Assembly: GCA_001692895.1 (NCBI GenBank)
Contig: KV748200.1
Coordinates: 813,343 to 877,342, forward strand
Length of the DNA: 64,000 nt
Origin: Cenococcum geophilum 1.58
Taxonomy: Eukaryota > Ascomycota > Dothideomycetes > Gloniales > Gloniaceae
Direction of reading: 5' to 3'
The notes below the pieces were generated by a model. The model was not told where the DNA came from. It saw only the letters and a list, made by a program, of their open reading frames with translations, and did not search any database. Below are positions 1 to 64,000 of the stretch, in pieces (position 1 is the first letter of the stretch; every line of letters begins with the position of its first letter). The translations under genes and the position numbers were made by a program.

Positions 1-1
1 C

Positions 2-1259
2 TATCTCCATCTCCCCCCAGCAGAAACCGAAGAGGTTTCTATAACCCTTACACCTGAAGAGACAGTTGTGTATAAAAGGATCCTCGCAGATTGCCAGGCT
101 GAGTTCGACAGGATGGTTAGCACCAACTCGGAAATCAAGAAGTATAATGTTCTTTTTGCCACAATCATGAAGCTTCGGCGGCTTTGCAATCACGGGACAT
201 TGCAGGCCGCCACACCAAGCTGCTCCACGCCATTCGGAAAGAGGCGAAGATCAAGGAAGCAACAGATCTCTACTGATGGGGAGCTATGTTGCGAGTTCTG
301 TGGCGGGGAAGATGAAGATACCGCCACCTTATTAGACAGCCTCGATATGTGCCCTGAATGCTCTCGCTGCCTAGGGAGTCAAGAACCCTCTTTGTCCCAA
401 CCGCCAATGAACGGATCTTCTCCAGATTCCCCACCAAGCTCCCTAGCACCATGGGCGTCTGCAAGCCGAAGTTCTACTCCACAATCTCTTTCAATAATGT
501 CTCCTAACTCCTCATTTGGGCTTCAGGCAGGGTACTCATCTAAACTTGTTGCTGTCACTGACAACATTCAAAAGTCACTTAACGACTCGAAAAGGTAAGC
601 TGCCCTTATCTAAAGTCAATGTGAGAATTAGTCTGAGCAATTGTAGCCTTGTGTTCACATCCTGGCGGTCAACTCTGGATATACTTGTCAATATGCTCAC
701 AGATAGGGGTATCCCATGCCTTCGGATCGACGGACGAGTTAGTTTCTCTGATCGGCTTGAGATCCTCTCGAAATTTCGCGGAGATCCCAACACGCCTGTC
801 CTGCTCATGTCCATTGAAACTGGCGCGGTAGGGTATGGCAGTTGACCCATGCTCACGACTGCTTCACTTACTAACTGAGAGTCAGGCTCACCTTGACTGT
901 TGCCAATCGCGTCCACATTGTCGAGCCCCAATGGAATCCGTCAGTGGAAGAACAGGCTATCGCGAGGGCACTCCGAATGGGCCAGACTCGGAATGTGACT
1001 GTCATCAAGTATGTCACAGAGAAGACCGTGGAGCAGGTATATTGGCTCTGCCCTTTCGTGAGCCTTCACTGACCCTACGCTTCTAGAACATCGTCATGCT
1101 CCAGAAAAAGAAGAGTCAACTGGCCAAAATTTCCTTGGACGGCATGGATGATAGCGCGACGGGGAGGCTCGACGTTCGTGAAGCCAGCCTATTTCGGACA
1201 GTAGACACTGACAACTATTGCAGGACTTAAAATTTGTTCTTGACACAGGAGTGCAATAA
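2..1259 (+). CDS. SNF2-family helicase/ATPase (HLTF/Rad5-like), C-terminal part
   Basis: This is the last 350 codons of a gene that begins before the window. I read five exons: 2-594, 647-832, 886-1036, 1087-1173 and 1224-1259. All junctions are GT-AG and keep the frame. The first exon holds the end of the SNF2_N region (LPPAETEEVSITLTPEE, then MKLRRLCNHG), followed by a Cys-rich insert (CEFC ... CPEC) that resembles a degenerate RING or zinc finger. Exons 2 and 3 carry the helicase C domain: KSLVFTSWRSTLDIL, AVGLTLTVANRVHIVEPQWNP and the arginine-rich motif QAIARALRMGQTR. The protein ends DLKFVLDTGVQ. Proteins of this layout are nuclear DNA-dependent ATPases of the HLTF/Rad5 group, linked to chromatin remodelling or post-replication repair. 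The ATPase N-half is not visible, so the exact subgroup is uncertain. Confidence 0.88.
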
Positions 1260-1329
1260 TCGGCGCTCGACGACTTTTTCGAAAAGATGCGGCACAAGTA
1301 ACCACCGCCAGCAGGCAAAAACAATCAGC

Positions 1330-1675
1330 ACATGAGGCTGAAGTCTGCAACTTATACTGTGCATCTCTTAAATCTTTCCCTGTTTGCTTTATCTCAATAT
1401 TTACGCCAATAGGTCGTCGTCGTAGAGGTGTGTAAAAGAGTATGGTTGATAGACATCTCTTTTTTGGATCGTCCTTCTGCTTGGATTAATTTATTGAGGT
1501 ATTCGGAAGGCCCAATGTAGATGGCAAAGTCGATCATCCCGGTGGGTAAGGGGGTATCTTCTCCCAGACGCGTTGTCAAGTGTACAGGATCAATTTTAGC
1601 GGTCGTGCTAGGGTCGGGCATGAGCGAATACAGCGATGCGAGAGGTATGTCAATAAACTGACTAGTTCCGATCAT
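1330..1675 (-). pseudogene. PD-(D/E)XK nuclease-like protein, frameshifted fragment
   Basis: The minus strand from 1675 reads a fragment containing KIDPVHLTTRLGED, then GMIDFAIYIGPSEYL and SINHT. A shift of frame just after SINHT (near 1435-1445) is needed to continue with PLRRRPIGVNIEIK near 1380-1425. That order (MIDF..., then INHT, then PLR.RPI..IE.K with an E-x-K pair) matches fungal proteins annotated as PD-(D/E)XK nuclease-like. These are widespread in Pezizomycotina and of unknown role. The frame in use first terminates at 1394. The 3' end runs towards the helicase gene and the 5' side is cut off about 110 bp upstream by a hAT insertion. I infer a decayed gene; the family assignment rests on motif recall only. 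Confidence 0.5.
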
Positions 1676-1790
1676 ACACCTACAAGTGAACAGTCAGCCG
1701 GGACTGCGTCAACCATACAGAGGCGAAGGAAGTGCCTTATCTCTTTGAATCTCCATAGGACTAAGCCAAGCACTCGGTCATGCACACTAC

Positions 1791-2724
1791 CAGTGCTCTT
1801 ATCAATATCGAATATTGATTACTGAATTTTCAATATTGAATATTGAATGTCAATGTCAATGTCAATACGATATGTTCAATACTGAAAGATATTGAATATT
1901 GAAGATTTTTAGAGTTGAGGTGGTAAAAATGAGGCAAGATGTATTAGTAAATAACTCTCGGGCCTCCTTACAATACGTGCGCATTTAAAATTCATTAGGT
2001 AAACCTATAGAAGGTAAAAATTACCAAACATTAAATTAGATCTTGTAAGTCATCGCGCACAACATCGTCAATTTTAATAATTTTTGCACCCCCCCAGAGC
2101 TCAACCCTCCCCCTCCCCGTACACTCTACCTTTGATTAATGCCATACCTCCCTCATCTACCAACGCAACTGAGGACGATAATACATCCTCCTCCGCTATT
2201 TCTAAGCTTAATTCCAATCGATTTATCCACTCTAGCGGCGACGACGACGCGTCAAGCGACCCTACCCCAAACATGAACTCCCCAAAAGTCGCCTCGTAAA
2301 AGCGCCAGTTATCCACCTCTATGTGGCAGCTTACCCGCGATCCTCTCCCTTATAAAGCCATTCGCGATGGCAAGAATCGCATATAGTATTGCTTAATGTG
2401 GGGAGGGAGGCTATGGCGACGAATGTGGCACAAGAGACTTCGGAGGCCTTGGCAGAATCTAGAGAGCAGCCAACATCTACTACACCACGCCAAGGATTGC
2501 GGAGGTGACGATAGTGGTAAGAGAGTAGTCGCGAGAGAGTAACTATTTTGAAGCTCTACTAGAGCCCAGGGGCGTACGGAGCCTACTTTTAAATAAAACA
2601 CCATACCAAGACTGTACTATATTCAATATTCAATATCTTTTCAATATTTTTCAATATTGAATTAATTTTCAATATCAATATCAATACGGCCCTCTACGAA
2701 TATTGAATATTGATAAGAGCACTG
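1791..2724. mobile_element. Non-autonomous hAT transposon (934 bp)
   Basis: The ends are inverted: the left end begins CAGTGCTCTTATCAATAT and the right end is its reverse complement (…ATATTGATAAGAGCACTG). The element is flanked by a perfect 8-bp direct repeat, CACACTAC, at 1783-1790 and 2725-2732. An 8-bp TSD with CAGTG termini is the hAT hallmark. Both subterminal zones (1800-1915 and 2615-2715) are packed with CAATATT-type repeats, as expected of transposase-binding clusters. Around 2310-2470 the plus strand carries a broken stretch resembling the N-terminal BED zinc-finger region of hAT transposases (SMWQLTRDPLPYKAIRDGKN followed by a Tyr-Cys and frameshifts). There is no room for the catalytic domain, so this is a deletion derivative. 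Confidence 0.85.
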
Positions 2725-3007
2725 CACACTACTATTCCATGCCGCTTCTGATGTGTGCTCCTGTTCGCATGAGCGTGCATCTATTATATACTGTCCTTAC
2801 GCTCTTAGCCTTTAATCGTGCAGGAACACCGAAATCCCCGCTTTATACTTACACTTGCGATGCACCCCCTAATATTACGTAAATAAAATTTCTATTACTA
2901 TACATTTATAGAGCTTACGAAGCGCTTAAAATAAGCACTACTTTTATCTAAATATCCTAACGATAGGTAGTACTACGTAGACGTAGACCCCGCAAGAGCT
3001 CTACAGA

Positions 3008-3110
3008 ATGAAGCTTAGGCGGAGCTCTGCACGAAGCTCTACACAAAGCTCTACACGAAGCTGTACACGAAGCTGTACACGAAGCTCTACTTGGAGCTCT
3101 GCTTAAAGCT
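3008..3110. repeat. 12-bp minisatellite (ACGAAGCTCTAC type), small array
   Basis: About eight degenerate copies of a 12-bp unit related to CACGAAGCTCTA. The same unit forms very large arrays at 25.4-26.3 kb and 27.0-27.8 kb and smaller ones near 30.75 and 30.9-31.1 kb, so one repeat family links the gene side to the transposon side. Confidence 0.8.
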
Positions 3111-3356
3111 CTAATATATCTATTATATATTGTTCTTATTTCTGCTCTATGCGGACACTGTCACGCATAGGAACACCAAACTTCTACCAACCTAGACAAC
3201 CATTATTAATTACCGCACTACTCTATGGGTCTCCCCCTTAACCGCTTATTTTGTGCCCGTTGCCATTGCGCCAGGTCTATTTCTGAATACCCCTTTAATT
3301 CTGACGGCCTCCGCCTTACTATATATGTTTATTGCCAGTATAGGCGGAAGGAGAAG

Positions 3357-3475
3357 AAGCAGGCCCAACAGCCTCCGAAACAGCCTTTGCAGCAGTCTCC
3401 GCAGCAGTCTCCGCAGCAGCCTTATCAGCAGCCTTATCAGCAGCCTCCTCAGCAGCCTCCGCAGCAGCCATAGAA
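3357..3475. repeat. CAGCAGCCTCCG-type imperfect tandem repeat
   Basis: Imperfect 12-bp units such as CAGCAGCCTCCG and CAGCCTTATCAG are repeated about eight times. On the plus strand they give a Gln/Pro-rich frame and in other frames Ser/Leu or Arg/Leu repeats. No frame has a convincing start or any conserved domain, so I treat it as simple sequence rather than a gene. Confidence 0.7.
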
Positions 3476-3949
3476 CTCTCCGCGCTACTGCTCCAGTTGT
3501 AACCAGCCACGTCAACGCTTCTAATTTAGCCGGTTTAAAACTTGCGAGATCTGCTGTATAACTAATAAGAAAGCTCTACCCTAAAGGTCCGAGCGGAGGC
3601 GGTTGCATGGCCTACGGAATTAGCATCGGCCTCCGTTATGGGAGTTAGCACAAACACATCTACAGCGGTGGCAGGAGATAGTAGGTGAGGCAGAACTAAA
3701 ATCACGGCTAAAACGCGTCCTAATTATAGAGGACTACCTTCGAGAAATATATCTAAATAAATAAAGCTGACGGCTATAATAACGTGAAGAGCGCTGCCAA
3801 AAGCTACGGCAGTAACAGGAAAGGGCCTCGAGCTACAGAGAATACGGCTTTAATACTGGGCCTTACCACCCGAAAAGGGAGCAGCTTCTTACCGAAGGAG
3901 CTCTATACGTGGGAAGCTATGCAAGAGGCTATCCCTTATCCCGTCAATT

Positions 3950-4205
3950 CGCGTCCAACGGTTGTCGATAAGAACCAGCCAATCAATCGAGCTGAGTTTA
4001 ACGCCCGTTCTAAGGAATATAAAGCTTTTGATTTTATAGTAATTTGATATACACGCCTAATTTTAGGAGTTAAGTCGTTCGATATAAGGCTACTAGCACT
4101 TATCCTCCCTATAGAACGGTATTTTATATTATAGTAGGTAAGTAATTGATGAAATCTATATAGATGCACGCGTTGTTTTGAAACTGGTGTTCGCGCACGG
4201 GCCAC
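3950..4205. repeat. Dispersed repeat relic (VVDKN / GTTCGCGCACGGGCC family)
   Basis: Bases 3952-3990 (GTCCAACGGTTGTCGATAAG and onwards) and 4160-4200 (CGCGTTGTTTTGAAACTGG followed by TGTTCGCGCACGGGCC) resemble, in the same order, 33,889-33,935 and 34,088-34,125. A further copy of the last motif is at 4705-4724 and another at 33,680-33,698. The set looks like several remnants of one unidentified repeat family. Confidence 0.55.
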
Positions 4206-7012
4206 CTACTGACAGGATAAGGGATGCAAAAGTGGACCCTATAAAAGGTCCTACAGGGGCAGCAGTAGGGGCAGCGGGGTAAACTAGGGCAGTAATTGCG
4301 CGGTAACTGCGGCGGCAACTGCGGCAGTAACTACGGCAGTGTAAGGGGACTTTGCAGGCAGGGGCTGTGAAGCGTGATTGTAGGAACAAGATGGATTGCG
4401 GAGGAGATGAATCCTTGAGGAGGTAAGGCCTCTGGGATCGAGGAGACTATATACTATGGGCACATGCCTCCAGCACGTGACCAACGACCATCCAAGGGGT
4501 GTCCGAGGGCATATCCCTTATAATAGGTAATTTTTAGAGCTTTAAGGGCTAATTTTTAGCTTCTTTATAGGGAAATAATATATTAAATACGTTAAATAAA
4601 GTCTTTGTTATTATATTGACAATTTCGCACTATTTATACAAGATCTAGCGCGTTAAAGCTAATAAAGTAGGTGGTACAGTAAGTTGAGTTGGAATCAATA
4701 GTTTGGTGTTGGCGCACGGACCGCAATCTACCGAGGACCTTGCCAGGGGAAGGGGTACGTTAAAAATGCTAGGCTTAACACCTCAATTCTCATCGGTGTG
4801 CTCCCACGGCCACTTCGGTTTGTGCAGCAAGAGAACTTTCGCTGTTTCTGGATGGAACAGCTCTAATATGACCGGGGAAAGTGAATTCTATTGACGGACC
4901 AGGTGCTGAAGACTGGATATTCATACTAGTTTTGTCAGTGATGGAGAAGAGTGATCATTGGATTGTTGCTTTAGGTTAGCGGAATATGCTCCGTAAAATT
5001 TTAGCCGCCCTTGCGTGCCCTCGTTAGTAGGCAGGTGCGGAGTTATGAGAGTGTCTTAAAGGCGTCGAGATCCTCCAAAGATCCATAACAAAAGATCCAC
5101 AACCTCATCGACCGTATTGGAGCGACACGGCTTTCTCGTACTCGTACATCTTTGCTAACACGGTCATTTCCGAATGGGTCAAATTACGAGATGTATTTAC
5201 ATGCCCGTTCTCGTCTCAGGAGGCGTTCTGGAAGACTATTTTAACGGAGATGCCCTTGCCGGACCACACAAGCAGACGGATTGGTCATTGCAGGTAGTTA
5301 TTCGAGGCGCTGGCGCTACTGGTACTTTTGGAGCAGTGCCCTTTACAAATTCAAACTCGTTTAGCCTCTATAACCAATGGATTTGACAAGTTAAAAACCC
5401 CACACGACAGAGCACGGCGTATGTCCCGCAACGCGAGTGCAGAGAAGAATATCTCTCAATGCTGCCGTGAGATTCCGCCGAGATGTCCTTCCGACTCATC
5501 CTTTGGCTGAATGGCCGTATGGCTGTGTGGCCGTGTGGCCTGTAGGAGACTTCAGAAAAACTCGTGCACCAACCCGCGGGCGATGAGAGACATATCCACA
5601 TGAGGCAGGCTGGTAGGGAAAACTTGTACGCAATGGGGAAGCTTCGTTAGCAGTGGATGAAACACGGCGAGCTGTCATAGTCGCAAAGTGGAAGGTCGGT
5701 ACAGAAGTAACTCCAAATGAGCAGTGGCAATAGCATGCGAGGGATACCGTGACCGGTTATCCAGATGGTGGCGGACCTCTCGGAAGTTTTGGTTAGTGAA
5801 ATAAAAAGGCCTTGGCGGGGGCCGTCGTCGGAGAGGCTGACTTTTGGTGGGGCAGGGTGGGGGACGGGAGAGCGGGTTGCTAGTTGCTCTTTGTGGCTAT
5901 GCGCCACCAGGGGCTGAACGCCAACCACCTCTGCACGTTTGACCGTCCCAACCCTTCATTGGCTGCTTTTTCGCTTGTCGCCAGAAGGCCTGCCTGATCT
6001 TCGGCATTCGAGATACTCCTCTGATGCCACGCAAATGAGGCGCCGTCAAGCTTCCTAAGACCTCCAGGTATGTGAAGCTTGGTCTCCTTGTCAGATGCAA
6101 CCACTTAGCATGCATCAATCCATCACCAGAGAAATCTCTGTCCCTTTGGTGCCGGGGTTGCTGTTGTACGCGGTATGGTTTGCGCGCCTTGACCTTTATA
6201 TGGCTTTGTCTATATATACTGTCCTCGACGGCCCTGTATACTCACCAAGTTGAACGATCTTCTTCCCTCTGCTAGCTAGTAGGCCGTACCATCCGCGGCT
6301 TCATTTTAACTTTTATTCTTTTGAGCGTCTCGTGCTCCTCTTTGCACTCTTCTAGGCCCTAGCTCAACGCAGTTGCTTTGCAGCTACACCAAGCTACACT
6401 AACCCCTCCAACTCCGAACCTGTTCCTTTTTTTGCCAATACCAAAAGGGCTTCAAGGCGCCTCATACACGCTCATCTACGGCCTCTGTAGCGTGTGCCAC
6501 TTCTGTTAGTGGATGTAGTCCTTGCCCTGTCTTACCTCCCCGTGCCACCCTCGCCGATATCGATTGATCGGATCGTCCAACACGTCCCGGCCAATTGGCA
6601 TCATCCGTTGTCAGCCACGTTCAACCCGACGCCGTGAATCCAAACCCCGGGGTGCATTCTGTCTTCCGGAATTGGCGGAATTGGCGGATTCAGCGTAAGG
6701 CTTTTTCTCGCGGGGTCCTCATCCCCGTCCAAGTATCCCCTCAAACCACTCACGGGCTGAAGAACTGCAACGTGTTTACCAAAATACGGTCAGCTGCTAT
6801 CAGGTGAAAGGCTGATTTGCTTTAAGTACCGCTCGCTATCTGTGTTGGATTGCTTACCCACGCTGCTGCATCAGGGTTCGATGCTTGGTACACGCTAGGC
6901 GAGTAAGCTTCGATACATAAAGCTTCAGGCCCAACCAAGCTCAACCCCAGATCGTCCGCGCCAGATTTCTCTCGCCTTGACATCACAAAACCCTATTCCA
7001 CCACCCGCTGCC

Positions 7013-9220
7013 ATGTCGCTCCGGGATTACGGGGTCGCTGCGCCTCATGGCCCTAATATGGGCGGTGAACATGTGGCCACTCAGGATGTGCATGGCATGA
7101 ACCCGAACGAGGCTAGTGTATTCAACACTATCCTCCATCCCGACGACACTTATGATGAGCATGGCGTATACTGGGCTGACATGCCCCTCGGCCAGCGCGT
7201 CAAGTTCGTCAACAAGGTCGACTCCGCTGAGGCGAAGAAGGAAACCACCACAATATTGCAAATGATAAAAGCCGATCCCCTCAGCCCGGTTGGTTATTAC
7301 GCGAGGAATATGGTAATTCCTGGAGCTGGTCTTCTGCTCGAAGGGTTTGTTGGACCACTCGCATCCAAATTATCCAATTAGCTAAATATGGTAACAGCTA
7401 TGTTTTGTTCTCGATCGGCAATGTTAGGCCTTTACTGCAAGCGGCTTTCCCCGCCTGCTGGAAGACGTTCACCATCTGCAATGAGACTTGGACCCAAGCT
7501 ATCGATTATCTCGAGATTTGTGGAATTATTGTTGGTAAGACAAACCCCCCCGGGGGGAAAACCCCCCTACCAATAGCAAAATGGCCCTTTAACCATTCTC
7601 AGGACAAATACTAGTGGGAATCCTTGGAGACTGGATGGGACGTCGATGGGGTTTAATCCAGGACGCTGTGATCATGTTCCTTGGTCTCCTTATGCTTACT
7701 GCGGCTTGGGGTGTTGATCAGAATGGTTGGGTCATTTGCTACGTCTGGTCCCTCTTCTTCTACGGCGTTGGCGTCGGGGGAGAGTACCCCATGACGGCAA
7801 CATCGGGTATGGAGAACGCAGTCGGCTCTGGGAAAATATCGACAAAGGAAGATCGTCTCCACCGTGGACGCAAAGTCACCAGCGCGTTCTTAATGCAAGG
7901 CTGGGGCCAATTCGCCAATCAAGTGCTCCTGATCCTTCTTCTACTCATATTCCACCATGGCAGCGGCAACCCGCCATATTCGAAGGTCAGTTACCCGTAT
8001 GCTTTGGTTTTACACTTGTTCACTAACAGTTTCCCCAGGTCGCGGCCCAATGGACTTACCGCGTGAGCTTCGCTATTCCAGCCGTGGGCACATTGTGGCT
8101 TGTGTATTTCCGTTACTACAAGATGCGATCCGCAAGTAAGCAGCTACTTCTTGCCAAGCAGAAGCACAAGGTCACCGGCTACGACACTCAATCCCTTCGT
8201 CTTACATTCACATACTTTGGTCCTCGAATGCTTGCTACAGCGGGATCATGGTACGCCAACGATGTCTTCTTCTATGGCAACAAGCTCTTCCAGAACCAAT
8301 TCATTGCCGTCCTTACTCCCAACGAGAAATCCGTTATGGTGGGTTGGTTGTACAACCTCATCAACGTCGGTGTGAGCTTGGTCGGCTACTATCTAGCATC
8401 GTTCCTCATTGATAATAAGCTTTGTAAGTCGTCACATGCAAAAAGGGTTTTTGCGAAATACTGACCTGAGGCAATAGACGGAAGAAAATGGATGATGATT
8501 GTTGGTTTCTTGTGCGACTTCATTCTTTTTATCGTTCCAGCATTCAAGTATAATTACTTCACCGAACCGGCGCACATTCACGGATTCCAGGCCATGTATT
8601 TCTTATCTTCATTCTTCAATCAATTCGGACCTAATTCAGTTACCTTCCTTGTTGCCGCAGAAGTGTACCCAACTCCAATCCGCGCCACCGCTCACGGATT
8701 TTCCGCGGCGATAGGAAAACTTGGTGCTCTGACGGCTGCCATTCTTTACAACTATATTACAACGCAACAAAAGTTCTACGTGGTTCCCTGGTTCGGTCTC
8801 GCAGGCGCTGTGTTGACGTTTCTATTTCTTCCCGATACAACGGGGCTGGATCTCAAGGAGCAGGAGCGCCGTTGGTCGTACATCCGTGCGGGCCGCGAAG
8901 AGGACTATCACGGGATTGCCATCCATCCAAAGCATCTGTCTTTCTGGGAGCGAATCCGCGGGGTGGGCAAACACTACGACCCGGATTTGGATTACAAACA
9001 GAAGATTGAAGAACTCCGAGGTGATTGGGAAGCACTCCAAGCCCGCAAAGCCAGCGAGAAGGCTGAAGGCTTTGATGACGATGACGACGACTTCTCACAG
9101 GAGGTGCATGGTTACTTCCATCGTACCAGGGGGAACACACCGAGTCGTACTCCCATGATGCAAGGGAAAGAGAAGGACTCACCGGAAAGCTTTCCAATTG
9201 ACAGTGAGAAGGTGGTCTAG
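7013..9220 (+). CDS. MFS transporter, phosphate:H+ symporter (PHS/PHO84-GIT1-like) family
   Basis: Five exons (7013-7344, 7398-7534, 7603-7985, 8039-8423, 8478-9220) encode 659 residues. Every junction is GT-AG and the phases agree. I chose the ATG at 7013 (context GCTGCCATGTCG); the frame is open further upstream but without an ATG. Features seen: LGDWMGRRWG after TM2 (MFS motif A type), FFYGVGVGGEYPMTATSGME (PHS-type signature), a central hydrophilic loop, then FFNQFGPNSVTFLVAAEVYP and PTPIRATAHGFSAA in the C-half. A long acidic/hydrophilic cytosolic tail contains GFDDDDDDF. The family moves inorganic phosphate or glycerophospho-compounds with protons across the plasma membrane. Which substrate this member takes cannot be read from sequence. 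Intron 2 contains an odd run of C and G homopolymers. Confidence 0.9.
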
Positions 9221-10085
9221 GGGTGATGAGTGAAGAGACTGAATCATAAGTATTTTGGGGGGATTAGGGTTTTCATCGGGAGGGGGGAGTGGGGCACAGT
9301 AATGGAACAGCGATTCGTTGGAAGAAAAGCGTTCTGTGGCGTTTCCTGTATAGCGAGGCCAGTCGGATACCCACACTTGTACTACTACATAGTTTCATAC
9401 GAATACCAGACGTTCATTTTTCTTGCCTCTTTCGGGGTCATTGCATGTGCGTGGCGTAGAGAACGAACATTGAGTTCAACGAGTCCGCGCGTCAGGCTGA
9501 CGTAAGAGAGATCGGCAGCAATAAAAGTTTTTGACATGGAGCCTGGGGCGGTCGGTCGCAGCAAGAGCAGATAGACAACGACAGGTATGGGCCAATAACA
9601 GTGGGCTAAGTTTGGCAAAGTATTTGGCGAAGCTGGCTTTTGATGGTGGCTCACAAACGGAGAGGTGCAGCGGAGTTGAGAAGACTGGCACGACTGGGCG
9701 ACTGGCGAGAGGCGGCGAGGCGGCGAGAAGCGGCGCGTCGTTGGCATTCATGGGTGGCGGGCTTGGGCGGGCTTGTGCAGCCACAAAAACCTGAAACCAA
9801 GGAACCTGCATACCTACAAATTCACTCAGCTTAAATATCCCCTCCCCCTCGGTCCACTGTGTTCCCTTTCCTTTTTCCCGCTGCCTTTCCATTCGTTCAC
9901 AACAACGCAAGTCTGGTATCACGTTCGTTATATTCTTGTCAATACCCTCCTCGACTCCGTCACAAACACCTGGATTCTACCGATATCAAGCCAATTCCGT
10001 TTCCGCGAACTGTCTTCTCGCTGCTACGCAAGCTTCCTAGGCACACCTCAATTCCTCTCTCCTAAAACAACTCTAACCAGCAACA
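9221..10085. promoter_or_regulatory. Intergenic region and 5' leader of the cell-wall protein gene
   Basis: No gene is supported. The distal half contains the transporter 3' flank. From about 9835 to 10,080 the plus strand is strongly C/T-rich (for example CCTTTCCTTTTTCCCGCTGC), a pattern common in leaders of strongly expressed fungal genes. A TTAAATATCC motif at 9832-9841 could serve as a TATA-like element. Confidence 0.4.
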
Positions 10086-10598
10086 ATGCGTTCTTCTATC
10101 TCCCTCGCTGTCCTCGTGGCCGTTGCTGCACCAGCCCTCTCTACCACCACCTTACAACCCATCTCTCAGATCTCTGACGGCCAGATCCAGGCACCAGCTA
10201 CAACTGTTGCTAGCTATACTTCGTCTGATGTGACGGTCGTACCGACTTCTGCTGTCGCTGCCAGCAGCTACTCAGTTTCCATCGTGAGCCCTCCAGTCGT
10301 CTCCAGTGTTGCTTCGGTCACCCCTATTGTGTCCGCACCCGTGGTTGTACCATCCTATCCTACCGGCAACACCTCCGTCCCAGTCACAGCCCCAACTTAC
10401 ACCAACACAACCTTGGCGTCTGTGTCGGTCGGCTCTTTGACTGCCACCGCCCCTGCTGGTACCACCGCGGGCGCTGCCAGTGGCACATCCGCTGCAGCCT
10501 CCGCTACCGGCACTGGCGCTGCAGACGCCGCTTTCGGCAGCCCTCTTGGTGCTCTCAGCTATCTCGCCGTCGCCGCCGCTGGTTTCTTCCTTGCATAG
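10086..10598 (+). CDS. Small GPI-anchored cell-wall protein with one PIR repeat
   Basis: One exon encodes 170 residues. Residues 1-19 (MRSSISLAVLVAVAAPALS) form a clear secretion signal. At about residues 26-34 the segment QISDGQIQA fits the PIR core (Q-[IV]-x-D-G-Q-[IV]-Q), the Gln of which can be ester-linked to beta-1,3-glucan. The middle is rich in Ser, Thr, Val, Ala and Pro, with NTS and NTT sites for N-glycosylation, typical of a heavily O-mannosylated stalk. The C-terminus (about 150-170) is hydrophobic and preceded by small residues, as in GPI-attachment signals. I infer a wall-bound structural or adhesion protein. Having a single PIR unit together with a GPI signal is less usual than the classical multi-repeat PIR proteins. 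Confidence 0.85.
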   Translation: MRSSISLAVLVAVAAPALSTTTLQPISQISDGQIQAPATTVASYTSSDVTVVPTSAVAASSYSVSIVSPPVVSSVASVTPIVSAPVVVPSYPTGNTSVPVTAPTYTNTTLASVSVGSLTATAPAGTTAGAASGTSAAASATGTGAADAAFGSPLGALSYLAVAAAGFFLA

Positions 10599-11918
10599 AC
10601 GCTGTGCATTTTCTAACTCCCTCGCATGCATCTTCTTAAATACATCTGGCAGTGGGAGCAGTTCCTCGAAAGATAATTTCTGATGTCTGCGTTTTCAGGA
10701 GGATATGGCGATGGAATTTTCTTATTGGGAACTGGTTTCGCATACACACCCCCCGACACTTAATACTCATGTTAATCATGTACAAACTACTCTACTAGAC
10801 GAACACGCCAATGAAAATGTGCAAATTCCAATCCAAAATGTCGTAAATTCCGTGCGTTGCTACTAATCCTTTGCTTAGGCCAAATAGTGAAGACCAAGGA
10901 TGTCGTCGTCAGCTTTCACGTGGTGTGGAAATAAATTCATAGTATAACCATCATAATAGACTCGTCACAGCCATGCAAAATGGCCACCCATGCATAGAAG
11001 TCTAAGTTTAATGAGGCATCATTAAAACAAGTATGGAAGACGGATTGCCCAGGAGATTTGAGCATCTAGCATCAATAGTAAAACGGGCTGTTTCCAAGAT
11101 TTAATGCTGGCGGATCCTCGATAGCGTGGTTCATATATCGATTCCCATTTATTTGAGTCGCAATCTGCTCCTTTTCCATCATTCAAGATAACTCAACCAA
11201 ACATAATGACGTCCGAATGCCTCATGCACATGCCATCCGTTCTAAAATTATCACAGTGAGCTGCAATGCCGGACGGTGAGCTTGCACCTTCACGCAGTGT
11301 CCGGTGTCTAGGTTGACCCGACTTGTATTGATAGGCTAAGACGAGCGAACGACATTACGAGCGCTCACGCAATAGGAGAGGAGAGGGAGGCAGTCTCTCG
11401 TCCGCCGATCGAATCGAATCGGACGCGTACACATGTCTATACGAACACGACTCGACCTCGATCCGCATACCTCGACCTTCAATGCTGAGAATACCACCGT
11501 CGGCAACTTAAGATTCTTTATACACGGCTAATTGCAAGTGCTATTCACGACAAAGAGATGCCGTGTCTGGCGTTTAACACAACCGCTTCGGCGGCGTTGA
11601 GCTGCTTCTGAGGTACCACACTCGGTCATGCTTTTCATGTGCATTTGAAGGACTCTAGCTCTGGCTGCGTGACTGGCAAAACGGGTCGTGATTGAGTCGC
11701 GTGGTGTCTGCGACCAGCGTTCCCAATAAACCTAGAATTTTAAGATGAACAGTAGACGTCTCCCGGTGCACGAACGGTCCGAATATTACTGCTATCTATT
11801 CTACCGATGCCTTCCTGAAAATTCTATACTCAGAGAACCAAAGGCAATAATGGAGATCGGAAAGGTACCTTCGTTTAAATTACAAAGAGGTTATTGAGTA
11901 GAGTAGCCTAGCTGTTAT
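10599..11918. other. 1.3-kb intergenic region, nothing recognised
   Basis: Between the 3' ends of the cell-wall protein gene (+) and ATG14 (-) I see no coding potential, RNA gene or repeat. It should contain the two convergent terminators and 3' UTRs. Confidence 0.5.
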
Positions 11919-13594
11919 CTATTTTGATGCCTCCCCAGCACGACTCTTGAGCTTCGTCCATCCGTTAACGCCCCTAGCCTTGGCCTGCTGCTGCGCGTCC
12001 TCTGAACCTATGGTTGGTGCGGCAGTCGTCGTTGCGCTTAATATGCTCCTGCCGTCATCTGTAATTTCTGTCTCTATGCGCTTTTGCCCAACCAGCACCG
12101 GTTCCTCTGCCATCCCATCATCCATTCCATGCCACTCCTTCTGATCGAGCATCTCCCACTCTTGGCCCTGCTGATCTGCAAGAAGAAGGGCTTTAAGATT
12201 GTCTATGATTTTGGTTGGAGTCAGCTTCCATGTGCGTAGGTAAGCAGTTTCTCCTGCAGCACCCAGAAAAGAGTGCGCGGTTCCATGCGAGAACTCTCCG
12301 AAAACAACAGCGGGTCGCGCTGTCGGTAATGCTTGGGTTGATTCTTTAGTCGGGGTACTTTTCCCTGCAGCTGCAGCATCCTTACTGAGGGGGCTATCCC
12401 ACTTGGTCGATGCTCGGCTTTCCTGTTGGATAAGCAGTCTCCAGAGGTTCTTTCCAATTGGGCACACGTCTTCCCAGTGGTTAAACTCATCAGGCATGCC
12501 TTGGGTTCGACACAACCATGCCACATTATAAGCTAGAAGAGCCACGCCTTCGAGGAATAACGAATAAGCCGGAGGGTCTTGAGTGGCTAAATCAATAAGC
12601 GATCGATCAAGATACAACGTCCTCGGCCGTGGAAGAGGTCGTTGGTTTTCGAGGGTCCGTGAAGCATCCGGGCTGTTGCTGGACGACTGTGTCGGCGTTG
12701 ACCCTGGAAATGGCACATCTCGGGATTGGTAAGAAGACGACGGCGAAAATATGGTGGGCAGAGGGTAGTCTTTATGTGGAAGTGTAATCTCGGCTGGGAG
12801 ACGGACTGCTAGATAGTGAGAAATCCGAACCAAAAGCTGGGCTATGGTGGTCAAAGAAGTAGAGAGCTGTTCGAAAGGAGCATCTAAATGCAGCATCAGC
12901 AACAGAAATAAAGAGATGGCTCCAATATCAAGGGCATACTGTTTAAATCTCGCAGGTCATATATACGAATTTTCTGACCAGGGCCGATATTGTAAACGTC
13001 CTTGGTTCCACCGTCCCTTGTCTTCCTCCGTGTCTGCTTCAGTCCAGCTAGCTTAGCAGCTGCCCTGCACAGATACATACGTGCCTCTACAGTTTCTTGG
13101 TGTTTCCGATCCCATTTATATTCTATCTTCTTGATACCCTGCTTAACCTTGTCCAACTCATTTGAACGTCGAGCGTCCACGCTATGTGTGGCGGAGGCAA
13201 GGTCGGAACGACGTTGAGCCAGAGCAGCTTTCCTAGCCGCAATATCTTTCCTACTTTCTTCAAGCTGCTTCCGGAGTAGATCAGACTGCTCAGTAATGAG
13301 TGTTATGCGCTCCTCGGACTCGGCAGTTTCGGCTTTTATCCGCTGTAGCTCTATTGTCTTTGTACTTTCATGTCGGTCTATGAGGGTGCCTCCAGTAGAT
13401 CCTCCGAGGGAGATGTGTTGCCCTACTGTATCATCCCCTTCAATAACAGCTTTGACGTGTTTATTCAACGCCTCTCGGTCGATCAACGTGACAGCCTGCT
13501 CGTAACGGAGAGGGTAGATGGCGTTGCGGGCGCATGTCGCGCAATGTAGGGGTAGTTTCGGGCCAAAGGCCTTCCCACATATATCGCAGTCCAT
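11919..13594 (-). CDS. ATG14: Autophagy protein Atg14 (Vps34 PI3-kinase complex I subunit)
   Basis: Two exons (13594-12940 and 12883-11919) with a 56-bp intron encode 539 residues. The N-terminus has paired Cys motifs, CDIC (3-6) and CATC (18-21), in MDCDICGKAFGP...LPLHCATCARNA, the conserved Atg14/Barkor-type start. Residues from about 75 to 165 form an Arg/Glu/Lys-rich coiled coil (ESEERITLITEQSDLLRKQL and on). After the intron comes NNAPFEQLSTSLTTIAQLLV and SHYLAVRLPAEITLPHKDYP, the UVRAG/Atg14 core. The C-half is variable, with Ser/Pro-rich insertions. Atg14 directs Vps34-Vps15-Vps30 to the pre-autophagosomal site. The paralogue Vps38/UVRAG is the main alternative, but the N-terminal Cys pairs favour Atg14. 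The upstream neighbour is divergent and shares a 485-bp promoter region. Confidence 0.82.
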
Positions 13595-14079
13595 AGCCTA
13601 AGTGATATCGTCCGCTCCCAGTGGTCCAAACAGTGGTGTAAGGTGTTGGCGGAAAAGAGGTAGTACCATGATGAGCGGCGTCGACCTTCAAAAGGGAACT
13701 AAGACTCCATCATAGTGAATCTATGCGTCCGAACGGATCCAAAACTGTTGCGAGTGAAGGCAAAATCACAAAGAAAGTAGCAACATGGCGAATGATACAG
13801 CAAAGCACCAAATAACTTTGAGTAGGTGTGCCACAAACGGCGGCCTAGCGTTGCGGTTACGAGTCAGGCTGGCACGCGGGACGTGTGACGCTGCTTGGAC
13901 CTGCATGGACGACCACAAGGTTAACGTTGAAGGCATGGGCTCCGCTTCCATGCTAGCAACCTCAACATCAAATCATGCTGCCACAACATAGACGGAACTA
14001 CCGCTGAATAATTTCAAAACATCACATTGATCACTAGAACTCACCCTAAAAGTACTAACCCTCGCCATACAGAAGCCCA
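13595..14079. promoter_or_regulatory. Bidirectional promoter region, ATG14 / coiled-coil gene
   Basis: This 485-bp stretch separates the two divergent start codons. I see no further gene in it and no element I can name with confidence. Confidence 0.4.
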
Positions 14080-14914
14080 ATGAGCTTACCCTCTTCATCT
14101 CTATCCAGCCCACTCCCCCCATCATCCCCGCCCGAAACCCATGACGAGACTCTTGGCCAACCAGCAAGGCGCAAAAGGTCTCACGACGACATGAGCGATA
14201 ATCCTGGCACCAAGTCTGGGCCTCGCCCATACTCGTCTGGCTCACTAAAAGATGATGGCTCGCAAACACCTACACCTGGCAGTCCCACCCAGGCATTGAC
14301 CCCTCGGACATCTACAACCACGCAGCGCATCATCCCACCACGGGAGAACGGCGAGTCTAAGGACAGCCATGAAGGAACCGGGGGGGCAGAAGATTCTGAG
14401 CAGTTAGACCCTGCGGCTGAAATTGAACACTTCGATTGGGCGAAGCTTGAGGAACGCTATCACCGCGCCATCAGCGAGAGGAACAAAGAGGAGCAGGAGA
14501 TATTACAGGAGTGGGAAAATCTCATGAATGTACTTTGTTCCCATTACTAATTCAGAGTCTCGTACGACTATTAACAAATTGCTTTCCTAGTTCTTCACAA
14601 TATGGGCGCAAACAAGCCAAACCCATGAAGTTGAGCGGTCTTTCAAGCGGTATAGACCTCCCAATTTGACTCCAATCAAAGACGTGAGAACTAAAATGTT
14701 TGTCGTAGTTTACGGACTCGTACAGCACACGTCCGGAATTCAGAGAATAACCTCGAGGCGACGAGAGCGCACTGTATGTATCACGTCCATTCCTTATGCT
14801 GCGACCGTTACACTTGGCGCCGATAATAAATTTCTATCCACTGCTAACCCCGCCTCAGACACAAAAGTAGTCAGTGCCTTCGAAAGTGCGCTGGCCCTCC
14901 TCAACCAACACTGA
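14080..14914 (+). CDS. Conserved fungal coiled-coil protein of unknown function
   Basis: Four exons (14080-14529, 14591-14649, 14709-14773, 14859-14914) encode 209 residues with consistent phases. The N-terminal ~120 residues are low-complexity (Ser/Pro/Thr-rich, with a basic RRKRSHDD patch) and probably disordered. The C-terminal ~85 residues are dense in charged residues and helical: FDWAKLEERYHRAISERNKE, then FFTIWAQTSQTHEVERSFKR, then LRTRTAHVRNSENNLEATRA, ending VVSAFESALALLNQH. I recognise this C-terminal pattern as recurring in uncharacterised ascomycete proteins but know no function. The small exons (59, 65 and 56 nt) lie entirely in the conserved part, which supports the splice model. 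Confidence 0.75.
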
Positions 14915-15805
14915 AGACGATGATCAAACTCATCACCTAGGTGCTCTATCCCCGTTAAAACTACCTTCCTGCTCTTCCTTTCAAGTTTTACCCAGTGCTC
15001 GACCCGCCCAAGCTCAACCGGCTACTCTCGTACAAAGCATGCACCCAACACTCACTCATCATGCCTTTCAGTCAAAAGCCCCCTTCGAAATCAACAACTT
15101 CTTACCAAGTTTGTTCGGGCTCTACGCAGGCCAGCACGAGAGCTTTCACCGCCAACGAATTTCCATGTCATGAGATGCACAATCTTGTAGTTTCCAATAT
15201 TAGAGTATCGTGGGTTGGCTTTATTAACAACCTACGTAGGCTGGGATTCCAAAATATTTCAAACAATACGCATCTTATTTAATAGTTGACGTTTGACAAC
15301 GTAATAAATGTAAATGTGATATTCTTCGATATCTCTATTAGAAGTTGGAATCGTGAAATTAAACTGCTGAAGTAATTATCACAGCCACGATATCCATAAA
15401 AAGGAAACCGAGTTTCTTTAGTTGTTGTATTGATCTAATACCTTGCTATATATGATCTTCAATTCTCTATTCCTTGAATTAATTCTATCGTGCTAATTCA
15501 ACCAGGCGAGCCAGCGAACGGCTCCAGCCAGTCCATTCAAGTCCAACAAGCAAAATGAAACCTATTTTATCTAACTTCTGCGGCACTCGGCACACCAAAA
15601 GTCTTAGGTGCACTAAATTGAGTGATGAGATGGTGAGAGAAATACTTAAATGCAAAAGCAGGCTTGTAGAACTCCATGAGAGGCCTCGCGCAAAACAAGG
15701 AGGCGCGTATGCTAAACAAATCCGAGTGGTAGAGTATGCGAGCGGGATACCTACAGACGCAGTGTTGAACCGAAATCGTCACGAGAGGCTGAAGGGTTAA
15801 AGCGC
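14915..15805. other. Intergenic region with an 81-codon open frame
   Basis: The region lies between two convergent genes. It contains a plus-strand ATG frame at 15555-15800 (81 codons, Lys/Arg-rich) that ends 5 bp from the thioredoxin reductase stop on the other strand. No domain is visible and I do not call it a gene. The rest (15.2-15.5 kb) is AT-rich. Confidence 0.35.
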
Positions 15806-17246
15806 CTAGAGAAGCGGGTTGGAGCGGTACTCCGGCACAACGCCATTGACCTGCAACTTCTCAACCTGGTTCTCAACCTCTAGCTCGCTCTTGACAGTAG
15901 GTTCTTGCTCTGACAACCACTTCTCTGCTTCAAGCGCGGCGACGCAACCAGAGCCTGTTATGCCGTGTGCGTTAGTTTTTGACCAGACTTTATTAGACTG
16001 TTTTCGCAGACCGTAATCTAAATAGGGATGCGCGTTTACTCACCTGCACTAGTAACGGCTTGTCTATATCGTTTATCCTGCACATCTCCGGCCGCGAACA
16101 CACCCTCGACGCTCGTCAGACCCCTGCCGGGTGTCGTGGTAAGGTAGCCATCCTCATCCATATCCAACTGGTCTTTGAAGAGCGCTGTGGCTGGGTCGTG
16201 GCCCACGGCATAGAATAATCCCTTGGCCTCAATCGTATCCTCTTCACCCGTGACGTTATTTTTTATGACAAGGTGAGTCATGAGCCCGTTCTTCTTCTCT
16301 TCACCCTTTATCTGCTGTGCATTGGTGTTATACTTGATGTCGATTTTCGGGTGCGTAGTTAAACGCCTTGCATTCGCCCTGCTCGCCCGCAGCCGATCTC
16401 TTCGCACCAAAACTGTCACTTTCTTCGCCTTCTTAGTCAAATATAGTGCTTCCTCAACTGCAGAATCACCACCACCAATCACCACCAGCGGTTGATCCCG
16501 GAACATTGGTAAAGAGCCGTCGCAAACTGCACATGCGGAAACACCGTTACCCCAATATTTGTCCTCTCCCGGCAGATCTAGCCGTCGCGCTTTTGCGCCT
16601 GTAGCAATGATGAGGGAATCTGCGGTATGTGTCTCTTCTTCAATCTCATCATCATCACCCATGGGGTGAAGCCAATACTTGAATGGACGGGATTTTAGGT
16701 CGACTTTAGCAACGGTTTGTGATATGATTTCGGTACCACAGGCTTCAGACTGGGCGCGCATTTGGTCCTAAAGATAATGCAAATATTTAGCAAGGAATTC
16801 AAGGGAAACTCTCAGATATTGAGTTTCACGAACTAACCATCAGTGTTTGACCTTGGATTTTGCTGAAGCCAGGAAAATTCTCAACTTCATCGGTGGTGGT
16901 TAATTGGCCGCCCGCTGCAATTCCTAACGCGAGAAACCCTTCATACATGACGGCTAAAGACACGTTAGCTATGGGTTCATCATTCCTAAGGTTTTACATA
17001 ACGCGTACGTTTGAGATCGGCTCGGGCAGCATATATCGCTGCAGTGTGTCCGGCTGGACCTGAGCTATAGTTCACGTAGAATCAGCATGTGTTGTAACAC
17101 GCACTCCGGACACAAGGAACGCGTATAGCCGAAGTATGGCGGAGGAGACGCGTCAAACTCACCCGATGACTGCAATAAATGTTAGCTTCCCGCCTTCTGG
17201 GACTGTGGTAGGGGCACAATGACTTACTGACTACTTTTGAATGCAT
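15806..17246 (-). CDS. TRR1: Thioredoxin reductase (NADPH), low-Mr type
   Basis: Six exons: 17246-17228, 17169-17163 (7 nt), 17064-17009, 16953-16838, 16767-16044 and 15954-15806. They encode 356 residues in the usual size range. The start [20 protein letters not shown] gives the FAD dinucleotide fold (GSGPAG at 9-14). The redox pair is CAVC at 145-148 and the NADPH fold GGGDSA at 164-169, with VRRDRLRAS next to it. Near the end come [20 protein letters not shown] and [13 protein letters not shown]. It reduces thioredoxin with NADPH, supporting peroxiredoxins, ribonucleotide reductase and sulphate assimilation. The ATG at 17246 gives the canonical cytosolic N-terminus. Upstream there is an in-frame presequence-like extension with no AUG. 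The 5' splice pattern, including the microexon, is the only one that restores VVIIGSGPAGH. Confidence 0.95.
17163..17169 (-). other. TRR1: 7-nt microexon of thioredoxin reductase
   Basis: The minus strand reads …TTTATTGCAG|TCATCGG|GTGAGT…. The seven bases TCATCGG complete the codons for Ile-Ile-Gly inside VVIIGSGPAG. The flanking introns are 58 nt (17170-17227) and 98 nt (17065-17162). The acceptor of the second must be CTATAG at 17065-17070; using the nearby CTCAG would break the frame. Confidence 0.85.
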
Positions 17247-17450
17247 CTTCCGCACACCTTTGGCGACTGTGGAAAGCGGATTCGCTAGAGAAGGAAGCCC
17301 CGCGGCGGCCGAGTTTCTCTGCTGAAATGAGGCGGCGGCAGCTATTGGGATTGCAAAAGAGCAAAAGAAGGAGGAACTTGCTCTACGGAGGGTTGAGGTA
17401 AACAGTTTGGCGGTTAAGTTGGTTGTGCGTCGGCTGAAGACAGTTGGTAA
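17247..17450 (-). other. In-frame, AUG-less N-terminal extension of thioredoxin reductase (possible mitochondrial presequence)
   Basis: Directly upstream of the ATG at 17246 the frame stays open for 68 codons, back to a TAA at 17453-17451. It has no Asp or Glu, six Arg and three Lys, and is rich in Ser, Ala, Leu and Phe (for example LFTSTLRRASSSFFCSF), the composition of a matrix-targeting presequence. No ATG occurs between the TATA-like box at 17493-17499 and the main start, in any frame. A CTG at 17405-17403 with A at -3 is a plausible near-cognate start. Translation of this segment is inference. Confidence 0.5.
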
Positions 17451-17492
17451 TTATTTAATCAAAAACGAGGGGCGTTCGTTCGAGGTAGCACG

Positions 17493-17499
17493 GTTTTAT
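17493..17499 (-). promoter_or_regulatory. TRR1: TATA box of the thioredoxin reductase gene
   Basis: The minus strand reads CCTATAAAACCG, a consensus TATAAAA about 250 nt upstream of the ATG, with a CCAAT-type pentamer (ATTGG) about 10 nt further upstream. Transcription would begin near 17460-17470, so the mRNA would include the whole AUG-less extension. Confidence 0.5.
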
Positions 17500-18004
17500 A
17501 GGACCAATGACGGAATGCTCTCGAAGACGGACACAGCGTGACAATTCGCAAAAGGCTGACGGAGCTGCCGAATGGAATGACAAGGCTTGCAGTATCTAGG
17601 GAGATGTTGTGGATTTGCACAGTATTGTAGGGGTGTTAAGGGTGATTTCAAAAGCAGAGAGCTGGACAGGTGCTGGTTGACTTTTTTGCGCCATCGGCTG
17701 GTTTCCCGATTCGCACCGATGACAGATTTGCGAGCAAGCCCGCTCCGTCGTGCTTACGAGCGCTGCCCGACCTAGACCTGCTGCACAGACGATTTCATAC
17801 TCCTGCACTCACTCACCAACCCCGTGAGGCTAGCTTGCTGAGCACTGTACTCCGGCCGCCTGCCGTGCCTCGGGAGTCGGGTATGGATAGCACCAGAAAA
17901 AAATCGAAGCCGCGGCCCAATCGACGAGCCTTCTGCTCGCCAAACCGTTTTTGTTTATCTAACGCCACCACCGTGTCCCGAAACAAGTCCGCCATCAAAT
18001 CTTA
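17500..18004. other. Intergenic region between TRR1 promoter and TRM82 3' end
   Basis: It contains TRR1 upstream sequence and the TRM82 3' UTR. Open frames on both strands (for example plus 17670-18050) overlap the TRM82 end, have no motif and are dismissed. Confidence 0.4.
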
Positions 18005-19781
18005 TTATTCATCAGCACCAGCTCGTTTTCTCAAATTCCCTACTCCGTAAAGAAGATCTCGCATCACCTCCTCACCTCTTCCAGCACTCGCATCTCCCAC
18101 TATGACACGGCCCGGCTCTCCTGCCCCGCCACCTGCAGCCCTACCCATCGGTGCTTCGTAGCTAAACCACTCTAGGTCTTTGTCGATGCCAGAGTATGGT
18201 TCCCAAGTTTCGCTAGAATTGATTTTGAACATTTGTAAGCGCGGTGACCGACCCTAATTCGACGATCAGTTGTTGCAAAGTGAAACCATCACAGCTTTCT
18301 ACATACACCTTGACGCAATGACGATGTCGAACCTGGCTCATGAACATTGTCAATTGAAACTACAGCAATGCTTCCATCCAAAGGTAAATCCAGTATAACA
18401 AAATCCAGAGGGTTTCCCGCCAATGGTAAAACATGGCACAAATCCGGAATGGTCTGTTCTATCATAATCATGAAGTGGAACAGGGCCGGCACACCCTCAC
18501 ACGCTACCAAAACACTCTCCTGTAGCAGTGGGTTGATGTTAGTTGCTGAGGAATGTTCACACCCTTGGTGGTCTAGAAGAGGACCCACCCTTGATTCTTC
18601 ATTTGGAATGGCCCACAGGCCAGAAATAGCGATATTGGGTTCCCCTCGGCCCTCAAGCGCCACTGTGTCCTGCGGGTGTTCCTTGAAAAAGTCTAGTATA
18701 CGGTCTTTGACATTAATCTTCTTCAACAACCGACAGTTCAGCCAATCCCAGACAAATAAGTGACTATCACCACCCCCAGACATAAGAAGGTCAGGCTTTA
18801 TAAGACAGAGCTTGCTGACAAACTCTTGATGACCTTGGCAAAATCCTTCGATGATGTGAGATTGTGGTGGACCTCGCGAGATGCGAATGTGTTCGTCTCG
18901 ATCTGCAGTCAATATGTAATTCCGAGGCTGTCTGCCCGCTTCCCGCGGACCGACCGTGGCATATGCGATATCTGTGAGCATTGACACGTGCCCTAGGAGA
19001 AGTTCATGCTTAAACTTCAGAGGTTCTTTGGTCTTCGACTGCTGGGTTGCCTGCTTGAGCTGCGCCTCGAGAGCTTTTCTATTTCTTCCGGAATGAACCG
19101 TAAGGGGCGTAGCTGCAGGGATGAACGTCTTCGGAGTAGTCTCTGCTTCCTCTGTAACGGGTTGAGGGACAGCTTCAGCTTCTTCAGGAGATGGCAGAAG
19201 AGGCAGCGCATAGACATCCCCAAATTTGTCTGCACAAAGGATAGCAGAATTATCTGTGGTCAAGGTGATCGCACAGGGGCGCTTTGGCATGGACCTTGGA
19301 ACCAGTCAAGGATGAACGTAAATTGAAAAATGAAGATCACGTTTCTAACCTCTGAGTCAATGCCTGCAAATGCCCATCAACAGTGATATGAGAGACGCGC
19401 ACGCATTTGTCTTCTGCAGTCACAGTAACCAAATGCCGACTATCGCCTGAAACAAGCATTTGAGTAACATTCGGGCGCTCTACAGTCAGATTTGCTAGCT
19501 TTAGTTTCTTCCCAGGCGGTTCCTTTAGATCGTCTTCCTAAGCACACTCAGTCCGCGTCCGATTTACGACTTAACTACCCTAATCAGGTCAAAAGCATTT
19601 CAAGAAATCAAAACACTCCCTCCGAACTTACTTCAGACTCTTCTCGCATCGACCAAATGGCAGTTGTGCCGGTCGATACATATGAGACGATGTTTGGACC
19701 ACATGCGCCCAGTATCATCCACTTTTCTTGATTTTTTGGATCCGGTTTGCATACTTGAATGCATTGATAGGGATGTGCCAT
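18005..19781 (-). CDS. TRM82: tRNA (guanine-N7)-methyltransferase non-catalytic subunit Trm82 (WDR4 family)
   Basis: Four exons (19781-19632, 19537-19350, 19294-18307, 18253-18005) encode 524 residues. The protein starts MAHPYQCIQVCKPDP and carries WD-type blades: MLVSGDSRHLVTVTAEDKCV, MPKRPCAITLTTDNSAILCA (with ADKFGDVYALPL), LLGHVSMLTDIAYAT, ILTADRDEHIRISRGPPQSH, EGFCQGHQEFVSKLCLI and LLMSGGGDSHLFVWDWL. The R-D-E-H-I-R-[IV]-S-R motif is diagnostic for Trm82. It ends DLLYGVGNLRKRAGADE. The last intron uses GTATGT at 18306 and ATTAG at 18254 and restores SLRQ-GGRSPRLQMF. Trm82 stabilises Trm8, and the pair makes m7G46 in tRNA. It diverges from RPP0, so two translation-related genes share a 229-bp promoter. 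Confidence 0.92.
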
Positions 19782-20010
19782 GTCGACGCTTGAAAAATTA
19801 TGTACGAAAGGGCGAAGAAGAGGTCGTGGAATGCATCAAATGCATCCATCAAATTTCCTCAAAAGAGCACTAGCGCCTCGCTACGCACAGGCTCACACAA
19901 CTTCGAAGAAATTTAGATTTGCTCAACCTCCAACACCAGCTTTACACTTCATCTTGACTCCCTTTCCGCCTTAAGTCCTTAAATATCCTATATTCTCGTC
20001 TATCGAAGAT
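19782..20010. promoter_or_regulatory. Divergent promoter TRM82 / RPP0
   Basis: 229 bp separate the two start codons. TGAAAAATT at 19791-19799, about 10 bp from the TRM82 ATG, resembles the core of the RRPE element found at yeast ribosome-biogenesis genes; its role here is conjecture. TTAAATATCC at 19979-19988 lies close upstream of RPP0. Confidence 0.4.
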
Positions 20011-21179
20011 ATGGGGGGCAAAAATAATACTAAGGCCGCTTACTTCGACAAGCTCAAGGCCCTCCTTGAGGGTAAGGTACCAGACAGACATCCTTTGAAA
20101 CAAATTTCTAATGGCATCGTAGAGTTCAGGAGTATCTTCATCGTCACCGTCGACAATGTGTCTTCACAACAGATGCACGAGATTCGACAGGCCCTCCGGG
20201 GCGAGGGTGTAGTTTTGGTGAGCCCAGCATTTTTCCTTATCGTGTGAGATTGCGTTCATGGAGCTAACAATGAATTAGATGGGCAAGAACACCATGGTTC
20301 GCCGCGCCATCAAAGGCTTCATCTCCGACTTCCCTGAGTACGAGCGTCTTCTTCCCCACGTCAAAGGCAATGTCGGCTTCGTCTTCGTACGTATAATGTG
20401 TCTCTTAGTAGTTTCGCGGTTCTAATCGCGTATCTCAGACCAATGGTGACCTCAAGGAGACCCGCGACAAAATTCTGAGCAATAGAGTTGCTGCTCCAGC
20501 CAGAGCCGGTGCTGTCGCCCCCGACGATGTGTACGTTCCTTCTGGAAACACTGGCATGGAACCCGGCAAGACGTCTTTCTTCCAGGCTCTTGGTGTCCCT
20601 ACCAAGATTGCTCGTGGTACGATTGAAATTACTACTGACCTGAAACTCGTCGAGGCTGGAAGTAAAGTTGGTGCTTCCGAAGCTACGCTGCTCAACATGT
20701 TGAACATTAGGTATGGATTGATGTGGACAAATTAGAGGTACATTCGTAAGAGCTGACTATTTTGTAGTCCCTTCACCTATGGCATGGGTGTTTCTCAAAT
20801 TTACGATAACGGCCAGACTTTCCATGCGGATGTTTTGGACATTGAGGAATCGCAGCTCCTCAAGGCATTCTCATCTTGCGTCGCCACAATCGCCACAGTC
20901 TCCCTTGCCATTAACTACCCGACTCTTCCATCAGTTATGCATTCGATCGTCAACTCATACAAGAAGGTCCTTGCTGTTGCCGTTGAGACTGATTACGACT
21001 GGGAAGAAATCGCGGAGCTTAAGGACCGCATCCAGAACCCCGATAAATATGCTTCCGCTGGGCCTGCTCCTGCTGCAGCAACTGGCGGTGATGAGCCCAA
21101 AGCCAGCGAGCCAACCAAGGCTGAGTCTGAGAAGGAAGAATCCGAAGATGAGGATATGGGCTTCGGTCTGTTCGACTAG
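20011..21179 (+). CDS. RPP0: 60S acidic ribosomal protein P0 (uL10)
   Basis: Five exons (20011-20071, 20123-20217, 20279-20386, 20439-20710, 20768-21179) encode 315 residues, the normal size. It begins [20 protein letters not shown], followed by [34 protein letters not shown] and the rRNA-binding/stalk-base domain. An Ala-rich hinge leads to the conserved stalk tail [12 protein letters not shown], which contacts elongation factors. The first intron is 51 nt (20072-20122), a multiple of three without a stop, so a frame-only reading hides it. Removing it restores [11 protein letters not shown], as in other P0 proteins, and it has GTAAGG, a TTCTAAT branch site and TAG. P0 anchors P1/P2 to the large subunit. 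Confidence 0.97.
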
Positions 21180-21724
21180 AGTACTGGACCCAATTTTCTT
21201 ACGGCGTTATTACCTAGGTATTTTAACGGTTGCATGATCTGATGGTAAAGATCATGTACACGGCAGTGCCCGCAGGCATAGCCTGGTCGGCAGAGAATAT
21301 AGAGCCTTGGAAACTCTATGAAGTATGCATGCTTGTCTAGTAGTGATGCTTATCTTTCATGAATTAATGATTGGCAAACGTCTATTCCAAAACACCGAGG
21401 TATGTTCAGACTCCTCTTTCGTAGCAACCCGCGGATGATTATACATTTTTAACACTGAGAATCTCAATGAGGATCAAAACGCAACAACACTCTAATTTTT
21501 TCATGACGCAACTATCTGCATAATTTCTTGTAATTTCGGTCTTCGATTCTTACAGAAGCTAACGATGCTTCTTAGGTATCCAAATATCTGCAAAATCCCT
21601 TCAGACAAACTTTACCCAATACCCAAACCATGTTCTTGGCCTAGATTCGCCCATCAACCAGCGTTACTATGGGCATTCGCATTCTCCCGGACCTGTTAAA
21701 CCAAAATTTCCCCTCATGCTTGCA
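21180..21724. other. Intergenic region, convergent 3' ends of RPP0 and the GNAT gene
   Basis: No coding signal. It contains the 3' UTR of RPP0 (+) and that of the acetyltransferase (-). Confidence 0.45.
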
Positions 21725-22939
21725 TTAAGATTCATCGTCCATTGTCCCTACTCTACCCAAATCCAATCTCACCCAAAAAATTGACCACCACTTCTGTCCC
21801 CCAAGACTCTTGCATACACGTTCACTCTGCAGATTGCCCTCATACACATCCGCATGCGCCCAATCATCCCCATGGTCAGCACATACATTGCCCGGCACGT
21901 GTTCGCGGAACAGCCTCGCAGCAACCGCCTTCGCAAGCCCACGGTTACGGAATGCTGGCTCGACATGCAAGGATGTCAAGCTTCCATCAGAACCGAGAAA
22001 GGCCCATGCGATAGGAGCGTCAGTGTCCTCTTCGAATACACCAACGCTTTTGAGAGATGAGAGTGCCCGATCGCTCCGCGGAATAGCCGTTCGCGCTTGC
22101 ACGATTTTCAAATCTTGAGCCCGCATTTCTCCCCAACGCAGTCCTTCGGGCAGACTTACAGGAGCATTCAGGTCTGAAAGTCGGAAAAGGAATTTCTGAC
22201 ATGGTGCTTCAAGGCCGGGGAACTCGGTGCGGACGAGTTTGAGTGCAGTCAGGATGGAAGTTAGAGAGGAGTGTAGCGTACCGAGTGTTAGCACTGTAGG
22301 TATTAAAAGATGCGCAAGGTAAGAGGCTGAGTTGATAGATTGATGTCGGACGTCGAGCTCTCCCAACGCTGTCGCATTGGCTGTAGCCATTTTGAGATAT
22401 TTCTCGTTGTCTGGACGGAGGGGGACGTCGGGAAGGGCAGATATATATTTGAGAAGAGAGATGAAGGCAGAGGTGCAGGTTGGACAGGAGAGTGTTGCGT
22501 TAGAGCTAGAATGTGGGGTAGATATCTTTGTTCGAATTGGAATAGTCTTTAGAGTAGATGAAGCCTCTTCAACCTGTGAAGGGTTTGCCCCCGGCTCCTT
22601 TGTGATTAAGGCTGCGACAGACGCAGGCCAGCGATCCTGGGGTTGGTGGTCTGGCATCTCTCCGCGCACAAACGCCCACATTTCAGTCTGTGGCCGCAGG
22701 GAGCGGTCGATGAAAGCAGCGGCGAAGCAATTTGGAATGTTGCCTGCATCTTGAGAACCGCTATGGATATCAGTATCTTCTCCCGGCAGGAAGGTAGCTA
22801 AAACATGTGCATCTGGACCGCGATCAAGGAATTGGACGCGGCGGTATAGAGGAAGGCTGTATGGGAGGCAAGATTGCAATGCGAAGAGAAGACTTGGAGA
22901 AGAAGCGGAGTGTTCGTATACTCTCAACGGTGGTGACAT
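21725..22939 (-). CDS. GNAT-family N-acetyltransferase (FR47-like)
   Basis: A single exon from ATG 22939 encodes 404 residues. The N-half has no known motif; it contains a CPTC pair near the middle and Ser/Thr-rich linkers. The C-terminal third is a GNAT fold: PIAWAFLGSDGSLTSLHVEP, then FRNRGLAKAVAARLFREH, the R-x-x-G-[LI]-[AG] acetyl-CoA pyrophosphate loop, then ADVYEGNLQSERVCKSLGG, the usual N-xx-S-xx-[LV]-xxx-[LM]-G pattern. The spacing resembles the FR47-like/GLYAT branch. The acceptor substrate cannot be predicted. It is the last intact gene before the repeat compartment, whose border lies about 60-400 bp beyond its start. Confidence 0.85.
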   Translation of the reverse strand: MSPPLRVYEHSASSPSLLFALQSCLPYSLPLYRRVQFLDRGPDAHVLATFLPGEDTDIHSGSQDAGNIPNCFAAAFIDRSLRPQTEMWAFVRGEMPDHQPQDRWPASVAALITKEPGANPSQVEEASSTLKTIPIRTKISTPHSSSNATLSCPTCTSAFISLLKYISALPDVPLRPDNEKYLKMATANATALGELDVRHQSINSASYLAHLLIPTVLTLGTLHSSLTSILTALKLVRTEFPGLEAPCQKFLFRLSDLNAPVSLPEGLRWGEMRAQDLKIVQARTAIPRSDRALSSLKSVGVFEEDTDAPIAWAFLGSDGSLTSLHVEPAFRNRGLAKAVAARLFREHVPGNVCADHGDDWAHADVYEGNLQSERVCKSLGGQKWWSIFWVRLDLGRVGTMDDES

Positions 22940-23344
22940 GACTTGGACGACAAGAGATATCTCATACGGAAATTATATTCACTGGCGGGTGTCGGGGCCT
23001 TATTATATATTTATTGCCCACAGGCCCGACCAATGTCAGGAATTTTCTAGAGGATAGGCCTAAAAACACTATTCCGCTGCGGTAACGAGCTGCCTATTCA
23101 GGATGTGGAACGCTACACTGCGCAACCCAGAGACGGTTTGTCCACCTATGATGTTTTCCAGCTTTCATAGACTTTCATATATACACCGACGCTGATTCTA
23201 TGGTCAAAGACTTTAATTATTTCGATAACCTAAACCGTTCTTTCCCATACGTCGTCCTCGAGTATGCACTCTCGAAAACGTCTCCTCCTAGTGGGCATAA
23301 CGCGGTATGGCCATATATGCAAGGTTCAGTAGCAGAGGCTGTCT
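22940..23344. other. Border zone with a short open frame cut by element W
   Basis: It contains the promoter of the GNAT gene and, on the plus strand, an open frame from ATG 23200 (MVKDFNYFDNLNRSFPYVVL…). The frame is interrupted at 23344 by the LTR element. When the element and one TSD copy are taken out, it continues from 30273 to a TAA at 30329-30331, 67 codons in all. I recognise no family. Confidence 0.35.
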
Positions 23345-23540
23345 TGTCAGAATTAGCGCTAGGGGTGCTGACTAAGCTCTGGACACATTGCAAGACCGAG
23401 CTCTGCATGCAATCTATATAGACATCAACCGCATCTACTGCATCACGAATTAATCAATATTCATCGTCTGTGTTATCTCTATCATTAATTAGACCCTTAA
23501 GACACCTCCGCTGTGACCCTATGACCTTGTAATTCCAACA
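23345..23540 (+). repeat. 5' LTR of W
   Basis: 196 bp, TG…CA ends. It is identical to the 3' copy except at 7 transitions, in six of which this copy has T where the other has C. Confidence 0.9.
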
Positions 23541-23551
23541 GGTTATGAGCC
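23541..23551 (+). other. Primer-binding site of W, initiator-tRNA half-molecule type
   Basis: GGTTATGAGCC follows the LTR with no spacer. It is the complement of the anticodon stem-loop of eukaryotic initiator tRNA-Met (GGCTCATAACC), the priming mode known from Drosophila copia, rather than of the tRNA 3' end. Confidence 0.65.
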
Positions 23552-24639
23552 TGGGTAGCAACACCTCTCCTGACTCGAAAATCGACCCCTAAAATAACCT
23601 TCTCTACCTTAACCTCAACGACACCTACGTACGATTACAAGGCCGGTAAAATCGTCATTTTCAATGGAGACAACTTTGTAGACTGGGAGCGCACCTGCAA
23701 GGCAGCCCTAATTATGTCAGAGGGCTGGGATTTTGTTACTGGTGCAGAGGACCTAAATCGAGTTAATTTAACTGACGGAAGAAGAAGACAAGGGGAAGCA
23801 AATAAGATCATCTATAATTTGATAGGAGACGACCGTCAGGAAGAGATGCGTGTGATAATAAAGGCGTACGATATTCAAGAAATATGGGAAGGAATAAAGA
23901 AATTCAATAAGGCCAAAGACGAGGTCTATATATCTAGACTTCGCAAAGAGTTCTATAGCACTATATTCGACCCTATGAAGATACAAATTGTTAAGTTCCT
24001 CTACATACTTAATCGATTTAAGATTAATCTAGCCTCAACGCCTTAAGCACTTACCAACAACGATATCAAAGAGCAGCTTCTCCTAGCCCTCCTAAGCGAT
24101 GTTATGTGGCAGAATGCGAAGACCTGGTGCCTACGAGACAAACGAGACCTTAAGAGCTGTATTACCCTTCTTTAGGAGTATAAGACTGCTCGCCCTATAT
24201 AGGTATAAAATGCAGCACTTGTATAAGAGAGGAAAGACGAACCTAGGGGGAGAAGGGGAAACTGAGATCAAACAAGGGGCAGAGGTCGTGCTGGTAGATT
24301 TAATTATTCCTTATTACGTTATCGTCACAGCTCATCGTCTTAAGTAAGTAAGAGCTACAGCTATAGTAAGGAGCTAAGGCCACTAGAGAAAGACAAGTGC
24401 AGAGTATGCTATTAGGAAGGCCACTACCAGGAAGACTGTCCCCTGCTCAGACAATTCCGATTTAATAACGCCAAGAAGAAAGATTAAGGTCCTGTTAAGG
24501 TAGAAGAAGTAGGGAATATAGCAATAGCTGAGGAAGAATTTGATAGTAATTTAATCTACCCCTGACCCTAAACGTGCTATGCTTATAATGAGTATAGGTT
24601 CCCTTATAGAGCACGTCAGGTGCATACTATAAGGTAAGC

Positions 24640-25000
24640 TACGAGATATAGTGACCAAGTGGGCCGCTTAGATTGAGTGGGAAGCCCAGGTTAAGATTAA
24701 GCGGGACGCTTAGATTAAGATCAAGTGGGATACTTAAATCAAACTACGAGCCAACCTACACCTCCCCCTACTACCTTAAACGTGCCGATAGAGACTCTAG
24801 TTACGAGAACTGCGAGTAGGCAAGATAGTGATTAAGTGGGCCGCTTAAATTAAGTGGGAAGCCTAGGTTAAGACCAGGTGCTAATAGAGACTCTAGTAGC
24901 GGGAACTACGAGTAGGCTAGATGGTGACTAAGTGGGCCGCTCAAATTAAGTAGGAAGCCTAGGTCTAGATTAAGTGGGACGCTTAAATCTACAAGGTAAT
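24640..25000. repeat. Direct repeats (AGTGGGCCGCTTAA…) inside W
   Basis: Three copies of an AAGTGGGCCGCTTAAATTAA block, each followed by AGTGGGAAGCCTAGGTTAAGA or close to it, begin near 24656, 24835 and 24930. They lie between the zinc knuckle and insertion N1 and occupy the place where integrase would be expected. Confidence 0.6.
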
Positions 25001-25419
25001 GCTAAGGGTGGGATGCCCGTACTAAAGAGAATGCACACCTATACTATTATAAGGGGGAGAGTACTAGAACATCGGGAAAATATTCGCAGGATGAGATTCA
25101 AGTAGACTTTGGTTTTCGCGTTTCGCGTAATTGACATGCAATTTGACCAACTCNACACGNANTTNACNAACTTGACACGCAATTGACCAATTTNACANAT
25201 CNAAANGTNAAATAACACGCAGTTGACCTATTTAACAACTTTAAAAGCTAACTATATATTCCTTGACACGCAGTTGACCTACTTAATAGCTAACTATATA
25301 TTCCTTAACACGCAGTTAACCTATTTAACAACTTTAAAAGCTAACTGTATATTCCTTGACATGCAATTAAGGTAAAGTTATATACTAATTACGCAAATAA
25401 ATTTTTACACAGTTTTATT

Positions 25420-26333
25420 ACTTAGAGGCTCTGCATAAGGCTCTACACGAAGCTCTACACGAAGCTCTACACGAAGCTCTACACGAAGCTCTACACGAGC
25501 TCTACACGAAGCTCTACACGAAGCTCCTACACGAAGCTCTACACGAAGCTCTACGTACAGAGGCTCTGCACGAAGCTCTGCACGAAGCTCTGCACGAAGC
25601 TCTGCACGAAGCTCTGCACGAAGCTCTGCACGAAGCTCCTGCACGAAGCTCTGCACGAAGCTCTTGCACGAAGCTCTGCACGAAGCTCTGCACGAAGCTC
25701 TGCACGAAGCTCTGGCACGAAGCTCTGCACGAAGCCTCTGCACGAAAGCTCTGCACGAAGCTTCTACGTAGAGGCTCTGCACGAGGCTCTGCGCGAGGCT
25801 CTGCGCGAGGCTCTGCGTACGGAGGCTCTGCACGAAGCTCTGCACGAAGCTCTGCACGAAGCCTCTGCACGAAGCTCTGCACGAAAGCTCTGCACGAGCT
25901 CTGCACGAAGCTCTGCACGAAGCTCTGGCACGAAGCTCTACGTAGAGGCTCTGCACGAGGCTCTGCGCGAGGGGCCCTGCGCGAGGGCTCTGGCGTACGG
26001 AGGCTCTGCAGCGACAAGCCTCTGCAACGAAGCTACTAAGCGTAGCAGAGGCTCTGCACGAGGACTCTGCTGCGGAGGCTCTGCGCGTACGAGGCTCTGC
26101 ACGAAGCTCTGCACGAAGCTCTGGCACAAAGCTCGCCTGCACGAGGCTCTGCGCTCGAAGCCTCTGCCGGTACGGAGGCTCTACACCGAAGCCTCTGCGC
26201 ACGAGGCTCGGCGCGGAAGGCTGTCTACACGAAGCTCTACTACGAAGCTCTACGGTAGCAGAGGCTCTGCAGCAAGGCTCTGCCGCGAAGCTCTCTGGCG
26301 TACGGAGGCTCTAACACGAAGCTCTGCATCGGG
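25420..26333. repeat. 12-bp minisatellite array A1 (CACGAAGCTCTG)
   Basis: About 70 units, mostly CACGAAGCTCTG or CACGAAGCTCTA with single-base slips and a recurring TACGTAGAGGCTCTG variant. Because 12 is a multiple of 3, the minus strand keeps long open frames (for example 25405-26202) of repeating Arg-Ala-Ser-Cys or Ala-Glu-Leu-Arg. These are by-products, not credible proteins. Confidence 0.9.
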
Positions 26334-26439
26334 GTCCTCGCCGGACTATATTCCTCGATAGGCGGTCTACACCGTGTCTCTGGCTATGTAGCCGCCTTTA
26401 TTTTTACCCTTCGCCTAAGCCTTTCCTTAACCTTCGCCT

Positions 26440-26723
26440 ACTAGGGAGGCAACTAGAACGGCAGCCAGCAGAGGACCGTTGCTAGAACTAGATGACTATC
26501 GCTAGAACCAGACGACCGTTACCAGAAACCAGACCCCCGACGCGTTACGCAGAAGCCAGACGACGCGTCGCCAGACGCAGACGACGCGTTACCTAGAACC
26601 AGACGACGTTACCCAGAAGCCAGACGACCGTCGCCAGAGACCAGACGACCGTCGCCAGAACCAGACGAACCAGGTCGTTAGAGCGCAGACGACAATCCGC
26701 CAGAGCGCAGACAGTCTGTCCGC
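26440..26723. repeat. ~20-bp tandem array B1 (CCAGACGACCGTCGCCAGAA)
   Basis: About a dozen degenerate units ending at the N gap. The GACGACCGTCG core is itself partly palindromic (CGACCGTCG). Confidence 0.85.
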
Positions 26724-26748
26724 NNNNNNNNNNNNNNNNNNNNNNNNN
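26724..26748. other. Assembly gap (25 N)
   Basis: A run of 25 N. Scattered single N also occur at 25,154-25,210 and three near 50,748-50,772, so the consensus is of low quality in the repeats. Confidence 0.98.
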
Positions 26749-27029
26749 CGCGTATGACATGCATTTGACCAACTCGACATTCGCATTGCAACTTGACACG
26801 CATTGCATTGACAAATCTAAAAGTTCAATAAATCGTTGACTAATTTAACAAACTTTAAAAAGGCTAACTATATAATTCTTGACCGCAGTTGCCTACTAAT
26901 AGCTACTATATATTCTTACAGGCTTAACCTATTTAAAACTTAAAAGCTTGTATATTCCTTGATGCTTAAGGTAACGTTTATACTATTAGCAATAAATTTT
27001 TTCACACAAGTTTATTACTTAGAGCGTCT

Positions 27030-27810
27030 CCTAAGGCTTACACGAGCTCTACGAGTCTAACCGAACCTACGAAAGCTTAACGAAGCTCTAAACAGAGCTC
27101 TAACGAGTCTCACACTCTCTACCGAAGTTACGTACAGAGGCTCTGCCGAAAAAGCTCTGCCGAGCCTCTGCGAGCTCTGCCGAAGCTCTGCACGACCTCC
27201 TGACGAAGCTCTGCACGAAGCTCTGACGCAAGCTTGCCGAGTCTGCAAGAAGCCTCTGCCGAAGCTCTGGGCAGAGGCCTCTGCCACGAAGGCTCTGCGT
27301 AGAGAGCCCTCTGCACCAAGCTCTGACGAAGTCTAAAAGTAGGCTCTGCACGAGGCTCTGCGCGAGGCTCCGCGAAGCCTCTGCTACGGAAGCTCTGCCA
27401 CCAAGCTCTGGCCGAACTCGCAAAGCTCTGAACGAGCTCTGCACGAGCTCTGACGAAAAGTTGCACGAAGCTCTGCCTCTGCGAAGCTCACGTCAGGCTC
27501 TGCACGAGGCTCTACGCGAGGCTCTGCGAGGCTTACCGGAAGCCTCTGACACGAAGCCTCCTGCACGAAGCTCTGACGCTACAGAGGCTCTGCAGAGCTC
27601 TGCGGAGGTCTGCGTACGGAGGCTCTGCACAAAGCTTGCCCGAACTCTGCCGTATAGTCTGAACGAAGGCTCTGCGCGAAGCTATGCCTAGGCGCTCTAC
27701 GAAGCCTGCACAGGCTCTGCGCGAAGCTTACCGAAGCTCTAACGAAGCTCTAGTAAGAGGCTTGACAAGGCTCTACACGAAGCTTGCCTACGGAGGCTCT
27801 ACCGAGCTGA
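27030..27810. repeat. 12-bp minisatellite array A2, indel-rich
   Basis: The same unit as A1, but nearly every copy lacks one or more bases (for example GCCGAAGCTCTG, CACGAGCTCTG). The sequence just before it (26,749-27,010) is likewise an indel-rich version of 25,120-25,420. Confidence 0.85.
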
Positions 27811-28019
27811 TCGGTCCGCTAGAACCAGATACGTCTACCGTGTCACAGTATAGCGCCTTATTTTTACCTTACCTTCTTCTTACATCCAGTCTACCTGTCA
27901 CCAGGACCAGAAGGCACCACCGAGGCCGTTGTAGAACTAGACAGAAATAAAAACTCAAAAAAAAACCAAAATAAGATAAATATACAGACAAAAACCAAAA
28001 ATAATTAAAAAAAGTATAT

Positions 28020-28545
28020 CGCTAACGACACGTTACCAGAACCAGACGACCGTTACTAAGCACAGAACGACCGTCGCCAGAAAGACGACGTTACCAGAAC
28101 CAGAGACGTTACCAGACTACGACCCGTCGCCAGAGCCAGACGACCGTCGCCAGACCAGACGACCGTCGTTAGAGCCAGACCGACTACCGCCAGAGCCAGA
28201 CAACTGTCGCTAGAATCAGACGACCGTCGCAGAACCAGCGACCGTTACCAGAACCAGACGACCGTCGCTAGAGCCAGACGACTGTCGCTAGAGCAGACGA
28301 CCGTTGCCAGAACCAGACGACCGTCTCCAGAGTAGACGACTGTCGCCAAAACCAGGACGACCGTCGCTAGAGCCAGACGACCGTCGCCAGAACCAGAGAC
28401 CGTCGCTAGAACAGACGCGTCGCCAGAACTAGACGACGTTACCAGAGCCAGACGACCGTTACCAGAACCAGACGACCGTCGCAGAACCAGACGAACCGTC
28501 GCCAGAACTAGACGACTGTCGCCAGAGCCAGACGACAACGCTAGC
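28020..28545. repeat. ~20-bp tandem array B2
   Basis: About 25 units of CCAGACGACCGTCGCCAGAA type, the counterpart of B1 beyond the gap. The N2 copy at 54,890-55,340 is the same array in reverse complement with C-to-T decay. Confidence 0.85.
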
Positions 28546-28599
28546 CAGCGCGACTATAAATGATTGATCGATGATCGAATTAAGGTAGCCAGACAGGTT

Positions 28600-28915
28600 A
28601 GGCATAAACAGGTAGATGCTGACGGTAGGTAGATGTAGACAGGTAGGTAGATGCAGACAGGTAAGTAGATATAGATAAGGCAGGCAGATGCAGATAGGTA
28701 AGTAGATGCAGATAGCAGGCAGATGCAGATAGGTAGGTAGATGCAGACAGGTAGGTAGATGCTGACGGGTAGGCAGATATAGACAGGTAGGCAGATGCAA
28801 TAGTAGGCGATGTAGATAGGTAGGCAATGCAGACAGGTAGGCAATGTAGACAGGTAGGCGATGCAGGCAGGTAGGTAGATAGGCAGGTAGGTAAGTCAAT
28901 AGGTAGATAGGTAGA
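28600..28915. repeat. 17-18-bp tandem array C (AGGTAGGTAGATGCAGAC)
   Basis: About 18 units. The reverse-complement counterpart in N2 is 54,590-54,835 (CTACCTACCTATTTATAT type). Confidence 0.85.
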
Positions 28916-29059
28916 AGACATCGCTATATTATATTATTATCTAAATAATAATATTTATTTTGCTAGCCTTATAATAGCTTTAAATAGCTTTTATTTATTT
29001 AAAATATGCTATTAGTATAAAAGAGGTAAATATATTATGGTTGCCAAATGCGTAGATTG

Positions 29060-29120
29060 CTGGCAGGTTGCGCGCAGGTTGCGCGCAGGTTGCGCGCAGG
29101 CTGCGCGCAGGCTGCGTGTC
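29060..29120. repeat. 11-bp GC-rich tandem array (TTGCGCGCAGG)
   Basis: Five near-perfect units. The N2 counterpart near 48,070-48,110 is decayed. Confidence 0.8.
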
Positions 29121-29626
29121 AAAAAAACACGACATAGGCTAGTCGGTCGAGTTGCCAAATGACCTCAACTGCGCGCCAATTGCGTCAACCACCAGCCATT
29201 GAGGCCATTAAAAGGGTACCATATTTTGCCGATGAAGGAAGATTAAGGTAAGACTATGCATTTAGGGTGATAAGCAGACCCCTAATATCGACCATTTCGA
29301 GACATGCGTCTATCATACAATACGACACCTTTAGGTTCCTAATGGCAAAGGTGGCAGCTAAGCCGCCGCTGTAAGAAAGCAGGCACCGAGAGAATAGCTT
29401 TAGATGGAAATGAAGTATATATCTTATTACTCGTTAACGATATGCTGATTGTAGATGTAAAGACCTAGGTCCTGTAGAGGTATTCATAGGCTTCTAAATT
29501 AATTAAGATTAACGGCTAAAAATGGACAACTGTAATCTGCCCCCTTAAGTATAACGATGCGACGAACACGATCGGATATTATTCCAAGGCATAGCAGCCA
29601 TACGCTATAGGGGAGCGGCGATCTAA

Positions 29627-29887
29627 ATGGCTCAAAGGCAGAAGTTGACGGCATTAAGCTTAATAGAAGTAGAGATTATGGCAGCATTAGAAGGAGTAAG
29701 GTCAGCAGTATGGCTTGAGAAGCTAACGAGAGATCTGGGGGAGAGAGACGATGACGACGGCCCCTTTATTCCTACCCTCTATTGCGACAATAAGGGTATG
29801 GTTGACCTCTTATACGACACGAAACACTACCAGAAAGCCAAGCATATCGAGACTCGATACCTCTTCGTACGGAATAACATGGTTTAG
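29627..29887 (+). pseudogene. copia RNase H fragment of W
   Basis: 87 open codons with the Ty1/copia RNase H pattern: AQRQKLTALSLIEVEIMAAL, then AVWLEKLTRDLGE, LYCDNKGMVDLL (the D-N-K metal-binding segment) and HIETRYLFVRNNMV. It is the only part of the W pol still open, and it is cut off by a stop at 29885. The upstream RT fragment has lost the second Asp of the usual YVDDML box (reading VNDMLI). Confidence 0.75.
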
Positions 29888-30071
29888 AAAGGTCGACTTA
29901 AAGTGGTATATATACTAGTAACGGACGGAGACGGAGCAAGTTACGGAGGTTTTTCGCCTACTAGGTTTTCCCTCTGTACGTAGGCCGAATGGCACTTATA
30001 AGGTATTTGGGAATAGCTTTATAATTGCCTATTTAGGACCAGACGAGGAGAGCGTCGTCAGCATGGGGGAG

Positions 30072-30267
30072 TGTCAGAATTAGCGCTAGGGGTGCTGACT
30101 AAGCTCTGGACATATTGCAAGACCGAGCTCTGCATGCAATCTACATAGACATCAACCGCATCTACTGCATCACGAATTAATCAATATTCATCGTCTGCGT
30201 CATCTCTATCATCAATTAGACCCTCAAGACACCTCCGCTGTGACCCCATGACCTTGTAATTCCAACA
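30072..30267 (+). repeat. 3' LTR of W
   Basis: 196 bp, preceded by GGGGGAG and followed by the TSD TGTCT. Confidence 0.9.
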
Positions 30268-30307
30268 TGTCTACATGGTTGGCATGGAGTGTTATCTCAG
30301 TAAGCGA

Positions 30308-30421
30308 CTCAGCCGGCAACCAAGACAGTAAATCTCGCTAGTACTTAAGTAGTATAGCTTTACTGGACCATTACTAGTGTGATAAAATTACTTAACAATG
30401 CTGTCTTGGCTGCCGTCTGAG
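30308..30421. repeat. Inverted repeat, ~20-bp arms
   Basis: The arms CTCAG.CGGCA.CCAAGACAG (30308-30328) and their reverse complement (30401-30421) differ at two places and are about 72 bp apart. This could be a hairpin or a tiny MITE-like sequence; no TSD was found. Confidence 0.55.
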
Positions 30422-30584
30422 GGCCTTTGGTGCGAAAATGTATAGGTGCCGACTCATTAATTAAACGCGACGCTACTAAAGAGCAATATATCTTCACCAG
30501 TTGACTAGTTAACCACTTTAAAAGGTAATCGATTATATTTTAAGGGCCGCTTTATTTATCTATGTACTTATTTATGCATTTTAG

Positions 30585-31358
30585 CTAATATAAAGTTCTA
30601 AAATTACAGGTCGAAATTTCTTGACGTGTCTTGTTGTGCCGACTCGTGCGCGAATCCTCTCTTAATGCCTTGAAGCAAGCGGTATTACCAACGACAACGT
30701 GGCGACCTGCGCTATAACCCTTCGACTCCTCTAGCCTCTTTAACTCCTCCAAGGATCGAAGCTCTGCTCGAAGCTCTGCTTGAAGCTCTGCTCGAAGCTC
30801 TATCGAACCATCTGATGCTTGACATTCTGGGGTTCGGAACTGTCCAATATGACTCCAGAGCTGGTCGGTATACGTTTCATCGGCAGTATATAACTGGGTA
30901 GAGCTTTGATAGAGCTTCGAGCAGAGCCTTGTATAGAGCCTTGTATAGAGCCTTAAGTAGAGCCTTAAGTAGAGCCTTAAGTAGAGCCTTAAGTAGAGCC
31001 TTAAGTAGAGCCTTAAGTAGAGCGTCGTGCAGAGCTTTGTATAGAGCTTGTATTTAGGCTTGTTTTTTTGAAGGCCTGTAACAACTTTGTATAGAGCTTT
31101 GTGCAGGCGTTTGTGTAGACGTTCGTGCAGACGTTCGTGCAGACGTTCGTGCAGACGTTTGTAGAGACGATGGTGGAGACGTTCGTACGGACGATTGTAT
31201 GGGCGATTGTAGAGCCGTTCGTAGAGACGTTCGTAGAGACGTTCGTAGAGGCTTTCGTAGAGACTCTCGTAGAGACTTTCGTAGAGACTTTCGTAGAGAC
31301 GACGCGTCGGTCGGTGTCTATCTACTATGAGAGCTCGATCGCCTTTAAGGTGGCCCAT
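30585..31358 (-). other. 257-codon open frame built on 12-bp repeats
   Basis: The minus strand is open for 257 codons and consists largely of three blocks of tetrapeptide repeats: LYES/LYER and LHER at the start, LYLR in the middle and AELR/AELQ later, joined by non-repeat segments (such as DETYTDQLWSHIGQFRTPEC). The DNA unit (about TAGAGCCTTAAG) is related to the 12-bp minisatellite. It is less RIP-decayed than its surroundings. It may be only a frame that survived because the repeat length is a multiple of three. Confidence 0.35.
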
Positions 31359-31563
31359 GCACTGTTACGTGCACGTCGCCAAGCTCAAAGAGACTGCCCC
31401 CCTACTAATATATTCCTATTGTAAAAAAGTAATCGATTGTAGAGGAGACTAGTCTAACTCGACTTATTAGCTTATTAGGTTAAATAGGTATTGTTAGGGA
31501 GTTAAATATACAGGAGAGAGTGTCTCTTATACAAAATTGCGAAAATTAAAGTTAAGCGCCATA

Positions 31564-32935
31564 TAGAGGTATAGCGGTAAAGTAAAGGCATAGCGCTAGT
31601 AGGGGGTTCTCCCGCTTACCCTAATACAGTAGCATATACAAAATATTAAATTTACGCGTCTTGCACTGCGTTCCTTATACTTTTTAGTATATATTAATAC
31701 TAATTAGCCTTTATAAATGTTAGCTGTACTTAGTATACTTAATCCTCCTTTATAAGAGCCTATAGGGCCTATACCTTACCCTTCTATTCGCCGGCTAAGA
31801 GCTCCCGAGCTTACGCAAGATTAAAAACGTAACTGCTAGCTATTACACTTAATTAGGTAGTTTTATTCTTAAATCTATAAACAACTTAGCTATACTATCC
31901 GTTAAATAAGAGGAGTATATAAAGATGGAGCGTAAGCAACCCCTTAAAAGCAATCTGGCCGGCCTCCTATCCTTATATAAGCATAGGTTAAAGAGCTAGT
32001 TAAGTTTATTTATACGTTATCTACTAATTAGCAAATATCTTTTACAAAGTTAGCTAAAGTTTTAGACTTTAGTATTAAAAAGGATGCTATTCGCACTGCT
32101 TTCCTTCGCGAAGGCTTTTACTAATGTTTAGCTATACGTAAGCCTTTAATTTTAGAGAAGAATTAGGAAATTTAACTTATATAGGCTTGTAAGCATATTA
32201 ATTAGATACTTAAGTAATGGTACTAAATCTTATAGACTAACAAGACGTAGATTATAGGTGGAAGATATATATAGATATAGGTTATACAGAGAGTAGAAAA
32301 AGAGTGGAATCTAACTTATATTATAGAGAGATATTAAAGAAAGAATAGATGGATGTTTTAGGGCTGTTTTTATAGGTATGTACTTAGGCCAGGGATCTTT
32401 TAAAAGAAAGACTGGGGGTTAATTAACTAGGAGTCTTATTATGTATATATAGTGCTAGTAATCTATAGTTATATTAAGCTAATAAGAAGATAAGGTATAT
32501 ACTTAATTCTTATATAAGACGGGGCTCCTGGCTATACCATAGGGAAGATAAAAAAGGACTTATAAAAGTATAGGATTATTATTATTTTCTGGCCTCCTTA
32601 TTCTCCTAACTTAACCCCTATTAAGAGGGTGTGGCATTTTATAAAAAACTATCTTTAAGATAATTACCCTAAAAACATATTATATAACAGGCTGCGTGCG
32701 GCAGTAAAGGATATATGGGAGAAGGTAGGAAGGTATAAACTAGAGGAGCTAATTAATAGTATAAAGGAACGATACTAGGCTGTAATTAATACAGATGGTC
32801 TCTCTACTAGGTATTAATTTATATAGAATTAAGAGAATTCATCTATTTTAAGCGGCTATTATAATACTACTATATTAGGGTAAGCGGGAGAACCCCCTGC
32901 TAGCGCTATGCCTTTACTTTACCGCTGTACCTCTA
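31564..32935 (+). mobile_element. Tc1/mariner-type transposon, RIP-inactivated
   Basis: 1372 bp with 72-bp terminal inverted repeats (31564-31635 and 32864-32935) that begin TAGAGGTA and differ at four C/T sites. TA dinucleotides flank both ends (31562-31563, 32936-32937). The plus strand between about 31,990 and 32,815 reads a degenerate transposase: a helix-turn-helix-like N-part, an LxTNKT segment at the place of the first catalytic Asp (around 32,236), GWMF-type and QDGAPGYT-type segments (second Asp near 32,520), and PPYSPNLTPIKRVW near 32,600-32,640. The third catalytic residue, normally Glu in NPIE, reads Lys. Many TAG/TAA stops sit where Gln or Trp would be expected. Confidence 0.8.
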
Positions 32936-34848
32936 TAGAGTTCCGCCTCAGACTACAGGGCAAACTTAAGGTTGGTAGATAGCTGATTGATTAAAAGAAA
33001 GTGGCGTTTATTTAGGCGGAGACTAGTGACACTTTAGTATTAGTGAGTGCGCCTTAAGTTCTGCCCTTGCCGGCTAAGTCGCTTACGAGATAAATGGAGC
33101 GAAAAAGCGACTTCGTTAAGATGGCAGCATAACGTAAGCCATATACAGGTGATATTTGATCAATTTATAATAAAATCAACAACGAGCTTATATATTTCAA
33201 ATAGGCCAAATTGAAGCTTTTGTATTACTATTTCGATCGTGATATCGTTTGAATTAATTTAACTACGTTATAGTAGTGATGTAGACCCGCGCGTCGACTG
33301 GTTGTATAGGCGACTACTATATTCCTACGAGGTCCTCCTTTAGATCAACAACCTATTAATCCACTTATTTATAGGCCGCAGATTGCACTTAAATATATAA
33401 GAGAGGTGGGCCTAATCCTAATTATACCCACGGGGGTTTGGAACGGCTCTATTTAATATAGTAACGTTAAGCTTTAGTAGAGTCATTCCTTCCTTATCCC
33501 ATGCGCTGTTAAGAAAGGTCGTTTGGTAAGCAAACCAACCAGATTTGAAATGCAATATCGTGATAATAAAACTCGAATTTGGTATATATTTATATTGGTT
33601 AGGTTGGACAAAGTCTGTATTATTAGAAGAACGTTTATAACCTATTATGGTAGTTTAATTAAGGTAGAGAGCAATCTAGTGTTCGCGCACGGGCCAGATT
33701 TCCTAAACGACCTCAACAGCGCATAGGATACTCCCTTTAAGTTAACTGTATTTAATTTCTCTATATCCTAGCTTCTAAAAGGCTCTATATAGGTAAGAGT
33801 CTTTAAGATAGTAGTAGGATTATAAGGTAGAAGGCTTATAGCTTTCCAGGTGCTGTAAATTGTATTATCTCTTGCAACGCCGACTTGCGTCCATCTGTTA
33901 TCGATAAGAATCGACCAATAGAATCAGTTAAATCAAAATCATCAATGTGGAAAGGATTAAAATTAAGTAGCGGCCAGGGCTTCGGGAAGGGGTTCTTTTG
34001 CGACGCAATTTGGTTAAATATTATATTAAGTCGGCTTAACAAAGTCTATATCGTTAGAAGTATATTTAGAAGGCATGGTTAGACATTATACGCGTTGTTT
34101 TGATTTGGTGTTCTCGCACAGACCATTTGTAGATGGACGCCGGCGTTGTAAGGGATAGATGAATGCCTACATACGCACCTTTTGGTAGAGCTTTAAAAAA
34201 TATTTCTTATTACGCCTAAGTGGCCACATTAACAAAAGTCATCTACTTGCTTCCTATAGTATTAAAAGAGCGGCCTAAAATAACCTATATTTAGTGGTTA
34301 AAGCTTATAAGTTAAATAAGGTACTATGCTTGCCGAAATATCGTAAACTTGCGCCGGAGTAAAGCCGGTTATCGCGCACCACCCAATTTTATATAGAAAT
34401 CGATATAATTGATTATTTCTACCTGCTTACGCCATTATAATAGGCCGTTATCTTCTAATTAAGGTTATAAACCAAATTAAGCTTTATTTAAATCTTAATA
34501 AGTACGTATCTAATATTGCGGTTGCTTTAGGGCTATTAAAAACAACTATTTATAAGCTTTAATTAAACTAGGACCTTTAGGGCCAACTATATACGCTATT
34601 TAGTATAAAACTAGGTAGACCGGGCCTTCTTTTAGAGTATTAAAAGTAGGTCAGTATTCTTGGCATAGTATTAAGTTTTTTATTAATATTTTTGCTTAAT
34701 TATAGTAACTACTTAAGTACCTTAAAGAAAGGCCTACCGCGTATCTTAATAAGATATAAGACTTCCTCTTTAACGAACTTAATATCTAAGCCTTTATTAC
34801 TACTATTTACTATATTCTTAAGGTAGCTTAGTAGTTTTAAAAGGTAGT
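32936..34848. other. AT-rich repeat relics, unassigned
   Basis: No intact gene. The interval 33,520-34,130 contains two copies of the GTGTTCGCGCACGGGCC-type motif and the RPSVIDKNRPI reading (33,885-33,920), both related to 3.95-4.72 kb. The interval 34,440-34,840 is RIP-decayed, with a plus-strand frame rich in TAA/TAG that I cannot assign. Confidence 0.45.
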
Positions 34849-35119
34849 TATTACGGTACCGCTATAGACCCTTTCTGTTACGGCACTGTTACAGACCCTC
34901 GTTAGGGGCTCGTCTGGAGCCTTGGCGCTATATATATAAACGTGTCCTTTCCTTAACCTTCTTCTAGTCCTTGTCTTGATATTCTCGTTAATAGACTACC
35001 AATTGTACAGGCTTACGCGTCCCTCTTGCCGTGCTCGTGCCTTGATTAACTAAGTCGCTAACATTATATTAAGACCAACCACCCTTTTTTCCTAAGAAGG
35101 AACTTAAAAATATCTATAA

Positions 35120-35182
35120 GGATATAGAACAGGACCCTAAGGATATAGAACAGGACCCTAAGGATATAGAACAGGACCCTAA
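35120..35182. repeat. 21-bp tandem repeat ×3 (GGATATAGAACAGGACCCTAA)
   Basis: Three perfect copies, followed by four copies of GAACTA (35,183-35,208). They lie in the leader of Z. The CCCTAA at each unit end is not telomeric. Confidence 0.85.
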
Positions 35183-35916
35183 GAACTAGAACTAGAACTA
35201 GAACTAAAACCCTAAGAATACGAACGGAATATAAACGGAACACGAATAGCATATAAATATAACCACGACCCTAAGAACCAGACACGCACGGATAAGGACC
35301 CCTAAAAGAACCTACCAGAAATTACCTAATACCCCTACATTTAGCGAATACTAGATTAATTCGACTGGGTTGATCTAATTAAACTAGAGCCTTAATATAG
35401 GCCTATTACTAAATCGAATTAATTAAATTAAGGCCTTTTAGGGAGGTATAAACGATTAAATTAAGTATATGACCCTAACCGTACAACCCAACCAACGAAC
35501 GAACTGACGAATTAAAATGTCAAAATAAGGTTTCGCCAAGACGCTAACTGGACCCTTCTTAACCCTTTTAAATTGAAAGCGAACGACCTTAACGACCAGT
35601 TATACTAGACGTTAATTATTTAAATATACAGCCAGCGAATAAGGAACGATTTGGTTAAATTAATCGATTAAATCAAAATTAAAAGGAATTAATTTGGACT
35701 ACTTAAAGAACCTACATGTCTTAACTTCTAAGTAAGCCTCTGCCATTAGTTCGCTTAGGTGTACGTAATTAAAGTTAAATCTAACCTTTAACAACTGCCT
35801 ACCCTGTAGGACTCTATTATTATTCTTATTAAAATATATGAGTATCTATTACCTAGACATTAAATATACGCGATAGAACCAGTAGCAATATTACCGATAG
35901 TATGGCTCTATTAGCT

Positions 35917-36800
35917 CTTCCGTTCGAACCTTCCTATACTATGTTAAAGAGCCTCCGTTAAAAGGTCTCTAATTACACTATTACCTCTATTACCCTACCT
36001 CATCGACCTAAGAACCTCTCTACGGATCTCCACCCCTACCTTAACAACGCTATTGTGACCTTAAGCACTTTAACGGCCTATCTATACAATAATAATGCTT
36101 CCTAGGCTATAAGGGTAGTAGAGGTAAAAGAGGGGGTAGAAAGAGTTAATATAAAGGTTGAAGAAGTTAAGGCTAAGGTTGTGGAAGTTAAAGCTTAGGT
36201 TAATGAGGTTAATAAGAAGGTTGATAAGGTTAATAAGAAGGTTGACGAGGTTAATAAGAAGGTTGATAAGGTTGATAAGAAGGTTGACAAGGTTGACAAG
36301 AAGGTTAATAAGGTTGACAAGAAGGTTGACGAGGTTAATAAGAAGGTTGCGGAAATTAAGACGGAGGTTGCGGAGGTCAAGACATAAGTTAACGACGTTA
36401 AGTTGTAAGTAATGTCGTTAGAAATGTAAATGGACAATATTAAGAATAGCCTTTTTAACTAGACGTAAAGCCTTAATAACCACACATATATTTAACTAAA
36501 TTCTATATAAAAATGGCTCGACGACTAGATTAAACCTATTATAGCTTATGTTTAGGATGGAGACTGCTATAGGTATATTGTGGCTAAAGGTTTTCCTAAT
36601 AGAGTTAAAGACTTCTGGAGGCTTGTTTTAGACCCTAAGACCCTAATAGATCTTGTAAGATATTACTTAGTACGAGACTAGGAACGATGGAAGAGGGCTA
36701 CCTTAAGGGATACTAACGTTAGCTGTTATATAGAACTAGAGGATACAGTTACCGCGCATTTATATAAGTGTTTAAGGGCCCTGGCTATAATATAGGGCCT
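35917..36800 (+). pseudogene. Coiled-coil protein of element Z, RIP-interrupted
   Basis: One plus-strand frame can be followed for almost 300 codons with only TAG/TAA interruptions (read as former Gln codons). The middle (36,150-36,400) is a long run of heptads with Val at a and d positions, such as NKKVDKVNKKVDEVNKKVDK. The DNA there is a 21/42-bp repeat (GTTAATAAGAAGGTTGATAAG). The C-part contains YIVAKGFPNRVKDFWRLVLD and VRYYLVRD followed by RWKRA. I do not know the family. It is the only protein frame in Z and so may be a gag-like protein or a passenger. Confidence 0.6.
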
Positions 36801-37780
36801 ATAGTATAGCGTCCTTAAACCCCTAAGACCTTAACGCTAAGGCCTAGGAAAGCGTAAGGTAGAGATAGATAATAGGTTAAGACGAGTTAGGGCACGAGAA
36901 GACTAGGACAACGATTCTGTAACAGGATTAGAATTAACCTCTTTATAAGATGTTGACGACTAAAGGTCTTAGCCGAGTAGGGTAATATCGGTGTAGATAT
37001 GGGTACCTTCTAATACAGAGAGAAGAGATCTTGTAGAACTGCTGATGGTAGCTAAAAGAGAGGATCCAGGAAGACGTAGCCCTAAGTCTATATATTAGGA
37101 GCCTAGTAATTCTTCTAAGCTTTAATAGAGGATTAGATCTACTTCTTCTACTAAATAATAGAGGAATCGGATGCGTTATAGCGACGGTCAATTAGTCTAT
37201 ACCTCTAAGCTTTAAGGACAACATCAGGACCGCACCCCTAGGGAAGAGCTTTGTTAACCAGTCTCTAGCCTAGAACCTACTTAACTATTCTCTAGTAAGG
37301 AGCTTAGATAATTAGCCCCTGGTCTAGGTCCTACTTAACCACTCTCTACACTATAACCTGACCTAACCTAACTAACAAGACGTCGCGCTAATACGCCTAC
37401 AACACTAATCCTAACGCTAGTACCGTACTGCTACCTAAACCAACCGACTTCTACTACTCTACCTGCAGCTACCCAATTAACCCTTGCTGCTCCACCTGCA
37501 ACAACAATTTAGAACGGATCTATAATATGGCTTTCTTAACGGGGAGGATAACTATAAAGCCTGAGGGCAGGCTTTTGCGGAGGGGGGGGTAATATTACGG
37601 CACTATTACAGACCCTTATTAGGGGCTCGTCTGGAGCCTTGGCGCTATATATATAGACGTGTCCTTTCCTCAACCTTCTTCTAGTCCTTGTTTTGATATT
37701 CTCGTTAATAGACTACCAATTGTACAGGCTTGCGTGTCCCTCTTGCCGTACTCGTGCCTTAATTAACTGAGTCGCTAACA

Positions 37781-38026
37781 CTTTCAGCTAGGTAGGTATT
37801 AAGACAAATAATGTTAGCTGGTTGGTAGGTAGAGATATAGAATTGAATAAGTGATCTGTTTTATTTAAGGTGGCTTTAAGAGCCCTAATATATATAAGAG
37901 AATTAACCCCCTATAGGGGTCCCTAGAGGGTAGTGTAATAAGACGATATTAGGCTAATACTGATGTCTAACAGCCGTCGTCATAGGTCAATATTACCTAT
38001 AGGTAAAGCTACCTCCGTGGCCAACA
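37781..38026 (-). repeat. 3' LTR of Y (main part) and TSD copy of Z
   Basis: 37781-37785 is the duplicated CTTTC of the Z insertion. 37786-38026 continues the Y LTR, about 90 percent identical by eye to 43247-43487, with differences mostly C/T or G/A. Confidence 0.85.
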
Positions 38027-41000
38027 CACCCCCTTAGATCTGGCGTAGAGCGGCAGAGCTGGATTACTGGATTAGGTAGTTATAATAGACGAGCTAGTAG
38101 TGAGCTTTATGATTTAATTGTTAGTTTATTAGATATCTAATATCTTAAAGCCCTACTACTTTAACGAATTTTTAATGATTTTGCTTTAAGAGAGCTTTAG
38201 TTAGTCTATCTGCAGCTATTTTACTTATCGGTACCCATTATACGACAAAGCTTCCATTTTATACCTTTTAGCAAAGCTAGAATTGATAGATATCTATATA
38301 TTAGAGTTTTGTAGATACCGTAGGGGTCTCTTTTGTTACAATCCGTACTAACTGCTGATTATTATAATTAATAATAACGTCCTGTTCTGGATTAAATCTA
38401 ATAACTTTAAAGATCCGAACTATATGCTTAACCTCCCCGCTAATATGCGAGAGAGCTAGGAGTTCTGCCTTTTATCTAGTTACCTGCTATGCTATTAACC
38501 TATTAAATAAGCTTATTAAGAAGCCCTATAAGCTCCGTTATATTAGAGCATTGTTAGTAAAGCTAGTATTAGACGCAGCTTTTAGAACCTGGTTTATCTC
38601 ATATAGCGTAATAGTAGAGAACTTAAGAGCGAGGTACCTAGTATTATAGAGATAGGTAAGCAATCTGTTGATCTCCGTAAGATAAGCTAGCGACGGATTT
38701 TATAAGAACTTAGTTAGCCTGCTAATAGAAAAAGCGATATTTAGTTGTATAGTAGATGCCGGATATATTGCAGAACCTATATGGTGTTAATATCCTTTTA
38801 TCTAATTTGGCATAGCTTCTCCTTTATATAATGTCAATTCCTAGCCCAATAGTGGTGTAGCTAATAGCTTTAGATATTCTAGATGGTATATTAAGACTAG
38901 CTTCTTAAGATACTAATCTAGATAGAGCTAGAGCTTTCCCTTTTGTCGATCTTGTATAACACGAGTATTTAGAAATGACGTGAATTGAGGTATTTGGCGG
39001 ATCTCAAATTAATCTTATAGCTGCTTTAGGATATCCTCTATCTGCTATTAATAGCTTAGGTGTCCTATAATTAGGATATTGTTAACGTAGAAGAATATAA
39101 AGATAGGTTTAGTAGGGTATATATAGAGACACGGCTTATTTAGTATAGCTTTTAAACCTATACTCCGTAAAGCAGTAGACATTTCTAAGAACTATAATTT
39201 GGGAGATTTACGTAGTCCGTATATTATCTTTCTTAGACGGAGAGAGAATCTAGGTAGTAGGTCTATACCCTTAGGGGGAATAAGGTAGACCTTATTATTA
39301 ACTAAGGCATTAACAAAGGCGTTAACGGCGTTAATTTATATAACGTCTAGGTTAAAACTAGCGATAAAAGCGTAGAGCAGATAGAAGGTCTAATAGGCTA
39401 CCGTAATAGCTTTGACCTCTTCTTATAAGACTACTTAAAGGTCTCTGCGGATAACTAGATAAGCTTTAAATCTTATAATAAAGCCATCCAAATCTTCCTT
39501 ATATGTAAAGACCTATATAGTAGAAAGTTAATAAACCTTCTTAACTAGTTATACCTCGTCCTAGGTGTGTTTTCCTATTAAGGCCTTTATCTTAGTATAA
39601 GCAGCTACTTTAAACTCTATAGCGTACCTATAATTAAGTATTTCTTTCTATGACTTTAGTAGTGGTGGAAAATCGTCTTAATATCCGTACGTTTTTATAG
39701 CAGTAGTATAGAAAGCGTAAGCCAATGGTGTTATATCTAGATTGATAATATTATTACCATTATTAATTTAAACCGCAAAGGCTCGTCGTTATAAATCCTG
39801 ATTTAGCATATCTTTTTGTCACGGAAGTGGGCACGAGCTGGAATACAATGTACTAAATAGGGTAGTAATTAAAGAAGGCTACGTACGCGTAACTATGCGT
39901 GGTTGATATAAAGACATTTGGATGAAGAAGAAGATTCTTCGTGTGCCAGGTCGGGTATAAATAGGGGTTATAGGGGAACGTGTGTAGGTGTTTTGGGACG
40001 AACGTGAGTACGGGTCAAGAATGTTAAAACGCGCAGGGACGTGAGAGCGTGTGAGTCCCGTGACACTTTCTTCTTTGCTATAGGCCGCTTTTTACGGCTA
40101 GAATATCTCTTACCCCCTAATGATGAGCCTGCTGTTATCTAAGGTTTGGAATGAGGTGTAGAATCTACAAACGGTGGTTTGGTGTCTTTAGGAGATAACC
40201 AAGTAGTAGATAATATCTATGGCGTAGATACTACCGTAGATGGTGTTTGTTAAGGCGTTAGAGATATAGAGGGTATAGATAGTTCTGGAGTTAGCTCCGG
40301 GGTAGGTAGCTAATAAAGTTCTTCTGTTAAGATCTAAATGCTTTTTAATATAGGAGTAACGTTAATATTTGCTAAATATGGTAGTCTTATATCTAGTTCT
40401 TTGTTAAAGTTTTTTATCTAGTCCTTACTGCTATTTTAAAGATTATCTAGTAGGTTTTAGACTTACTAAAAACGGTCCTTTTAAGCCTATGAGATAATAA
40501 GGTATTCTAGTGTTTTAGGAGATTAATATCTCTTTAACTTATTAATTTGTATATTACAAAATCGGATAATGCGGTTAGTAGTTAGTATCTATACCCTATA
40601 GATATTTAAAGCTTCTATACTAACGAGATAACCTATTTAGGCTTGTGACTTAAACTTTACCTTCCTAGAAATGCTGTATTTAATAAGTACGTAGGTTAAA
40701 GATCCGGCTATATAAAGTCCTGCTAGCCATAGCTTTTATTTATATAGTATCTTAAATAGGGTCTTTTAGTTAATAGACTTAATAGGAGTTTAATTAAGTA
40801 GGAACACTATAAGGAGTACGAATTTGGGCCATAGATCCACGGGTAACTTTGCTTTAATAATAGCAGTCCTTACTTATTTGGAAATGGCTCTTCCTAACCT
40901 CTCTATAGGTCTATTTTAAGCTAGGGTATCTAGTATCGATTGCTTAATAATACCTCTGTTAAGCTAGATAAGGTTTTTTACCCTAGCGCCTATACCTTGC

Positions 41001-41029
41001 TCCTTATCTATATACTAAATACGGACACC

Positions 41030-41377
41030 TTAAGCATTAAATTTCTTCGCAAACGCTATTATTGATTTAAAGAGTAGGAGTAGCGTCTCTTGCTTATGGT
41101 TCTTAATAGGAAAAGCATAATGGTACTTTATATAGTTATACCAAAAGTAAGCTATATACGTGTCTTTATTAAACCCATCTTCTTTTATAATAATATTAAA
41201 GTGTATATATTTAAACGGGTAGGTTCCCTTTATGGATATTCTATAAAATATCTGCTGTGTTATCTTTCTAAGAATATATAGTTTATAAAGTAGTATATTA
41301 TATAGAGTTCTTCCTCTATCTATCTTAACTACTTTAACTCCATCTACTGCAGTTAGTAAATAATCTACTAACTCCAT
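41030..41377 (-). pseudogene. copia integrase fragment of Y
   Basis: 115 open codons on the minus strand carry an integrase-like stretch: YPFKYIHFNIIIKEDG with the Asp of the first catalytic position reading Asn, then YFWYNYIKYHYAFPIKNHKQ and LLLLFKSIIAFAKKF. The frame ends at both sides in RIP-type stops. It is part of element Y. Confidence 0.65.
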
Positions 41378-43242
41378 ATTATAGTGTAGTAAGCGTTAAT
41401 GCCATACTTTATTATATACTGAGGTCTTAAAGAATCTAGTGGATGTAGCATAGGTAATAGGAGTAGGTGGTAAGTAGGCAATAGTATTAATAAGGTAGAG
41501 ACCTCTGTATTTTATAAGGTTAGTAAATAGGCTTCTATTATCCTTATAGCGTAGGTGGTTTATAGATTGGTCTATAATTACTTTAACCCTATAGAGCTTC
41601 GCTGTGGATATTAGATTGGTATGAAAATAAGGAGCGTATACTATGTTCCTTAATATTAGATACCTAGTTAGACGTTATTCGCCTACCTTAATAGCCAAGC
41701 TGATATCACCATATCTATAGATTTCTGCTCCTAAATCTTTAGCTATTATTATAGATATATAAGGCTTAAGGTTATAAAAGTATCTAATATTGTTATAGAA
41801 GTGTATATCTACTATAGTGTTATACCCCTAGGCGTTAATTAAAGACAGATCCGGATGTTCCTATAATGATAACGATGAGTAGGATATTGTTATAGCAGCC
41901 GCTATAGCTTAGGGCCTGTCCAGATTCTTAATCTTTTTAGTAGAAGCTAATAGAGACATTCTTGACCTAGGGCCTTCCCTCTTAATCTACTTAACCCTTT
42001 TATTATAATACTACTTGTTTATTAGAACCTTAAGCTATTTTTAATACCTCTGTAGATACTTATTATTTGGTATAAAGTTCGGACCTTAAAGAGACTGAAA
42101 TAGTTACTTGTAATTCTTTAACTTATAGGGTAAACCATAAGCAAAGCACTTTGCCTTAGGTGATTAAGAAGGTGCTAGAGTAATAAACGTCGTAGGATCT
42201 ACAGCTAGCTGCCCTAAAAGTATAGCATAGGTATTACGTCCCATATTTAGATACTTATAGAGGAGGTTAAATTCCTTAATTATTATCGCTATTTCGAGCT
42301 TTTTTAACCTCTTCGCTACCTTTTAAATAAAGGTATAATATAGAGCTAGATAGATCCCCTTATAGTCCTAAACAAAGGCTTATATAACGCTGCTCTCTAT
42401 TACCTTTATTAGCCCTTCCTCTAGTTCTTCGCCGTTCTATATAATGGTGATATAAAGCTAAAGCCATAATTTTAGAGTCTGGTGTTTAGGCCCTTGTTTC
42501 CGTTTCCTAAGATCGTCTAATACTATCTGCTGCAATGTAGCTTAAGATGGCTTTACTACCTTCTTTAGCTGTCTTATAATTAAATATGGTGTAGTAAGGT
42601 TCTTAAGATAACCCAAAAAGTTAGTACCTACGGTGGTATATAAGAGTACTATAAACGTATAGAGCTTCTCTTCCCGCTTTAGGTAGTCTTGTCGTTATAG
42701 CTTATAGAGCTTAAAGAGCATTCTCTATATCTCTAGAGATTGCTAAGGTTATTGTTCTTAACTTAATAACCTAGGTATAGCTGTTCTAGTAGACGCTAAA
42801 GTTGCTGCTAAAGCTGTAGGAGCTACTATAGGTATTGCAGGAGCTGCTGCTGGTGCTGTAAAAGCTGCTGCTAGTGCTATAGAAGCTGCAGGAGCTATTG
42901 CAGGTGCTATAGGAGCTGCTGCTATCGAAGGTATAGCTAGCTTAGTGTTTTCTTTAATTTCGTTTTCCGTCTTATCTGGGTTAATATAGTCCTAGATCTT
43001 CGCAAAACTTGCTTTTTAGCGGATAAATTAAAACCATATAGGCTAGTCTTTCTGGGTTAGTAAAAGAGGGTTTATAGAGTCCTTGGTTGCCATATTAGCT
43101 TTTATTTTAAGATTGCGTAAAGAGACGCGCTTACGCGTAAAGCACGCGATATTCCGTGACGAACTATGCTTAAAGAGGCTTAGTAGTAGTCGTCTGGCCA
43201 CTAAGATCTCCCTAGTGCTTAGAAGGTTACCAGGCTTATAAC

Positions 43243-43487
43243 TTTTAGCCAGGCAGGTATTAAGATAAATAACGTTAGCTGGCTGGTAGGTAGAGATACA
43301 GAATTAAATAAGTGATCTATTTTATTTAAGGTGGCTTTAAGAGCCCTAATATATATAAGAGAATTGACCCCCTACAGGGGTCCCTAGAGGGTGGTGTAAT
43401 AAGACAATATTAGGCTAATACTGATGTCTAACAGCCGTCGTCACAGGTCAATATTACCTATAGGTAAAGCTACCTCCGTGGCTAACA
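43243..43487 (-). repeat. 5' LTR of Y
   Basis: 245 bp, directly followed (at higher coordinates) by the GACCC target duplication and the rest of the X 5' LTR. Confidence 0.85.
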
Positions 43488-44328
43488 GACCCTAGTTAGG
43501 GGCTCGCTTAAAGACTTGGCGCCTGTATATAGACGTGTTTTTTCCTTAACCTTCTCTGCTCCTTAGCTTAGTATCTTTATAATATAGCATTCTATAAGCT
43601 TTGGTTTAGAGGCATTTATATAAGCCGTAATATTATACTAAGCTTACCCACCTGGGGGGGACTTCATTTGTTTTAAAGCTCCCTCTTTACCTTGCCTAGG
43701 AAGGCCTGGATAATCTCCTACCCCCGTTCTGTGTATTCTAAGGGGACACGCGTCGAATACCCCTAGCTGCGCGTCGTCGACGTGTTGAGTCGCTATTATT
43801 GATACTGGGAGCCGGTATTTAAGCAGCTAGAAGGTCTTCTGTAGATAAGGACGACTGCCTAGGAAGGCAAGAATATCTCACCCCCCCCTTTAACCTTTTC
43901 GACTAATACGGAGTTATACGAGCTATAGAGACGACCTTGGTTAAGACTTAGCCTAGTACTGCGAAGAACGACATAGTAATCCTGTCACTAAGCCCAGCAC
44001 TAATCCCGTAGTGTCGGCTAAGATAAGCTAAGACATAACCTAAGCCGTGCCATTGGGCGGTAGGTATATGTTGTCCGCGAAGTCCTCTGGTATATATTAG
44101 GTTCGGGCCAACGGCTAAGATAAGCTAACTTATAACCCGCGCCGTATTATTGGGCGGTAGGTGCATATTATCCGCGGAGTCCTCTAGAACGAATCCTACC
44201 CGTTGTCTGGCTACTACGCTGCGATAACTACCCCAATTAATACTAAGCTGTACAAGGAGAGACGAAATTAATTAGGAAGGACCTAACGCTTATACCGTAC
44301 TGCTACCCTAACCCTAAACCGACCGTAT

Positions 44329-46187
44329 AATCGCGCCGATATGCCTGTGATTGAACCAGATAACCGTCGCGCCTATACGCCTGCAATACTACGAACTTAA
44401 TTACCGTCGTGCTAATATACCTGCGACACTATAAACTAGACACGGCTGTGCCGATACGCCTACAGTCCTACTAACTGAATGATCGCGCCGATACGCCTGT
44501 AATACGCCTGCGATTTGAATGCGGCCTGAACGGGATTTAAAAGCAAACCCGATAACCTGTCGCGCCGATATACCTGCGACACGACTCTCTAACTTGTCTA
44601 TAAACGCCCTATAGACACCCGTTAAGTTCTTATTAACAACCACCGTATCTAATCGACCCGAATATCACTGTTAACCTAGATAGTCCCTTAATCCTACGGC
44701 CGAATATATCTATATCCTATATATAGGGGTACTAGGAGCCTAGGGGAGAATTTAAGTAATTTATGGCACTCTTAATTAGGAGAACAGATTAGGAGATTTA
44801 TTCCGATTTATGGCACTCTCTAATAGCTCTATAGATGAGCCTGTTTATTAATATGACCTCTTATAAACTATCGACGCGTTTCTCTTAATAGCTATTTGTA
44901 CGACCTTCTATGAACAAGACAGCCTACTATTATAAAAGTATGTCTTGCCAGTCGTCAACAAGAATCGAAATATCGACACGTACCTTCTTGATACCTCTTT
45001 TGATACCTAAATCTAACAACAATAGCGCCGATACGCCTGCTATTGCGACTTTGATAACGACCGTACGAGTTCATCGACGATTAACGGCCTCCCTTATTGA
45101 TTCGATCGTCTTCTTCGCCCGCAGTAATCCTTTTTGACTAACACTAAGCTACGTATACTAAGGAACGACTACGGCTGATACTGAGTTATACAAGCTTTAC
45201 CTTAGGTATTTGTACACTTCGACAACGAGGTTAATACTAAACTGTGTAAGCTTTGACAACGAAATCGATTTGGACGAACTGGATAATAATCGTGCCGTTA
45301 CGCCTGCGACCTAAATGCGATTTGAATGCGACCCGAACGCGATTCGCATGCAAACCCGACCGAATGATAGCGCCGATATGCCTGCTATTACTTGACGCTT
45401 GCACCGTACTGCTACCCTGAATAGACAACGATCGTGCTGATATACCTACGATCTTGATTACCGTCGCGCCTATACGCCTGCGACCTATAAGACAAGCTCT
45501 CGCGCCGATATGCCTACAAGTGAACCCGATAGCCCCTCGCGCCGATATACCTGCGAGCCTAAACCTGTCGCTGGCACTGTACTGCTATTACAATAGACCC
45601 TTACTGCTCTATCTGTAGCTAAATAAACAGACCCTTACTGCTTTACCTGTAGCTAAACGAACAGACCCTTGCTGCTCTGCCTGCAGCTAATCCCGATTCG
45701 GCCATCGCTGCTCTGCCTGCAGCTAACCGACTTCTACTACCCTGCTTGCAGTAACAACCGTATACAAGGAGGACCTTTGCCCCTTATATGACCCTGCCGC
45801 TTGCACCGTACTGCTACCCCCAAATAGATAACGGCTGTGCCGATACGCCTACAGTCTAATTAACCAAATAATCGTGCTAATACGCCTGCGATTAATTGAC
45901 CAACGATAGCGCCGATACGCCTACTATCTACTATCTAACGCTAGTACCGTACTGCCACTGGACCTCTGCTGCCTTGCCTGTAGCTAAACTAATACCTTAC
46001 TGCCTCGCCTGTAGCACTATAATCGACATCTGCTGCTCTGCCTGCAGCACCACAAACGACTTTTACTGCTTCGCCTGTAGTATTAACTGTATATAAGGGA
46101 GAGCTTTGCTCCCTGGAATACGACCCCGTCGCTAGCACCGTACTGCTACTAAACAGATAAGAGCTCGTGCCGACACGTATGCGAGCT
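44329..46187 (+). repeat. Dispersed hairpin family with constant loop GCCGATACGCCT (X)
   Basis: About 17 units share a near-constant 12-nt core, GCCGATACGCCT (variants GCCGATATGCCT, GCTAATACGCCT, GCTGATATACCT). It is flanked by 5-7-nt sequences that differ between units but are complementary within each. Clear examples: 44558-44581 (TGTCGC/GCGACA), 44444-44467 (GGCTGT/ACAGTC), 45020-45045 (CAATAGC/GCTATTG), 45430-45453 (GATCGT/ACGATC), 45463-45484 (GTCGC/GCGAC), 45536-45557 (CTCGC/GCGAG), 45833-45856, 45869-45894 (TAATCGT/GCGATTA) and 46162-46187 (AGCTCGT/GCGAGCT). Interspersed shorter hairpins have the form GCTGC-TCTGCCT-GCAGC. Units in Z (37,379) and, in reverse complement, in V (59,200-59,620) belong to the same family. 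Function unknown. Confidence 0.75.
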
Positions 46188-46658
46188 ATAACTCCCTAAC
46201 CCTCCCACCCTTATTAAAACTTTTTCACCTACCTTTTTATAAGAGGGGGATTAGGGGGGCTTTTTTTTTATAGCTCGGGGCGCGCTATAATAAAAGGGGG
46301 GATAGTAGAGCTAGGAGGTACCGAAGTTCTAGAGAAAGAACAACGACTAACGGAGGGCTCCTAGCGATATACCTCTCGCAGTAGCAGGAGCTGCAGGACG
46401 GCTACCTGCCCTACGTTAACTGGGTATAGCGATATACCCCTCATAGGAGCTGTATAACGGCTGCCTGCCCTACATTAACTAGGTATAGTAATATACCCCC
46501 GCAGCAGCAGGAGCTGTAGGACTGCTGTAAGTCCTAGGTTAACTAGCATCGCGATTAAGCGCCTAGATGCCAAATTTCTTTTTTTTTCTTCTCTCTTTCT
46601 TTTCTAATAAGGGGCTTATACAAAGCCTGAGGGTAGGCTTTCTTAAAGGAGGGGGTGA

Positions 46659-46821
46659 TGTTACGGCACCGTTACAGACCCTAGTTAGGGGCTCGCTTGG
46701 AGACTTAGCGCCTGTATATAGACGTGTCCTTTCCTCAACCTTCTCTGCTTCTTAGCTTAGTATCTTTATAATATAGCATTCTATAAGCTTTGGTTCAGAG
46801 GCATTTGTATAAGCCGTAACA
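46659..46821 (+). repeat. 3' LTR of X
   Basis: 163 bp, TGTTACGG … CCGTAACA, followed by the TSD GTAGT. Confidence 0.9.
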
Positions 46822-46945
46822 GTAGTCTTTAGACACGCGGTTTTAGGCGAAAAGGTATATAATTTATATTAAATCGGTACTTCTGGACGGTTATATAATA
46901 TTACTCTAAATTTATAATACCTAAACGGGCTCTATTTCTATATAA

Positions 46946-47172
46946 TAGGCGTCTTAGTTACTATAGTATAGTTCTATATTAAGGCGTCTTGGTTAATACG
47001 GTATAGTTATATATTAAGGCGTTTTGGTTACTATAGTATAGTTCTATATTAAGGCGTCTTAGTTACTATAGTATAGTTATATATTAAGGCATCTTAGTTA
47101 CTACAGTACAGTCCTATATTAAAACGTCTTAGTCACTATTATAGTCCTATATTAAGGCGTCTTAGTTACTAT
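46946..47172. repeat. 35-bp tandem repeat
   Basis: About six to seven units of AGGCGTCTTAGTTACTATAG followed by TATAGTTCTATATTA, with C/T and G/A differences. Confidence 0.8.
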
Positions 47173-47569
47173 AGTAAAATAGGTATTATCTACTACTTAA
47201 AAGGGAGTCTCCCCCGCCCTAAATATTTTTATAAAGCTAATCTAAAGAACGCTAGCCTTGTAGCTGTTCTAGCTAGTTAATAGCCTATCTTTTATCTCTT
47301 ACTATACCGCCTTTTACACGCCGTCTTATATCCTTAATAATTTTATATCGACGGCTATAAAATATAGGCTCGCTATTAACCCGCTAGCGTACCCCTTAGT
47401 AGTAATTAAGAGCTTTAATTAACGGCCTACCCGCTAGCCCTAAAGTCCACTTAGTCTAGAGCTAGAAGACTAAATTACCACCTTAAAGTATTTTATATTC
47501 CCTTAACGGCGCCTATAGGTTAAGGATAAATAGAAAAGATAGTTAAGTATTAGCTTATACCTGCGCTAG

Positions 47570-47730
47570 TAGGGGCAATATAAATATAGTAGACGGCTAA
47601 GTAGGTGGTATAAATATTATAAACAGCTAAGCGGATAGTGTAGATATTATAAACAGCTAAGCGGATAGTGCAGATATTATAGACGGCGGCTAAGTGGGTA
47701 GTATAAATATTATAAATAGTTAAGTAAGTA
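47570..47730. repeat. ~31-bp tandem repeat
   Basis: Five degenerate units built on ATTATAAACAGCTAAGCGGA followed by TAGTGTAGAT. The remainder of 46,822-47,949 is AT-rich with no recognisable coding frame. Confidence 0.7.
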
Positions 47731-48262
47731 GCGCGGATATAGTAAATGTTATAATAGACAGCGTAGGCTCGCCTAAAGGTAGATATATAGACTCTATAGG
47801 CCCTATCTAGATACCTATCTTCCCTTACTAGATCTATATAGGTATAAATAATGCTAATAAACTTTTTATTTCGCTAAGGCGTTCTAAGATTATCTATACG
47901 CGTAATTAAACCCCCTTTATCTTAGAGATCGCGGCCTTATATCTTAGCTTATATCGGCAAAATATGGTACCCTACTAATGGCCTTAATGGTTAGTAGTTA
48001 ACGCAATTAGCACGTAGTTAAGGGCATTTGGCAACTTAACTAACTAGCCTATATTATATATTTTTTAATACGCAGCCTACGCGTAGCCTATACGCAACCT
48101 GCGCGTAACCTGCCAGTAATCTACACATTTGGTAACTATAATTATATTTACCTCTTTTATACTAATAGTATATTTTAAATAAATAAAAGCTGCTTTAAAG
48201 CTATTTATAAGGCTAGCAAAATAAATATTATTATTTTAGATAATTTAATATAATATAGTAAT

Positions 48263-48530
48263 TGTATAATTACAGCACCTGTTGTACCAAACGCGTGCTT
48301 ACGCGTTCGGTACACCAGGTACGCGTTTACGCGTTCAGTGCACCAACCACTCGCTTACGCGCCTGGTGCACTTATAAAGCACTGACTAATTAGGGGGGAG
48401 GTGCATCAGTATATAGACCACGTAGTCTGCTTTATATAATTGACAGTTACCATCTAAACAAGCATACAATACTACATGTATTTCGTGCCCGTGGATACGA
48501 CTTATTCGTGCTATTAAGTTAGTACGAACA
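48263..48530 (+). repeat. 5' LTR of U
   Basis: 268 bp, TG…CA. It is less mutated than the 3' copy, which shows about 20 C-to-T or G-to-A type differences by eye. Confidence 0.88.
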
Positions 48531-51500
48531 CTGATTAGTGAGCGCGCACAGATCAGCAATTACTCGATACCTCCCCCCGAGCGATATACACGACAGCGAC
48601 CACCCGTTTAGACTCCTAGTACGACCTACTAGAAGGTTGGAAGTCGGGGATTACGGACTTATCTCCAACTCTGTATACTTATTTAAGTCTTAGTACGGTT
48701 TACTAGAAGTTATAGACGCGAATATAGACCTATACGGAACCCCTATCTTTAACCCCCTTAAACCTTAAACCTCTTCGGACCTTTTACGGAAACCCCCTAC
48801 CCTCCTATAAACTATTACGGACCCGTTAATTAATTTTACGGACCGTTATAAGACCTCCCCCACCCGTTATAAGCTGCTACTACCTGCTATGTACTACACT
48901 ACACTATAGTATAGTAGATATTAGCAAGCAAGTTAGCGAAGGTCAAAAAAAGTGGAGATAAGGCGTCGACGTTACGTCTATAAACGACGTTAACGACTAT
49001 ATTAGCTTTAAAATCCTTAAATATAAACACTTTAAGCTTATAAATAATGACCTATGGGAGTAATATAAGGAAGACTTTGCGGACTTTACGGAAGCTATTT
49101 TTAAGGCTTGCAACCCTACTGCTATCTATAACCTACGAACCCTTTTACGTTACTAAGGCGTATAGGTTAAAAGGGATAAACAAGTCACTGTTGTACGGTC
49201 TCTATATAATATACTATATAAGGAGGACTAAACGGAATGGACTAAAGAGCAGATCTTAGATTATATTAAAACTAGCAACCTCTTTGCCTTCTTTAAACTT
49301 AATAGAATCTCTAGCCTTATAGCTGACCTATTTAACTAAATTTGTTCCACAAACCTAAGTGGTATTAGAATTAATCTTACTGGCTAAAGTATACCTAATA
49401 CTTAAGTTACGGACTATAATACCCCCGTAACCTAAATTACGGACTATAATACCCCTGTAAACTAAAATACGGACTAAATTACCCCTATTGTTTAAGTTAT
49501 AGATCCGTAAGCTATATATCCGTAAGTTATAGATCCGTAACCCACCTAAGTAAAGACCTATGGTAAGGAGCTAGCTAACCTAGCTAAGCTCTATACTGAC
49601 GAATCTAAGTATAGCGGTGAAAACGATAACTTTGACTTTAAACTCACTATCTTTACGGACCTCTGTTGGAAGGCTGATATTCCTAAATAGGAATTTAGCC
49701 AAGCCTACTCTACTATGCTGCGCGGCCTAGTACTTGACCACTACTATACTAACCTTAAGAGTAACCCCCTTGGTGTTCCCTTTAATAAGCTATATAAAGC
49801 TACGCGTAACTACTTTAAAGGACCGGAATATAAGCGTAATATTCTTACCTAATGGAATGCGACTAAGCTACGGACCGTAATCGACAAGAATACTGGGAAA
49901 TTGACTATAGAGTGCCTGTAAATTCTTATTAAAGACCTTCGGCACCTATAGTACGGCCTTAACACTAAGCTTTAAATAAATAACTTCCTGTATAATAAAC
50001 TTATTACAGCCTACTAGGAAGTAGAGCCCTGCAAATACGCCTACTATAAGCCTATAGATACCTTAGCTGGCCTTATTAATAACCTACGCTCCTCTATTAT
50101 AATATATAAAGTCTTAAACCTACCAGGCAGCACTTAAGCCTTTATTGCGGATATTTAATATCGTAAACAGACTTAGACGTCTACTTTACAGACCGCCGCT
50201 ACCGCTAGCAGCACCCGTACCGACCAAGTCCTACCTATAACCCCTATAGCAACCCCTATATAAAAATATACCCCCGCAGATAAACTAGCTAGAAGTGCTT
50301 TGTATATAGTAAGGAAGGATATTAGTTTATAAGGTATACCCAGGAAGAACATAATAAGTCTAGGAAGAGATTTAATAGCTATATTAACTAGTTTATTTTA
50401 GAATACAAAGGAAAGGAAGTAGAAGAGCCCCCTGATGAGTTAATAGAAGCCCTTATAATTAACTTTAACTTAGACGCTTAGGAATAAGAGACCTTAGAGA
50501 TATTCCTAACTACTTTTAGACCTTTTACGGATAGCTAAGCCTTTAATATTACGACCGTATTAGCCGACCGTTCCTTTATATACTTAGTTGCGCCCGAAAA
50601 TTATTTTATAAGTACCCCCATTATAGATGTTATAGATTATAAGCAGGACCTATTTGCATATATTACCACAGAACGCTATACCCCTAAGGAATTCTACGGT
50701 GTTATAATTGATACAGGTGCCTTTAAGAAGTCTACTATAGGCTANGGATAATACCTCGNATATAGGACCACNACAAATAATAATACGGATATTAATATTA
50801 CGTAAACTAGGGCTATAAACGTCTAATTTGGCATCGGCTTAACCGCATTAATTAGATTAGTTAAAGTTAAGACTCTAATTAGCCTAGTTAACTTCCACGT
50901 GGTAAAAGTAGATACCCCCTTCCTACTCTGTCTTGCAGATATAGATAGGTTATAGGTATACTACAATAATGTTATGGACACCCTAATTAGCCCTGTAACT
51001 ACCCTAGGAAGCAAGTATATTACCCTACCAATTATATAACAATTTGGACACCCGTTTCTTATATAGGGAGAGACTTTACGGACCTATATTTAGGAATCTT
51101 TTAACTATAACCCGTGCTACCTTACTAGTACTAAGATCTACCGCCTATACCGCCATTTCGGCCACCTATTAGCCGAAAAGCTGTATAGAGTCCTTAAACG
51201 CTCTGGATATGATGACGTTAATAGGAAGGTAATTAACCACCTAACTAAATATTGCTCCTTCTGCTAGAAATACGGACGTTCCTTAGGCCAATTTAAGTTC
51301 ACCCTTTATAAGGACCTTAACTTTAACCACTTAGTATATGTGGACATTATATATATTAACGGCAGTTTAGTATTATATATAATTAACAAGGCAACCTACT
51401 ATTAAGCCGCCCGTTGGTTGTAAAATATATTTATAAAATATATTTGGGATATTTTACGGACCTGCTGGATTAATATATACGTTGGACCTCCGTAGTATAT

Positions 51501-54018
51501 TACCCACGACGCCGGTAGGAACTTTATTAGTAAGGAATTCCAGCAGTATATTACGGCCATGGCTATATTAATAAAAGCCGTTCTAGTTAAGGCGTACTAG
51601 TCCGTTAGGCTTATTAAGTGAGCTTACTTAGCCTTATAGAGAGCTTACTAGATTATTACGGACGAGTGTAAGGATATCTAAAAGGAACTGGCTTTATAGA
51701 TGGCTGTAAAAGCTATTAATAACACCGCTGGCCCTAACGGACTAGTACCCACCCTCTTGGTTTATAGAGTTTACCTAAGGATAAGCAACCTAGGCCCTCC
51801 TACCCTGTCTATTATGGAACGAGTAGCTATAATATAGAAGGTAATAACTAAAATAGTTAAGCTACGGGCTAAGTAAGCTATTAATAACGCCCTGTACTAC
51901 CGTAACGGACCTAATATAACCCTAGTACACGACCTCCCGCTTAACTCTAAAGTCCTTATATAGCGTAAAAGCGGTAGTTAGAATAGACCTTATTGCCTAC
52001 TAGCCGTAGAAAACGAGATGTGCTGTATATAGCTTCCTAGTAGGCTAACTAGCTTTAGAAGTACGTCCGTAAAACCCTACTTTTGATCTGAAAATACCTA
52101 TGACGTTGAACTAGACAAACTGGAAGTACCTATTAAACTAGACGAACCGGAAGCACTCGCCGAATTAAATGAACTGGAAGTACCCTTGCCTACTCTAAAA
52201 GTCCCCTAGAAACCCACTGAACCTACTAAACCTACTATAAAGCGTGGTTGAGGACGCCCCTAAAAGCACCCTGTAACTAAGAACACCGTAATAGAAAATT
52301 ATCTAACCTCTGCAGGAATATCCGTAAGGCAATCTCCGCCTACGGATTTACGACGTAAAGAGATTAACGGACTACTTAAAAAGGGTGTCTTTGCGGTTGT
52401 AATAGAGAAAGACGTCCCGTAAGGTGTCTATATATTTAACTTACGCTTTATTAACGAGATTAAGCACCCTAGTACTAATAAAGCCTTTAAGAAATTAAGG
52501 CTTGTTATATAAGCTTATAATGATAAGGGAAAGGACTTAGTCCTTACGCAATTACCTATAATTTAATGAGTTAGCTAATGAATTATACTTATACTTGTGC
52601 TGGGACTATAGTAAAACAAATCTGTAGCCCTATACTTATGGGATATTTCGTAAGCCTATATATAGTCTAACACCTACCTAAGTAGGGATATCTTTATATG
52701 ACTACCCTATAAGCTTAACCTATAACTAGGAATAATTTTATGGGTTATAAAACCTTTTTACGGAGTACTAAAAGCCGGAAACTATTGGTTTAAGATATAC
52801 TACTAGCACTACGTTAGTAAGCTTAAAATGGAATAGTTGACCTATAACCCCTGCCTCCTATATAGCCTATTAAACGGCCTTAGTATTGTTAGACTTCAAA
52901 CAGATAATACCCTCTTCTTAGTAGACTGGACATTTGCGGACGCTAAAGAGACTAAACTATAAGAAGCTAAGTTCTAGTAAAGCCGTAAAAGTAGTTAACT
53001 AAGTAGACTCTAATTAAGTTTAACAGAGGCTTAATTATATAAAAGGGCAACTTAATCTAGCTGACTTAGAAACGCCAAGCTTAAAACCTAAAGCTTATTA
53101 TAGTAAAGCCTATAGACCTTACTAGTTCCCGTAAAGAGACTTGTAAGACTATAAATATAAAGGACTAATACGCTGCATAGCGTGTAAGAGGCGCCTATAT
53201 TGCCAAAGTCTGCCAACCCAAATCTACCTATGACTTATCCTTTACGGCCTAGGTAGTAGATCCGTAAGAAGAAAATATTAAGCAGCTTAATAAGCGTATT
53301 TAGTGGCAAATTAACAATACAGTAAGGGGATTTACTTTTGTACCACTAGACCTAAGTTCCCTTAGCTTACTAGCATTTATAGATGCCTCCTTTACTAATA
53401 ATAAAGACCTATTATTACAAATCGGCTTTGTAATTGTACTTACGGACTATAATTAGGACGTAAATATACTATATTAGTCTTTAATTAAGTGCAAATAAGT
53501 AACCTGTAGTGTACTAGCTTTTAAACTATATGTACTAGCTTATAGATTTAATATAGCAGCCGTAATCAAATTAACGGTCTAGAAGATTTTATAACTGGAG
53601 TAGTTACCCCTAGTTTTATGCACTGATTTAAAGTCCCTTTACAACTGCCTAGTTAAACTAGGTATAATATAAGAGAAGAGGCTTATAGTTGACCTAATGT
53701 GCTTATATTAGGCCTATAAACGACATAAGATTATAGAGGTTAAATGGATTAGTAGCGGAGATAACCTAGCGGACGCTATAACTAAGGTAAAGCCGTATTA
53801 AGCCCTTAAAACCCTAATTAATATAAATAAGCTTAACCTAAAAGTTATAAAATGGGTAGAATGGGATTAATAGAGTACCTACGGTATATCTACGGCCCGT
53901 TAGAAGGCCGTACGGCTCGTTATACGGTATAGGTGGAAAACGGTGAAAAGCTATAGTGGAACTTGGTGGACTTATGTGACCTGCCGAATTTTGTAGGGTG
54001 GTTGAATTGACTAATTAC

Positions 54019-54045
54019 GATTTTCTATCCCCGGGATGGAAAATC
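54019..54045. repeat. 27-nt near-perfect palindrome in the U 3' region
   Basis: GATTTTCTATCC, CCG, GGATGGAAAATC: the arms pair with a single mismatch. The same palindrome with related flanks occurs in reverse orientation in V at 59,147-59,171. Confidence 0.75.
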
Positions 54046-54304
54046 GCCATTGGTTCGCTTAGTACTAGCGCCTTAATGGCCCTTAAAATCTGACTTATAG
54101 CTCGTCTACTGCCCGTTAAAAGGCCGTATGGTTTATTTTATGGGCCGTAAGTAGAACTTACGGCTAGCTTGGAGCACCGTTTGGAAGGCAGCCTAGACGG
54201 CATTTTAGGGAGATTTCCTATGTATTTTCCTTTGTATTTTATGGTTTTATTAAAGTAATTACGGAGGCTATATATAGGTGGTTTCATTTTTTAAGTACTG
54301 CTAG

Positions 54305-54572
54305 TGTATAATTACAGCACCTGTTATACTAAACGCGTGCTTACGCGTTTGGTATACTAGGTACGTATTTACGCGTTTAGTGCACTAACTACTCGCTTAC
54401 GCGCCTGGTGCACTTATAAAGCATTAACTAATTAGGGGGGAGGTGTATTAGTATATAGACCACGTAGTCTGCTTTATATAATTAACAGTTACTATTTAAA
54501 CAAGTATACAATACTACATGTATTTCGTGCCCGTGGATACGACTTATTCGTGCTATTAAGTTAGTACGAATA
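54305..54572 (+). repeat. 3' LTR of U
   Basis: 268 bp, same boundaries as the 5' copy, followed by the TSD GTAAT (54,573-54,577). Confidence 0.88.
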
Positions 54573-55744
54573 GTAATAGTTCTCTTTTACCTATCTACCT
54601 ATTAACTTACCTACCTACCTATCTATATCTACTTACCTATTTATATCTACTTACCTATTTATATCTATCTACCTATTTATATCTACCTACCTATTTATAT
54701 CTACCTACCTATTTATATCTACCTACCTATTTATATCTACCTACCTATTTATATCTACTTACCTATCTATATTTACTTACCTATCTATATATACTTACCT
54801 ATTTATATTTACCTATTTATACCTATCTATCTATACTACCTTAATTTAATTAATTAATTAAATCGTTTAGTGTTTACTAGCTAGTCGTTATTGTTTAGTT
54901 TTAGTGACGGTTATTTAGCTCTAGCGACGGTCGTCTAGTTCTAGTAATAGTTATTTAGTTTTAGCGACGGTTATCTAGTTTTAGTAATAGTTATTTAGCT
55001 CTAGCAACAATTATCTAGTTCTAGTAACGGTTGTCTAGTTTTAGCGACGGTTATTTAGTAATAGTAATAGTTGTTTAGTTCTAGTAATAGTTATCTAGTT
55101 CTAGTAACGGCCGTTTAATTCTAGCGACGGTTGTCTAGCTTTAGTAATAGTTATTTAGTAATAGTAATAGTTATCTAGTTCTAGTAACGGTTATCTAGTT
55201 CTAGTGATGGTTATCTAGTTCTAGCGACAGTTATTTAGCGATAGCGATAGTTGTCTAGCGACGGTAAGGGTTGTCTAGTTTTAGTAACGGTTATTTAGTT
55301 TTAGTAATAGCTATCTAGTTTTAGTAACGGTTCTCTACTAGCTGCCGTTCTAGTGCCTTTCTAGGTAGGGAGGATATAAGGAAAAAAGAAAGAAAGGGTA
55401 AAAAATAAGGCGGCTATATAAGTAGAGATATATATAGAGGCTATTAGGAATATAGCGGGGACTTAATATAGAGCCTTATATAATAGTTAAATATATTATA
55501 TACTAGTATACTATAGGCTAAGAATTTTTTTTACGTAATTAGTATATAACTTTACCTTAATTATATATTAAGGAATATATAGTTAGCTTTTAAGGTTATT
55601 AAGTAGGTTAACTATATATTATTTAACTTTTAAATATATTAAGTTGGTTAATTGCGTATTAAGTTAGTTAAATTATATATTAATTACGCGAAACGCACTA
55701 AATAAAGTTTACTTAAATCTTATTCTATAAATATTTTCCTAATA

Positions 55745-56424
55745 TAGCTACAGCCTTATAGGCGGGCTAGTATTTCCGCATTATTAGTTTATTTAGCGTA
55801 ACTATGTTAGCTAGCGAGCTTTCTACCTATATAGTAAACCTCTAGTACTCTTTATAGTTAAAGAGGGGGTCCTTTTATAGGGGGTAGAGCGGGAACTATT
55901 TATATAGGATTACTAAGTCCTATAATAGGATTACCCTAAACGTATAGAGGAGGCGTAAAAATTTTAAGCCTATAAGGTTAAGCTATATAACCTTATTATT
56001 AGCTCTACCTAGGTAGTAGGTCTTTATATATTTTAGCTAGATATTAATCTTAGGCCATATCTTTAAATAGAGGGCCTTCTTTAGCACCTCCTATGCGTAG
56101 GGAAGAAAGTAGCCCTTTTCTTTCTTTAAGCTGGCGATTAACTATATAAATATATAGGGTAGGTAGCTAAGGTAGGCTCCTATTATCGCGTCTATATTTT
56201 AGCATCCGGCCTATCTAATTTAGGTCTTCTTAATGTCGCTAAGCTTAGTATACTAGACGCTCTGCTTATAGGCGCTATAGGTTTTCTTCTTTAAGTAAAT
56301 TCCTACCTTCTAGAACATCCTTTTATTTTATTTAAACTATATATAATAGCTTAGCGGCTATTATAGTACTTTAATACTACTAGGGAATATATATAGGTTA
56401 TAGTAGTCCTCTAGCTACTAAAAG
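55745..56424. other. AT-rich spacer between N2 and V
   Basis: 680 bp, RIP-like composition, no frame or repeat I can name. One 60-base line here (55,981-56,040) has no CpA and no TpG but about 15 TpA. Confidence 0.45.
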
Positions 56425-56744
56425 TGTTGGTTATATAGGGTAACTCACCAATAATAACTACTTGAGTAGGTTATAGTGATGTTGGTTAATAAAGCTTATT
56501 AATAGAATGAGGAAGGACGAGGAGCTTAAGACTCCTCGCTACGCTAGTGCCGCGGCGATATGTAATGACCGCTTGCCTTATTCCTAACACTGGTAACCTT
56601 TTTTTTGTGGTTGCTATATATATATATAGATACCGTTTAACTTACGTAGTATTATAGGACCACCCTATAATACCTTGCGCACGCTACCCATTAGGCCCAG
56701 TTATAAGACCGCACTTTGCCGCAATCTGCCGCAATCTGCTATAT

Positions 56745-56940
56745 TCTACCATGCTATAGAATTTTACTAAATTCTGCTAAGCTATAGACTTCTACTAAAT
56801 TCTACTAAGCTATAGACTTCTGCCAAATTCTACTAAGCTATAGAATTTTACCAAATTCTGCTAAGCTATAAACTTCTACTAAATTCTACTAAGCTATAGA
56901 ATTCTGCTAAACTCTACTAGATCCGCTAGATTCTGCTAAG
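56745..56940. repeat. 28-bp tandem repeat (CTATAGACTTCTACTAAATT…)
   Basis: About seven units containing TTCTACTAAATTCTACTAAG, in the minus-strand 3' part of V. Confidence 0.8.
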
Positions 56941-59199
56941 TTCTGCTAAAACCGTAATATAAGTCTTACTCCTACTCCCTTTTAACCTAACCTTTAACTT
57001 GTATATATAGAGTATTTATACTAATAAATATCTCTAGAGCCTTATTTGGGTTTACCTTTATTATTATATCTACTAGGTTATCTTAGCTGTTAATCTATTA
57101 AATCTTAAAGAGTTTTCGCCATTTATAGGATTGCTAAAGTGCTATAATATTAATTATAAGGCGCTTCTCCTTTATAGTACTAAGCTTAACTAAACACTTA
57201 TAGAGGGAGTATAAGTTAGTGCATATAATTATAGGGATAATAGGAAGTTTAAGTCAATCTATAATTATCTTTAGGGTAGTTCTAATTGCAATTGCTATAT
57301 TAACTCCGCCAACTATTCTATATATCTCTAACGCTAGAACGCTTTAAGTAATACGCTTACTCTTAATTAAGCTCTAATAGATAAGATTACCGTGGATTAT
57401 AAAGTCATTTTCTCTAGTAAATTCGTTCGTAATAATAATCTTATATCCCAACTAGGAGCTAAAATCTTTATTATTTATAAATAATCTATTAACAAATATA
57501 AAGAGCTTAGCGGTAGGAAGATTAATAGGCATATAGAGTAGTCCCTAATTAAGATGGTTTATTTACTAGGAAAGACGTTTATTTAGGGTAAAAACGTCAT
57601 CCTTAGTTAGTTCCTAGTATTAGGCGGTAATAAAAAGATTAAATAAAGCCTTAGGTTAATAGATAGAAGCAATATAAGCTCCGTAAGCGTGTTACTCCAC
57701 ATATCCTTACTTTAGGGAATTAACGTTAATAATATTAATCTTCTTACCTTAACCCTTCTAGTGTAAAGCAATAGAATCCTAGTTTAGGGAGAGGATGCAT
57801 CTATTAAAGAGCAATAGTGTTATTAAATTAAGCTTTTCCTTTAGCTTTACTATGAGATTTGCCTTTACTAGCTTATCTTCTTTAAGAGCTAAGAATTAGT
57901 CGTCTCCTAAGATAATTATATTATTAGTTTATATGCCGATAATTCCAAATAGAGTTCCCGTAGTTATTATAAGGAAGCAGGGATTAAATATAGAAGTAGT
58001 TATTAAAAGCTTCTCTTTATAGTGCTTACTATAGGTAGCCCACTAATAAGTTCCTACCTCTATAATTCCATATAATAGCTTAAGCACAACTATAATTGTA
58101 TCTTCGGGATATTAGTAGTAAATTTGCTCTAGAAGGTATGCTAATATTAAGCGCTAAAGGTGCGTCTCTAATTAGGTATAGGCCTAAGTAATATCTTATA
58201 AATAAACCGCCATTCTATTCTTTATTAAGGAGGGAGCTAGCGCAATAATAACTTACTAACTAGCTCGTTAAATCATAAGAGATTGTATAAAAATTACCTC
58301 CTTACTATTATCGTTATAGCCTTAGATAATAAGCCTTAATTTCTTAAATAGGGCGTTAGTAGCTTTGCCTTTAATCTCGTTAACCATTCTTAACTTAAAG
58401 ATACAAACTCTATTGAAATTGGTAGGGTTATACTTCTTAAATTTAAAGACTCCTCTTATAATAAGACCATTAATCTCCTACTTATTAGATGATTAGAAAG
58501 GAGCTCTAGGGGTTATAATATAACCTTCCTTTTAGAGCTGTTTTACGAGCTTAAAGTCAGCCTTCTCCTTAGCTGTTATAAAGGCCATTAATAACCCGAC
58601 TCTATTCTTAATGGCAGCAGCAAATTACTCTTTAAAATTAATAAGATATTAGCGATTTCGTGATTCCTTTAGGCGACCTCTACCGCGTCGTGGTTGCAGC
58701 ATATCTACTACAATTATATTAGGATTATAGTCGCCTTCTAAAGTATATTAATCGTAGTTCTCCTCTAGGGCATCTTTTAGGGTATCCTATAAAGGCTTAA
58801 AACTATTATCTTTATAGTAAGGCTTAATAACAGTTAAACGGAATTAAGTGGGTCTATAAGGCATCTAGATAGTATAAGTTTAACTATTAATTATAATAAG
58901 TTAATATGGGCCTAACTATCCTCCCTTTTTACGCTATACGCGTACCTTAGACTAGAGTGGTAGATTAAGCGTAGTTAAGGTGTTTAGGCCATTTCTTATT
59001 CCTAGTACGTTATTAACCTAGCATATAGCGTAAAGGCGTTATACCTCCTTCGTTACCTTTTAGCATATAGTGCTTTCTTACTTAGAGTTGTAGGAGGACA
59101 TTATGCTAGGGCCGCTAAGGCGCTAGTTATAAGCAAGCTAATAGCAATTTTCCATCCTAGGGATAGAAAATCCTAATTAGCTAGTTTTAGTTAGGGTCC

Positions 59200-59620
59200 G
59201 CAGAATATTATAAATAAAAGTAGTAGAAGTCGGTTGGCTATAGGCAGGGCAGTAAGGGTCTATTATAATAGCAGTACGGTACCAGCAATAGGTTATTTAG
59301 GCGGCAGTATAATACTAGTAATAGGGTTGTGTTTTAGGGAGCAAAGCTTTACCTAGTCCTATTTAGGTTGTTCTTATTAGTATAATTATTCGGTCGGTAG
59401 ATTATAGGTATATTAGCGCGATTAGTATTATAATAGTAGGCATAGCGGCGCTATTAGTTTGTTAATAGTATATAGTAGTATAGTACTAGTGTAGGGTCAG
59501 TTCCGTAGGCAGATTAGCACGGAGTCTTATTATAGGGTTAGTTCGTAATAGCAGGCGTATTAGCGCTATTATTGTCTAGTTTATAGTTTATATTACTATA
59601 CTATATAATAACCACGTGTC
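59200..59620 (-). repeat. Hairpin family units in V (reverse complement)
   Basis: The loop appears as AGGCGTATTAGC, AGGCATAGCGGC or AGGCAGATTAGC. Stems: 59502-59523 TCCGT/ACGGA, 59547-59570 AATAGC/GCTATT, plus AATAGT/GCTATT and a decayed GATTAT/GCGATT-type unit around 59,405-59,455. The TCCGT/ACGGA stem does not occur in X but encloses the same kind of loop. Confidence 0.65.
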
Positions 59621-59929
59621 TTACTCCCAACACTAGCAACTTTTCTTTTTATAGTTGGTTTATAGGCATATTAGTTATAATAGTTATTAGGTTTATAGCT
59701 GCCGTAAATACTAGCAGCTCTTTCTTTTATAGATTGTCTATATAACTATGCCGTTCCAACTACTCCCCCCCCTATATTACTCTCTCTTTATGGTACCCTC
59801 TATAAGAACTTCCTATCTAGATTACGCTAGTAGCCACCTCTATAGCCACCTTAGGAACTATAGGAGTTATAAAATTCCCCTTTACGCTAGATCCTTTAAA
59901 GCTTATTAAATGTTTATAAAGAAGTAGAG

Positions 59930-60350
59930 GCTTATTATAGAGATTACTACGGAGATTACTAGGGAAGTTGCTGCGGAGGTTACTAGTAGGTTAGGGTATT
60001 ATTTATAGATCTAGCTTATTATGCCGGTTATCTAGGCATAGTAGGGGTTAGGGGAGACGTCTTAGCGCTTAAGTGGGACGGAGCTTAAGGCACGGGTTAA
60101 GATATGGCAGCTTAAGGAACTTAAGGTATTTAATAGCCTAAGGTTATCTATAGTAGTTACTATAGAGATTCTTACAGAGGTTATTTAGGCGCGGTAGGGG
60201 TTAGAGGAGATGTTTTGGCGCTTAAGTTAAATGGAGCTTGCGTAAACAGAGCTTATATAGATAGAGCTTATATAGACGGAGCTTATAGAGATAGAGCTTA
60301 TACAGACGGAGCTTATACTAGTGTAGCTTATAGCTATCCGTTATTAAAAT
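59930..60350 (+). pseudogene. Coiled-coil-coding relic in V
   Basis: The plus strand reads EITTEITREVAAEVTSRLGY and onwards, then KARVKIWQLKELKVFNSLRL and repeated TELI/IELI tetrapeptides. The stops are TAG/TAA only. It resembles the coiled-coil frame of Z in style but not in sequence. Confidence 0.4.
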
Positions 60351-61343
60351 TCCCTTAAAAGTTAAACTTCTTTATAGCGCGTATTTAGTACTTAATCTTA
60401 ATTACTTATAGAGTCTATTTGTGCTCTTCTTCTATATTAAGGACTTACTCCTAAATATTATCTCTAATAGTGCCCCCGTTTATAGGTATAAACACTCTAT
60501 TCTCCTATAGAAAGTTACGGAAGTCTTATACAATATCCTTGTTTATAGGGGCCTATATTTCCTTTATTTATTTAATAAAGTCCTCCTTTATATATTTCTA
60601 TAGCGCGGTATTATTATATTTACTATCCTTATAATATACCATACGGTATAATAAAAATCTATTTAAGTCTTATTTATTAGCGTTTACAAGATTAATTATA
60701 GCTTTATTCTATATCTTTAGGTTAATATCTTCCTTATACTTCTTTAGGTAGGTTAACGCCATAGTAGATATAGAATTAATGGGGTATTATATATTAAAGG
60801 TAGGTAGGATTTTCGGTTTTGTAGGATCTTATAGGTTTACTATTAAGAGGTAGGCAATTTAAGATATTATTTAACACGTTTTAGACATCGTTTAACACGT
60901 TTTAGACGTTAACTTAGGACCCTAGGTTTAGTAACACTTCTAACCTAAAGTACTTAACTAAATCTTTATAAACGCGGTTATTTTATATAATAGACGCAAC
61001 TTAGTATCTCCTAGTACTTAGTGATACTTCTATTACTAGTTTTCCGCAAGTTTAAGGTAGCATAGTATCGCCGGGATCTATTCCATATAAGCGTATATAG
61101 CACCCCTATACGAGACTATCTCTTTTATTTAAAAACCTAGCTGCTCTATAGTTAACTATATATTTAACTACTAATTAGTATTGGTTATATAGGGTGACTT
61201 ACTAATAATAACTACTTAAGTAGGTTATAGTGCTGTTAGTTAATAAAGCTTATTAATAAAATAAGGAAGGATAAGGAGCTTAAGACTCCTCGCTACGCTA
61301 GTGCCGTAATGACACGTGATAACTGCTTGCCTTATTCCCGACA

Positions 61344-62925
61344 AAAAGAATAGAAAGCTTTTAGCGCTATCTTTACCTTAGCGGTTAAAGAAGTAAAAGG
61401 CTACTATAAAGAGGGGGTAGAGGATAGGGTTAGCGTTCTATATATAGCCTATTATTACGGAACCCTACTATAGGGGCCTCTATAGGAGAGCCCTATACTC
61501 TTATATATACCTTACGTACAGCTTATATTAGCTACGCGTAGGTATATTACCTCCTTACGCCCTTGACCCTTATAATTAATTATATAATATCTTATAAACT
61601 CCTTAAATATATACGCTCTATAGCTACTACCCCTATTCCATAACATTATATTACGCCTTTTTACTACTAATACTTAGCCTATAACTAATTCTACGTCTCT
61701 ATAATACTATAGGCGCTACTAAAAGTAGCGTGTCTATAAATTACCTTATTTTATACTTTTAAGGAACCTATAATAGTAAGACAATATTCCTTACTAGCTA
61801 CTATATTAAACCTAAAAAATAATCTAATACCTATACTTAACCTATAACGCCAATTAATTCAAGGAGAATTTAATTTATTAGCCCTAGCCTTAACCCCTAA
61901 GGAGATAAACACCAATAATATCTTATCTTTTATTAACTATATAACTACGGATAAGTAAATAGAAAGGCTATTACCTATTAAAATAAAAATATAAGACGCT
62001 AAGATATTTATAAAAATAGTAGCATAAGACCCTAATAAATACTACTATCTTTTATAGAACTACTACTTAAAGCTTATATAAGCTAAGATGCGTACTACCT
62101 AAGATTGTAATATTATCTAAGACCTATAAGCTTATAAGGCGCTCGCTAATAATATATATTAAGAAACTAAAGACAACATCTACGTGTCTAAACGTAATAT
62201 TTAATAGTTAAAGAAGAATAAGATTATACTAATTACTATAATTACTAAAAAAGAAGGCATAATTAAATACCTATAATCTTAGCTTAATAAGTATATTTAT
62301 AACAACGCTAGATACCTCTTTACTATATATAATGCCACCTAAGTCTCTATACCCCCGGCAACTTTACCTACTTAATACTTAATAGAAGATTAGTGTTAAG
62401 TAGCTTTTGTAATAGGACTAGCCTAGTTATAGTAGGAATGTTTTGGTAAAACACTTAATAGATAAATTCTAACGCTTTAACCAAAATCTACTAGATTAAT
62501 TAAATTATTAAAGTCTATTAAAGACCACGTGCGTATATACGCACGTATTAACTACTAAGCCCCTAACTATTTAATTATATAATTCTCTTATTATTCCTTT
62601 CTCTTCTTTACGCAATATCTTATTCTTAGTAAGAGCTATATACCCTTAGATTTAGATAGAATTTATATTATTCCTTTAAATCTTCCCTAAAGTCTCTTCG
62701 CGCCCTTATATTACGTTACGTTAATACTAATACCCTTAAAATAGTAAATAAACTCAAATCCGCTATATTAACTATTATAGCCCTAGTTAGGGAATAAATA
62801 ACTATAATATAATAGTCCTTTATAGATGTCTTGGCCTAATAACAAACTATACTAAAAGCTTAGCATTAGTAATTAATTAAAGTAATATATAAAGAACTCT
62901 ATAACGCTAAAGTACTCGCGTTAAA
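61344..62925. other. AT-rich region with an unassigned RIP-decayed frame
   Basis: From about 61,871 to 62,355 a plus-strand frame continues for about 160 codons with stops only of the TAA/TAG kind (for example EINTNNILSFINYITTDK and ETKDNIYVSKRNI). I do not recognise the protein. A perfect 20-bp palindrome lies at 62,527-62,546. Confidence 0.4.
62527..62546. repeat. Perfect 20-bp palindrome
   Basis: ACGTGCGTATATACGCACGT equals its own reverse complement. Confidence 0.9.
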
Positions 62926-63128
62926 TGTCACGGCTAGCTTTCCGTGGGAGCGATCCGATAGATCAAGCAATAATAAGGGGCTATATTATGAATAGACTAA
63001 GGTAAGGGCTTAAAGAAGGGGGCGCGGTAGACGACTATGTACATGTTTGGTCGTCGGGGCAACGTTTAGGCAACGTTGATCCGTGACCGACGACGCCTTA
63101 ATAGTAGCTATGTAGACGAACCGTTATA
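62926..63128 (-). repeat. Probable 3' LTR of a minus-strand gypsy element
   Basis: A ~203-bp segment begins TGTCACGG and ends CCGTTATA. It is bordered on the interior side by TTACCCCCCTTTAAGCC, that is AAAGGGGGG on the minus strand, a polypurine tract. The partner LTR lies outside the window, so the exact ends and TSD are unconfirmed. Confidence 0.6.
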
Positions 63129-64000
63129 TTACCCCCCTTTAAGCCAGGAGGATCGCCCTTGATCCTTATAGTTAGGCTTTCCTTGTCTGTCTTGCCCTTC
63201 CGTCCTTCTCTGCTTTATTATCTTCCTCCAAGGGCTCTAGATCTACGTCCTTGTGATACGCCTCTAGCTATTACGACAGCTGTACGGGTGGTCTAGCATT
63301 ATGGGGTCTCTTGTTGTGGAATGCCTTGATCTTATGGGGGGCGCCGATAAAGCCATCTGCGTTATACCAGGTGTCGTCCAGGTTGTGGCCTACCCAGTTA
63401 ACCTTATACTATAGCCTTCCGTGGTAGGTTCTATTAGTAAGGATCTTATTAATCTCGTACTCTGGCTTGCTATTAATTAGGATTGGCTCCTTTAGCTCCC
63501 TGTTTTGGCCCAGTAGGGGGTTATCTAGGTCCTTTTATAGTTGATCGGCATGGAAGACGTTTGACATCTTTATGTTTGGGGGTAGGTCGATAATATATAA
63601 GTGTCCTTTTATACCTAGAATCTTGTAGGGCCCTACAAGCTATCTATTTAGCTTAATACTCAGTTAGTTAGTAGCCTAGCCCTTCCTAGTAACGTATACT
63701 CGATCACCTACTCTAAAGTCTGGTTCGCGATGGTGCCTATTAGCTTGCCTTGTCTGCCGCTCTTAGGCCTTCGCCAGGTTATCTTTTACCTATTTAACTA
63801 CGTCCTAGGTCCTATATGCGAAAGCTTAAGCTTCTTATTATATTAGCTTCTTATAAGGTATTAAGGTTACTTATATACGTTCCTCCTAGTCAAAGTAAAG
63901 CCTTAGCTTAAATCCTAGCTCTAGCTCGTATAGTATAAAGCTAGTAAATTCGTGCGGTAAGATTGCCTATACAAAGTCTATATAGGGGAGGAGCTCTAAT
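63129..64000 (-). pseudogene. Ty3/gypsy chromovirus pol, integrase C-terminus with chromodomain (partial)
   Basis: Reading leftwards from the window end on the minus strand: a segment with LPHEFTSFILYELELGFKLR, then AKAQERQTRQANRHHREPDF, RVGDRVYVTRKG, then QLVGPYKILGIKGHLYIIDL and NVFHADQL (the GPY/F-type integrase tail). A chromodomain follows at about 63,340-63,470 (EYEINKILTNRTYHGRLQYK, then VNWVGHNLDDTWYNADGF). Only a handful of TAG/TAA/TGA stops interrupt it, so it is one of the less decayed elements. Chromodomain integrases steer insertion to heterochromatin. Confidence 0.82.

Follow-up and report, generated by a model that had tools for sequence, protein, structure and literature searches.

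The 64-kb window (the whole stretch of DNA analysed) holds a family of hairpins in which the loop is almost constant and the stems differ from unit to unit while pairing within each, and this raises the question of what kept the two arms matched as their letters changed. The preliminary description counted about 17 units in element X, one in element Z and at least four in element V. A covariance model, R1, trained on 78 contexts, of which five are units of X, gives 16 matches in X, one in Z and four in V at E≤6e-5, and the best match in the window beyond those 21 units has E=0.028. The count is correct when X17 is included, a unit with a diverged core (GCCGACACGTAT) that R1 did not report and that was spotted by eye and its pairs counted. 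Of the 17 units in X, 13 have 5–6 of 6 pairs and the other four have 3–4, with G-T pairs included. In X5, as in L010:2755-2784 and L017:2418-2447, a second GCGATACGCCT-like copy comes after the core, amounting to an 11-nt slippage inside the loop.

Table 1. Positions of the hairpin units and of the elements that carry them, in window coordinates.
Feature	Position	Strand	Evidence
Hairpin unit X1	44326..44355	+	R1 34.8 bits
Hairpin unit X2, 4/6 pairs with G-T	44362..44391	+	R1 33.2 bits
Hairpin unit X3	44402..44431	+	R1 31.2 bits
Hairpin unit X4	44441..44470	+	R1 32 bits
Hairpin unit X5, core partly duplicated, 4/6 pairs with G-T	44478..44507	+	R1 34.1 bits
Hairpin unit X6	44555..44584	+	R1 34.1 bits
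Hairpin unit X7, CAATAGC/GCTATTG	45018..45047	+	R1 35 bits
Hairpin unit X8, 4/6 pairs with G-T	45285..45314	+	R1 30 bits
Hairpin unit X9	45363..45392	+	R1 37.3 bits
Hairpin unit X10	45427..45456	+	R1 35.9 bits
Hairpin unit X11	45459..45488	+	R1 31.8 bits
Hairpin unit X12, 3/6 pairs	45495..45524	+	R1 26.3 bits
Hairpin unit X13	45532..45561	+	R1 29.5 bits
Hairpin unit X14	45830..45859	+	R1 36.7 bits
Hairpin unit X15	45867..45896	+	R1 37 bits
Hairpin unit X16	45902..45931	+	R1 38.6 bits
Hairpin unit X17, diverged core GCCGACACGTAT	46160..46187	+	by eye, no R1 match
Single hairpin unit in element Z	37378..37407	+	R1 30.2 bits
Hairpin unit V	59397..59426	-	R1 31.2 bits
Hairpin unit V	59429..59458	-	R1 33.3 bits
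Hairpin unit V	59498..59527	-	R1 24.5 bits
Hairpin unit V	59544..59573	-	R1 35.7 bits
Class B hairpin GCTGC-TCTGCCT-GCAGC	45671..45687	+	read in sequence; folded with RNAfold
Class B hairpin	45707..45723	+	read in sequence
Class B hairpin	46032..46048	+	read in sequence
5' LTR of X, first bases missing, end GCCGTAATA	43485..43632	+	93.8% identity to 3' LTR over 146 nt
Primer-binding-site region of X, 3' of 5' LTR	43633..43650	+	near-identical in L040, L042, L046 and autonomous L088
Polypurine tract AAAGGAGGGGGTGA of X	46645..46658	+	similar tract in same place in L040, L042, L046 and L088
3' LTR of X (TGTTACGG...GCCGTAACA)	46659..46821	+	read in sequence, LTR comparison
LTR pair of element Z	near 34876-35065 and 37593-37782		94.1% identical

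The core is common in the genome, a degenerate pattern matching 998 times on the forward and 1164 times on the reverse strand, against 119 and 117 for the same pattern read backwards. The preliminary description had proposed comparing the flanks of such matches with shuffled pairs, and on a genome sample the arms pass this comparison. Across 289 distinct units drawn from 58 loci plus the window, 4.63 of 7 arm positions are Watson-Crick matches, compared with 3.20 when the right arms are shuffled (500 shuffles, sd 0.07). On contig C1, where 72 of 98 core matches were examined, a sample that leans to clustered matches (the 26 left out are 19 isolated matches and 7 in one array), 3.89 of 6 positions are paired compared with 2.63 after shuffling (sd 0.12; top of 2000 shuffles 3.08). 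Here 33 of the 72 matches have 5–6 pairs, a level reached by 1.1% of randomly chosen positions in those loci. Isolated core matches in L001, L002, L004-L007, L055 and L056 have 0–3 of 7 pairs, as is expected of chance matches. A search for perfect stems of at least 6 bp, in 64 stretches selected for at least three cores each, gave 111 with a 12-nt loop (67 core-type, 44 other) where shuffles give 9.2; the next loop length, 14, gave 40 stems. A search for relatives elsewhere gave 29 viral-contig stretches, each with one exact 16-mer match, and these were judged to be chance because the matches are single; four score E 1e-4 to 2e-3 with R1 and the rest are weaker.

Pairing ends on average after 6 bp, and purine/pyrimidine (R/Y) complementarity, 0.74–0.88 at positions 1–6, is 0.45 at position 7 (85 clusters). 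A family of hairpins with a constant loop is thus confirmed by the R1 matches and by pairing above that of shuffles. The description of the stems as unit-specific holds in that the arms vary, but their letters are only partly free: of 335 stemmed units 92% have G at −2, 81% have T at −4 and 75% have A at −5, while several invariant core letters in the same statistics follow from the search pattern itself.

Covariation was assessed in 78 contexts, one unit being picked at random from each cluster irrespective of pairing; the pattern removed most class B cores (see below), with a few remaining. In this set 85.4% of stem cells are paired, compared with 72.4% after shuffling, and the covariation score is 0.461 compared with 0.226 (sd 0.014), a value reached in 0 of 500 shuffles, although such counts are not a probability because the rows are related. 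Sliding the arms by 1–3 columns lowers the score to 0.131 or less. Each of the six stem pairs shows two-sided changes, in 2 to 30 cells, with the outermost pairs present in only 39 of the 78 contexts. Both arms have changed together between contexts, pair 3 occurring as C:G, A:T and T:A and pair 5 as four pair types. Two further counts in the same contexts lie near the shuffled values, namely pairs changed on both sides (7 versus 5.6, with 46 of 500 shuffles reaching 7) and further pair types (17 versus 15.5, with 80 of 500 reaching 17). The excess complementarity between arms claimed earlier is therefore supported, the covariation score included. Folding of seven class A strings with RNAfold gave the stem, a GC/GC inner helix, a hexaloop and a CU bulge in six and a different fold in one, so that what is called the 12-nt 'loop' may include a short helix of 2 bp and a CT bulge. 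This inner helix is a prediction: in the 78 contexts its pairs are either constant or broken and lend it no support from covariation. Position −9 is conserved as A in 52 of 57 contexts.

The copies now in the genome appear to be decaying. RIP-like loss of CA/TG is seen in the DNA; together with Tf2-like elements, it is the ground for taking this 177-Mb genome as fungal. The units were sorted into groups by R/Y pattern in the outer flanks, which transitions leave as it is. Between groups 4.84 of 6 positions are R/Y-complementary compared with 4.15 after shuffling (sd 0.09, highest 4.44), the 85 clusters including some non-hairpins that lower the contrast. Within groups of at least 4 units, 1336 paired cells are unchanged, 235 have one-sided transitions, 6 have one-sided transversions and 52 have double changes, 641 cells in which the majority does not pair having been set aside. 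The 52 double changes are not evidence of compensation, as two transitions always re-pair. Stems in the same slot differ almost only by RIP-type transitions, so no ongoing compensation is visible in the genomic copies; these decay like RIP targets, the complementarity having been set earlier. Two symmetric-context pairs gave no clear sign of strand constraint in the genomic copies (T-G 56 versus C-A 53; G-T 48 versus A-C 30, p 0.054).

The units are oriented. In all ten elements with a readable direction they lie in the sense orientation, as called from a clear polypurine tract in eight and from a weaker purine run in L045 and L054. In each of the 48 loci that have two or more units, all lie on one strand; both strands are represented in the window, in separate elements. 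On 50 locus strands a strict polypurine-LTR pattern occurs downstream on the unit strand in 8, antisense in 0, and is absent from 42. Folding in a 92-nt context follows the same direction, the mean stem probability of 158 units being 0.72 in sense, 0.43 in antisense and 0.68 in sense with shuffled linkers, and higher in sense for 116 of the 158; these units were chosen for 5/5 Watson-Crick pairs, since a filter admitting G-T would favour sense. When collapsed to 57 contexts the values are 0.72, 0.45 and 0.61, the native linkers differing from shuffled ones with p about 0.003. As isolated 30-mers, on the other hand, the antisense strands are the more stable (−6.4 versus −5.2 kcal/mol), the sense strand being lower in 21 of 78. 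The G content of the linkers is 0.08–0.18 in nine of ten elements with at least three units and 0.21 in L043, and in L054 the linkers are no poorer in G than the units. A sense strand that is G-poor between units would help the hairpins to fold on their own.

Wherever LTR pairs are readable, the units lie inside short non-autonomous LTR retrotransposons. Pairs were read in X, L040-L043, L045, L046, L050, L051 and L054; seven of nine array loci (7–9.5 kb) have one, and none was found in L039 and L044. In most of the shorter loci the stretch analysed ends short of the LTRs. The end region of X aligns with the ends of L040 and L046. Measured carriers span 1.4–4.7 kb, L050 and L051 being 1.7-kb elements, and L041:2337-5356 is an LTR-internal-LTR-internal-LTR tandem of a 1.4-kb element with two copies 90% alike. 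Same-strand matches of one LTR form 13 pairs, 12 of them spaced 4.0–5.1 kb and the other 10.3 kb, and those of a second form 14, of which 13 are spaced 2.3–3.2 kb and the other 14.8 kb, among the best 40 of 2265 and the best 40 of 2316 candidates respectively, where the rest of each 40 are unpaired. The longest stop-to-stop stretch in 11 stretches of carriers is 203 aa, and five open stretches of 126–203 aa from five carriers other than X have 0 Pfam matches at E≤0.1. Target duplications of 5 bp were seen by eye in L040 (GTTAC), L043 (ACACC), L054 (GTATG) and L045 (CTTTA); in X the start of the 5' LTR is missing. With an LTR pair, no gag-pol, a primer site, a polypurine tract and a target duplication, the carriers have the marks of a non-autonomous LTR retrotransposon of TRIM/LARD type that were looked for, which supports the earlier suggestion that the units reside in such elements.

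The LTRs of the carriers are of at least three types with no alignment between them (TGTWACGG, TGTTGGGAATAATATC and TGTCACGGGACTC). Modules of 100–120 nt with 80–86% identity are common to L040/L046 and L045/L054, where the LTRs do not align and the order of the modules is different. L040 and L046 are themselves colinear over 4.7 kb at 90%. A given unit recurs in the same slot in many copies, and blocks of units are duplicated within elements.

Elements that might mobilise the carriers lack the unit. L088, of gypsy type and 6.2 kb long, has LTRs that are 97.6% alike, and its open frames encode a CCHC zinc knuckle, protease, RT, RNase H and integrase. With the carriers it has its LTR ends, primer site and polypurine tract in common; compared with L040, the 3' half of the LTR plus the primer site is 94% identical over 101 nt and the polypurine-tract area 84% over 57 nt. 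Two further loci with long open pol frames, L089 and L091, have matches to the Z LTR (the Pfam scan covered L089). L088 and L089 are gypsy-like. On these similarities L088 is a candidate for an autonomous partner that would mobilise the carriers in trans. At E≤1 R1 finds no unit in L088, L089 or L091, three loci among the best 150 of 8909 RT candidates. One core match on C1 that lies within 5 kb of an RT among those 150 (L092) is not a hairpin.

The second set of hairpins noted in the preliminary description, class B, is present, a loose pattern giving 143 distinct matches. Class B can be aligned to the class A core (GC......GCCTGC) in a shifted pairing register, in window 45592-46048 and in loci such as L040, L046 and L017-L020, and an evolutionary link between the two sets is possible on this alignment. 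A third recurrent motif, around GCACCGTACTGC, is found at window 45786-45817 and 46118-46149 and in four more places; its 46118 copy has the arms TAGCA/TGCTA, and it folds no better than shuffles (z −0.29). A tandem repeat of period 59 lies at window 46362-46546, shortly 5' of the X polypurine tract. Away from the carriers, window 25124-28916 is a long tangled tandem array with many overlapping self-matches, the TA/AT ratio being 2.46 at GC 0.53 in window 26001-28000, and window 54591-55337 contains 18-nt and 20-nt tandem arrays that in part match the 28-kb array on the opposite strand.

One loop with differing, matching stems suggests that the folded RNA matters to the spread of the elements. 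Arms that differ in their letters and yet stay complementary point to one strand having to fold, and the sense bias points to that strand being RNA; we infer past selection at the RNA level. In the explanation that best fits, held tentatively and with a little less than even confidence, the units are a folding signal on the RNA of non-autonomous LTR retrotransposons, the loop of which is read by a protein. The transcript would carry a cis-acting array of hairpins, each with an unpaired A three bases 5' of a stem of about 6 bp with variable letters, within which an inner GC/GC helix, a YGATAY hexaloop and a CU bulge are predicted. The stems would serve to present the near-constant loop, and the repeated loops would be bound by a protein, most likely the Gag nucleocapsid of a helper gypsy element and otherwise a host RNA-binding protein, favouring packaging or survival of the short RNA. 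Both the binding protein and a packaging role are guesses. Binding by a helper nucleocapsid during packaging would seem the likeliest single role, at about one chance in three, with export, stability and escape from silencing as alternatives. The packaging signal proposed earlier thus stands as regards residence in retroelements, but packaging itself is conjectural and the candidate autonomous partners are without the unit. The lack of units in the partners and the greater stability of antisense 30-mers also count against the RNA array as a whole, as do the RIP-type changes within slots and the lack of clear strand constraint in genomic copies, the linkers of L054 and the inner helix unsupported by covariation, and confidence in it is held down because two covariation counts do not stand out from shuffles and the arms are partly conserved. 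The evidence comes from the sequence of one genome.

A bolder form of the RNA reading, which we regard as doubtful, is that the array is a portable 'ticket', one loop on drifting stems, exchanged among parasites with unrelated LTRs and winning packaging by helpers that are free of units. What lets non-autonomous LTR elements prevail over their helpers is, to our knowledge, an open question. Here the parasites have a countable, portable unit that is absent from the three helper-type loci examined, so that packaging competition could be tested by gain or loss of hairpins. The units would also be RNA signals whose covarying stems are still legible in RIP-mutated genomic copies.

Two other explanations are unlikely, to a similar degree. 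Template switching during reverse transcription or replication might recopy one arm from its partner and pass the loop on, turning near-palindromes into palindromes; it would account for arms that match yet differ between contexts, and several units have a second partial copy of the core, left by slippage there. Such copying should give tracts of varying length, yet pairing averages about 6 bp, and it leaves the near-constant core, the conserved A at −9 and the G-poor linkers unexplained. Alternatively, a host or element protein might bind the palindromes, as cruciforms or as double strands, in transcription or in the targeting of chromatin, a role that has been suggested for the repeats of Sirevirus LTRs. 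This would suit the high copy number, the CpG-rich stretch (CpG observed/expected 1.40 in window 44001-46000) and the partial conservation of arm letters. A double-stranded site would, however, keep letters and not mere complementarity, and neither a uniform sense orientation nor an in-context bias towards sense folding is expected of it; the units are also internal, outside the LTR. The protein-binding cruciform of the preliminary description is compatible with the palindromes, then, but does not explain the sense bias.

That the array is neutral filler, a hairpin-rich repeat without a role that grew by unequal exchange in dead-end elements, is distinctly unlikely. Unit blocks are indeed duplicated within elements and present copies decay without clear constraint, but duplication keeps stems alike and decay breaks pairing, whereas both arms have changed together between contexts. 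Very improbable is the earlier option of a very small mobile unit whose target or duplication is palindromic, which would suit the single model-scored unit in Z; it is weakened because units are inherited colinearly, with a given unit recurring in the same slot across many copies and with L040 and L046 colinear, and because pairing ends after 6 bp on average. The repeated peptide Ala-Asp-Thr-Pro, which the core does read in one frame and to which the lead of multiples of three among short unit spacings (56, 31 and 23 by residue modulo 3, n=110) might point, can practically be dismissed, as the 16 X cores scored by R1 are spread over three frames (7, 4 and 5), each plus-strand frame of X has 32–42 stops, the spacings occur in all residues and the open stretches of other carriers gave no Pfam match.

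Returning to the RNA hairpin array, no description of such arrays was found among the top-ranked matches in the open-access literature. The carriers resemble TRIM and LARD elements in their LTR pair, 5-bp target duplications (in four elements), the places of primer site and polypurine tract, the lack of a recognised protein in the scanned stretches and ends common to an autonomous gypsy element; unlike these, their internal region is a covarying hairpin array common to several LTR types. The repeated motifs of Sireviruses (PMC2829016) are palindromes whose core is CGG-CCG; they occur in plant copia elements, in the LTR and close to env. They are similar in being many short dyad-symmetric repeats in non-coding, CpG-rich parts of LTR retrotransposons, and different in that here a near-constant centre is flanked by varying arms and the array lies in the interior of non-autonomous elements, not a palindrome in a copia LTR. 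The Helenus and Ajax TRIMs (PMC10886601) have tRNA- or 5S-like sequence in the LTR, Helenus also occurring in fungi, and are likewise non-autonomous LTR elements with a part resembling structured RNA. The structured part of the carriers, by contrast, is not tRNA-like, ARAGORN finding 0 tRNA genes in nine loci or in window 34500-47200, although a degraded tRNA-like sequence could escape it. Retrozymes are elements with a hammerhead ribozyme in the LTR. Rfam gave no ribozyme in X, L040, L043, L050 or L054, with three weak matches to unrelated families, below their gathering scores, in X at E≤10 and nothing at gathering score in the other four. Small RNA viruses such as satellite tobacco necrosis virus (PMC3593212) have multiple dispersed packaging signals. 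In such viruses many stem-loops per RNA are thought to be read by one protein, as is supposed here, the difference being that there the protein is a virus coat protein and here the RNA is that of a retroelement.
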